Assembly: GCF_003073045.1 (NCBI RefSeq)
Contig: NC_037593.1
Location: 19,504,812-19,568,811, forward strand
Direction: 5' to 3'
DNA: 64,000 nucleotides
Source of the DNA: Pomacea canaliculata
Lineage: Eukaryota > Mollusca > Gastropoda > Architaenioglossa > Ampullariidae
This document shows, piece by piece, positions 1-64,000 of the stretch (position 1 is the first letter of the stretch; each line of letters starts with the position of its first letter). The translations under genes and the position numbers were made by a program. The notes beneath the pieces were generated by a model. That model saw only the letters and a list, made by a program, of their open reading frames with translations. It searched no databases and was not told the origin of the DNA.

Positions 1-781
1 AAAAAAGCAGGTGACGTTTGGAGCAGTTTCTGTTGTCGTGAACGTGGTGTGGATGGGTGACACGCTGTGGCCGTTTAATCATCAAAGTAACAGCTGAAAT
101 AACTTTTCCTATCGACCACCTTGCGAGCGGCTGCTGCTTCTTGTGCATCGACTGCAGCCAGCATCCGTAAAACACTTGGCAAGCCCGCGACAGAGAATTC
201 CCCTTCCCCTCTTTGTATTATTCATACTTTAATGTTCATTAGTCCCATGTCCTGTGTTGTCAGGCCATGTTTATGTGCGGAAGGATGTTTAAGCCATCGC
301 GGTTGTTAACAGTTGTCAATGGATGTAAGCTGTATGATCTGTCAGCAGTCAATCGTCTAATTACCATGTTTAAATGCATCAGGTTTTTTTTTCCATTTCG
401 CTCGTGGTTATGTTAGCTTTGTAATGGTTTCATTAAATGTATCACTGTTTTGTAAACAAAGAGAATGGTGTTGTTATGCTCTTTCTCTCTCAAATATACA
501 GTCAACTAAATTTAGACCACCATGGTACCTCGGCACTCGAACTCAATCCGTTCTGGAAGGCTGGTCGAGTGTCGAGAACTTTTTTCCCTGTAAGAAAATG
601 TAAGTGTATTTAGGTTTCGTCATCCGCCAAAAGCTAACCACCTTTATTATTCAAAGAATTTGAAACTACGGCATATGCAAACATAATGGGTTTGCTTCAA
701 ATACGTTTAACTGAGAAATAAAATTTAATCATCTCTAAAAATTTAAAACAAATCTTTTTGTTACCACTTCTACTTCTTCTG
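1..781. other. Intergenic, no gene seen
   Basis: Short open frames here have no recognisable domain, biased codon use or splice context. Nothing beyond ordinary AT-rich sequence is visible. Confidence 0.5.
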
Positions 782-1090
782 CTACATCAGCCTATGTTTC
801 AGTTTCACATATATCGCAGATTTAGCCACATTATTGAAAGTAAAATTCAGACACCGGTACAGTATATCACTTTCTTGCTTCACAGTGGAGTATGTAGGTA
901 GAGGTAGGGGAGAGGAGGAAGACACGAGATGGATTAGGACAGACTGGTGGTAGCCGCTGGCAAGATCAAGTGTTGAAAAGTACTGGGCCCCCACCAGCGC
1001 GTCAAAGGACTCCTGGATGCGTGGTAGAGGGTATGCATCTTTCACAATCGTAACTTTTCTTTTCTCGCATGCATCAGCACTTCCTGCCAA
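782..1090 (-). mobile_element. Ty3/Gypsy LTR-retrotransposon fossil, reverse-transcriptase fragment
   Basis: The minus strand encodes a short stretch typical of the start of Gypsy reverse transcriptase: KDAYPLPRIQESFDALVGA followed by YFSTLDLASGYHQ, roughly 944-1054. Only this small piece of pol is recognisable. No LTRs, gag, integrase or primer-binding site were seen nearby. It is a broken, old-looking remnant. Family assignment rests on the YPLPRI and LDLASGYHQ signatures, which are characteristic of Ty3/Gypsy elements. Confidence 0.7.
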
Positions 1091-3209
1091 AACCTAGCAA
1101 GCGCTGGTCTACCGGCCCTCTACATTAAACTGATTAATAAATGTTAAATATGTCAATTATTATTATTCTTAATAAATTGTGTATAAATTCGGGTGAAAAT
1201 GAGTGGGAAAAAAAAAGGACGGAGGGAAAGTGTTTTCAGGAGAATTGCCATTATACAGCAAATGTAAAAAGCTAGCTTCATTTGTGTAAGTTACAAGACT
1301 ATAGGTAGGGTCTGTATTTCAATGCTCAGATATACCTCTTTATTGTGTATAACAGGAAGTAATGAGAAATTATTGATAGTTCTTGTATTTTTTGACATGG
1401 ATGGCATGCTTTGCTGGTGGAGGTTTGTGTACTGTTTTAGGGAACTGTTTTATTTCCTTAACTATATATTGCTTGTATGCATAATTATTGAGTGTGCATA
1501 TGTTTATATAAATGTATATATTCTTTAAATTGAATTGTGTATTATTCTGTGAGTATTCTACAACTCTTTTACATTAAAATATTGTAGATAAATGTATATA
1601 GAATACTTTAAGTTTAACCTTCTGTAGATTTCAATATCATTTATCATGCTATTTTGCAGGGTGGGTGGGTCGGTGAAGAATGGCTGTGCGGGAACAAGCT
1701 TTGCCACATAATAAAGACTAACACAGAAGCATACAGTGAACACAAAAAAGCTTGGAACTTACAGGCAGACAGAAAAATGAAATTCCTAGAGTACAAAAAT
1801 GAATATATTTCATCATCATCACCCAAATATCAAGATATCAGAACATCGCATGGTCGAATAAAGAAGAGGTGCTCAATCTAAATAATTAATAAAATGCAGG
1901 GATTTCTGTCACAGGCCAATAGATAACATAGATGATGACAATTTGTTAAGTTGTTTGCCTACAGGTGAATGAACAGATAGTAGTATCAGCTGACAAAGTA
2001 CTAGGAGGATGATGAAACTGCAGTTGAGACACATTTCGTTGCAGTCTGCAATGCCAACGCATTAAAATATATATATACACACAAGACATATAAAGTATTG
2101 AAATTTCATTGGACATTTTAAGGAGATCCAAACTGCCATGATAATGTATCTTTACTCCTAACTGTGTGTTAAATGTTTGTATGAGTATGTATGCCTGCCC
2201 TTGTGAGCAAAAGAAACATTTCTGTCTTGGGTCTCCTCGACAGACAATAAAGTCTGTTTTGATTTGATTTTGATTTGATTTGTGCTTCGGCAGTTCGTAT
2301 AGGCCAGCAATGTCGATCGCATTTAATTTTGGCTTCGTATACGACACTGATTGTTGTGGTGCAGGCGAAGTTATTTTCTTGTCCAAACTGTCGGGAAAAT
2401 AGAGTTCTATTTCTAATACTTCGGACAATGGCGTGGAGACTTTTTTGTCCTCCACCTGAGCAACGGCCATTAAATTGTGTACCACGTGATCCGCATCGTG
2501 GCGGCTCTCTATACAAATTTCAACACATGGGCGGTAACTCTCGTAAAAAGACAATACGGAGTTGTTGTTCTTAGTGATCAAAACTGATTTCAAACTTCTA
2601 GAATCTAGACTCTAGAGTCATTGTTTCATGGTGTGACTACGTACACTTCTACGGCCACAAGTTCCACCTACACGGTATGCCTCATTCCTTTAATTCTGAG
2701 CACGGACAGACATGATTTATTTATTTTACTTCCTATTTTCTGTTCTGAGACCTTAAATGACTTGATTTTAAGCAGTTTGTCCGACCCACTAAAGATGGCG
2801 ACGGTTTTATTCAATATAGCCAGTACCACATACTCTTAGATTTAAAAAAAAAAGCGTAAAATTCAGTAATTTTACAGAATTTCCTACTGAGTAAGAACCT
2901 ACGTCTTTAAAGAAAGCCGCAGCAGTAAAAGCTTTTCTCTTTCATTCTAATAGAGAGAGCGGCTGAAATCTCCCTTGCTTTTAAATGTTTGCTTATAATT
3001 TCCATGACAACTGAATGATTACAATTGTCATGTTTCAGGTCTGATAAGATTACAACAGGCTCAGGAGGTCTTCTATTGTCACTAGAAAGAATAGAGTTGA
3101 TGAAGCTGAGATCTTGAGCTTCATGGAAAGTTAGTCAACAGTAAGCGTAAAAGTACTTTTACCCAAAAGACAATAAATACAATCAGTAATTTTTGGAGAG
3201 CACAAAGAT
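1091..3209. other. Intergenic and possible 5' UTR of the zinc-finger gene
   Basis: No confident gene. A probable LINE/SINE 3' tail lies at about 2150-2285. A plausible splice acceptor (pyrimidine-poor, ending in TTTCAG) near 3038 could begin the exon that carries the zinc-finger start codon, so the last 170 bases may be 5' UTR. A 215-codon minus-strand frame at 1946-2593 runs across the repeat tail and was not accepted as a gene. Confidence 0.4.
2150..2285 (+). repeat. Probable 3' end of a LINE or SINE
   Basis: A segment with an AATAAAG motif near 2247 is followed directly by short TTTGATT-type repeats. This arrangement resembles 3' ends of CR1/L2- or RTE-like retroposons and their SINE partners, which finish in short tandem repeats. 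No coding part of an element was recognised next to it. Confidence 0.35.
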
Positions 3210-5137
3210 ATGTTTGCCATGAAGAGCGAGATGGAGGTCCCATGTACACTCATAAAGACTGAAACGAAATATATGGGTGAGGCACAAGAAGACCTAAGTG
3301 ATAATGTAATACCTAAAGCAGAAAGTTCATTTTGCTCTGATTATAATGAGACAAAATGTTTACAGAATGATTGCATGCAGCATGACAGTATCTTTGGCCA
3401 AGAACTCCATTATATAAAAATTGATCCAGCTGCACAGACAAACTGGAGGTGTGAGAATGTTCCGAAAGTGGAGATGAATTCTCAAGATTCCACTTCCTTC
3501 ATTAAAATTGAACAGAAAGACATTGTGAAGGTAGAATGGCCACATATGACTGAGCATAATCCTATAGTAAAGACGGACAGATCATGGCCTGGCCAGAATG
3601 TAATTTCTCAACTTGATACCGATAATGAATTTTATTGGAACTGCCAAAGCGATACTTATGAAGTGAAGACACAGTATGCAAAAAGACCTGTCACTTCTGA
3701 GATCAAGCATGAAGCTCCCTCTGGTCAAGGCGATAGTTCTGCAGTAAAGTCAGAGCAGACAAAATCACACACTCAGTCCACAATAATGGAGCACTTGAAG
3801 GCACAGAGTGTACCACAGGAGGTGGAGTGGAATTGCAGGAAAAATAAAGATATTTTAGCATGTATATCATCACCTGAACTTCAAGATATGGATGTTGCTG
3901 GATGTAAAAATACACAGGTAATGGATATTGTGACTGAAAGTCCTCAGCATGAGAGAAATGTAAATGTGACAGAAGCAAGCTTCAGTACTGAGTCAGAAAA
4001 ACAGCACCCTAGTAGTGATATTGAATCTGATAAGTGCAAAGTGTGTATTTCTTCATTTCATTTTCCATCCTTGCACAAAAAACACATGTCGAACCACACT
4101 AGTAAACCTCACAAGTGCAGAGGATGTAAAGCTGCCTTCAAAAGATTATCTGATTTAAAAAGTCATATGCGGGCTCACCGTGATAAGAGATCTCACCAGT
4201 GCAGTATATGTAAAGCTGCATTTAAAAGATCATATGTTTTAAAAGAGCACATGACGGTTCACAGTGATGACAAGCTTCACCAGTGCAGTGTATGTAAAGC
4301 TGCATTTAAAAGATTATCCTATTTGAAAGTACATACGCAGGTTCACATGGATGAAAAGCCTCACCAGTGCAGTGTATGTAAAGCTGCATTTAAAAGATCA
4401 TATGTTTTAAAAAAGCACATGGCGGGTCACAGGGATGAGAGGCCTCACCAGTGCAGTGTATGTAAAGCTGCATTTAAAAGATTATCCCATTTGAAAGTAC
4501 ATACACAGGTTCACAGGGATGAGAGGCCTCACCAGTGCAGTGTATGTAAAGCTGCATTTAAAAGATTATCCCATTTGAAACGACATACACAGGTTCACAG
4601 GGATGAGAGGCCTCACCAGTGCAGTGTATGTAAAGCTGCATTTAAAAGATTATCCCATTGAAAGTACATACGCAGGTTCACAGAGATGAAAAGCCTCACA
4701 AGTGCAGTGTATGTAAAGCTGCATTTAAAGGATTATCCCATTTGAAACGACATGCGCAGGTTCACAGGGATGAGAGGCCTCACCAGTGCAATGTGTGTAA
4801 AGCTACATTTAAAAGATCAGATGCTTTAAAAGAGCACATGACGGTTCACAGGGATGAGAGGCCTCACCAGTGCAGTGTATGTAAAGCTGCATTTAAAAGA
4901 TTATCCCAATTGAAACGACATGCGCAGGTTCACAGGGATGAGAAGCCTCACAAGTGCAGTGTATGTAAAGCCGCATTTAAAGGATTATCCCATTTGAAAC
5001 GACATGCGCAGGTTCACAGGGATGAGAAGCCTCACCAGTGCAGTCTATGTAAAGCTTCATTTAAAAGATTATCCCATTTGAAACGACATACACGTGTTCA
5101 CAAAGTTGAGAAGCCTTACCAGAGCAGGGTTTGTTAA
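3210..5137 (+). CDS. C2H2 zinc-finger protein with one frame break
   Basis: A probable nuclear DNA-binding protein. The first frame (3210-4661) encodes 483 residues: an acidic N-terminal region of about 270 residues without a KRAB, SCAN or ZAD domain, then C2H2 fingers of the form C-x2-C-x12-H-x3-H joined by linkers such as RDERPHQ. Seven fingers are complete. The eighth ends abruptly at KRLSH because the repeat reads CCCATTGAAAG where its neighbours read CCCATTTGAAAG (about 4657). The same array continues one frame over from 4658 with five more intact fingers to a TAA at 5135-5137, where TGTAAA of the repeat has become TGTTAA. The N-terminus holds several psi-K-x-E/D sequences (IKTE, IKIE, VKVE, VKTD, IKHE, VKSE), a sumoylation consensus. 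The ATG at 3210 is the first in frame. Either the gene truly ends early, or one T is missing from the assembly and the protein has about 13 fingers. Target unknown. Confidence 0.8.
4110..5130 (+). repeat. 84-bp tandem array encoding zinc fingers
   Basis: Each finger plus linker is 28 codons (84 bp). Units share long identical stretches at DNA level, for example TGTAAAGCTGCATTTAAAAG in nearly all copies. Two finger types recur: RLSHLK or RLSYLK, and RSYVLK or RSDALK. The low divergence suggests recent unequal exchange or gene conversion. Confidence 0.85.
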
Positions 5138-6215
5138 GCTGCATTTAAAAGATTATCCAATTTGAAACAACATATCCTTGTTCATAGGGATGAGAAGTCT
5201 CACCAGTGCAGGGTTTGTAAAGCTGTATTTGAAACATTATCTTATTTGAAACAACATAGGCAAATCCACAGTAACAAGAAGCCTTACCAGTGCAACAAAT
5301 GTAAATCTGCCTTCAAAAAATTAAATGCTTGGAAACAGCAGGACAGGATCACAGTGATAAGCCTCACAAGTGCAGTGTGTGTAACATTGCCTTCAAAAGT
5401 TTATTTCATTTGAAACAGCATATGCAGGTCCATAGAAATAACAAATCTTACCGTTGAAGTGTGTGTTAATCTGGTTTTAACTTCTTTAATTGGTTTGAAA
5501 AGACACAATCTAATTCGTAATTATTTTGAATCTTGCACGTCCAGTGTATGTAAAGCTTCTTTTAGACAGCTATCTACTTTCAAAAGACACAAGGTGAGTC
5601 ACGGTGATTCTAAACCTCACTAGTCTTATGTGTCTAAAGCTGCTTTCAAGTCCTCACCTGCTTAGAAAATGCACATGCTAATCTACAGTGATGTGTCAAG
5701 TGCATTGTGTGTAAAGTTGCTTTTAGGTGTTCATCTACTTTAAAAACACAGATGATGACCTATGATGGTCTTTGCTGTTACCCGTGCATGCTAGGTAAAG
5801 CTGCTTTGAAGTTCTTATCAAGTCATCATCCTTGCAAACTGTGGAAAGCTGATTTTAGATGATCTATTTTGAAAACAGGAAGGCTGATCCCTAGAGGTGT
5901 TGAACCTTCCTAGTGCCATATTTGTAATGCTGGGATTAGGTCATTCAATTTCAAACAACACATGCTCATTTGTTGCTGTGTTACACCTCACCAGTGCAGT
6001 TTGTGTAAAGCTGTTTCAGGTCATTTCTTTGGCTTAAAATATGACATTGTGATTCACTGTGATTCTAAACCTCCTCAGTTCACTTCAAGAGACTATTTGA
6101 GAGCAGAGTATTTGAAAATGCATATAATAAGCTACAAAGATGAGAGATGCTAAAACTTACCTTTGCAGTGTGTGTAAAGCTGCTTTAAGGGACTTGTCCT
6201 CCATCAGATACAGGT
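5138..6215 (+). pseudogene. Decaying relic zinc fingers downstream of the intact array
   Basis: After the TAA the same frame stays open to about 5413 and holds recognisable fingers (LKQHILVH, CRVCKAVF with LKQHRQIH, CNKCKSAF). Further downstream come about eight more finger-like units with lost cysteines, stops and indels, still showing the core 'TGTAAAGCTGCTTT' and 'CCTCAC(C/T)AGTGCAG' motifs. The last is near 6165-6215 (CSVCKAALRDL). Divergence increases 3'-ward, as expected if the array was once longer and its 3' end has drifted without selection. It could be 3' UTR of the gene above. Confidence 0.75.
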
Positions 6216-6616
6216 ATCACCTGGCTGTAAGAAATTTATCAATGATTAAAATTTGCAGCTGTTTAAAGTATGTTATCATATTGACATATACTGGTATATT
6301 CAACATTTTTGTATTATTTAATCACAGCTAATGTGCTAAAATTAAGGGATGGGAGCTGGGGTTGTGTGTTGGGGGGAGAAGAAAATAGTAATTGATGGAA
6401 AGGAAGTCAGAGAGTTGAATGGGGCAAATAATAATTTATGTTGTAGACATTGAGGCACTCATCTTGGTTTTCCTATTATTGACTTTTCCTTGTATTTATT
6501 TTCTTGTGTATTGTTTTGTCTTTATTTCTTTTTCAAATTATTTGTTTTGCTGCAAAATGAAGTTCTCCCTATAGCATTTGTTAAACAGAAAGTATTACTT
6601 TTTATTTAAAGTATCT

Positions 6617-6622
6617 AATAAA
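6617..6622 (+). terminator. Candidate poly(A) signal for the zinc-finger gene
   Basis: AATAAA about 400 bases after the last relic finger. A second AATAAA lies at 6726-6731. Both are positional candidates only. Confidence 0.35.
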
Positions 6623-7924
6623 GGGGGGTTTAGAAAGAGTGATTTACATTTATTGCATGGACACTGTTTTACTGATTTTTTTTAAAGTTTTAATGTTTGC
6701 AGAGGACTGCAATTGACATAGACCTAATAAAGGCAAAATGTTTGGATATAAGGCTTTTTAGCTTCCTGATTGTGTTTGCTCATTGGAATTTATGGCGTAA
6801 TAATTGCAATCTGGTTTTTTTAATGAGTATCCCTTGATATGCATATGCAGATCCTGTTCCTACTGGAGGATAAATTACTCCAAATGACTGAATAATTTAC
6901 ATCTGCTTGTAAGAATTTCGTATTCTGAATTAATTGCGAAATTTATTTTTGCAGTGTTCAAAGAATGAAACAATTTTCAGCAGATACATTTTGTTTGTTT
7001 GACTTTTATGATAAACATGTGACATTCCTAGTTCTAGTTCTTAGAGCATGAATTTGCAGGTTTTCTTTTTGAGATATTTTGCAGTGAATGTGTTGGACTG
7101 GTGTTCATTAAAGAAACTATCAATTGCAATATAAATGATTTTTTTTATTTTGCAAAATGGTAATTAATAAAAGCAATTCAAGAAAATTACTTAAGGGGCC
7201 TTCAAGGAGTTGTCATTGAGCAATAGCAGAGAAGAAGAGAGAATGAATGAACGAAGGAAATAAAAATGTCACATTCATCTTTCCCTGTGACATTTTTTAG
7301 ACATAACTATAAGCACTCTTAAAAATTAACTTGATTATTATATTAGCGATTGATCCTTGACGTGGTCTTGTTACTAGCGATGTTCATATGTATGTATGAG
7401 TAGTATGTATGTGTGCATGATGTATACTTGCATATGCTGTAGGCTGATAAGTAGGGATACACTAGCCTTGACCACCTCTTAAGTAAATGGAGGACAACAA
7501 ATGTAGAGTTCACAAACCTCTTGTATATACTAGTTATATCTAAATTCCATCTACAGGAACCTTTTCTAGCAAAACGAAAGTTGATAGTCATGAAAGTCCA
7601 GCGGTATGAGTGGAAACAGGTGAGCTTATGCAACAAGGAGGGAGAAACTGTAGCTGTCTGCTTTATGTCCTGTCTCCTTTCCCAATCAATTTGCAGGTGT
7701 AGCCTTAAAACAGCGCAGACGAACTCTTGAGCTTGTTTCATTTTGCCAGTCCTAAATGTTTGCCTTATTTCTTTTGGAGATGTACTGCAAATTTCTATAA
7801 CGTTTGCATTCCTTAGCAGGCTGAATATTTCATTTACAAAGGAGTGGATGTAAAATTATACATTACTGTTAAAGGTTTCAGCTTGTGTGACCTGACTGCT
7901 TTGTCGTCTGCTAATAGTTTTCTT

Positions 7925-8160
7925 TAATAGCTTAACCGCTGTGGATTACAAGGTCGCTGGTTCAATCACTGAATGGATCAACTCCTGCTTTTGCAACAAT
8001 AGGGGACTTCGTTTATCAGAGAAGTAAAAAAAAAAATAAATGGGACAAAGAAGAGTGTTAATCCTCTTGGCTATTGCCTTAGACACGATGAACCACTTTC
8101 ACTGCACCTTTAGCTGTGGCCTCTTGGCTATGAAATCCCGTACCCTTGTACTCTTCTACT
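7925..8160 (+). repeat. Possible tRNA-derived SINE remnant
   Basis: TAGCTTAACCGCTGTGG resembles a polymerase III A box, and about 30 bases later GGTTCAATCAC resembles a B box (GGTTCGANNCC). This spacing and order match a degraded tRNA head. The following 180 bases have no coding sense. Family and exact end are unclear. Confidence 0.4.
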
Positions 8161-9701
8161 TTTAATATTTTACATTTTAGCATCAGCGCTCATTTTCATT
8201 AAGCACAGTGGACACAATGGTACCCTTCGTCTTCCAGTTACAACTATTTGCATGAATGATCGCACGCGCCCCGCTGGACCAAAAAAAAAAAAAAAAATCT
8301 GTGCGTAGAAATGATGTGGGTTGTCATCCCGTGCATCGAGTAGGACGTGCAGACAAAGTGATCTAATCACGTGATATACTACCTATCAATATATGATGGA
8401 CTCTGTGAGCGTCAGTGTGTGTGCGTGTGTGCGTGCACGAGTTTACCTGTGCGTTTGTCTCCATTTATTTTATCGATCCATGCGTTTTTGAGAAATTGTT
8501 TATTTAGCTGATAGAAGCATTTGGAAGTACGGATACCACCGATGAGCCAGATTGTCGTGTGTATGTGTTTCACATCTCTTGTATATTTATTAAATTTATT
8601 TCTTTACACCAGACCTGGGCAAGGTCTTTTCTGCTTGAAATCGACGCTTTTCCCTTTGTTTCCCCCTTAAGTGTCACGGGTAAGTGTGGCGTCACATGCA
8701 GGTTTTAGAATTTAGAACGATGGCCGTGAAGTGGTCGAGCACCGAAACAAAATTGTCAAAAATATCGGTCGCGGACTGTTCGAGAACAGTTGGAGTGCCG
8801 ATGCATCACTATATATATATACACACACTGATGTAAAATCAACATTTTTTTTTTTGAAGACATCCTGCATCCTATTTCTGATCATATGTTTTCACTCTTG
8901 CGGTCTGGCTGTAGGTACTCGATGCCTGTCTGCAGGACCGATCGTCACCGCGTGCCATTTACTTGATCAACTCTACGGGTCGTCATCTTGTACTAGCTAA
9001 GGTGACCTGAGGCCGTATATGTCTTGAGGAGTAACAAGGAATAAACAAAAACATTTTGCTAGTACGAGTACTATCTGAAATTGCACTTGTGGATAAATCA
9101 AGTTGTATTGCATACATGTTTATCATGTGTAAAACACGAGTCATTCCAAGTAGATGGATCAATATACAAGACCTGGTTCTTTATTCTTACTTCAAACGCA
9201 ATGCTCGAAAAAAACCAGTAAATTTCTCTTTAAAATAACTTTTTACAATATACTTTTAAAAATTCGACATCTTTATTATTTGCAAGATCAAATTACTATA
9301 CATAATTATATAAATCCTTATGTTAGGAAGTAGGCTTAATAGGATATTCCATTACCTTAATTATGAAATTGATTGAAATACTGGCCGTTATGACAATTTT
9401 AAAGTAGAAGAATAGAATGGTTAGTTAAACAAAGTCCAGCACAGAAAACTGGAGGCAAGAGGAAAGGTACGTAATCCTAAGGGAGGTAATTCTTTACTTG
9501 CACACTTGCTTTGGCTTACTTCTGTCCCTTTGTAGGTTTTGGTCCCTTTTGCAAAAGTTAAGAAAAAGGCTTTATACTAATCAAATCACAATAATCAAAG
9601 CTATTGACATCAAAACAATACGAAAAAACAAAGAAATGAGGGACCAGTCAAAACCTAAAGGCAAGTGCCTAAGAATATTGTCAGTGAATATTTTCACTTA
9701 T

Positions 9702-9707
9702 TTTATT
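9702..9707 (-). terminator. Candidate poly(A) signal of NUDT14
   Basis: AATAAA on the minus strand about 62 bases downstream of the NUDT14 stop codon. Confidence 0.5.
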
Positions 9708-9768
9708 TTGAAGTGACAACAAAACCTGCAATTGACATAACATTACAAATATTGATTCATATGGAGCT

Positions 9769-12393
9769 TTACTGTTTCCATATGACATCAAAAAACCATT
9801 GTAACCCAAACAACAACCCACAGGGGCGATTAACAGTTTCATCATAAATGAGTTTTCTCCCTTGCTCAATGTCCATTTCCACCACTTCAATAAGCTCTCC
9901 TTCTTCAGCCAGCCCACCTCCAGTTCCAACACGCATGTCATCTGTCACATCTGCATAATACAGTATCTGCTTTGATCCTGTAGTCCCAACTCCTGCCCTA
10001 AAATAAGATAATCACAAATTATAACTTCAAAAATATTATTTTATCTAAAATGTTTGTAAGGAAAAAAAAAAAGATAAAAATTTGTTCCACGCATTTGCAA
10101 TTTAAAAGGCAATGAAGTAAAGAAAGCCAGTGTACCTAAAAGAAGTGATCTTCTTAATGGAGTCTATTGGGACCTTGTAACCACACTCCTCAAGCAGCTC
10201 CATTTGGGCCATCTCTTGAGGGCTATGATTTTTATCCATGATTCCTGCACAGAGCTCTATCGTCAACCCCAGCTCACCAGGATACTTTTCTGTATCCACT
10301 GTTTCTGCTTCACTGTCATCCTTGCTACTCACACAGTTGTTCAAGTACACAGCTGTAAAAAGAAGTGAGTGTATATTATTAATTTTTAAATATTAATACT
10401 TTTATTCTACAGGAAGCATATTTATTAACTAAAACGAAATCTTCTTCAAGTTCATACCTTCTGACAGACTAGCTCAAGCTAGTGACTATATTCACAATGT
10501 AACTATTGGATTATAGCCTTAGTTGTAAGTAATATGGAAAAAAACCAGGATCTTTTCTATGCAGTAAATAAATGTTTCGATGCAAAGACTGGTTAAAAAA
10601 GAAAAATTAATTTGCTCTTATTTTATAAATTAGTAAAGTCAGGTGATATTTCTGTTCCTCACTCATATGCTTGTTAGATCTTTCTCATTGTACTCTCTCA
10701 CTCAAATACACATGCATGAACACATAATTATGGCGATATTTGGTTCTCATTGTACCTGGTCTGAACTGCTTAACAAATACAAATACTTGTCTTGTACTGT
10801 TGAAAACAAGGATGGCAATACTGTAAAAATAAAAAAAATTTTTAAGACCACCGTACATTTTCACTTTATAGATGTAAGTAGGCATGCATCTATAAAAATA
10901 GGCATCCATGTACATGTACTTAGAAAATGTATTACACTTCAATAATTAAGTTTTAAGTCATAAATTTAAACAAACACTTTTATACATATGCATGTTTATC
11001 TGAATACACATACACACATATTATGTGAAAAATAAGGATCAATTAAAAGCATTATAATTTTTAAGATTATTTTTTACATTGAAACCTACCTATCATGTAC
11101 ACGCATTGCATCCCATGTCTTTTGCATACCAGTCTACAATAAAAAGTATTATGAATACTTATTACTTAGTAATAAATACTCTTTCATGATTCATAATAAA
11201 TACTCTTTCATTCTTAAGATAAGCTGTGAGAGGATTTAATTTTTGCATAAGATTTAGTTGGATGTTTTTGCTTCCATATATTTGTTCATAAAATATTTTT
11301 ATGTAGCTCAGACAAAATATTCTATAAAAAGAAGCAAATGTAACAATAATAACAGTTTAAAATTTAAAAAATCAGATCAGCAAATGCATGTACAAAGCAA
11401 TATGAAACAGTGGAGGTTGTACTTTTACTTCGCTTAGTGCTCATTTAACATGTCCAATAAAAATATTGATAAAACTCAGAAAATAATAATGCAAACTAAA
11501 CTAAAGATAAAACAAATCAAAAAAATAAAGCTATATTGCTGACATCTGTGTGGAAATCTATAGTCCATGTTGTTCTTTGTGAACAGAATAAAAACTCAGA
11601 AAATAATAATGCAAACTAAACTAAAGATAAAACAAATCAAAAAAATAAAGCTATATTGCTGACATCTGTGTGGAAATCTATAGTCCATGTTGTTCTTTGT
11701 GAACAGAATACATGTTTGCTAAAGACAAACAAATACTAAGAAACTGTTCTAACAAATATGAAAAAGCTGCAAAATACACAAATAAACACAACTGTAATTT
11801 CCAGAACTGAGCTTTTTATGCCCCTTATTTCATGATTCATGTCAACATTTCATGTTGAATAAACAATATTTTGGAAAGAGGCGTTTGACTGTCCTAACAA
11901 TTATTATTATGCTACAGAAATGAGTAAACTTACTCATCATACTCTTTGATGAGGTCCCATGCTTTCTGTTCATTGTTCTGCATGTAACACAAGATAACAT
12001 TAAATACTGCTTAATAAAAAAAAAAATTAAAGGATATTTGGAATGTTCCTATTTTTGTCTTCTGCACTCAGCTAGACCTCTTCCTTCGAGTACAATCATT
12101 CGCACCCTTGACAGGTGCAAGCGCTCATGCTTTATAACAAAAGTAATATTTATGCTTTTAGTGCTAGCAGTATAATTCTCCCTGCGCTAGAAATATACTT
12201 CACACACGGTGTGACAAATACCAACAGCTCTCACATATTATCTTACAGCGTTAGGCAGTAATAGGTATCACGGTTTCTCGTAAAACTCTAGAGACACAAA
12301 AATAACATTTACCTGTTTATAATGCATCCTAATAGGATGGATGTATTTAGATTCAATGCAGGGAACAAGTTTTACATCGGATATCACGTCCAT
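9769..12393 (-). CDS. NUDT14: NUDT14-type UDP-sugar pyrophosphatase
   Basis: A Nudix hydrolase that in its family splits UDP-glucose and related nucleotide sugars into UMP and sugar phosphate in the cytosol. Exons on the minus strand: 12313-12393, exon 2 (either 11934-11977 or 11090-11133), 10756-10820, 10136-10352, 9769-9997. All junctions are GT-AG and all phases agree, giving 211 residues (human NUDT14 is 222). It begins MDVISDVKLVPCIESKYIHP and continues through ILVFNSTRQVFVFVKQFRPA. The Nudix box at about residues 100-122 is GIMDKNHSPQEMAQMELLEE plus CGY; the Arg of the generic REUxEE motif is Met here, and human NUDT14 also departs from Arg. The C-terminus (GVGTTGSKQILYYADVT, then NRPCGLLFGLQWFFDVIW) matches the family. 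The start at 12393 is the first ATG and aligns with the human N-terminus. Two versions of exon 2 are present. No frame errors. Confidence 0.93.
11090..11133 (-). other. NUDT14: NUDT14 exon 2, version b (44 nt)
   Basis: Preceded by TATTGTAG and followed by GTAGGT on the minus strand. It encodes TGMQKTWDAMRVHD plus two bases that make Ser with the next exon, so the protein reads VHDSIAILVF, very close to the human order THDSVTVLLF. Length (44 nt) and phase are identical to version a, so either can be used but both together would shift the frame. Confidence 0.8.
11471..11710. repeat. Perfect 120-bp tandem duplication
   Basis: Bases 11471-11590 are repeated without a mismatch at 11591-11710. The duplication lies in the intron between the two NUDT14 exon 2 versions. 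Perfect identity means either a very recent event or an assembly artefact. Confidence 0.95.
11934..11977 (-). other. NUDT14: NUDT14 exon 2, version a (44 nt)
   Basis: Preceded by ACATGCAG and followed by a strong GTAAGT donor on the minus strand. It encodes NNEQKAWDLIKEYD and forms Asp at the junction (EYDDIAILVF). It shares the QK-x-WD core and downstream spacing with version b, so the two are homologous exons about 0.8 kb apart. Confidence 0.8.
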
Positions 12394-15300
12394 CTCGTAT
12401 TTTCTGACCTAAGCTTTGGCGACGATTAAAGGGAGATAACCAGCGCAAAAGAGTTACAGACGACAAGGGACGCTACTGCTGTTTCTTTGTCCACAAACGC
12501 AGCCGACAAGGACTTGTGATGGTTCTGCAGTCCAGTGGTAACTGGTAAGGCCGCTGAATTTGTATACCGTTGTCTATGGGTAAACCTAGTGACGTATGAT
12601 TGAAAGAGAAATTCGATGTCATTGTTTTTGCCATATGTTGAACTAGTTCAATCCTGATGGGTAAAGCGCTACGTACCTTTAATTTGGCACTCGTCGAGAG
12701 TAAACGGGTTCAAACCGGGACACCTACACTGCACAGACCGGTCAGACTCTCACTGACAAAACTCAGTGCCAGTCCGAGCCTGTACGGATCAGCACTGTGA
12801 ACAGATCTAACAAAGCGGGGATGTGAATGAACGGAGCACAGCTGGAGGAGGGGCAGCCATATTTTTATGCTTTACAAGTCTTTCGTTGTGCCTATATAAT
12901 CTGCGAGACGTGGAGCTTGCGGATTCATGCGTTTAAAACGAAATGCTCCAGGAGACTCTTTCGGATCCCTTACAGAAGACGAACGACTTCGTCAGCAGCA
13001 TAGTCACCTGCTTGGTGGGTCCCCAGTAGCCTCTGCAGAAGCTGGTGTGGTTTGGTCATGTACGTCTTGTATTGAAATGATTGAAAATTACAAACGCTTT
13101 AGTCACAAACTTAGAAGTCTGTGGCTTTAATCCTCACGCCACGTCCCTTATAATCGGATACATTTTTTATCTTCATCATAAACACGATCAGAAAATTTTT
13201 TTTTATGAGATCCTTGCTTGGTGTAAAATATGATAAAATTTATATTGACAACAGTTTTTAGCAGTTATTATGAAATAGCATTTTGACTTCACGCGACTTA
13301 AAAACAAAGGTGTGAAAAAACCTCGACGATGGCTCGATCAGTTACTGATAATAAAGATTCGTCTATAAACGAGTGAATATGTGTGCCGTGGACTGTTAAA
13401 TATATAAATGTTTTGCTCTGAGGCATACCCTACTTGCTTTACTGACATTAGGTTTGTATTATGCAGACCATTCTTGTTGCACATGAAACAGATAAGAAAA
13501 AGACGCACACTCGGGAGAAACCCATGAAGGTTTTATTTGATTGACATGAGTACACATAAAGGTGTGCGTTTTCCAGCGTAATAATATTCATGTTACAGTT
13601 GTATGAACATAGATTCTTCAGGTAATCGTGAGATCACTCGGATACCGTTCCACTCTATGTTACTGAGGCCATCTTGAGCCTTATAACATACTCTCTTTTT
13701 TTAGTAAAGAGATCAGGGAGTAGTTGCTAAACATGTTTCTAAAACTGTTCTAAAGAAGCAAATCACTCCTGTGCCATTCAGACGCATTTTTCGAGAGCAT
13801 AATAAAAATGATGACATAAATTCTGCCTTTAGCAGTTTTATCTTATTTAAAACAAATTTAAAAGTTTTAAAATTGTGTTGTCTACCGTGTTTCTATAGTT
13901 GATTATCTAAATATATTTAATGCCTCAATGTGTTTAACATTAGATATGTGATATGTAACATGCCCCAGCAAGAACAAGCATCCACAGCTTTGTTATTTTA
14001 GCTTAGACCAGTTGTTTTTAGCTTCAGTCAAAGCCTTTTGTTCCTGTATGTCGCTTAAGAACTGTCAAGCAGAACTAAATGCTAAAGTCGACTTTAGGCG
14101 CATAGTCAAAATACATTCTCTGCTTATAAGGTTAAGTTGATGTACATTCAAAAATAGTTAACAATTATTAAATGTGACATGCATTTGCCATTATCAGGTT
14201 TTGTTTCCTCAACATCCTACATAGAAAACTGCACAAAGGTATATTGTAAGAGCACCAAAATTTATCCCATGTAAAATCCGATTTACATACCAGCTCCCAA
14301 GGTCTTCCGTGTCAAACAATTAGCAACGTTGCAATAATGCCAATCATGATTTTCCAATCCAATAATGATTTTAAAAATTAATTAACAATCTCTTGCTCCC
14401 TGCAGTTGATCTTGCTATAATTTAACGAAATAATCAAACATCTTTCAGGAAGAAACATTCATAAGGAATCAGGCATATATTTAATAAAGAAAGAAGTAAA
14501 CATAAATTGCTTTAAAAAATCAGACACCACCGGGATAGTAAGTAACACAGTGACCATGTTTGTAGCTTTCTGGAGTTAACCACTGACATATCACCGCTTA
14601 ACTCAGAAGGTAACCACTGATTTTCACTGTTTAACTCAGAAGGTAACCAATGACGTAACATCGTTTAACTCAAAAGAATAACACTGTAAGAAGTGCACGG
14701 TATGATTTGAATGGCTGCGAGGAAGTCACAAATTAAAAAAAAAAAAAGAACAACTTCACGAAGACATGAACTTTCCAAAAATTAATGAAAATATTTAAAT
14801 GAATTATAGAGCTGTCAGTCTCCTTAAACCTGATATGAGAATCTGAAACCAAGATGTTTTACACGATACATTACAAGCTCCTAATATTGGTGAGACATAT
14901 TACTCCAGCATTCTCTGCCTGAGTACACACGTGTTCGATGCACGCAAGGCTAAATTTATCCCGTTTATCTTAAGGATCGATTTACGACTGCGTTGCGCTC
15001 ATTACGACAACCCCCTCTCCCCACAAAAAAAAAAAAAAAAATCTTTGATTATTTATTCGAACCTCACCGGGACGCCGAGTAGAGACTTCACTGCGAATTT
15101 CACAACAGCTGTACGTACACGTGGGGAAGTAGTCTGCATGCACTTGAACAACTCTGCAGCCAGCCCAACGGTGTGCAGCAGTCATCAATAACAGATGGCA
15201 GTGCACGCGTGTGAGAGAGTGGGTTGGGGAGGGAGGAATAACAGGGAGGGACACCTACATCTTGCATAGTCGGTTCACATGCACCTGCACGACTGAAAAG

Positions 15301-16025
15301 AATAAGAACAATGCACACCTAGTCGATGGTGGACGCGTGTGTGTTTCTGCAGACGACACACATATGGATGGTTAAGGCGCATTACATTGGCGAGTTTCAG
15401 CAAGACTTCACACGTAGGAATTCTTATGACAACCCTGCATTGGCCTTAGTTTGCCAAAATCTTTCTCAGTACTTCTGACTAGAGACCGGAGTGCCGGTTG
15501 GATGCTCTCTTGCTAAATTCAACAAGGGCTGGGAGGGTGCGGGGTGGGGTGGGGGGTCAGTGACTTTGGCAATGAGTGTGCACGCTACGCGAGATCTCAC
15601 TCTTCACGAGACACCCATGTTTATGAGGAATGTTATGAAGGAATACTGTGTAAATATCTTGGCAAGGACAGACAATCACTTCGACATAATAGTGTGTTTG
15701 TTTTTAAACACATTTCTTTCGTCCCTATTACCTTCAAAATTGACTGGTGTACATTAGGATGACTCGGGAGCAGAGGAGCGCCGAGTCAAGGTTCTCCTGG
15801 GAATCCCCATTCCCTCCCCCTTGCCACATCCAAAATAAACCACTTACAGTTTCCTTCCGTTATGTCCACTAGGTTATTACAGCCATTACAGTTTACGTCA
15901 TTTTTACCTGTACTCGCTGTGACAGGGCTGTCCACACACAGGAGTAACATTTCTAACCGTTTCTGGACATAACAGGAAGCCGGAATGAGAACGACCGCGA
16001 CTGGTCCGAAGAATGTTCGAAAGCC
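12394..16025. other. Intergenic, probably including the NUDT14 promoter
   Basis: The first few hundred bases upstream of the NUDT14 start should contain its promoter; no TATA element was identified. A SINE-like segment lies at 12640-12850. From 14530 to 14700 there are three loose repeats of a GGTAACCACTGA-like motif. No gene recognised. The 3' UTR of the F-box gene must lie in the last part. Confidence 0.5.
12640..12850 (+). repeat. Possible tRNA-derived SINE
   Basis: TGATGGGTAAAGCGCTA resembles an A box, and CGGGTTCAAACCGGGAC about 45 bases later fits a B box within a T-arm-like hairpin. The rest (CAGACCGGTCAGACTCTC onward) is non-tRNA body. This looks like a tRNA-headed SINE rather than a functional tRNA because the acceptor stem does not close. 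Confidence 0.5.
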
Positions 16026-19000
16026 TCAGTTGCAGACGTAGACCTGAGGAGGAAAATCGTGGCTCCAGCGAATGGTTTCCCCCGGCAGAACGATCTGCAG
16101 TCCATGGTGGTAGAGGGTAGCGAGGTCGTGCTCCACACCCTGCATGTACAGACGAACGTTGGGACACTGGCCCAGGTTGATGGCCAGCAGCTGCGGGCAA
16201 TCCAGCTGCAGGCGGTGCACGTCGCGGCACCCGAACATGTTGAGGAACTTGAGGGGAACAGCCTCCAAGGCCACCTGCGTGATGCTCCGACACTTCTCCA
16301 GGTTCAGGTGCGCGATGTTGGGACAGCCGTGCAGCGCCATCTGCAGCACGTAGTCGCTCATGCAGCAGCGGTACAGCACCACCGTGCGAGCCAGTGGCGT
16401 GCTCAGTGAAAATAGGTTCACCTGCGGAAGGACAAACACTGAATAAAACACGGCGATCAGAACGATGATAAAAAGAAGTGAAGAAACAAGAAGACATCAA
16501 TGTATGACCAAGCATCTATGACACTGATAGTGTGAAGTGAGCGGGTTAGTGTACAGACATGTGGATATGTTTTATTGATGATGATAATGAGGAGGAGGAG
16601 GAGGAGGAGGAGGAGGAGGAGGAGAAGGAGAAGGATGATATGAAAAAACAACAATAAGATGAAGAGATCGCTTTTATAGCCTATGATGAAAAACCCTGTG
16701 CGCGAAAGTTCTGTTCTAAACATGATAGGTAACCTTGCAGTCGAACAGCCTTAGAAAGCCGACGGATCCGAGGGCTTGGATGATGCAGGAATCCAGCACC
16801 AGCTGGTCGTCGCTGCAGAGGTTGAGCTCGATTGCATCGACGCTGACGCACTGTACCACCAGCGTCTTGAGCGCCGGCGTGCCGATCAGCGCCACCTTGC
16901 ACAGGTGGTTGGCGGTGATGTAGACGTGGTTCAGCGTGATGATGTCGTTGTCGGCTTCCGTGTGGAACAGGCGCAGGCTGGGGCTACGTACGTGCACAGC
17001 CTCGCACGAGAAGTCTCCCAGCAGACACAGCTCCTGCACCCCGGGTACCAGCGTCTCTTCCAGCAAAAGAGAGTCCACAGACAGACAGCCAAGCTTGAGG
17101 ACCGCTACCCGAGGGTTCTTGTACAGGGTGTCCTTCAGGGTGCGCATGTCCAGCTCCTCGCAGTTGCTCAGCTCCAGATACAGAAGTCTTCCGCCTTTGA
17201 TATTCAGGGTGTGAAGGACGTTACTTCCGTTGATGCATGCGCGGCGCAGCTTTGGAGAATAGATCTCTAAGTGCTCCATGGACTCTAGGCCTTGGTCCAC
17301 AGTCACGTGACGGAGGTCTGGGGCTTCTATGCTGACAAAGAGAACGTTCCAGAGGTTGAACAGGTAGAACTTCTGCAGCGAGTCAGACACGAGCCTTATG
17401 CCATGCAGGTGCTGAAACACGTAAAAAAATCCCAACTCTCTTCTTTCAAGTCTTTATCAGATCAGCTTAAATCAAGTATTTATTCTGTGTGTGTGTGTGT
17501 GTTTTTAATGACGTATCATTCACTGAATTGTTCCACGAAGATGATAGAGTTAGGTCTCTTTTAGTCAGTCAATCGCAGAACCTGATAATTTTAATGCTGT
17601 TACTGCTGGTGCTGTTGGCTATTGTTACTATTTGGGTTTTAAATCTTGATAACGAACGTGTGGCAAAATGGAGAGAGACTACAACAACTCTTATGTGGTG
17701 TCGGTCCGTTTTTGCCCACGGTGAATATAAAAGCATGTAGAAGTGGGTCGTTTGAGCTCGTTCATCACCAGATACTAAGGGTCAAGGGGGTTGGGTAACA
17801 TTCGCTTCATCATCATGAAAAGTTCATAAAACTCAGGGGAGAGATTGGCAGACACGCCGACCGACTGACCGAATATTCAGTTTAATAACCCAAGCACGAA
17901 TACTTGGGCGTGGGAGCCCGGGAAAGCACGCCTGAGAAACTTGACCAACACCCGTGTGCACAGCTGGCCCCAGCCTGCTGACGTCATCAGGCACAGATCA
18001 ATGACGTGACTGAGGTGACAGAACGCGCTGTTAACATCGACTGGTGGCGCCCCTTAGCCCTCCCTCTCCAACAGCAGCACAAGCAATAATAATAATAAAT
18101 GCAAAATGTGTAAAGCGCAGACTCACACTCACAAGGAGCATGCTCTTATAGCTTATAAACAAGAACGAAACATGGACACCATACGGGGGACAGGAAAACA
18201 AACAAACAACATATGAACTATGAAAGAATAAACAACCGTACTAAGAGAAGAATAAAATCAAATACATAAAACGCAAAGAGGAACCAAATAACAGGAACAA
18301 GAGCTGAGAGTAACATGATATTACAAAAGGAAGGGTGTGATAAAGGACTAGCATTATGAGAAAGGTTATTAGGAGTAATGAAGTAATAAAGACAGCTAGC
18401 GGTTCATATAGATGTGTATTCTTCTTGTTCCCAATCACCCCCAGTGGAGCATAGGGCCACACACACACACATATATATATATACTAAGATATTTCAGGCG
18501 CTTAGGTTTGAAAGCCACGGTTTCAAAAATGTAATCATTTTTCGACTTTTCAACGATGTTTAAGGGGAGAGAGAGAGACTTGAATTTACGATTCATAGAG
18601 ACTGTCGGTAGATAAATAAACTTAAAGATCAGTTTCATATAAAACACGTCCCGTCCCTGTTTTTGTTTTTGTTGTAGAATCCCTACTCTTAGCTTTATCA
18701 CTAAAGTGCCAGGTAGCGTCAGTCTGTTACCTCTGAGTCTTGTTTTTAGAAGCTTACCCCTTTGTTTTCCCAGTGTCGAGGTGGATTTCATTTCAAGCGG
18801 CGGTAACATACGGTCAAAGCTTGTTTGTTTTTTTTAAAGAGAGGTTCGGTAACATATTAATACTTTTGAAATGAACTGCAAGATGACGTCTGAAAGTTGA
18901 AAAGGTTGAATGAGAAGTGTACCTCCGAAGTACTGGTAACATAGTAACATGTAATAGTATTCAGTATTTCACACTGTACATATTTCTCAGGCTACCTATT

Positions 19001-21452
19001 TACAATTTGATCGAACATCCAAAATCCCTACCCGCCCAATCCTTACAAATAAAATTACTGTTTGTCTGAGTATTAGCAAGCGCTGTAAAGAGTAAAAATG
19101 TTTGAAAGGTTGTAGATAGGTGAAAGGTCACAGATTTTAATTATTATTGCATGAGCCTAGAGTTTTTTCTTTTTATATCAACTTTAGCTGACTTGGATAA
19201 GTAGTTTTTTTTCTAGGATTGGTTTAATTTCTGTTAAAGAAGACAATACGTTTAATCACACCTAATTTAATCAAATCACATTGTGACTGACTTAAAATAT
19301 ACTGTTTGGGAAGGATCGAGAATAGGAAAGACTTTGGCCCGTGTCAACGTACGAAAACCACTTTCACCAGAATCTCAGGCTTAAATCTCATCGCCGCCAG
19401 GTGTATTTTCTGTCTCCATGGATATTCTAACGTCCCTGCTGCTCTCTCTCTCTCTCACAAACACACACTTTTGTGCGACACTGACATCCTGTCGTAGTTA
19501 CACTCCACAAGTCTACAGGATATATCTAGAACTTAAAGCGACCGCGAGCTCACGTGAACCCCACCCCATTTCAGCTGAAAGCTCGCAAGCCCACTTGGTC
19601 TGCCTAACGCTGCCTGTCTCTGAAAACCACTCACCCTGTTATAAACACAAGCTGTTGTAAACCACACTAAACCTCTCGCCACCATGTGCTTGTACAACAG
19701 TTCTCGAAACACGGGCCATGACCACGCCGCAACAAGTTGTTGCAAGTATGGCGGAAATATACTACAGGCGTTTCCATATCCAATCATCCATAACGACCGA
19801 CATCACTGCCCCATCGCGCCACGTCAGCAATGTCCTTTTGCGCGGAATTTAAGCACGCGCGAATGTTTCCCGACCAGCCGTGCTGTTTTCACGTGCATGT
19901 TGCAATAGGGAAGGGGGAGTATAGAAGGGGAGGGCTTGGGGGGAATTCGTTATCCAGTTGCGAGATGAGAAAAATCGGAGGCGGCCGGCATGCCTAAAAT
20001 CGATGTGCTCACGTCAATGGCGAGCGTTAGGCGACCCGACTACATACAGAAAAAAAAGTCGAGTAAACTCAACGGCTGTCAATCGGAGCGAAGGGCGTTT
20101 AAATTATAAAGCGCTGACGTCAGGAGAGAGAAAGCTTTAAACAAGTCTTTCTTCTTGATCTACGAACGTTGAGAAAGACAGAGAGAGAAGAGAAAGTGAA
20201 GGGGAAAAGAAAGAGAGAGAGAGAGAGTGGAGGAAAGGCAGAATGAATGCATATATAATGGATGGAAAAAGATTTAACAAAATGAAGAAATTTATAAACG
20301 ATCTATTGCGTGTAGGATGGACTGTTCATGCTATCTTAGTGATGAGCAGACCAAAAAAGTCAACGACTGGCATAGTAATCTCCCACGCTATCAATCTGGT
20401 GAATTTTGAACTATGCTTACAATCTTAATGTTGTCATACTCTAGTCCTGATGATGCGTGCATGGGTATCATAACGTCAACCGCTGCAGACCGCACCACAG
20501 CCGTTAACACCAGTAACAACCCCATCAACATTAACAGCAGCACCAGCAACACCATGATCTCTACTCCCACCATCAATACCAGCAACCGCAGCTACGTGGC
20601 ACTCACTTCACAGTTGCTGATGCTGAGCTTCTTCAGGCACTTCATCTTCCTGACGATGGTCCAAAGCTCGTCCATTTCGATGGGCACGAAGTGCAGGCAC
20701 AGCACACTGACCAGCCGAGCCCAGGGTCCTTCCGACACCACCTGCGCGATTCGACCGCCCTCCCGCATGGCGTGTTCACTGCGGACGTCACTCAGGGGCA
20801 GCCCCGAGTTGATCTTCAGCTTCAGCGTCTCCAGGTGCGGCAGCGCCTCCAGAAACTGGCTGACTCCCTTGGAGGTCATCATCCAGCAGGCGTTGAGCGA
20901 CACGACCTTCAGCGCCTGGAAGTACATGCCGACCCTCTCCAAGTCCTCGTCACACAGGGAGAAGCCGCCGTTAATCTGCACCTGCTCCAGGCGGCTCAAG
21001 GGGAACAACGACTCCACCACGGCCCGCGTCCACAAGATGGGCAGGCGGAGGTAGCGCAGGTTGGACAGGCGCGGGACCAGCGCGAAGACGCTTTCATACA
21101 CCGGAGAGTGTTCGTGCCAGGTCAGGCGCTGCACGTGTAGTCCGTAGACGCGGAAGACGCAGCAAATGAGAGAGAAGTGCCAGTACTTGTACGCGCGCGG
21201 GTCAACGTGCAGCTCGCGCCACAGGCTGCTGGTGGAGGACAGGACGCGACGCCACTTGCTGCACACCATGGCCAGCAGCGGCAGCTCGTCCAGGATGGGG
21301 TGCAGGTACCCAAAGATCCTCGCCAGAATCTCGTCGGGCAGGTCGTTGACGTGGATACCCCACAACGTCGTTTTGCTCATCCGGGTCAGGGCTCCCGACT
21401 CAGGATTCCCGTTCTTGTCGCTCTTGACGAACCCAGTTCCCTGAACCAGCAT
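16026..21452 (-). CDS. F-box protein with LRR-like repeats (639 aa)
   Basis: A likely substrate receptor of an SCF ubiquitin ligase, judged from the F-box only. Exons on the minus strand: 20607-21452, 16734-17411, 16026-16421; both introns are phase 0 with GT-AG ends, and the frame is open throughout. The start is strong (CCGCCACCATG). The F-box is at about residues 36-80: VNDLPDEILARIFGYLHP, then LLAMVCSKWRRVL and SLWRELHVD. The remainder consists of leucine-rich segments of the type LxxLxLxxCxxL, for example YLELSNCEEL, AHLNLEKCRSITQ, LKFLNMFGCRDV and LLAINLGQCPNV, extending nearly to the C-terminus. That would bind substrate in FBXL-type proteins. I cannot assign it to a named FBXL or FBXO orthologue. 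The exons are markedly richer in G+C than the surrounding introns. Shadow frames on the opposite strand were ignored. Confidence 0.88.
16589..16634. repeat. GAG/GGA microsatellite
   Basis: A run of GGA units followed by GGAGAAGGAGAAGG, within the second intron of the F-box gene. Confidence 0.9.
17412..20606 (-). other. First intron of the F-box gene
   Basis: A 3.2-kb intron (donor GTGAGT, acceptor GTTTCAG). It contains a short GT run near 17487, a MITE/SINE-like piece near 18083-18160, an AC/AT microsatellite near 18460-18483 and a GA run near 20205-20228. No internal gene recognised. Confidence 0.7.
18083..18160. repeat. Short interspersed repeat with AATAAT lead
   Basis: AATAATAATAATAA followed by TGTGTAAAGCGCAGACTC and AAGGAGCATGCTC. 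A segment at 31097 also has an AATAATAATAA lead followed by a TTTATAAAG-like core, so both may belong to a class of short nonautonomous elements. Assignment is tentative. Confidence 0.35.
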
Positions 21453-24400
21453 GGTGGCGGTTTGGTCACTTTCAAGGAAGGAAAACTCTTCATAGGTGTT
21501 TCTTCAGAAACAGATGCAGGAACACGCGCTCCTCTTAGTGTGACATCGTCTCACGTTGCTGAGAATTAAACAAACAAAACAAACAAAAATAATAATATGA
21601 CCAGCTGGGTCTCTCGTCCTACTTGTGTGGATGCTGAGGGCTACGTGTAGAGAGCCACATCTTGACCTCACTACCATGCAGTCTGATACGGCTACTGCTA
21701 GCAGAATCTCTTACCTCCATTGATTTTGTCATAACCGTTCCAAATAGTGAAACGTAGGATTACAGCCCCTTTGAAATTGTCAAATTTTTGTATAATACTC
21801 ATCCACAAATCACAGTTAGGGTCAAAATTAGTTTGCCAAGACTTACAGCGATTTCCGAGGGAAGAATGATCAAATGAGAGGCTGAATTTCGCGTGGGGAA
21901 GGACGATGAGTCCGCTGCGACCCGCAGCAGCGTGCCTTGGCGTGTAAGTTGTAGTAAACCGCCCAACGTCTGATTCATTCACAAAACACCCACGCATCTC
22001 TCGCCTCTCGTGTCAGGCGAGCAGCGCCTTCCCACTGTCGTGCGCCGAGGCCCGACGACTGCAGGCCGACGACAAACAGCAGCAGCAGCAACAACAACAA
22101 GCCTGACGACTGTGCATCGTGCACTGATGGTGGCTCACCTGCCCCGCACCATGCCAGCCGTCAGCTCGTAACTGTGCCGACGTCATTGCGAGAGTTGGTA
22201 GAGTGCAGTCCCCTTGCACCTGACGAGCGCCTGCATGAACGCCGACTCTCAAGGGAATTTCAAACAACGAAACTGCGTTGTGGAGCTGAACCCAGCCAAC
22301 GATGATCTGTACGAAGATCGATTAGAGATGTGGCGAAGGATATCCGTGGACTGTTCCCCCCCGCACGAAGTAGATAATCACGCTTAATTGTTGCTGCACA
22401 GTCGTTATGTTCTTTCAGCAGTTTGTTTTGTTGTTTTTTTTTAAAGAGAGGGTTGCTCGCCGTGGCTCGTTTTAAATGATGCTGGCAGGCCCAGTGCAAA
22501 TATCTGACACGTGCGTGGCAGTGACGCGTGCAGATGGCTGCGAGCGTGCGCACAGTACAAGTAAGTATGCGCAGGTAGACCGTTCAGGCTATTAAATAGG
22601 CCTCCCGGCTCCCTACTCGACCCACCGTCCATAACATCATACCTCCCCATGTCTGCATGCCAGCTTTTCCCTGAACTGGTCAGGCCAGGCCATGCATAAA
22701 ATGTCTCGTGTACGTTTAACCCAGTATTATAACATTATTCTACTGTCTAAACCTACAACATTAAAACAACCACATGATCACTAATAATCATCGACTCATA
22801 TCTGAAACATACAGGTTCGTGTCTCAATGCGTCTGTGTAGGATAAAAAAAAAAATGTTCCTTCAACATAGTGGTAAGTGCATCCAGGAAGAAAGTGGAGA
22901 ACATTATGGATATTAAAATAAATACCGTCGTGAGGTGGGTGACAGCTGGGGATAATTATATAACAAAGGATAATCACAGAAAGCAGCTGCAGCAAGGCAG
23001 ATCAAGGCCCATAACTAATACCCAGGCTGTGTTTTTTGCGTCCCTTGGCGAAGCTTTCTCCCTTGCTGTCTGTCTTGAGATCATCCTGAGTACATTTTAC
23101 AGGTAGTTGCCGTTGACTGAAATAGGAATTTGCATTTACTCAGCATTTCTCATAATATTTTAGTCATTACCGACTGTAATAGTCAAGTTTTCACCTCCGC
23201 TCCAACAACCCATAGCCCAAAAAAAAAAAAAAAACCAAAACAAAAAAAAAAAAAGAAAGAAAAAAATTATTAAAATAAAATAAATAAAAAAAAGATGAAG
23301 TGGTGGGAGAAGATAAAGAAAAAAATATCCCTCCATTGTATTAGTGCAATGCTTGAATCATGGTTTTCGGCTTAGAAAAAGAAAGACTACGAAAAGACAT
23401 TAAATGGATCCACGAAGTTGGGTGGGGAGTTTACTGGCATTGGGGAGGGGCATCTTGAGGTGATCAGCAGAATCTGCGCTTCCATGGGGGACCAGTTGGC
23501 GGTAACTTTGACGCGCCTTACTAGTAAGTAATGTGAATAGCTGGACAACTTAAAAGCGCTGTCACGTATACACGTATGATAAGAAGAAAACTATGCTCAC
23601 ATTAAATCAACGGCAAGGAAAACATTTTTTCAAACACTTTTTTTTTTATTACATCGTTGTGTACAGCGAGTGACACTTTGAAGTGCTATAGAGAACGTTG
23701 AACGTAGTTTTCGTTTTTGACGAATTTTTCACAAAAATGGTGACATGTGGTCCAGTGCACTAAGATCTCCCTGAATACGACCTCCTGACCTGCACTTCCG
23801 AAACTCCCTTACATCTTTACGGGGATTATTATGACAGAAAAGATTGCTACTGCAGTTTTTGTGACAGTCGGTACAATTAAGGCCATGGAATGACTAAGCC
23901 CTTCTTTAAGTTTTGCGGAAATGGGTGACCATGCATACTCTCATAGACATCTCTTGATAGTGTAAGTCGTTCTTAAACATTTATCATAATAATAAAATTA
24001 CGTGTAAAAATTTCCACCCCATACAAATTTAATGCTTCATATATATATATACACACATATACACACACGGCGATTTTTTGTGTTAATAATAACAAAAACT
24101 AAACCAAATACACGAAAAAGCTGTGTAATCTCCGCCAAATCAGATGTGAGCACATTGGACTGATCTTGACAGCTGACAATCTTTAGAAGTGAGAATGAAT
24201 GCATGCCAGGAATAAAAAAAAATCTGTAATCTGCCTGCGGTGCGTTTCAGTACTCAGCTGCGACAAGGATCAATGTAGGGGTACGGGTGTGTCTGTATGC
24301 ACTGTGCATTTATAGGTGTGTGCGTGTGCCCTCCTACCACCTCTGCCAGTCAACAGACTGAAGAGGGGGAGTCCAAGAACACAATTAGGTGCATCACGAC

Positions 24401-25286
24401 AGCTGAACAAAGAGGCGTCATGACGACTCAAGCAGCCCATGACTCAGCAACAAATGGATGTCCTTCGGTGCGATTGCGTGGCCATTGACGCAAGCAGCTC
24501 AGCGCCAGCTGCAGGTGATGCCACTGGTGCACAAGCTGACGACAAGGTTGTGTTGTAGTCTTTGGTTGTTCCCTCGAAAGGCGATCAATTATACGTTTCT
24601 ACAGGGTGTGGACATCAAAGCTGTGCGGGAGCTGGTCATAATCTAGCCAAATATTAGTTTGAACAATCTGCTGTAGTCTGAAGGTTCCCGACAGACCGCT
24701 GGTCCGTCATGTGCCTGGTGTTAGTAAGCTGATGTACAGTGGGTAGCACAGACACGCAGGTATAATAACCTCAGCTCGTCACATCGGCTAGCTTTTGCAA
24801 TGTGCAGAGCCGACGAAAGAATATGCTTTTCTGCTGACAGCAAGCGTTTTCGCGTTTTTTTTTTTTCAATCATGGGAGCATGTAAAATCATCTACTCACT
24901 CTAAAATTTCCTCTGATTTCTCTTTAGAGCTGTTATCTCTGGTACTGAGTTCTTTATAACTGTTCAATGGACCTGTGAAATACCGCAAGTAATTTTATAA
25001 ATATTTGCTGACACATGACCTGTTATGCTATTAATGTGAATAATAGGCCTTTTTATATGGGGTCATTCGAAGTAATGCAATACTTTTATCTGGCCTGTCC
25101 TTGAAAGATCGCACTTCTTTTTTTTTTATACAAGCCACGTTTTCACATATAAAAATGTAATAGAAGTCTATGTATCTCTAAGAGGATCTCATTAAAAAAA
25201 CAATGTGGGGGTTTGACCTAATACACAGATGCATGCTCCTCACTTATATTATTCATTCTCACTCATCAAATTATGACTAATCAGTT
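21453..25286. other. Intergenic, no gene seen
   Basis: The part next to 21453 holds the F-box gene 5' UTR and promoter. A CAG/CAA-rich stretch lies near 22075-22100, A-rich low-complexity sequence at 23220-23300, and an AT/AC microsatellite near 24040-24068. No coding exon with domain or splice support was found. Confidence 0.5.
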
Positions 25287-25292
25287 TTTATT
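25287..25292 (-). terminator. Candidate poly(A) signal of the TTC9-like gene
   Basis: AATAAA on the minus strand about 190 bases past the TTC9-like stop codon. Confidence 0.35.
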
Positions 25293-25476
25293 TTATGAAA
25301 TTAAATAGTCCATTTTCACTTGAAAAGCAAAAGCCTGTCAAAGTGATAAAACTTACACGCATATAACAAAATAAAAGAATTATTCCATATTAGGTAAACA
25401 ATTGGATAAATAAATAAATGAATAGAAATTTTTAAGCTGTTGTAACATTATTGGTGATCATGGCACACAGCTTTTC

Positions 25477-27586
25477 TCACAATGATTCTGCTTTACTTCC
25501 AAGATCACTGATGTTGTCAGGCTGCTCTTTAAAGCACTCAGACACGAGGGAGCTGTCTTTGTCAATGTCACCCCTATTCTTTTCAGTCGTCTGGCCTCTG
25601 GTCTGTTCTGCACTACACCCCTCTTCTTCCAAAACTTGCGAATCCGCTTTTGGGAGTTTCTGAGGATCCTGTGGAAAATGTTCTTTAATTTGTTCTGTGT
25701 GGCTTAATGGTCTTGTTGATTTAGACTGAAACATCCTCTGGTATAATTTTTTAGAGTTTTCATCTCCTTCTTTTATTTTCTTCTCCACTTGAACCAAAAG
25801 CTGTACAATTTTCTTTTCTGCAATTATGATTTCGCAAATCATTAATATAAGAGTGATTTTAATTTACTGAAAGCTTTTTGCAGTATATTAAAATTTTAAA
25901 AAACGTTTATTAAAAATTATGTGTCTTGATTGCAAAAGGGCATAAATGATAATAAGCTGAAATATGTATGTCACAGGCAAGACTGACAATTAACATTACA
26001 GCCAATGAGGTGACGATAAACATTTATATTTTATCAAAAGAATTTATGTGCGCAGGTCCTATTTACCTGGGAAACTGGCATAGCCTCTGAAGATAACTTT
26101 AAAACAAAAATAGTCATAAATATTTTTGCCAATTAATAGCAGGCATTGCTATCTTGGAACTGCTTGAATACGAAGCAATAATAATAAGACAATGATTTAT
26201 CAAGGATGAATATCTTTTGACTACAATGAAAAGTGAGGCACACATGCAATGCCATCTACACTATTGGTCAGGCATACCATGAAAGCTTTATGCTTGATAC
26301 TTAGCATCACAAGGTAACATCATGAACTTGTATAACTGGACTGCTGGCAGATGATTTTTTTTCCAGTTAACTACTAAAAAAGAGGAATGAGACTACAAAG
26401 CTTCCGGTTTATTCACATTTCAGATTAACTACTAAAACGAGGCATGGGACTACAAAGCTTCCGGTTTAGTCACATTCTTTGTTTAGGCTCGCCAAGACTA
26501 ACAGCAGAGAACTTCGCAAGAGGCTAAGCATTGGTCTTGGCAGAGAGACAGCAATCCAATTATACACATCCATGGTAACATGCTGGATGCCTGTAGGAGG
26601 CAGAGGGTGTTTATAAAACAGTCCACATCCTGACATTCCATCCATTTTCATTCCAAAAAACTCAGCACTTAAGTTTAGACCAAACACTTTAAAAAAAAAA
26701 AGTTCTTTCTGCAAACAGTCAATACCAAACATTCTTAATAATCTACTTTAATCGTGAGGGAAGATAATCCCAAGTAACCCACGCACCACTCGTCAAAAAC
26801 AAAAAAAGTCTATCTGAACTAACAGTACTTAATTTAAATTACCTCTTCCATAAGCTTTATGACTGGTCAGAACTTCCTTGGCTTTTTCATACTGCCCCAA
26901 GTTTGCCAAAGCTGTTCCCATTCGAAAAACAGCCTTCAGGTTGTCTGGATTGATGGCAAGGGATTTTTTACAGTACTCAATCACCTTTTCATTTTTTGGA
27001 TCTGAAGAGGCTAATAAGGAAGCTGAAAAAAACCAGTATAAATAAAATAAAACCCCCCAAAATCGGAATTTTCGATTCTAATTGATCTCATTTATGCATA
27101 CACACACACTTGTGGAACTGGACTTGTCAAACGCTAGCTCTACGTAGCCATCCGCAAAAGCGAAACCAAAATAAATATGCAATTACCTTTATCACCGAGC
27201 TTCAACACTATGTGTTACACATTGGAAGACAACTGTACTTTAAAAATTGCCATAACTTTCTCTTGTATCTATCACTTCATAAGTTTGAAAAATATCACCT
27301 TAGCCCACGGACACTTGCTACTATCATTACCTGCAAGGTTATTATAGCAGTCACTCGTAAGAATTTCGGTCTTCTTCAAGATATCATCTGGTACTCTGCT
27401 GGTAGAATTTTGAGACATCAACTCAGAAAATGGACTTTTCTTTGCAGAGATAGCCTTTAAGTACAAAAGTGCTCGGTGGTAACATCCAATAGCCTTACGA
27501 TAGTCCATAGACTTGAAAGCATCGTTCCCTGACAGTTTAAACTGTTCTGCGTTCTTCAGATTTTCTGTGAAAGATGGAGTATCCAT
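25477..27586 (-). CDS. TTC9: TTC9-like tetratricopeptide repeat protein
   Basis: A small TPR protein of the TTC9 family, expected to act as a protein-binding adaptor or co-chaperone. Exons on the minus strand: 27331-27586, 26843-27022, 25477-25817; all GT-AG, phase 1 at both junctions, 258 residues. TPR1 lies at about residues 9-45 (LKNAEQFKLSGNDAFKSMDY, then KAIGCYHRALLYL). The family block SDCYNNLA spans the first junction. Then follow VIEYCKKSLAINPDN, a third repeat (KAVFRMGTALANLGQYEKAK) and a helix ending KKLYQRMFQ, which matches the C-terminal LYxKMF of vertebrate TTC9 proteins. A charged tail of about 75 residues beyond that is not in vertebrate TTC9C. The start at 27586 is the first ATG. 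An optional 18-nt microexon is possible at 26067-26084. Assignment to the family is firm; which paralogue (A/B/C) is not. Confidence 0.88.
26067..26084 (-). other. Candidate 18-nt microexon in the TTC9-like gene
   Basis: GCTATGCCAGTTTCCCAG, preceded by CTTCAGAG and followed by GTAAAT on the minus strand. Its length is a multiple of three, and phase 1 on both sides lets it be included (adding GYASFP) or skipped without changing the frame. The skipped form aligns better with vertebrate TTC9, so it may be alternative or fortuitous. Confidence 0.35.
26367..26478. repeat. Imperfect 58-bp tandem duplication
   Basis: TTAACTACTAAAA followed by GACTACAAAGCTTCCGGTTT occurs twice, offset by 58 bases with several differences. 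It lies in a TTC9-like intron. Confidence 0.85.
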
Positions 27587-27914
27587 CTCTTTTTAAACAC
27601 ACATAGATTAAGAGTCGGAGTTTTCTCCCACACACAGATTAGCAATAAGTTTATCGTAATTTAACTTTTAATATCAACCACATGTGCATATCGTAGGTAT
27701 AATGGGGAGACAAATCAGTCAGGACGGAAACAGACCAGATGTCGTAATTCATAAGTTTCTTTAAATAATATTTAGTGTAAATTACATTAATGAAATAAAG
27801 AAAAAATTATTTATATATTATTTTATTTTATGTGTCTTCATTTATAAAATTTATAAAAGCTATGACATACTTGCTCACGATATGCCGTCTGTCGAAACTT
27901 TTACATGCTTCAAT
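27587..27914. promoter_or_regulatory. Divergent (shared) promoter interval of TTC9-like and EIF3K
   Basis: Only 328 bases separate the two start codons, which face away from each other. Any promoters and 5' UTRs of both genes must fit here unless there are upstream non-coding exons. The interval is AT-rich and I see no CpG island or clear TATA box. Confidence 0.6.
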
Positions 27915-30900
27915 ATGGCAGAAGCAATGCGGGCGACTGTTGCCTCACTTCTACGAGGAATAGATAGGTATTGAGTAATTCTTTTAGCGTTATTCTTGTT
28001 TGTATTCAGAAGTAGGCTGTTTCACAAAAGAAATGTTATACTCATATGTTCAGTAGTACCGAAAGGCTAATATTTTATCTTTAGGTCCAACATGATAGCA
28101 TGCCGGGTATCTTTTCCTTTCTCGATTTTAATTTTTCGCATTACAATTTTTACCCTTACCCTACCCGCTTCTTACTCATCGTTCCACATTAACTGTAACG
28201 GCAAATGTAATTATACCCCTTGTAAAATATGCAGGAACTTATACTCTTTTAAAACAATGTAGGAGTATACAAGTAAACTGTGTACTATTATACAGTAACA
28301 GCAAACAGTATCGATTGGATGTTGACAAATTATGTAGAACATTCATGTGATTAAAACTTAACTGTTTTCAGTAAACCATTCGTAACAGAGATTATTTCCA
28401 TCCGCATGTATATTTTATATTATTTATGTGATGATGCACATTCACACAAAAAATTAAAATCTTTGAGCAAAGGATAGAAATCTGCATTATCAACAACACA
28501 GATTTTAAAAAAAATGTAAATCGCATCATGTATTGAATTTTCTGATGAATCAGTTACTTCAATTACTAGAACTAAAGAAGTCAAAGAGCACACATTACCA
28601 ACATCACCTTAAGCACTGTACAGATGTGTCCCCTTCTAATCAAATTAATAAAATTTCTTCACCTATTACAATGCAATACAAAATATGCAGTTAATGGGCT
28701 TTTAATGTACGCATATGTTATTACTAAACCTTAATGGATAGTTCAGTATAAGCCATTGATGCCAATGTTTTCTACTGTGACACATTTTGAGCTAGTGTGA
28801 TGTGTCATGTTCCTGTGGCACAACAGTTAGTGTTAGTTCATCACCAATATTGTGATGATTGGCTCTCTTGGGTTCATATTTTGTCTCAGGCATGCTGTTT
28901 CTCTGCATGTAGCTAGCACCTGTTTTACAGACTTGGCTACTTTGTCATATCTTCCTTTTTGTAATTAGGTGTTCAAAAAATATACACAGAAAACCACACG
29001 GTTCCATTTTTTCTGGTTCAGACCTTGCTAGTATGACAGAGGCACAAATGTTGTCATCCTATCAAAATTTACATGTATAAATATTTTGTTCAGGCATGGA
29101 TGAATTTAGTTTCAGAGGTTCTGCAAAGCATGACCATGAGGATGGATATTATTTTGCTGAAAAATATATTCAGCTTTTGTAGTAAATAGGCCGTATATTC
29201 AGGAAGAATGTGCGACCATAATCACAGCTATTTGTCTGAATGGGCCATTGACTAAATCAGTTGCATAAATATAATTGCAAAAATAATTGTATGCTTACAT
29301 TAAAAATATCTTGTTTCATGAGATAAATTGAATTTCGAGTAGTGGAAGTGTAAACTTGCATTGTTCACATTTTGTGGTAAATAGACGTTTATCCAGGGTT
29401 ATAAGGTTATAAAATGAAAATTGCAAAAAAGTAAACAGTGGCTTGACCTTGCTTACTGTTTGATTTTTGCTTGATGTAATTACTAAAGAGTTCTTGAGGC
29501 CAGAGCACTACAAGTCTAAATTCTCCACCATTGAAATAGCAATTATGAAGCCACTGTTTGCTTGTTTGCAATTTTCATTTTTTGCAGCAATTATTTTCTT
29601 AACTGCTGTATCTAAGAGTAAATGATAAGATTTATCGATCCATATTGTCTAGTTTGATTGCAAATGAAGTAAACAAGTAAATAGTGTAGCTCTGTTAGCT
29701 ACTGTTGGAGCAGACATTTTTCAAAATCAAACTAAGTAACAGAACCGTTATCAATTTCCACATTGACTCCAGTAGCTCAGTTCAGTTTTACTCTGTAGTG
29801 ATTACAAGCAAAAGATAAAACAGCTAAAGCAATCAAGTATATTAACGACATCAAATACTTACATGATTATTACTTAGGGAGGGACTGCTGGCTTACATAG
29901 TTTGTCTCCACTCCAAAATGCATCAACCATCATGCCTGTAGAGTGCATAATTGTATCTGAAATAGGTGGACAGTATTCTTTGTGTTTGCTCTTTAAATTT
30001 TTTTACTTTATTCCAAGTAGGCTGCTTCTATAATTAACTGATGACCATAACCTAAAGAAGAATTAGCATAAGTTTAATTTGTTGTACATAATTTTATTAA
30101 AATTATTTTTTCAGATACAATCCAGAAAATCTGGCTACTCTAGAGCGATATGTGCAACTTCAGGCTCAAGAGAATACATATGACATTGAAGCCAATCTTG
30201 CAGTGTTAAAACTGTAAGTAATCTTTGAGGTGGCTTTTTTTTAATGCCATGTTTGTAAATTAATCACATGAGTACTATATTGTGAGAACTCCTATAAATC
30301 ATTAAACAGATTTTAGTTAACATAAACTGTGGACAAAGATACATATATATATATGCATCACATACACTTTTGTGTTAATAATTTTTTGTCACATATTAGG
30401 TATACACCACTTTCGGATCTTTACCATAAAGGTTGACAGGTACTATTTAGTATTATGACTGAGAAATAGAATTTGAGATCATTAGAAAGGGTATATTCAA
30501 TACTTTACTCAAGAACATTTGCTTTTATCTCATTTACAAAAGCTTTAATTAATAACATGGATTGTTTTTCCATGTAACTGACCACATGCTTTCTGCTTGT
30601 TAATTGCAGGTACCAGTTCAACCCAAACTTTTACCAGACAGATATTGCAGCTTTGATTTTACTCAAAGCTCTTACCAACTTGCCTCATACTGATTTCATC
30701 CTCTGCAAATGTCTCATAGACAGCAACAGAGTATCCTTTTCTAATCTAGTAGTCAGTGAGCATTACCTCTAGTCCAGTTGAATAGTCTTTGATAATATTT
30801 ATTTTGTAAGTTTACTTATCATTAAACTTTATCAAAATGAAGTATTTTTTTCTATTTTTGATAACAGTAGGCTTTGTTTAATTTATTGGAAAATAGATTA

Positions 30901-33900
30901 AATGCATTTTAACTGACCAGCAGAACAGCTATTTTTTTTTAAACAATTACCTTATCCAAATAATATTTTGAAAGTATTTACAGTATATAAAGTTCATATG
31001 AACATTTTTATTTTATATTGAGAGCACTGTAGAGTTGGTGTGCCTTGCTGACTATTAACATTTTTTTAGTGTCCTTAAAGGCCAATTGTCTAGCTTAATA
31101 ATAATAACTGGGAATTTATAAAGGGCAATATCTTAGCCAAAGGCGGACTCGTTGCGCTGAACAAGTTAACAAAATGGTAACAAAGATCTAGAACGAGATT
31201 GCAGAATAGTAACAAACACATAGAACAAGATCACAAAATAGTAACAAAGATGTAGAAGGAAGAACAATGTGAGGACTCGATGCGTTCCAGCAGTAAAGGG
31301 CGATCACTGTAGAAGCTTATGATGGGAAAGAATGGTTTGACCCAAGGGAGGGCAATGAATACACACTGTGCAGACTATCTTAGTGGTCAGTGGTCATTCT
31401 TTGCTAATTGCTTTTATCTGGCTCAACCAGATAAAATAAATGAACTTGAAATAATAGGCTTTTGAAGTCATGACTTCTGGAATGAAAGCCGATTTCCCTA
31501 ACCGTCACAGTTACAACCTGCTTTTGATTGATTTTAGCAAGTCTTAATAGGGAAGTTTTGTAGAAGTTAAGTATGGTGTATTTTTCCCTAGTAATGAGTA
31601 AAAATAATATTTTTGTTCCTAAATGAAGTTACAAAATATAAAAGCATAGATCTTTCATTGATGAGTAAGCTCTAACATCAGCCTGTTAGATGAAGGACTA
31701 TTCATGGCATCACCATGCATCTTTCCAGATAGATTGCGTCCTTTGTAAATGTCTTGTTTAATGCTAACTCAAGAAAGGCGGCTGCTAGTAAGATGCAAGG
31801 GAACAAAAATATTTGACATGTCACATGATCATAAAAGGGAATTGACTATAGGTTTGAAAGATGATCTAATGCTTCCATTGATTTCGACTTAAGGAACTGA
31901 ATTTTTATGGCTACTTCATTTCCTTGACTGACTTTTAGCTGAATGAGATGCCTATTTCTAGAATACTTGAGCTCGCTGAAGACTTGGAAACTTGCAACTT
32001 CCAGCGATTTTGGGTAAAATCCTTGGAATTATGTTAACGATTCAAGTTTTAAAATATCTAATTATTTTTACTTGATTTTGAGATCTGTTCTTTAAGTGAA
32101 AAAATATCAGAATATCAGAATATCTGTTGCATTGGAAAAATAAATGAGCTTTATTTCCCTGCAGTATAGCAGGCTTACAAATGGTTTCCAAATCTTAGAA
32201 TAAACTCACAAGTATATAGTGTGCAGCATTCAAGTGTTATATACACACAGGCAAATGATTAAACAATTGTTCACCTTCTAAAGAGTTTATTTTTGTTGTC
32301 TTCTGATTATATAGTTTGACAAGTATGCTTCCAATGGAATTAACATATTAAGTACATGTGAAGGTGATGGTTACAGAACTAGTGCAAATAATTTACAGGA
32401 GGAGCTAAGGGATATTGAAATGATCGGTGCAGTTACAGGATTTGAAGACTCCATCAGGAAATGTAAGAATTATGGAGATTTAGGTGTCATGGTGCTTTAC
32501 TTGAAAGTGTAGATGTAATTGTGCGTTTATATGTGGCTAGATGCTTGAGATTTTCTTTGTAAAGGTATTTGTAAGTTTATATTGCATTTTCAACTTACTA
32601 GTGACAGTAACCATCCTTTATAGAAGCAGGTTGCATAGCATAGCTGATTTATTTTTATTATTTAATGTGTTGTAAGTCCTCTGTCACCTACACTGTATAC
32701 ATTACAGGATTGCTTAGCTTGTTGGTTTGTTACAGTTCACGAAAAATTTAATCACAAGATTTAGTATTGGTTCTCTTGTTTTCAAAGATTACTTGTTATT
32801 CTTTTTGTTTCTAGTTGTGTGTCATGTTGTAGCAGCCACCTTCCAGACAATTGAACTGGAAAAACTGCAGGAGCTTCTTGGAAGTATCACAGGTGTGTTT
32901 AGTGAATTTGTAAACTATGAATCATGTTGAGTATGGGTTTTTACATTTAAATATTTTGAGTTTTCTAATGTAAAATAAACTTATGTTCCTAAACATAGTA
33001 GTTACTATATCTTGCAATATTTTAAGTCTTGGATCTAATATCATAGTATTGTGCTACAATAATGTTAGCGAACTTATTAGAAAATGTCATGAAATGAAGA
33101 CTGTTTAACAATATTGAATGTAGCTGTCAAATATTAAATTTTGGGGGAACTTTTGTTAAAGACTGCAGTGTATTGTATCCAGTTTTTTCACTTTAAAATT
33201 TGTCATCCAGTTAAATAGTTGCTATTGTGATATTGTGTTTATTGTTGTGGAACCCTCTGGTCTGCATACAGACAGTATGTAACAGTATATGTTCTTGCAC
33301 AACGCCAAAGCACAAAGATGTGCCAGTGGGCTCCTAGTGAACTTTATGCTTAGTCCAAAACTGCAGTTGCACATAACGTTTTCCTTTATTCTTTTGCTTT
33401 TTTCAAGTAAGTGCAAAATAAGCAACACAAGGAATGTAATGGAATGTTGAACTGTGGAAGACCCTGAATTCATAAATACACAATTATCTCCCCCTTGGCT
33501 TTGTCGGTATTTCAGATAATCAAGCTCAGCAGTGGGCAAACAAATATGGGTGGACTCTGAACAACGAAGGAGTGGTCTTTGTCACCAATCAAGAAGAGAA
33601 CATCAAAACAAAAAATATAACAGAGAAGATCACTTTTGAGAGTAAGATGTGTTCTTGAAGTGTCTGAGGCCTTCTAATGTCTCTAAACAAATTCTTAAAG
33701 TCATGATGGACTTCTAGCCTGTAAATCTCATTTCAGTAATGCTGAAAGTAGACCAAAAAATTTTGTGCTCGACTTGCTTCATGGTAAACGTTTTCAAACG
33801 TATTTCATTGAATGTTTTAAAATGTATGTATAAACAGAGAAATTACGGTGTTGGCAGTTGTAATTTCTTGCAGCAAGTGTGTAATACATTAGGAAATAAT

Positions 33901-34151
33901 TGGTCTACTTGCGAAATAATCACACCCAGCTGTCTTGCACCTTGTAATTTTTGGTTTAAAATCTTTGCTAATTTTAAGTCTGGAATGAAGACCATATGTG
34001 AACCATTCAGCAGTAAAAACACGAACATTACATTCTATCACTTAGGCGTTTCAGGTGGGAGAGCAGTGAAAGCTGTCATGTGTTGGTTCTAGCTGTCATG
34101 GATATTTTCTGTGTTGCAGGTGTTGCAGCAATTATGGCTTCTTCACGATAA
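27915..34151 (+). CDS. EIF3K: Translation initiation factor eIF3 subunit K
   Basis: A subunit of the eIF3 complex that joins the 40S ribosome during cytoplasmic translation initiation. Eight exons: 27915-27967, 30115-30213, 30610-30730, 31939-32013, 32399-32462, 32815-32892, 33516-33641, 34120-34151. All phases fit and the product is 215 residues (human 218). Near-identical blocks include [53 protein letters not shown] and the C-terminus AAIMASSR. The helical-repeat and winged-helix regions of eIF3k are complete. I chose 27915 (MAEAMRATV) because it matches human MAMFEQMRANV; an in-frame ATG at 27882 would add 11 residues. Intron 3 (30731-31938) has U12-type signals. The least certain junction is the start of exon 5, where [12 protein letters not shown] is more divergent. 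Transcription probably shares the interval with TTC9-like. Confidence 0.95.
28814..28967 (+). repeat. tRNA-headed SINE in EIF3K intron 1
   Basis: TGGCACAACAGTTAGTGTTA (A-box-like) and TTGGGTTCATATTTTGTCTC (degraded B-box region) are followed by GGCATGCTGTTTCTCTGCAT and CTTGGCTACTTTGTCAT. This order looks like a tRNA head plus a body seen in molluscan SINEs as I remember them. Old and degraded. Confidence 0.45.
30731..31938 (+). other. EIF3K: U12-type (minor spliceosome) intron of EIF3K
   Basis: The donor reads GTATCCTTTT, an exact match to the U12 consensus GTATCCTT. TTTCCTTGACTG lies just upstream of the acceptor, matching the U12 branch-site consensus TTCCTTRAC, with about 10 bases to the terminal TTTTAG. 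Both ends therefore fit the minor class, and no conventional GTRAGT donor exists at this exon end. The splice is phase 0 and joins LIDSNR to [10 protein letters not shown]. Confidence 0.88.
31097..31290. repeat. Short interspersed repeat with internal GTAACAAAGAT motif
   Basis: It begins TAATAATAATAACTGGGAAT and continues TTTATAAAGGGCAATA. Then come three loose copies of a GTAACAAA(G/C)A-(T/C)-TAGAA unit (about 31170-31260). Probably a nonautonomous element inserted in the U12 intron. Confidence 0.4.
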
Positions 34152-34219
34152 TCTGGGAGATGACTGTCCCCATAGTAAATTTCACTAACAAGAACTCTTG
34201 TTGTTGCAAGTGACATTTT

Positions 34220-34225
34220 AATAAA
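34220..34225 (+). terminator. EIF3K: Poly(A) signal of EIF3K
   Basis: AATAAA about 70 bases after the EIF3K stop codon. Confidence 0.65.
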
Positions 34226-36539
34226 AATACGTTTTTTTTTCCCCCGATCACAGTTGTTTTGACTGTTTCCTTTGTCCGTTTTTCCTGCTGTTAGTTACAT
34301 TCAATGATGTCAACCATGAGCGTATAGGGAGATGATGGTGGGGAGGTGTGCGCCTGCGGTACCCCATCTTTCTTCTCCTCCTATCTCCCACCATTGGTTT
34401 TGTGCACCAGCGTCATCACGCCATCAAGCAGCGGCGTTGCCAAGTGCCTCGGGCTGACTTGATTGACAGAACAGTTGCACCTCCCAGCGCAAGCCACAAC
34501 CCTCTGTGGGCACTCTGCGAGTTGCTGGTGAGCGCAAGCTCGCCCGCTGAAACTGCCTCAGTACATGCACTGACCTTCGAACTTTCTAACGTTTCTGGTG
34601 GTGTATGTGGCAAGTTCAGTTTTAAGCACTAGACACATAGGCGGTGGACAGTGGAAAAGAATTGGTACAGCACTACATGTGCAGAATTTTATTATTAGAT
34701 AGTGCACCTGGGGTAGGTCGAGCACAATGAACTGGAATTGTGCTGTTTGAAACTTTGTGCTTCCACTTCACGAGCGACATGTCGGTGCTGTCTGGGCAGT
34801 AGCGGTAGCGTTCTCGGCACTTAATAATAGCTCGTAGAGAAATAAATCTTCAGGTGAAAAACTGATTTTACAAACGTACATAGTGACGCCGAAGACCTTA
34901 AAACCAGTTGGGAAGAGCTGCAACCACAGTCAAGGCGTGTCTGTCGACAGTGAGCCTCGTTTTTTTAGGAAGTGGAAAAAGATTTGTGATTGTCCGACCT
35001 CTCGCACTTTCTGTTTCTAAAATTATCCGTATTTGGAATTTTAACATGTCCCGCCGTTCTGTCCACCACACAGACGCGGACAGAGCTGTGGGCTCAGGCA
35101 GCCACATCAGAAGAGAAAATATGCGGCACCAAGGAGAACTTGAAAACAACAGCTCTCTTTATCACAAAAGAAAGGATTGAAGTTTGATAGGCATGGTCCC
35201 TGGTAGGCTTAAGAAGTAAAAAAAAAAAAGAAAGGATTCTTAGTTTCTGCTCTCTAGAGGCTGCTTTAGTTCGACGAATGGAGGCTGTGAAGAAAGGTGG
35301 GAGGGCGGGTGTTCTATACATACTGCTACTTTCGTTTATTTCTCATTGCTGCATGATCAACTTCAAAAACTGAGATATCCTTCTCGCTGAAAGCTTTCGT
35401 CCAAATTAAAAAAAAAACGAAAAAACAAAACCTAAGTGAGCATCTCGAATACCAACAAATAATTTCAATATTTAATAACTTTGTATTAGCAGGCGCTAAA
35501 CATTTTCATTCGGTTTGACGAAGCCTTTTTTTTTTAAATTGCGCACCAAATCTGTTCGTACGTTGATGATCAAATTTAAAATCACTCGTCAAATGATATT
35601 TGAAATTCGATACAGGCACACATTCTAGCAATTCGGCAGACGGCATCTAAGTTACAACATATTACACACGGCTGCTCTGTTCTTTACCGATTTTTTTTTT
35701 CTTTTTGAATTGGTTTTTTTTCTTCTTTTGGGATTTCTCTCGCAGTTAATATCACATAGAGAATCGTGTTTCTTTTAAAAGGGAAAAAATGTGATTGCAA
35801 GTTGAAGAGGAAGTTTTGTGATGCCCAGTGTCGCCTCTAACATCTGCTGCACAGAAATTAATTTATATTTTCTAGTTGATTGAAACTCGCCAAATTTCTT
35901 GTCTGCTACAATGAAATTCATACTTCGATACAAGTGAGAAACACGAACTTTATATAAAAAAAAAACAATTCAGAGATAATAATATATTGTGTTCTATAAT
36001 ACATTATTCCAGCTGCTTGTAAAGTTCATTGCTGGTCGGTGACAACTACAGGAGCTAGGGTTGATGAGGGGGGAGTAGGGTGCGGTCGCATAAATCGAGT
36101 ATGCGAAGAAAACTTTATTATCTCTCATTTTCTTCGACCTTTCGGAAGATGTACCACAGATAACTTGGAGACGACAGAAAATTCCCTGTTAAAGACGACG
36201 GTGAATGTGTTTATTTGGTGTTTTGTGTGTTTGTGAAAGCAGGTCGCTCGGAGACAAAAATGTCAAAGTGTTGACAAGGGTGACAAATTGTGTGGGTTTT
36301 TGTTGTTTTGACCAAATGTTTGTACATACTCTTGAGAAACAAAACCTATCTTTGTTTTAATTTGTTGGATATGTATGGCTTCCGTCTCCTTTCTCTCCAT
36401 CCATCCCCGCCCCCTTGTCACACACACACACAGTCTTTCTCCAAGGTATATCATTCGACCGAGACTGCATTCATGCGTGTGATCCATGATTTGTTTGCAT
36501 GCGACAGCGCTCATGTTTCAGCTCTGTTTTTAGTTATCC
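34226..36539. other. Intergenic, no gene seen
   Basis: AT-rich sequence with poly(A)/poly(T) runs (for example near 35220, 35410 and 35690). Open frames of 60-90 codons here lack homology I can recognise. Confidence 0.5.
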
Positions 36540-36660
36540 GCTATTATATAGCTGCTTTTGATACGTTGAACCACAAGCTCCTTCAACGGTGTCTTTTGAT
36601 CTCTGGCGCGCCGTTCAAACGGTTTCATTGTTCTCAGTCTGCCCTCGCCCAGACATTTAA
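36540..36660 (+). mobile_element. LINE reverse-transcriptase fragment (CR1/L2-like)
   Basis: YYIAAFDTLNHKLLQRCLLI resembles the RT block 'DLSAAFDTLDHxLLLxRL' of CR1/L2/Jockey-type non-LTR elements. Only this motif and a few residues after it are recognisable, so it is a small relic. Confidence 0.5.
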
Positions 36661-36974
36661 CGGTGAAGGCGAAACTGAGGCTAAAATCATTTTGAATGGG
36701 CTTAATTCATTTTGAGATGCTAAATCACTAGTCTGTGCCAGAAAATCTGAAAAAAAAATTCAGCAGTCATTAGTCATACTTTATTCCAAGAAAGGAAACC
36801 ATAGACAGTGCCAAAACTCAGATACACCACCCTAGCAACGAGACTCACACCACTAGACGACACAACACCACTAAGGAAGAGCTAGCAGGACAGGCTGGAT
36901 TTAAATCAAGCAAGAGAGTAGTAGGACAGACAAACTTTCTGATTATGGTAAGAAATTACAACAGGTGCAGATGA

Positions 36975-37465
36975 GTGGGTCAGCCAGTCATCATTCATTC
37001 GTCCCTTGACAGGTCGTTGCGAGGAGTCCAGGGAAAGACCGCGGCAGTTGACGATGAGCGCCACTCACACCTGTCGGGCGATGGTCAGCTGGTCCTGCAC
37101 GGGACGACCGGTCCACTCCTTCACGTTCATCAGCTAGTTCTTCCTCTGGCCACCATTTCGTTGACCAAACTCCAAGGGACCTTGAAAGACATTCTTCGAC
37201 AAAATGGCGTGCCGGGTCACATGACCCAACCAGATCAGCTTAAGCCGCCTGACTGTTGCAAGTAGGGGTTCTTGGTGTCCAACGAGTATGGCAACAGCAC
37301 TTTCTGCAAAATCCTCGGTATTATGTACGATATCCGGAGCAGCTTCCTCAAGCGTATGTTCTCGAATGCCTGGATCCTCCTCCCCGCATCGGCAAGCAGA
37401 GTCCACGTTTTACATCTGTAAAGCTTATCGTTACCTCCACATCTTCCCGAAGGACTTAGAGACAC
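36975..37465 (-). mobile_element. LINE 3' coding remnant (RTE-like)
   Basis: In two frames the minus strand carries CKTWTLLADAGRRIQAFENI with RLRKLLRISY, then RRLKLIWLGHVTRHAILSKN with VFQGPLEFGQRNGGQRKN and VKEWTG. This is the conserved segment after the RT domain in RTE-like LINEs (C-x-TW-T, RRIQAFE, LRxxGHVxR, GxRxxGRQxKxW). At least two frame changes within 0.5 kb show it is inactive. Confidence 0.75.
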
Positions 37466-39138
37466 GCAGGCTCGTTGATTCTATTGTGGTTGCTTTGAAG
37501 AATGATTGAGTCTGATTTTATCTTCAGGTCTTTGTAACATTCAATCCATCAGTTGTGCATTCTAAGTAGACACATAAGCTTAGAAACACCGTCGGCCAGA
37601 ACCGTCACGACGAAATCCGGAAAAATCAGTGATGCCTACGTTTGACAAAACATCGCTTTAAACAAAATAAACTAGCAAACTTCACACGAAATTACCTAAT
37701 ATGAACACTATGCTCATTAATATGCAGGACACTATAAAAGTGGGCTCCTATGAAGCTACTGAAATGATCCAATTTTGTTCACGCCGTTTTCGTCTTTTGT
37801 CTTTGGCACTTTCATCCACCTGTAAATTTTCTTTGGCTTTGGTATTGGGGTAGATTCTAGATTTTCTCTCACTTCGTCCACTGTCCTTCTTACTCTCGAA
37901 GCCTGTTTCCTGACTCCAGACACACACCCGATCTCTATCTCACACACTCTCTGCCCTCTGTTTATGTATCCTGATGTTGATATACATGTCAAATGTGTTT
38001 TAATGTTATCTGTATTGGAGAGTGGACATGTATGTCTGATAGTGATGACAGGGGATTGGTGATTGAATATGTGAGTGATTGTGAGGATGGTTATTTTCAG
38101 TTCACCCTATAAAAGTGACAATGGCTGGAATATCCTTGTCAATAAAATGTTGGAGCTGGAGTTTTCTCTCTCTCTCATTCTCTCCTCACAGTCTGGCGTT
38201 CTTCTAATCTTAGAGCGCGGGTCTGGCTCTGGCTGATTTCATTAAGGTGATGTGCTCTGGCGGCGACACCCGACACCCCGAGGCAGACTGAAAGCCACCC
38301 AATACCTCGAAGGTGGGCAGGTCCTCGGAGGTCGTTGATTAATAAGGGAGCGCAAGACCAATAAGATGTAAACGGTCCCATAATCCAGCCTTCCTGTTTT
38401 TAATTTCGTCACAATCGTCTGCTTTAATCTTCTTTAATATACCTGTCCCTTACCTTATGATTAAAAAAAAGTATATTTAGCAATTTGTTGAATAAGGATG
38501 AACTCCCTTTTGGTCTGCAAGTTTTGGGTGAAACAAAAGCGACTGTGATTGTCTCCTTTGACTCACTTACCCCCATCATGTGTTTCTCTCATTTTTCTGG
38601 ATCGTCAGTCTCTTACTTTATTCCTCAGTTCCTCTCTTTCGCGTTTTCTTTCATTCCCGTAGTTTTACTGTTTATGCTTCGTCAGCGCAACAACAGCAAG
38701 GACCACAAACCACAAAAGAAATGAAATACAAAGCAATCGCAAGTGTTGATGCGTGATCTTAAATGTGTCGCCAGGCCAAATCTGATCCTCCGTTTTCTTC
38801 TGTCTCCAAGATTTTTGTCCCCATAATTTATGTATTTATTTTAATTTCATGAATTTGTTGGATAATTAAGTATATAAATCAGCTATTATTCAGCTAGCAT
38901 TGCAATTATTATTATTCCCGTTTCCACGCGTTCTCCTCTCCTCTTTCCTGTCATCTTGGTTGGATTCTTACATTTCTCCCTCTCATGATTATTGTTGCTG
39001 TTATAATTAGTATCATTTTTTTAAAAGTGCCATGAGCTTGATGGAGGCGACAGATTTCTGCGCAGTTCGAGAAAGATGCATTTGCTAACCGAGTTGACAT
39101 CAGGGCTCTGCTTAGGGGCAGGAAGACGAGGCATCTGC
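37466..39138. other. Intergenic, no gene seen
   Basis: AT-rich with a TC run near 38162-38185 and a CG-richer segment at about 38200-38380 whose origin is unclear. No coding exon recognised. Confidence 0.45.
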
Positions 39139-39560
39139 CTAGGGCCCCGTGCTTTTGATAGTCGTCAGGGGCCCCGCGCCTTTGATTAATATGGTACGTA
39201 GGCTCCATATTAATGATGTATTGTTTTCTCTCCACTGAGCTTTAATTTGTTCGCCAACATCCAGGGTTTCACAGAACAGAGGGTTTGCTGAGTATTGGTG
39301 GAGTTGGCAAGCTGGACCAAATACTAGGATCTGAGTATCGTCGGCGTACATGCGATACTGCAAGCCAAAGTGGCGGATCACAGGGCCAAGTGGCTGGACA
39401 TAGGAAGTAAACAATAGAGGGCCGAGGACTGAACCCTGAGGCACTCCATAAAACACAGCAGCAGATTCTGATGTTGAAACTAACGGTTGAGATCAGACAG
39501 GTGAGAGTGGAACCAGCCAAGGACTGCGCCAAAGAGCCCATGGTAGTGTGAAGCCGCTGA
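39139..39560 (-). mobile_element. LINE reverse-transcriptase fragment with YADD motif (CR1/Jockey-like)
   Basis: The minus strand encodes [20 protein letters not shown] and [15 protein letters not shown], preceded in other frames by [13 protein letters not shown]. These are RT blocks '[13 protein letters not shown]' and catalytic 'YADD' plus the upstream 'WFxSYLxxR'. The frame changes between blocks, so it is a dead fragment of a CR1/Jockey-like LINE. Confidence 0.8.
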
Positions 39561-42500
39561 AAGAAAATGTAGAAGTAGGTATTTAAAGTACGATACTTCC
39601 ATTGTAGAAGTATTTAAGACTAGCGTGCATACGTTCGATGTTTTAATGGAGTTAAAACAGTAAATTAATAAAGTGTTGTATCACGAGTTATGTGTTATTA
39701 TCGCGTATTTATCCACCGGTGTCTTCTCTCCCTTTCTATTCTTTGACCTTTTTCTTATCCATCCCCTGCCTTTACTTCTATATAACAAAGGCACGTGGTT
39801 TTCAGCTTATATCTGGTGCCCAACTACACTCTTTCATTATTCTCTCACTCTCTTTCTATCTTTCCTTTTTTTTCCCTTTCTTCTTAGAATGGAGGTTTGT
39901 CTTCCCGTTTCGACAGATTGAGCAGTTCCATATATTTTAGCGATGGATGTCGGGGGATCCAGTCCAGGTGCCTGGGCTGTTGGGTCATAAGGGTATCAAG
40001 TCCATAATGAGACGACACCACAGTCAGACACATTCAAGAGATCCCTCATCACTACAACCAAAGATGCTTTTGTTTCTTGATACCTGGCAGCGGCTCGGAG
40101 TGGTTTCACGTTTACTAATTGAAGTATAGCTGCAGTGCTTCGACATGTCCCGGCAATCTAACAACAGTCTACGATCAATGTCGATGGATTCAATTGCCAG
40201 AGGGAAAAATGCTCGCTTAATCTTTACGCGCAGAATGGAGCAAGAATACTTCATGAAGCATCTGAGGCAGGGTGTGACAAAGTAATAGAAAAGACGATGA
40301 GATTAAAGAGATTGGCAACGACGGGGTTACAAATTGGACACTGCAAATATATGTTCCCTTAAGTTTGCCTACTCGCTTGCATGAGAAGAAATAATTGGAT
40401 GCTGCAGTCTACGTAGTGTGTGAGTGTGTGTTTTGGAGTGGGGGAGAGGGAGGGACTGTAGGGGTAGAAGCTTCTTCCTGCCGAGAAGACGCGTGAAAGT
40501 GCGAGAAAATGTTACAGAAGTGAGAAAAAAAAAAAAAGAAAAAAAAAAAGATACAACACCAAACGCACCGGAAAAAAAAAAAACTAAATTGCTAACAAGA
40601 TGAGATGATGCCAGAACACAAGACAAATTGTCACGTAAACGGAACAAGAGGGAAAATAAACAAACGGTTCATTAGAACGGCTCTCACGCCATCATAGAAA
40701 GCTGTAAGTAACAAACCTTCGTGAGGGAAAACATCACACGACGAAACATTTGACAAAATTAACCCGGTCATTTAAGAGATGCGTATTGAGAGGAAAAACA
40801 TACAATGATCATTTAGATGAACCAATAATGTAATTTGATCCATCAAGCAATGTCGCAAGCATGGTCTTTGGGGTTCCTTGACAGTTGTTTTGCCGTCGAT
40901 TAATCTGGATAATGGCGGCACTGATGTTTGGCGTCTTGCAGACAATGAGATGTCAACAACGATCCTCTGAATCACACGATAGAAGCACTTCTCATTAAGC
41001 GCAGATTAGGTAACAATATCTCGTCTTGAGATCGCCTCACACGGATGCCACTTTACCGAGAGAAAGAGAATCTTTTTTGCCTCCTTTAACTCGTTTCTTC
41101 TATCCTTTCTCATTCTTTGTCTCTCTGGTTTTCTCTTTGTCAATCCAGTCCATCGGTATTTTCATCCATAGATTTACATATTCTTCCATCCACCCGTGTC
41201 TGTCTGAAGTATACATGTATATATGTGTAGACATTTCTGAACTTATTACTGTACTTTTATGAATAGGTGCAAGCACCATTGTGGATCACATTTGGGGTCA
41301 TGCGCGTGCGAGAGACAATTTACGAGGACGACGCAAGAAAGTCTCAGCAAATGTCTGCCGTGGAAATATTAGTCCACATTCATCCTTACACCATTTGTCA
41401 ACTTTCACAGGTAGGTTAGCTTACAAGAAAGCAGAAAGCAATTCCAGTTTAAGCTCGTTTGCCATTTCACTTGAAAAATTTATTTTCTTTTCCCATCTCT
41501 GTCCATTTTCTAGTTACTCCACCATCACCAGCATCAACCGTGCCAGTCTCACCAAGGAGTAGCAGTATGACGAGCGCTCGACAAAAGTCTTTAGAAAATC
41601 AACAGCAAAGATCATTTCATTTAGCTTGTCTGTCACATTTAATTTCCAGATTCCTCCTGGCTGATGTTGTCGACTTGGGGCTGATTGAATCTCGTGGGCC
41701 AGCAGCCGGGCTCAGTGGCTTAATGACGGCGAGATTAAGTGACTACAGGTACCGTCGGCGAGGCTTCGCTTTTCACTTTTTATATTGTGGGAGTGCTGTG
41801 CAGCATATGTCGTGCCCAGCCTAGCTCTCCTGTCTCCGCAGACCCGCTGTTTTCCAGGTGACAGACGCTCAACGGCGTGGTAATGATAGAGCATCGTCGC
41901 CGGCACCTCCCTTGATCCTCCCCTTCCCCACCCCAACGCTGTCTGCCTGCTCCCTCGCTCGGCATCTTGGCCAGAGTAACTCTTTCAATGCAATGCCTGG
42001 AGTTGGAGGACGTGGAGAAGAAGGAAGAGGAGGAGGAGGAGGAGGAGGAAGAGGAGGAGGAGGGGAATGATAGTACGAGGGGGGTGAGTGGGCGCAACAC
42101 ACTATAAACCAACAAAGTCATCCTCAGTGTGTGTGAGCCCCCCCTTCTCATATCTGAAACTCGGAACAGGTGGCTTTATTCCTGAAATTGTTCAGAACCA
42201 AATAAAATATTCCCGTGTCATCCACTTCTTTGCTTTGTTGTTCTCGTTGTCTTCACTTTCTGCAACGCATTCCACTTTGTTAATCGCCATGTAGCGGTTT
42301 CTTCTTTTTATCTCCTCTCAGAGAAAGAGCCACTAATCGCTGTGTTCTTGGCGAGAAAGAGCAGGAATGTACGGCAGGTAAAAGGATTAATTAATCTTTA
42401 AGTTATAACCCAACGCTCAGAGGTTCTCCGGTAAATGTAAACTTCAAACTGTGAAAGATTTCCCGTTTCAAAGTACATGTAGTTTTTAGCGGTACCTCCT

Positions 42501-44246
42501 TTCGAAATAATCCTTTTGAGAGTAAATATTTAGGGAATGAGCAGTTATATGGGTGAGCAACATGTGAGGGGCTAGTGCAAAGATTGTTAACCCTTTTAAA
42601 CTGTCGTCCACCATTACAAACCAGTAAATCATAGAGAGGGTGTCCAGGCAAGTAAGGAAAGCTGATGTTTTAAAGTGCAAAAATGTTGATTAAATAATAA
42701 ATAATTTTTTCCTTAAAGTAAGGAAATGTGACTGATGAGATATCTTTAGACCACAGTAATTGCCTAATCACCTTTGTCTATCCCCCAGACTACTTGAAAG
42801 GTTAAGCGGGGCTGATTTCATTTACTTTCCAATTGTTTTCTTTCTTTCCTTTCTTTTCTGTAAACTTCGTCTTTACTTCGAATGTTGAGAATGTTTGTGA
42901 GTATTGAAATTATAATAATTCCAGATTTGGTTATAAATCTTAAAAGCTCGGAGAGGTTTCTTTGGTGTAAGGAGAATTTAAGGAAAAAATAAAACAACAA
43001 TAATTGAAAAAAATTCTGACAGACGAGCTTAAGATGGTCACTGTGACACATCTATGAAGTATTTGAGACACATGAGAAAGAAGAGAAAGCTAAGTCTTGC
43101 GCACATATTTTGAAAAACTAGTATTCTCGATTATCTAGTTTCTTGAAAAATAATATTTAAAAAAAAAAAAACCTTGGGAAGATGGAGAGGAATTGACTCA
43201 ATGCTGATAATATCCTGAGTTGATGGTGAAAGTAATACGTCAATCCTCGAGAACGATGTTGGTTGAGAAGATCTGATATCATCTACATGCCTTCATCAGG
43301 ATGAGTCCATCGAAGTTTGCAACAAGCGGCCGGGAGGAACAAGCGCATGGAAAAATGGGAGGAGATGGACTGAGAGTCGCAGGTAAGGAAAGCCGGGAGC
43401 AGCCAATCAGATCCCAGAGCGGCGCGCCGTTAGCACGTGATTGCCTGTCAGTCTCTCAGGTGAGAGAAAACGGTCTCTGCCCTCCCAGCGATGATTAGCC
43501 TCGCAATAAGCGACTCGACGAAGAGACCTTTACAAAATTAGAGCTGTCATCAAAACGATTCGCAACATTCTTGTGAGACAGGTGGGACTCGCCTCCAGGC
43601 TGCATGCGGTAGTCATCGTCTTGATGTATCTACGCTGCTGATGTAGACTGTCATCCTCTGCCAGTGAGTACTGGATGAGTCCAAGACTATTTTTATGTAG
43701 AATCTTACTGAAAAGAAACCATACTGCGTCATATTCTGTTCACACCGCAGTTCCATTTCTTGTTTTGTAATCTTGCGTCGAGAAGAAAGAGGAGACAGTA
43801 AAGGCGACCTTTTGCAACAGAAGACACTCAGAGGTCAGAGAGCTCGGGAGGTACAGGGGGAGAGAAATAGGAGGTACAAAACATTACTCGTGTGCTGCTT
43901 GCCCAGCTTTTATAGGTTATGCTTCCTTCGTTTTGGCCTTCCTACCTGGTTTCATCCACACCAGATGTCGGCACTCGTCGTCATCTAGAATATCCCCATC
44001 ATCACCACCACCATCACTCCCCTACCATCACCACGAATGTACCCAGGCTCTGACGTCACATCCTGGTGACCTCTCCGTCAATCTCTGTGAGACCTCGAAG
44101 GGTTCAAAAGTTTGGACCGCGTGCAGTGGGGTTCAAGACCTGTCGTCGTCGCCGCTGGAGAAGAACGTGGACATCATGGACAACGAGGGCGTCCGTCAAG
44201 TCGACGAGGAGAAGACGAGTGCCCGAAGACCGCAGGCGCGTCCAGC
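39561..44246. other. Intergenic, probably including the homeobox gene promoter
   Basis: Low-complexity A-runs near 40528-40583, a GGA repeat near 42022-42064 and pyrimidine-rich tracts near 39845-39880 and 41080-41140. No gene with domain support. The last few hundred bases should contain the 5' UTR of the homeobox gene; they become GC-richer from about 44000. Confidence 0.45.
42022..42064. repeat. GGA microsatellite
   Basis: Repeated GGA interrupted by GGAAGA. The Pro/Gly-rich frames over it are artefacts of the repeat. Confidence 0.9.
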
Positions 44247-47200
44247 ATGAAGTTCTCCATCGACAACATCCTGGGACTGCACAAGACCTTGCCCTCTGCC
44301 CACCTGCCGGCCCACCTCACACCCAGCCACAGCGGCTTCGGCTGCAACCTCAACGCCGTGGGAGATGACAGCCGCGGGATGAACAAGACCCTGGAGGGGA
44401 AGAAGGAGTCGGAACCAACACAACAGATGGCGACAGCATTGCAGGGGAAAGAAGCGACGACAACAACGGTTACCAGTGGCTACAGTGCACGCGCTACCAC
44501 CCGCCCAAGCTGCAAAGTAAGTGGACCTTAGGTGGTCAACAAGGATGTTGGTCTGTATGCCACAGTCTGATTTTTACATTAGTCTTTACAAACTCAGACA
44601 AGAATACAATATTTTACTTTTATTATATATAAAAGTTACTATCAGGGTGTTTCCACATCTCCTTCTCATTATTTGGATAAATTAATTCATTCCTCTCTTA
44701 TTCTTACTTTGTAGCTATCAATCTTTCCATTCCGATTAAAAAAAATCATCTTTGAGTGACGGTTCAGCTCCATCTTGTCATGGCAATGCAGAAAAGTATT
44801 TAAATTAAGCTGAAGTTTTATTTCATTTGTCGCAAGTCCGTGTCATACACTGCTTAATCCAAAAATTTGTTTGGGGTTAACATGCAAATCTCTTTAAGTA
44901 GTGTTTCGGTGTCCGCGAGGGACTACAGATTATTTATAATACATAATGCAGCAGAAATAGCATGTAAATATCTGTTATACGGCATTGTTGAGCAAATAAT
45001 GACAAGAAAAAAGCATGTACATGCTCAGTACACACAACCATTGTATGTCTACCTACAAAGTACACGTCAGCAAACGTGCTGGCGAGAGACTTTGAGAACG
45101 TGTGAAAATGTTGGAGGCTACAGGAGGCTTTCATTCCTTCACATACGTTCAGCGTGGAATCAACAGACTGCTCGGCCAACGCAATTTCACGTTTTACTTT
45201 TTATAAGATATACATATTTTTTTCGGTCGAATATTTTTTTATCAGCTGGCTGTTGAATCGTCGCTTTGCGAAACCAGCGGCCACTGAGGACCGACTACAT
45301 TTCACAAAAATTAACATGTTTGCCTTCGCAGGCTTTAAGAAGCTATTTTTTTCTGATATTTAATTTAGCTAGCGATATCTGCAGGCCAGTAAAAATTTAT
45401 AAAGAGTTGTAGTAGAATTATCAAATTTGAATCTTTCTTGAAAAGATTTGATTTTACAATCCTTTGAAAAAAAATGACCACTAAGGTAACTTTATCAAAA
45501 TGATGGACTCACACAATATGACTTTTTCACGCTATATACATTCCTGCATTTTTATTGATAATTACATTTTTCATCACTAAAATGCTAACATATTGAGTGA
45601 ATGTCTGCACTTAAACAAAAGCAAAATTGACTAAACTCAGTTTGTGTCACAAAGCCCATCGTTGTCTATTATTGAGGGACAGACGTGTGTTATTTTGTAG
45701 AAGAAGACATAACACATGCCAATAAAGAGAAAGGACTGACATTTCGCGTGAACTACACCAATATGGGTATAAATTCTACAACCTTCACATACAGTGGCTA
45801 CAGAAATGTGAGCAGCCTGCCTGATACAGGCAAGACTTGAAATACTACTCTACAAACAAGAAAATCCAAGTCGCCAAGTCGCTGTCAGACTTTATCTTAA
45901 ATTCTACATCGTGAAGATATCAAGTAGAATGAGTCACAAAGACAGCATCGTATACAACGGTTGTAAAACATCATGATGACGACGACGACGAAGACGACGA
46001 CGACGACTGCATTTTTTAAATTTTACTTCAAGGTGACATCCCATGAAGCTGCAGAGTTTAAAAACTTTGCAAAAATTTTTTTTCAAATCTCCTCGCATTA
46101 TTTTTATGTCAAGAGGTTTCGTATAAATTAAGTGGCTTTTATTGTCGGTATAAGTTTATTCAAGTGTTTGTCAAGAAATGAAAGTCGATTTTTCAAGTGA
46201 AAACAGTGCTGCACAAAATTTCGATAAGACGCACAACATACATAATAGAAATAAATTGTATGAATTCCTCTCAATTTCCTGAATAAAAAAAATATTTTCT
46301 TCAAAAAAAAATCAAGTCAGAAAATGTTGTACTTAGATTACAAGACAATAGTTTAAATTAACATTGAATTACACGACAGGAGGTCGAATTTCTTAAACTC
46401 AAACTCTTCCCCATAGGATGGTAGAAAACATTTTACAAACTTAAAAACTGCAACGAATGATAGAAATAGCAAGTGACACAAAGTTTATGACAATAATGGA
46501 ATATAGATTTTATACAAGCAACACGAGACGATTAAAAACTCAGAAAAAAATTTTTTTTCGCTTCAAAGGTAGCACGGACTCAGAACGAAGAACAAGAAAG
46601 TGAAAATATCGTTTGAAAAGCGGAAAAAAGTATTCACATAATCATGAAGAGCTCTGAAAGCGGTAACAAAATAAAAACAAAAAAATCTGAGATTTATAGG
46701 AACTTGAGGGCGGAAACGAGTGACTTGTTCCGTGAAAGATGCTTATGTTACACGACTGAGTGAGTTTGAAAAAATGTAAAAATTTCTAATAGATGACAGC
46801 AATGATCTATGAAATGCGTCTATGAAGGTAACACAAACTCAAAGTCTTTCTCAGATGAAAAAAAACCCAACCATTTACAAACTAAACAATCTTTGTTGAA
46901 ACCACAAATAAAAAAAATAAATAAAAAAAAAAATAAAAATAAAAATAATAATCTGAGACTCGAAGCTCAAGTTGCGAAATGTCTCCGATACAATAAGTTC
47001 GAAAAAAAAAGATTTCTTACAGAGAAAATTACGTTAGTCGTCTTCAGTCCTTTTGAGCCGTTTATTGAAACTGTGGATCCCTGGCTGGATGTCGAACTCA
47101 GTGTAAGTTTAGCATTTCAGACTAGCTCGTATCGAATGTGCTAATATTGAGACAGAGCAGGTCCATGTAATTATAAAAAAATAGAAAGTAAAAAAGTTTG

Positions 47201-50200
47201 AAGTTTTAACATACGTGACAAAAATATTTAAAGGATCAACTAGCTGCTACATGATTTTATTTATCAAGTAGTTCTTAAACTTGATTTTTTTTTTCATTTA
47301 TAACAATGTGTCTATGTCTGTCTATGTCTGTTTATGTGAAGGACAGTCAAAAAGAGAATTCTCTTGAAATTTCGACTGCATCCTTGAAACTCTTTGTAAA
47401 CGCTCGTTTTGTAGTCTTTATTACCCGCCCACCCGCCTACCATTCCACACACACACAACAAACACACACACTCTTTCTCTTGCTGTCTTTTCCCACTTTT
47501 TCTTTCTTTCTCCCCCATTCCACACTCCTCTCTTACTTTCTCTCCCCTTCCCCTCTCATATATCATGAATCAATTTAAGTTTCCATTTTTGCATTGCAAG
47601 GGAACAAGAAAAAGACTGCGGCTCTAAAAAGCGGAAGTTCGGACGTAATCCCCGCGTTCCCTTCACTCAACACCAGGTGGCGGTGCTTGAAGAGAGGTTC
47701 GACAAACTCATTACCTCTCCACGATGGACGTCGCAGAACTGTCCGCAGCACTCACCCTCTCGGAGACTCGGGTATGAATTGTTGTATGGCCTGCTCTCCC
47801 GACCCTCCAGTCTGCACACCCCTTTCCTCACATGTTGTACTTACGATTTCTGTTGTACTTACGATTTCATCATCACCTGACATCAGCAAACGCCTAAGAT
47901 TAGCTTTGACTTATCAAAACCATCGCATCAGTGACAAGATTAAAGGTCAGAATGCACACTGACCTTTGACCCAAGCTTGATTGTCCCCCACCCCACCTTC
48001 TCTTCATCTGTTCACAGAGTTGGCGTCTGATGTAGAGACGACGACTTTGTCTTTGGGTGTGAGCATTAGGTCTCTTTAAAAAATAGAAAAAAATCAAAGT
48101 GGACGAAATACAATACAATCCTAGAAAAGATAAAACCTACATTAGTATGTCATACTGATATAAATAATATATATGTCAGAGGTAAATTTAGAAAAAAATA
48201 CATGTATCAATCATCGAGACAAAATATGTTAGATAGACAATAACACATATTGCATAGCAGGGACGAAAATGTTGAACATAATGGATAAAGCCTCAGTTTG
48301 ACTTACTGAACGAACAGCGATGTAAGAGAATCTGTTGCACGCCTATTAGCAACGGCAATAAAAATATTCTGTGCAAATTAAATGTGGGATGAGGAAAGAA
48401 CGGAGAGGAAAAAGATAACAAGGAGAAGAAAAGGGAGAAAAAAGCAACGAAAGGAACCAAGATGACTGCTAAACTCTCCGTGATGACCACCACCACCACC
48501 ACCACTACGACGACAAATGCGCCATCACCGCCACCATTTCCACTGCTGCCATAAAGAAAACGCGGTGATTGATAAAACAACAAAAAAGGAAGAAATGGAA
48601 AAAAAGTAATTGATGGGATGATGATGATTTGATGCTGATGATGAGGGAAAAGAGAAAAAGAACAGCAAATAAAAGATTCTTTTGCTAATCTAATTTGCCC
48701 GTTACGGTAATTCCTGCAATTCTAGAGTTTATTCCACAGACCCTAACTACCTGGTGCAATCAGCATCGGAGGTGAGCAGTTGAGTGAAGGCGCAGGAGGA
48801 GCAGATAAGAAAGCTAATTGATTGGGATTTGAGCTGGTGTCGTTGAAAACAATATCTCCTCTCTCTTTGTTTTGCACATTTCATATCCCAGGAAAATTAG
48901 TTCTGTAATGATAGTAGATTTCAAATAGTCAGTTTTTGTCGACTTGTTTTTTTTTCGAGTTTTAAACTTAAATGACAACACGAGTGAAACGAATTTTCTC
49001 TACAATCGGGCTAAGTTCATTTAAAAATATAAAATCTCCCAAGCATGAGTACATATTTATGCTTCATTTTAATGAATAAGTTTAGAAACGTCGGCATTCT
49101 CACCTGAAACGAGGAGAGCAGGAGAAAATTAGTCTCCTTTACTGGAGAGTTCTGTTACATGTAAGTAGTGTTTGTAACAGTGAGTGTAGCTCAGTTCAGC
49201 AAACTTTGCGTGTTGTCAAAAGAAGAAACATCGCTCTGGTTGTTGTCCAGACTTTGGAATACAGCCCTACAGGTTTTAACTTTATTTAGAAGCTTCGACT
49301 AAAGTTTAAAAAATATTAAATGTCTCAACCGAATTCACGTGGTCTATGCTATATTATTATTGATGGTCTGTTAAGTGGACATATTGAGGGAAATTTTTTC
49401 GTGTGTATTATTGTCAATAAAATATAAACACATTTCATACATGCTTTTGTCAAAGATAAACTGCAATTTTTAAAAATTTGATAGATGGTTATTTAAGCAT
49501 ATCATTTTTAATTTATAGTTATAACTGACTGCTGATAATGACTTGTTTCCATTAAAAATATAATATTAACATTATAAAAATTGTATACATATTTATCAAT
49601 GTAAAAAAAAATTCTTCCTCGTTTAACTGCATGAAAAATTTACAATTTTGTTACTATAGTCGCACATGTTCCCGTTTAGTCTCCTCATTCGTTTGTCCGT
49701 CAATTCTGTTTTTGACCAGCACATCAATGGTGCTTCACTCTGTCAGTTGTTGTTAGCATTGAGCTGGATGAGGATACAACTGATGTGTTAGTGGCTGTGT
49801 CACGATGTGAGACATTCAGCAACAGGTCCTGTCACAAAAGATTGCATCTTTTCTCTTCAAATCAGATCATTTAAGCAACACTATTTTTAGACGTCACTTC
49901 TCTTTTCTCGATGCTGTGTAGATATTTTAGAGTGGTTTTTCGTAGTAAAATACTACCGGAATATGTGTTTGTGATACTTTATGCTCTAGTTTACAGAGAT
50001 TTTCGCTGAGCGCTGGTGTTGTCCTTTAAGACAGCAGCGGTTTTTCTTTCATTCGGGAGTTATTTCCAGCTAAAACTTTCAATAGATGATTTAAACTGAT
50101 TGCTGTTTTCCACACGATGCCTTATCTTCCTGTTCTTAAGACTCTGAGAACGAGTATCGGAAATTGTTCTAATTGGACAAGCAGAAACGTCCTCCTCTTT

Positions 50201-53200
50201 AATTTGACACCTGATTCTGGTTTGTTACATCGCAAACCAAGGGAAGAGAAACATCAGAAGTAACGAGTGGCCAAGCAGACAACATGGCGTCTCATGGAAT
50301 GAGTAGATAAATGAAGATGTAGATGCTTTCCACGAAAGTACAAACAACGGTTCTTGAAAGCTCCGTTGAATTTTATTTTTTATATTTTTTCCCCTATGAC
50401 TGCTACAGTCTGTAAAAGGGTTAAAGGTAATTTCAGTCCGCACTGGGCAAGCTGTTGGCGGCACATCTAGTGAAGATGACTAAGCACAGACAAGTGGATA
50501 TCATTATACCCAAGACGTTTCAGCCCGGCGTTGCGCACCTGCGGCTGACCACTTTTTGAGTAGTCATTTATGAGTGGTTTAATCAGCTGAATTCTCTAAT
50601 TTGTCCCATGTTTCCTTATTTTTCCTTCAACCAATACTCTAAGAGCGAGTGGTAGGTGTCAAAGATGTTCCTACGTGACACACTGCATGATGTTCTGTCG
50701 CTCATAGTCCTCGCCACCTAGTGTTCATCATACTTTCAATTAGTGGAAAGCGAACTACACTGGCGCTGATTGCCTCTTGCTGTCTAATGTTTTAGTCAGG
50801 CAAATCCACGAAGGAAATTTAATATTTAGCTTTCCTATTTTCGATTGTAAATAATCTGGAATGAGATCTTGTCATTTGAAATATCTAGGAATCTGTTGCA
50901 TCCCATTTTGCCCATTCGGAAACACCTTCCTGTGAACAACACATTGTTTGTCTTTTAGGTTTGCATTTGTACAATTTCATGGGTTAAGTATTAATACCCT
51001 AGGTAGATCTTTGCTGTTGTAATAATAATGATGAGTTCTAAAGAGTCTTACTACTTGTATAAGCAAGGGTACCCAATGCGCGGGTCGCAACACCTCATCA
51101 AAATAAAAACAAGACAGAACAAACTCTGGAACAGTAGGGAAATGAATGTTAAACAATTTAGAAACTCGACGTCAGACAAATAACCCCAGTACCTCGTAAT
51201 CAAAACATAACAATGTATATAAAAATGCAAACAATAGTTCAGTAAATGCGATTTACATGTCGTAAATTTTTTATATGCATTTTCCATCGCGAACACCGGT
51301 ACACTGGTTGTACATGTGAGATGTTTAAAAACAAACATCATCTCGTAAAGTAAAAAGCGAGGAAGATCAACACTGTCTTGCATTTATTGTTGGCTAAAAA
51401 CAATAGTGTCACGAGAGCAGACGACCCTACGTGGGGGAGGCCACTGCTGGTCTCGAGTTCACTTTGTGCGTCTTTCTTCATGATCGTTATTTATATTTTT
51501 AAAAAAAGTCTTTTGTTCGATGATGACTGTTTTGTCTACGGCTTTCGGATATCAAGTTGTTTTTTGTTTTTTTTTTTTGTGCGATATTAACGTAAATGGC
51601 GAGAAACTTATGACAAGTTGTCGGAGAGAGGGGGAAGTGTTGAACTTTAAAACAAGAGAGCAGTAGTGAGCTGGTGCCAGACCTTGTCGTCAGCTTGGTG
51701 ATGCCTTAGTTCCTGTAAAATGTTTGACACGTGAGTGCAGGATATTATAGACTTTCCAGACTTTTACTTGACGATTAGATAAAAACATTTACGTGACGAT
51801 TAAATAAAACATTTACATGTCTGCTCTCTATCATATGAAGAGGTCAAGGGTCGTGCGCTTAGCTCCCCACCTAAAGTAAATATTTAGCTCGTAATTTCTA
51901 AAGACGTTTCGCTCCTATGAAAACAAATACATAACTAGATAAATTAAATAAACTGTTCTTCTCTAAACTGAACAAACGTCAGTATTTTAGGAAAAGCTAT
52001 AAAAACACATTTTGTGTCATCGACTTTGTATGACTGCAGTTCAGTCAGCAACTCTCTCCCCTCAAGAAAACTAATAAAAGAAGTGAATAGAGAGGCGAAC
52101 GGGTCTAGAAAGTACTATTTGCATAGCATGTTAAAGTAGCTTTGAAAGAAAATTATAATCGTGTTCATGTGCACCTGTTTGCATATTTGTGTTTGCGTGA
52201 CTATAAACATGTCAGTGTAATCTTTATATTTATTTATATCTATATATGTTGAGATGTGTGTGTGTGCATCTAAACAGGCAGTTAATAAATGTACGAGGTA
52301 CGTGCATACTTATGTCCTAACTGTGAAATCTTTTGCTGCATTCATAGACATCCCTGTTTTTGAGTTATAACCATAACCGTGAGGTTATTATCTACACTAT
52401 TATCTACACTCTCTAGTCTCGTGGACAGACAACCTTCTTGAAGAAAATGATTACCTCGCATGGTCAAGGCACGTTCCCGTTCACACACACCGTAACGATA
52501 ATAAGGGTAGATGGCACATTCATCTCGCAAGTTCCAAACAAACAACGTGTAATCCCGATCCCTCGCTGACGTCACAAGCCCCCTGCTTCCTTTGACAACC
52601 TGCCGGCTCCCACCTTCTAATTTCATTTTCACGTTTCCAAACCGTCCTCCTCACTTTTACAAGTCCGAGGTTTTGTCACAATTTAAAATGGTGGAACCAT
52701 GACAGAAGACAGAAGCTACTGGAAATTAGTTAATCATTCCATTCTCTCCACCTTCCCAAGAAACTCTCACAACCATCTTCCTTTAGATGATTATTACATT
52801 AAGGAGAGTAGCGTGACCTCGGTGAACTGGGAGGGGGAGCGGGACTGGGTTGCGGCGTCTGTCGGGGGCGTGACCGGCGAAACAGAGGGAGTGTGTCGCG
52901 GGGGTTGAGGGGCGGGGTCTGTGTTTATTAACACAGCGATAGCATCCAGTGGGTCGAGTGAGTTGAGAGACTCACCCGTTAAAGTAGGCGTGGTGCTTCT
53001 TACAATTGTCCGCTCCTGCCTTCTGTTCCACAGGAATTTGTTACTTTCGCTGAACAGAATTTTATTATTTTTTTATTTGTTGGAGGTTAGAGAAAGGAAA
53101 AGCTTAAAGGAATTAAAGCGAACGAGATTGAGCGCGCGAGAGAGAAAGAGAGATGATTAGAATGTAGTTCCACAGTATTCTCCATTAGAATGTGCTCTAT

Positions 53201-54985
53201 AGCGTCATTCACACTTGTATATTTGATATTCATTTATGGTTTGTTTGTTTGTTTGTTTGTTTGTTTGTTTGTTTGTTTTTTGTTAATTTCGTGGAAAGGA
53301 GCATCCTGGTAGTTTCACAGACTGTATTGTTCTGTTACTCAGTCCCCAGTCCCCCTCCTATCAAGATGACGAAATATTTGCTGTATCTTATCGTAACGGT
53401 CCTTTTCTCACGATGGCGAAAGTTTACAATTATTATCATTTAATAACCATAATTTAATAGCGAAGTTCTCTTTACTTTTAGCATATTTTCTTTCACAGCA
53501 AAGTATTATTGGCCAATTTATACTTTTGAATCGTTTGCTTACTGTTTACTTTTTCCCGTCTGACGCACTGACAAGATTTTTTTGTCCTGATTTTTTTTTT
53601 TCTATTCGATGATACCTTCTTAATTATCAGGTTCATCTTTTGAAGCTAGAAGTAGAGAGTGGAGTGGGGTGAGTGGGGTTTGTGGCAGAATATGGATCAG
53701 TGAGTGATAATACCAGAGGAGAGGAAATTATTCCAGAATGCCTAGCTCGCCGTTTGTTTTGTTTTTGATTTTTGTTTTTTTGGTGGGGGGTGAGGGGCTT
53801 TTGGATCAAGTCTTATAGTTTTTTTTGTTTTCGTCCGGAGGAATGAACTCTGTAGAAAGAGAAGGTAATAACAGGGCACCAGTAGTCCCCCAGCAGACCA
53901 CACGCCACAACCGGTAGGAATAATTAGAAGAAGGAGCGTTGAACTCTGACCTTAGTTTTACCGTCACTTGCACGCTGGGAGACCCAGAGCGATGTAACAT
54001 TGGCTAAATCACGACATTGTTCAACGAACTGCTGTTGTTTTTTGTTTTATGCTTTTTTGAGTACTTTTGCTCCTTATTTGTCATTTTCATTTTCTCATTT
54101 CTAAAATGGGCTAAATTTAAAAAAGTATTGAAAGATACAATAGTATGAGCTTTTATTTTTTAATCTATTTAATTAGACTAGTGACTAAGCAACGGGTTCA
54201 TTTCGGAAAAAACCCACTGGTTTTCCACTACTTTATACTAATTAATTTTATTTAAAAAATCATTACTGTATATTACGATTTTAAACTAGCAAAAATATTA
54301 ACATTGATATATTACTACTTTATACTAATTAATTTTATTTTAAAAAATCATTACTGGTATATTACGATTTTAAACTAACAAAAAATATTAACATTGGGTA
54401 TATTACTATTTTATACTAATTATAAAAATATTTACACCGATATATTACTACTTTATGCTAATTTATAAAAAAATACTAACATTGATATATTACCACTTTA
54501 TACCAATTAATTTATTTAAAAATATACACACACTGGGATTTATAAAAATACTAACAGTGGTATATTACTATTTTATACTTATTTATAAAAATACTAACAG
54601 TGGTATACTACTATTTTATACTATATGAAAATACGAACACTAGTATATTACTATTTTATACTAATTTATAAAATACTAAGGTTAGTATATTACTACTTCA
54701 TGCTAATTAAGTTGTCAACATTGGTAATTACTTTTTATAAAAAATACTAACACTGGTATATTACTACTTTACCCTAATTTATAAACATACTCTGGTAAAT
54801 TAGTACTTTATACTAATTTATAAAAATACTAATGAAAGCATATTACTACTTTACGATAATTAATTTGTCAAAAAATAACATTGTATACTGCTATTTTATA
54901 CTAATTTATATAAATAATTGCACTGGTATAGTACTTACTTTAAACTAATTAATAAAATACCAACACTGCCACCATGTGTATGTGG

Positions 54986-55017
<32 letters not shown>

Positions 55018-55371
55018 TGTCGACAGGTGAAAATTTGGTTCCAAAACCGTCGCGCCCGGGAAAGAAGAGAGCGCGAGGCCTCGCAGCGGACTCAGCTGCT
55101 GACGCAGAACACCTACCAGCCGCTGTCCATACCTTCCGTCACGTGGGCCCTGACGTCACAGCTACCGTCCTCGTCTTTCTCGTCGCAGTTTCGGAACGAC
55201 GCGAGCTTCCGGCCTGGTCTGTTCACGTCTGCCTTCAGCAGCTTCTCCACTCCTCTCCGAATGGCAGCAGCAGCAGCGACGGCGGTGGCGGCGGCGGCGA
55301 CGGAAGGCGGACCTGCATCTTCCTGCACGTGGGTGGAGTGTGGAAGTAGAGAGGAAGGCAGCTTCTGCTGA
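44247..55371 (+). CDS. ANTP-class Msx/Msx-like homeobox protein (three exons, frame discrepancies)
   Basis: A homeodomain transcription factor, nuclear. Exons: 44247-44516, 47601-47771, 55027-55371. It begins MKFSIDNILGL, an eh1-type Groucho-binding motif. Exon 1 ends with YQWLQCTRYHPPKLQ in a second frame. Exon 2 gives KKRKFGRNPRVPFTQHQVAV, LEERFDK and HYLSTMDVAELSAALTLSET; exon 3 gives VKIWFQNRRARERRERE. W48, F49, N51 and R53 are present, and the intron falls between homeodomain positions 44 and 45, a classic site. Exon 3 adds about 95 Ser/Ala-rich residues to a TGA. Three single-base shortfalls are implied: between 44369 and 44470 (simplest at the GGG of 44376-44378), at the exon 2 start (GGG 600-602) and at the AAA of 47704-47706. 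With each taken as one missing base, all phases agree and the product is about 262 residues. Either consensus errors or a young pseudogene. Msx or the invertebrate Msx-like (Msxlx) family fits best, but I am not certain. Confidence 0.75.
44517..47600 (+). other. Intron 1 of the homeobox gene
   Basis: Donor GTAAGT, acceptor ATTGCAAG. The content is AT-rich with a GAC microsatellite at about 45976-46010 and A-rich runs at 46900-46945. No other gene recognised. Confidence 0.65.
47772..54224 (+). other. Main part of intron 2 of the homeobox gene
   Basis: Donor GTATGA. Contains an ACC/GGT-type run near 48487-48515, a TTTG microsatellite at 53239-53275 and otherwise unremarkable AT-rich sequence. 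Several 70-110 codon open frames have no support. Confidence 0.6.
53239..53275. repeat. TTTG microsatellite
   Basis: About nine tandem TTTG units. Confidence 0.95.
54225..54968. repeat. AT-rich minisatellite, about 40-45 bp unit
   Basis: A degenerate tandem repeat with consensus close to GGTATATTACTACTTTATAC, then TAATTTATAAAAATACTAAC A, recurring roughly 17 times with some larger variant units containing AATTAATTTTATTTAAAAAA. It occupies the end of the homeobox intron 2 and stops about 60 bases before exon 3. Confidence 0.9.
54985..55016. repeat. GAT microsatellite directly before the homeobox exon 3 acceptor
   Basis: About ten GAT units separate the minisatellite from the acceptor TGTCGACAG. 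The region where a polypyrimidine tract is expected is therefore purine-rich. Confidence 0.95.
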
Positions 55372-57674
55372 ACGGCAGTTGCCCGGATGACCACAAACAG
55401 TTCTGCTGGGACTTTGCCGCCCACCACTACCCCTCCTGAGATCCAAGAGTCGCTGTCCGTTCACTGAATGTCTTCAGAGAGATGGTCAACAGACGACAAA
55501 GTCAGGGAAGCGGTTGGAAACACCTGTGGACTTATTTAGGAACCGAAGGTAAGTCGTTACATGGGTAACATGGGGAGCTCAAGGACAATATTCTTGTTTC
55601 CGAAGTTATCAATTGGTGTCCGATCCCCGCTGATGGCCACAGGGGCCGTAGTTAAAAAAAGCGATTGCAAAGAACCTCAATGGGTTAAGACACAGTGTCC
55701 GCGGGGTTTCGACATCGCAATGTAACTACGAAAACAAGACGCTTTTCCTCGAGTTACTCATGTTGCCCTCGGTTAACGACTTACCTTGCTTCGTAATCAC
55801 CTCTTGGGAGGCTGGGAAATGTGTCGGATGGAGAATTCAAGATTCTTGCATTATACCGTGTCTAGGTCCTAGTGAGGTAATGACATAGGTTATAGGTTAC
55901 TTCGAGGGCAGTCAAGAAAGTAGAGGTTTCTGCGACACTGGAGAAAATAGTTCTTGTTATAGCTAAACAAAGAATCCAGGTAAACTCTCTTCCTCGTCAC
56001 ATATGACAACAAATTTATGACAAGATCATCTTGACTTTTTGTCTTCACCCACACCTGACTCTGGACGTGACCTACTGACACGGATACTGCCCACGACCAT
56101 ACACTCCCTGAGGCATTTAGAGGTTACTAAAATTAACCGAGTTTAAATCAGCTTCATCATAAATCACTGGTGGCCTATGCAACACACGAATGCTGCTTGG
56201 TAAGTGGGAAAATATCATCTAATCAAACTCTCCAGAACCGAAACAAAAACTCCTAAATTTATCACATTTCAGAATGAACTCAGAAAATAAGATAAGTGGT
56301 GTTAATGAAGCAGAAACTTACTCTGGATTGGAGGGTAAACCTGTCTGCAGCTAAACACTGACAGTGATGAGCTCGCCCAGATGTTAACCATTGTGGACTG
56401 TCGTTGTAACGTGTACTTGACACAGTTTGATGTCAGCACAAAGCAGTTGATGTAAAGTAAATTCTGTCTTTTATAAAACTGAATTTCATTGTGTGTGACA
56501 TAAACATCGTGTGTACGTGGTAGGACCCATGGAAGTGGGTGCATTTGGTGGAAAACATTTTGGGGAGATATCAGATCTTGAGAAATTTTATAAAAATTTA
56601 TTTTGACATAAATATACTTAAGGTTTATAGTGAAAAAAACATCATTTATTCACTTTTTCTACTGTAAATATGTCTGTGCAAACTAGATGGCTGACACTGA
56701 CTGGCTCAGCTACTTTTTTTTCTGTAAGCCGTTCATGATAATACATATATCATCACCTTGGACAATTTTAAATGCATAACCAATTTCTTAAATAAAAAAT
56801 GGGTGTCAGGAATTTCTGCCTTTTACGGAAGCTTTGCTTCTTTATGAAGTGAAGTTATTGAAAATTCTGATCGGATGAGGATGCTAAAGATACTCCATGT
56901 TTAACCTCCGGCCGGCCATCACATTGCATGGGGAGGGGAGAGACAGTGTATATGTGTGTGGATATATATATGGGTTTGGAATCAACTGTGTGACATCTCA
57001 GATTACATCCACTTTGACTGTCATGTCCTCACCGAAGTTGGCAGGAATCTTCGCTTTCATTTAGAGAATGTACGAGCCTGTAAGGGAGGCTACCAGATTC
57101 CCCATACTTTGCACTTTAAGCATTACCTCCAGTTTCAGTGGTTTACTGGCGCAAAACACCTGTAAACATTGTCACAATGCCGCCAGAAATTTGTCTTGTT
57201 GTCAGTTGTCACGAAAGCATCTTGAATCACGTGATGTTTGTATTAAAATATCACTTACAGCATTACAGCGCTGTACATGAGTTTTGATTCACCTGCTGCA
57301 CAATGACATCTTATCACGGGAGGTAACAAGGTCCACAGGTGCAAATCATACAATCAACAAGCACATACGAAATCACATCGCCGAGTGGTTTATCTAGTTT
57401 TTCAAGCGAAAAAAAAATTAATTGTGAGAACGATGTGTAACAAACAAACAAACAAACAAACAAACAAACAAACAAACAAAATAAAAACAAAAACTCGAAA
57501 ATAAAGGTTTCAAAATGAGTCACACCAAACAAAACAAGCTAGTGGGAAGAGTCTGGACCAAGTGGCCCGATCTCTCAGGTAAGAGGCAGCTTTCAGTGTT
57601 TCGGTCACAGTGTTTTCAGTACCATGGTCACGTGATGCTGATGGTGGGTGTCGGGTATATTCTGTCCCCTACCG
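55372..57674. other. Intergenic, no gene seen
   Basis: Contains the 3' UTRs of the homeobox gene (plus) and of the glutamate receptor gene (minus), which converge here. A CAAA/TTTG microsatellite lies at 57439-57480. No additional exon recognised. Confidence 0.5.
57439..57480. repeat. CAAA microsatellite
   Basis: About ten tandem CAAA units, on the opposite strand equal to the TTTG repeat at 53239-53275. Confidence 0.95.
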
Positions 57675-60600
57675 TCATGTTCTAAAGGTCAGCGTTGGCG
57701 CTGTAGTCGAGCTGTAGCCGTCGCTGCGCCGTATGGTGTCTTGCGGCTGCTGCAGCCACTTGGACTTGACCCTGTGACCGTGCCACGCCAGGAGGCGCTC
57801 CCCCACCAGAGCCAGCGCAGCCATGAAGGTGCCGCAGGCGGCCAGAATGAAAACACCATGCACTTCCGGTAGTGCTATGGCGTGTGCACCTTCCGTGGTG
57901 GTGGTGGTGGTGGTCCTAGCGCTGGACTCCGTCGCGTTCACTGCCGGCGACCAGTGGTCCACGAAGCTGGTGATGACTCCGGTCTCGAACATCCGCTGGA
58001 TCCTGTGGAGCAGTGTGGAAAGGGAGATAAAGCTAGCAGTCTAAAGATGGTACAGTCTTACATGTCGGACAAACTGACTTGCAAGTCAACGATAAATTAC
58101 TAAATTACTCTTTATGTGTAAATAAACACCAAATTGCTCGTCACCACTACAGTCGAGGGCGGCAGTTCCACACTTACTCGTAAGACACCTGCGTCTTGTA
58201 GGGAGATCCTTTCTGCAAGTAGAAACCCTTTCTTGTCAGGAAATAGTCGACAGAGACCATGGTGATCTCCGGGATGTCCTTGTGCCATTCATCATACAGG
58301 TCCCTGGCCCCGGTGAAGAAGGCATAGGCCTCGTGAAGAACTTTGGCCTTGTGGACCTGCAGGTCCGAAGAGTGGACATCCGGGTCAGTCTTCTCGAACT
58401 CCAGCACGCCATTGTAGAATGCGCGGTGCTCCTCTACAGGCGACGACTGAGTCAGAAAATAAATGTATTAGCAATCAACTGATCACGCACGTACGAACCA
58501 CACACACACACACACGCACGCACGCATCAGGAAAACGTGTTTTGTCCGTTATCATCTTCGTGATGTCATCGACTCTAGGGTCAGGACAATCCAAGGGGCA
58601 GGTACCTTTAGAATGGACTCCTTGGCTGTGCCCGCGGCGATGCCCCACTTGTAGGTTTTCTGTCTGACCAGCTCGGACAGAGAGGCGAAGGGCAGGGCCT
58701 GGTCAGTGACGGCCAGTGATGACGTCAGCTTGCTGCTATAGATTGACGTCAGCACAACGCAAAATATCATCCAAGAACACATCAGCACGCTCCCGGCACG
58801 AGAGTCCAGCTTGAGGGCAACGGCTGGAGGACAGCAACAGTGAAAGAGGTTCCTGTCAGACCTCGACAAGTGTTTAGTGTTTGTGTCTCGGGCTAAGTGT
58901 CTTCTGGAATACGGGACAACCGTCGGCAAACGTTTCCCCGAGCTTAGGCAAAGTTGTTTGTGAGTGTCATAGGAGGATGGTTTTAGGGAACAGTGGTCGA
59001 CATGTCATAAACTATTTGTCAGTACTGTAGGTTCGTGGGCATTTAGCGGAAGTGTGCTTCGGCACTTTGTCTGGTTAACAACGGCCTGAAGACCTGAGTA
59101 GAGTTTTAAAGACACAACGGTCGGAGCTGCAGTAATGAGATGAAGAGCCCCTGGATGTTCTTTTAGAGTGTTCAAAGTCAGATTGCATTTACCTTTCTCT
59201 ATAAAACTCAAAGTTAAAATGTGAGTGACTTCTGTTCGCTTGTCCACTCATTCGATTTGAAATGAATTGAATGGCACCTGGTCATCGCTGAATTTTACTC
59301 GATAAGCTGTATTTTTGGATGATAAAACGCTGTCATTAATTTGTCAGAAATTACAACCTTTCGTTAGAAAAAAAGGGTGTTGAAAGATTTACGACCCTAT
59401 TTTTTTTAAAATCCTTATGAATGTAACGTGTGTAAATACACAACTTGAGGCTAACTGCCAGGCTGTTGCCAGGACAAACATTTTATCACCAAGATTTAGC
59501 TCCCTTTGACCACAGAAGACCACTTCATGCAGCATCCTTTGATCATCGACTTATTTCCTCGATTTTTTGGTAGTGTGAGGCATAGGAAATTTAACAGCAC
59601 GCACGCACACGCAGTTCTGCATGCCCTCGATTTTTTTATTTGACTTTTAGACTGTTTGACCGATAGTTTAGTGGTTCTAGAGCAGCAGTTACCTTTCTCC
59701 CCTAATTCGGCTTACAAAATTAAAAAATTACTACTAGTGGACTGCTGGAAATGATTTGATATTGCATTGTCATTAGAAATGAATAAATGATGAAAATTTC
59801 AGACCTCAAGGACGATGGGAAGTGGATGAAAAATCTCTATAACAAAATTTCCCCGAATACACGTACACACATATACATACATAGTTAAATAAATAAAATT
59901 AAGTTGAATAAAGTGCGTATTTTTTTAAAAATGACTCTCCAGCATTCATTAAATCAGGGCATGTAGAGACCAGGAATAAAGGAAGCTGTAAAAATAAAAA
60001 TTAAAAAAAGAAAGCCGAGAATTCTTGTAGAACCTTCCATAGCAGTGACTAGCTGCTGGATAGCGAGATGCCTTTTGTTGCTATATAAACTCCTCGGTTA
60101 CCCAAAGACTGAACGTACATTGGTTGAGAAGGCCGGCCAGCATTCCCTCGGTGCCGGCCAAAGTCCTGGATAAAAACCGCCTCCTTGTGGTGGGGGCTGC
60201 GGTGGGGTTCGCCTGCAAGCACCAGGCGCACCATTCGATGAAGGTGAGCATGACCACGACGCCCAGAAAGAGGCCGGCCAGCAGAAGGTACAAGGGGCCC
60301 GTGAATGTTCCCAGAAAGACAGAACGCGGCTCCTGGGCCTGCTTCCGCTTCCGAAAGAGGATGCGCGCGTTGTCGTAAAAGAAAGCTGAGGATGCGTCCG
60401 CGACCTTTGACCTCTCGGGTGAAGATAGTGAAGAATCCAACCGCCATGTCTGCCTCCTGATTACAAAAAGCATGCACACGTGTGGATATATGAAAGGCCT
60501 TGTGTACAAACTCGTGAGTAAATACTCATAGTTGAAAAGGTTTGCTAAAGGCAAATAATAAAATAAGTTCTCTCTCTCTCTGTATATTCTTGTTTTGACA

Positions 60601-63600
60601 TCCGGCTTTATACAGAATTATATAAGAATTAAAGCAGTTTTTATTGATAAGTATTTATTTGTTTACATTTTAAGTACTATTAACTTTTTGGCTGAAAATT
60701 CCAAAGGCTGCTACTTTTCAAACTATCGTCCTGCTTTTACATATAACTATTGTATATGCAGCATATAAAAATAATGTTCTCTCTTTCACTCTCACAGATT
60801 TCACACTCTTACATCATCGGTCGTTTTACTTTCCGAATATTCAAAGAAGTTGCTCATGTATCTCTACAAAGGATTTTTCAAGTTTAGTTCGAGAAGAGAA
60901 ATGTACCAATATTTCGGGTCAGTGAGCTCTACTCACATTTCGAGTCAGCATGCCGATGGCGCCGGTCCACTCGTTATTCGCATTCACTTCGCCCCAAGTG
61001 CCATCTGGCGATTGTAGAAGAACGTAGCTGCCACCAGAGGATTAGAAATTCTTACATATTTTGAAATGCTTTGAAATAACTGATTAAACAAATAATCTTT
61101 GTCGGAAAAATAACTCTCCTGCTAGTAGCCAAAGAAAGCTGTAGAAACACTGTAGAAGAATGTTCTACTCCACAAACACAAATGTCGCACATCTCTCAAT
61201 TAACCTTGCCTTGTCCACTGTTAATACATTTTGAAGGCAAGTTTTGTTATTAGCACAGTTGTATTTTCTCATTAATTAATTTGAAAGAATTAGTCACGAG
61301 AGTAAAAGCCTCCACAACTCGATGAGTAGCAGGAAGTAAGTTTATGTTAAATTTACCTGAAATTGAGTTTTCTTGCGATTTCGGTCAGCATATCCATGAC
61401 CACGCCTTCATAAGCTTCTGTCTCTTTGGATTTGAATAGGAAGAAGGATCTCTAAATATCAAATCAAGGATAAAAATATTGTAGAACATGAATATATCTA
61501 TCATATAATCACAACCACAACCGCTTCATGGTGTTGTTTTAAAACTGTTTGACTAGTTTTTAACACCAAATACTGTACATGTCAAGACGATACAAAATAG
61601 TTTTTAGTTGATTACTGAACTTACTAGCATTCATTACTTTGATCTGTTTCAGCTTTCTCTAGAAATAACCTGTATCCCATCAATAGTGTTAAGGAATGAA
61701 GAAGACAAAGATTCAACGAAAAAAGCACAGAAGAATTCAGAACATGAAGTAGAAAGGAAGAAAAAAAAAAGAAATTAACCAATTTATCAAAGCTAAAGCA
61801 AATACATCATTTCCGTTTTTAAATAAGAACTAAATGAACTATGAACTAAACAGAATGAGACGGGAACGTGGAGAGAGCCTTTAGTAACGAGCTGGGGAAT
61901 GGGAGTTACCTCCATTACTACGATCCTGAGTTGTCTGCCCCCAAGCCCCAGTCCAGGGTTGGGGAAGATAACTTGTGGGGTTAACCGGACCGTAGTGAGG
62001 GGCAGCGAGGACAAGAATCTGAATTGCACTTCTCTCCCTCTCGAAGTAGAGTCCACAGCTCAGCTCCTCCTGTCTGAAGAAATAAAATAAACATTGAAAA
62101 CCTGCCAGCCTATCGCGTTCTCGCCTCCCCCGCAATTCTTTGTCCTCAGTTCTGGCTAGTAATATTGCCATAAGAAAGTAAATTAAAGTTTAAGAACTTC
62201 CCAACCCCTCTCTGGACTCAGACACTCCATTCCTAACAGTTGGGTCGACTCGGTGAAGCGCCACACGGACATCGAATAGCTGAGAAGCCATTGCTCTAAC
62301 CACTCAACTGTTGGCTTCTCTTATTTCTATAAAGACAGGACACAAATCAAAAGAAGTATTTTTACCGTTTTATTCGCAACAACCAAGACGTTTTCAAAAC
62401 CTTGGACTGTAGCTTCAAATGGACGGACATCTTCTTTCGCCAAAATGGTGATCCATCTTGTTGTGAACTGAAAGTGCCTCAACTGTTCAAGGAATTGTAA
62501 AGCAAGCACTAAAAGACAGGAATGTCGTCTATCATGCAAAAACTTTGCACACACCTAGGCACACACGTTTATATAAACATACGAATGCACAAGTAAACGT
62601 ATGTACACACATTCAAGCACGCAAAGATGATATCTCGAGGTTACTATGTCGTTGTTCTTGGGGCAGTAATCAATTTTTTATATGATGATTAGCATTTAAT
62701 TGTTCTTCATATCATCTATTATCGAGTCCAAAATGCTTTTTCAAGAATGAGTACAAGTTTGCAAAGGAATACAATTTCATTTACGTTAGAGTAAAATAAG
62801 TTTATCAAGTTTAAACAAAACAATTTAGAACCAAGAACAAAACAAATAATTCTCTACGTACTCCATGAAACACTCCTGTCACAAAGTCGGTGGAGCCAAC
62901 AACGACAACATTGTGGGTTGGCAGTGTGGCCAAGTCCAGCTGAGCGATTTGTGACAAACCCACGTCCACCTCCAGCACAGCCAGGCTCGCCGCAGTCAGG
63001 TCATCGGTCAAGTCCTTCATATCGGCATCTGCATCATGTTGGGAAACGCCTGACAAAAGTCAACAGGTTCAGGTTTCTTTGTCCTAGAAGTCAGTAGAAA
63101 GCGGCTTTGTCTCTGTTGCTGTGTGTGTATGTGTGTGTGTTCGTGCGCGAGCTTGAATGAGAACAAGATGGCTACTCACTCGCATTGCCGATGTGACTGT
63201 TACTGATGACTGTCACCTCCAACCACCCAAGCAGTCCGATAACTTCCCTGAGAGCTTGGTTCGCTATGAAAAAAAAGCATGATAAAACCCGTATAAGACA
63301 ATTCGCAATACCAAAGCAATTTTTTAAATCAGGAAACATTAAGGAATAATTGTTTAAAACACTGCTGTTCGTCATCTGCTATTTGCAAATAGGCTACTCG
63401 AGCATCTATATTAAAATACTTGCAAATATATACTAGATGAACATTTGTGTATAGTAGAACACTTACGAGGCATTGAAAAAAAACAGTGTGTAAGGCAGAA
63501 AAAAAAAGAAAAACACTAAAAATCAAACCCCCAAAACTCACCGGATATTCTGTCCCTGGACACACCGGACTGACACACTCGGTGTGGCTGTGTCAGTACC

Positions 63601-63653
63601 AAAGTCCACAGCACACAACTAACAGCCAGCATCTCTCTTTGTGGCAGCAACAT
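57675..63653 (-). CDS. Ionotropic glutamate receptor-family protein (iGluR/IR-like), 11 exons
   Basis: A ligand-gated cation channel subunit of the plasma membrane. Exons (minus): 63542-63653, 63180-63263, 62862-63049, 62366-62482, 61910-62073, 61357-61451, 60937-61027, 60119-60456, 58606-58823, 58178-58446, 57675-58002; all GT-AG and phase-compatible apart from two breaks. Exon 1 encodes a signal peptide (MLAVSCVLWTLVL). An N-terminal domain of only about 210 residues precedes the S1 ligand-binding lobe (LRIVVME, SKETEAYEGVVMDMLTEIAR, DGTWGEVNANNEWTGAIGML, ADMAVGFFTIFTRE). M1 is YLLLAGLFLGVVVMLTF; the pore region ends LAGLLNQS. M3 is VLMCSWMIFCVVLTSIYSSK, then LTSSLAVT in place of the canonical SYTANLAAFLT. 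S2 contains FYLQKGSPYKTQVSYEIQRM; M4 is VFILAACGTFMAALALV. Exon 5 (near 62030) needs one added base, and exon 8 (near 60404-60416) has a small indel. Total about 668 residues. Subfamily unresolved; sequence error or decay both possible. Confidence 0.82.
58824..60118 (-). other. Largest intron of the glutamate receptor gene
   Basis: Donor GTACGT, acceptor CCTCCAG. No other feature recognised in this 1.3-kb intron. Confidence 0.65.
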
Positions 63654-64000
63654 GTCGGCATCACGAGGGGACGAGTACTGAGATAAAGCTCGCTAGAACA
63701 ACCCTGGTCCTGGTGACGGGTCTGGGTTATATCCACTCTCCACACCATTGTTTGCACAAGACCACTCACTCAAGACTTTTTTCTTCTTCACTGGTGTGCA
63801 AATGTCCAGAGGAGTTAGATACACAATGGCCAGGTACCAGATTCAAACAAACAAGGTTTATTGACATCTGTGTAATATTAGGAGCTGGGATGCTGGATCT
63901 TCGCTATACAAGAAATTATTACACTGCTCAATAGGAAAATTAAAGAGGTGAGAATCTGTGAAGGTTTGGATGTCATTGTAAACATGTAGATATGTCATAC
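63654..64000 (-). other. Upstream flank of the glutamate receptor gene
   Basis: Should hold the 5' UTR and possibly the promoter. No motif identified with confidence. Confidence 0.4.

Follow-up and report, generated by a model that had tools for sequence, protein, structure and literature searches.

The question raised by this locus is whether one gene of the snail Pomacea canaliculata encodes two versions of the enzyme NUDT14, with each transcript able to use only one of two copies of a short exon. Within the 64,000 nucleotides of DNA that were analysed (the window), translation and splice borders define a complete NUDT14 coding sequence on the minus strand at 12393-9769, with a GT at the start and an AG at the end of all five introns examined. 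The coding part of exon 1 (12313..12393; 81 nt, 27 aa), which aligns to human NUDT14 and contains Tyr17, ends in phase 0 at the donor gtaaat. It is followed by two exons of 44 nt, namely exon 2a (11934..11977; acceptor ..ttacatgcag, donor gtaagt), encoding NNEQKAWDLIKEYD(D), and exon 2b (11090..11133; acceptor ..ttattgtag, donor gtaggt), encoding TGMQKTWDAMRVHD(S), with a GT-AG intron of 800 nt and 27% GC between them (11134..11933). Exon 3 (10756..10820; 65 nt), placed by its splice borders and translation, exon 4 (10136..10352; 217 nt), which carries the Nudix-box region GIMDKNHSPQEMAQMELLEECGY, and the coding part of exon 5 (9769..9997) keep the coding sequence intact as far as the stop codon TAA at 9771-9769. 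An AATAAA on the same strand at 9702..9707, 61 nt past the stop, is a possible poly(A) signal, the motif being common in the window (177 occurrences over the two strands, where 100 shuffles average 90). The 2a/2b intron also holds two identical 120-nt copies in tandem at 11471..11710 (11471-11590 and 11591-11710), with no third copy among the genome matches listed; they stem either from a duplication that is very recent or from an artefact in the assembly.

Both protein forms can be assigned to NUDT14, a YffH/AdpP-type Nudix hydrolase, with the form containing exon 2b (form b) and that containing exon 2a (form a) scoring 110 and 113.1 bits respectively on TIGR00052, above its cut-off of 79.55, and with NUDT14 as the best characterised relative. 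NUDT14 is the best match of both forms among solved (PDB) structures, with E values of 1.4e-52 (form b) and 5.1e-51 (form a), whilst no Pfam family matched either form at E up to 1e-3. The strict Nudix box consensus is GX5EX7REUXEEXGU, of which the snail box keeps Glu115, Glu118, Glu119, and Gly121, with Met114 at the position of the arginine (a lysine in human) and His106 at that of the first glutamate. Human NUDT14, a UDP-glucose pyrophosphatase (9gem, 8otv, 3q91), is similar to snail residues 6-206, and because the alignment runs from residue 6 to 66 without gaps, residue numbers agree between the two proteins over this stretch. The solved human protein has one version of the exon 2 segment, NGAQKSWDFMKTHDS, whereas the snail gene encodes two, the comparison on the human side being with the protein.

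Two protein searches of the snail genome (440,159,624 bases, 24 contigs), in which the best candidates alone were scored (6 and 4) and short or distant exons may escape, each listed five places at E up to 1, every one an exon of the NUDT14 gene. Among the matches listed, at E up to 1 across the 440-Mb genome, there was no second NUDT14 gene, paralogue, or retrocopy recording a splice form. Searches of viral and prokaryotic collections, which have no bearing on molluscs, gave 17 pattern matches in viral contigs and 51 in genome contigs, with no confirmed relatives in either, and no match at 1e-5 in plasmids using tblastn with form a.

Elsewhere in the window, a C2H2 zinc-finger array lies on the plus strand at 3177-5137, its frame breaking near 4650 between two overlapping ORFs, which may reflect a frameshift, a pseudogene, or an assembly error. 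An ORF on the minus strand at 20592-21503 contains an F-box (PF12937), and another ORF further along that strand, at 16716-17453, looks leucine-rich by eye but has no Pfam match. The 3' end of a homeodomain (KIWFQNRRARERRE; PF00046) is found on the plus strand at 54949-55371, and the minus strand at 58552-59004 matches a ligand-gated ion channel (PF00060) with 32.3 bits, the cut-off being 30.8, and is perhaps a piece of an ionotropic glutamate receptor gene.

Exons 2a and 2b are both open, lie in the same phase between AG and GT borders, and encode N-N-E-QKAWDLIKEYD-D and T-G-M-QKTWDAMRVHD-S respectively across their joins. Since exon 1 finishes on a whole codon (phase 0) and the codon left incomplete by a 44-mer gains its third base from exon 3, either version can be spliced in frame, with 2a alone or 2b alone giving a protein of 211 aa, and with an early stop arising after 81 aa if both are included and after 43 aa if neither is. 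Amongst the stop-free 44-nt frames of 12312-10821, 2b and 2a match the human segment with scores of 56 and 46, the third-ranking frame scoring 11, with no third copy of the exon found in this region, and 9 of 15 residues in 2b and 7 of 15 in 2a are as in human NUDT14. The mutual score of 2a and 2b (33) was reached in none of 1000 dinucleotide shuffles, the largest shuffle score being 9 when AG and GT were demanded and 27 when they were not. The two exons are neighbouring, of like length and the same phase, with detectable homology; both are open with usable splice borders, and their joint inclusion or skipping would leave no working product. The coordinates, lengths, borders, phases, and peptides that an earlier note on this DNA had given for the two exons proved exact, and its proposal of two homologous versions, exactly one of them usable, is borne out by the frame outcomes and the shuffles, as is its view, by residue counts, that 2b lies closer to the human segment. 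With a probability of about 0.8, and judging from sequence, we read the locus as a tandem duplication of exon 2 that yielded two mutually exclusive 44-nt exons, which would give two 211-aa Nudix hydrolases differing at 10 of 15 positions (28-42). The snail can thus probably make two versions of the enzyme from this one gene.

We read the mutual exclusion as enforced at least by the frameshift, such that mixed or skipped products would be lost through frameshift and nonsense-mediated decay, with the ratio of 2a to 2b presumably set by cell-type splicing factors. Amongst human clusters of mutually exclusive exons, 377 (60%) are reported to have non-triplet lengths and 57 (9%) potential steric interference (PMC5740500). 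No exclusion mechanism besides the frameshift is visible in the snail sequence. Steric exclusion was rejected because the 2a/2b intron, at 800 nt, is long enough for 2a-2b splicing, and incompatibility between U12 and U2 splice sites was also rejected, the donor sites that follow exons 1, 2a, and 2b being unlike the U12 consensus and of U2-type appearance. Competing RNA pairing did not go beyond shuffles, its strength being equalled by 30, 75, and 50 of 100 shuffles for whole introns and by 6, 18, and 13 of 20 for 40-nt windows at steps of 20, comparisons which have little power with one sequence. The motif UGCAUG occurs once at 10888, ~200 nt past 2b, and once in the intron after exon 3, and is not counted as evidence since one is present in 9% of shuffled versions of the first intron.

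The position of the exchanged segment in the protein suggests what the choice would alter. In a co-crystal of human NUDT14 with an inhibitor, Trp34 of one chain and Tyr17 of the other are reported to stack on the ligand, with Asp35 also bonding to it; these contacts lie at the dimer interface, the ligand being the inhibitor and not a natural substrate (PMC11089510). In the snail, Tyr17 is encoded by exon 1, and Trp34 and Asp35 by exon 2. Residues Gln31, Lys32, Trp34, Asp35, and Asp41 are common to 2a and 2b, and the other 10 of the 15 columns differ, with residues 36 to 40 and 42 changing between versions around Trp34 and Asp35. The exchanged segment would line the pocket that receives the ligand where the two chains of the dimer meet, with the stacking Trp34 and the hydrogen-bonding Asp35 kept. 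The earlier note had placed the segment just before the first conserved beta strand, which understates the case, since the ligand contacts Trp34 and Asp35 lie within it (PMC11089510). The ligand residues of NUDT5 are given in the same report as Trp46, Trp28, Glu47, and Arg51, of which Arg51 is described as unconserved in NUDT14 (PMC11089510). Residue 39 of NUDT14, a threonine in human, a valine in 2b, and a glutamate in 2a, appears equivalent to Arg51 of NUDT5, both lying five residues after the tryptophan. Reported substrates of human NUDT14 include ADP-glucose, ADP-ribose, NADH, and Ap3A (PMC5688067). Because the contacts are kept, their neighbours changed, and the human enzyme active on several substrates, the exchange is likely to tune how tightly the enzyme binds its substrates or which it prefers (nucleotide sugars, ADP-ribose, or dinucleotides), as opposed to abolishing activity. 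Furthermore, both chains contribute residues to each active site, so that the three kinds of dimer (a/a, b/b, and a/b) may not behave alike.

Exons 2a and 2b agree at no more than 21 of 44 bases. Both copies look to have been maintained, since synonymous differences are saturated (pS 1.00; 7.2 over 7.2 sites), replacement differences are fewer (pN 0.42; 15.8 over 37.8 sites), these being small numbers from 15 codons, and simulated neutral decay of 2b never preserved the human match. When 2b was mutated at random with AT-rich draws, down to the observed 2a-2b identity, 7324 of 20000 simulated copies stayed open and none of the 20000 was open with a human match of 2a grade. Similarity between the two copies is confined to the exons, since for the 200 nt of flanking intron on either side 91 and 142 of 200 shuffles did as well.

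These results bear on the possibility that 2a is dying or already unused, with 2b alone spliced and the second copy without a role. Exon 2a is indeed farther from human (7 against 9 of 15 residues), lies on the longer branch, with 6 inferred substitutions compared with 4 for 2b, and sits in a weaker donor context, TGA/GTAAGT scoring 1.61 on a donor-site matrix compared with 4.59 for TAG/GTAGGT of 2b, the 95th percentile of the 158 GT sites of the gene, real donors included, being 1.34. However, the open frame, exact length of 44 nt, phase, AG, and GTAAGT of 2a have all been kept, no neutral decay of 2b reached a comparable human match, and form a scores slightly above form b on TIGR00052 (113.1 against 110 bits), and the loss of 2a is considered distinctly unlikely. 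The second exon of the pair may nevertheless be weakly used. It is more improbable still that the pair acts mainly as an on/off switch, in which inclusion of both exons or neither yields a decaying mRNA and lowers NUDT14, with the protein forms themselves equivalent; the stops after 81 aa and 43 aa would suit such a role, however a switch of the poison type could do without a second exon of conserved coding sequence, and both peptides look maintained and diverge beside ligand residues. Very little credence can be given to alternative promoters, whereby a further first exon, hidden in the intron that separates 2a from 2b, would give the 2b form a 5' end of its own and make the choice transcriptional, for although 2b contains an in-frame ATG (TGM..) and has the 800-nt intron upstream, both versions fit exon 1 in phase, no other full-length frame resembling exon 1 was found in 15000-8500 (next score 13 against 145), and the next score for the last 12 residues of exon 1 (29 against 70), at 10823, is exon 3 plus its acceptor in another frame.

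The earlier note held the duplication to be lineage-specific, which is unsupported, as 2a and 2b share no derived residue among 15, compared with differences between snail and human at 24 of 46 flanking residues. Of the 15 columns, 5 show one residue throughout 2a, 2b, and human, and 4 show three different residues; human agrees with 2a alone in 2 and with 2b alone in 4, whilst no column sets the two snail exons together apart from human, giving three-point branch lengths of 6 for 2a, 4 for 2b, and 2 for human plus the shared stem. A recent duplication should leave shared derived residues. By a crude calculation over the 10 non-uniform columns, the chance of seeing no shared derived residue is 0.0006 if all of the snail-human divergence fell in the part of the history shared by 2a and 2b, 0.007 if three quarters did, 0.049 if half, and 0.25 if a quarter, with the caveats that shared changes could be masked in the four columns where all three differ and that the 15 residues are possibly under unequal constraint. 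This is no more than suggestive of an old duplication, or of fast change after it, but it does tell against a lineage-specific one. A joint reading, tentative and as a whole rather unlikely, is that the pair arose no later than about the time of the last ancestor shared by molluscs and vertebrates, that vertebrates later retained the 2b-like version alone, and that the pair yields a nucleotide-sugar hydrolase switched by splicing. In this reading, the pocket site occupied in NUDT5 by the ligand-contacting arginine would be acidic in 2a, and aa, ab, and bb dimers with different substrate preferences would come from one gene.

No published account of two NUDT14 exon 2 versions was found amongst the open-licence PMC papers listed, judged by title and start of abstract. 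The kind of arrangement is already known from coq-2, including in molluscs, and on sequence-level features the NUDT14 pair would be a further case. Exons 6a and 6e of coq-2, described in C. elegans and other helminths, are likewise a pair of equal and non-triplet length, 134 nt in C. elegans (PMC7434440). Like the NUDT14 pair, they exchange a part of the enzyme core near the substrates, with similar pairs reported in annelids and molluscs (PMC7434440). In contrast to the NUDT14 pair, which is predicted from sequence, coq-2 encodes a polyprenyltransferase, its splicing has been seen in RNA, and an effect of exon removal is reported in C. elegans (PMC7434440). In human tandem duplicated exons, such as those of the metabolic enzymes KHK, ACOX1, PKM, and PFKP, predicted ligand residues are kept in both versions in 80.6% of cases compared with 53.1% for other residues of the same proteins (PMC9741552), and the retention of Trp34 and Asp35 in the snail, with contacts kept and neighbours changed, fits this pattern. 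These four human enzymes belong to other families and have expression data, with PKM and PFKP differing at one allosteric ligand residue (PMC9741552).

Human tandem duplicated exon regions are reported to comprise 14% of residues and 10.7% of predicted ligand residues, those touching ligands being the less usual sort (PMC9741552), and the coq-2 case, in an enzyme core, revealed a metabolic switch (PMC7434440). If both exons are used, the snail NUDT14 pair would constitute a natural experiment, in which a segment of 15 residues is swapped whilst two ligand contacts within it stay fixed, in an enzyme of which little is known biologically, and which, more speculatively, may be tied to nucleotide-sugar control in snails.
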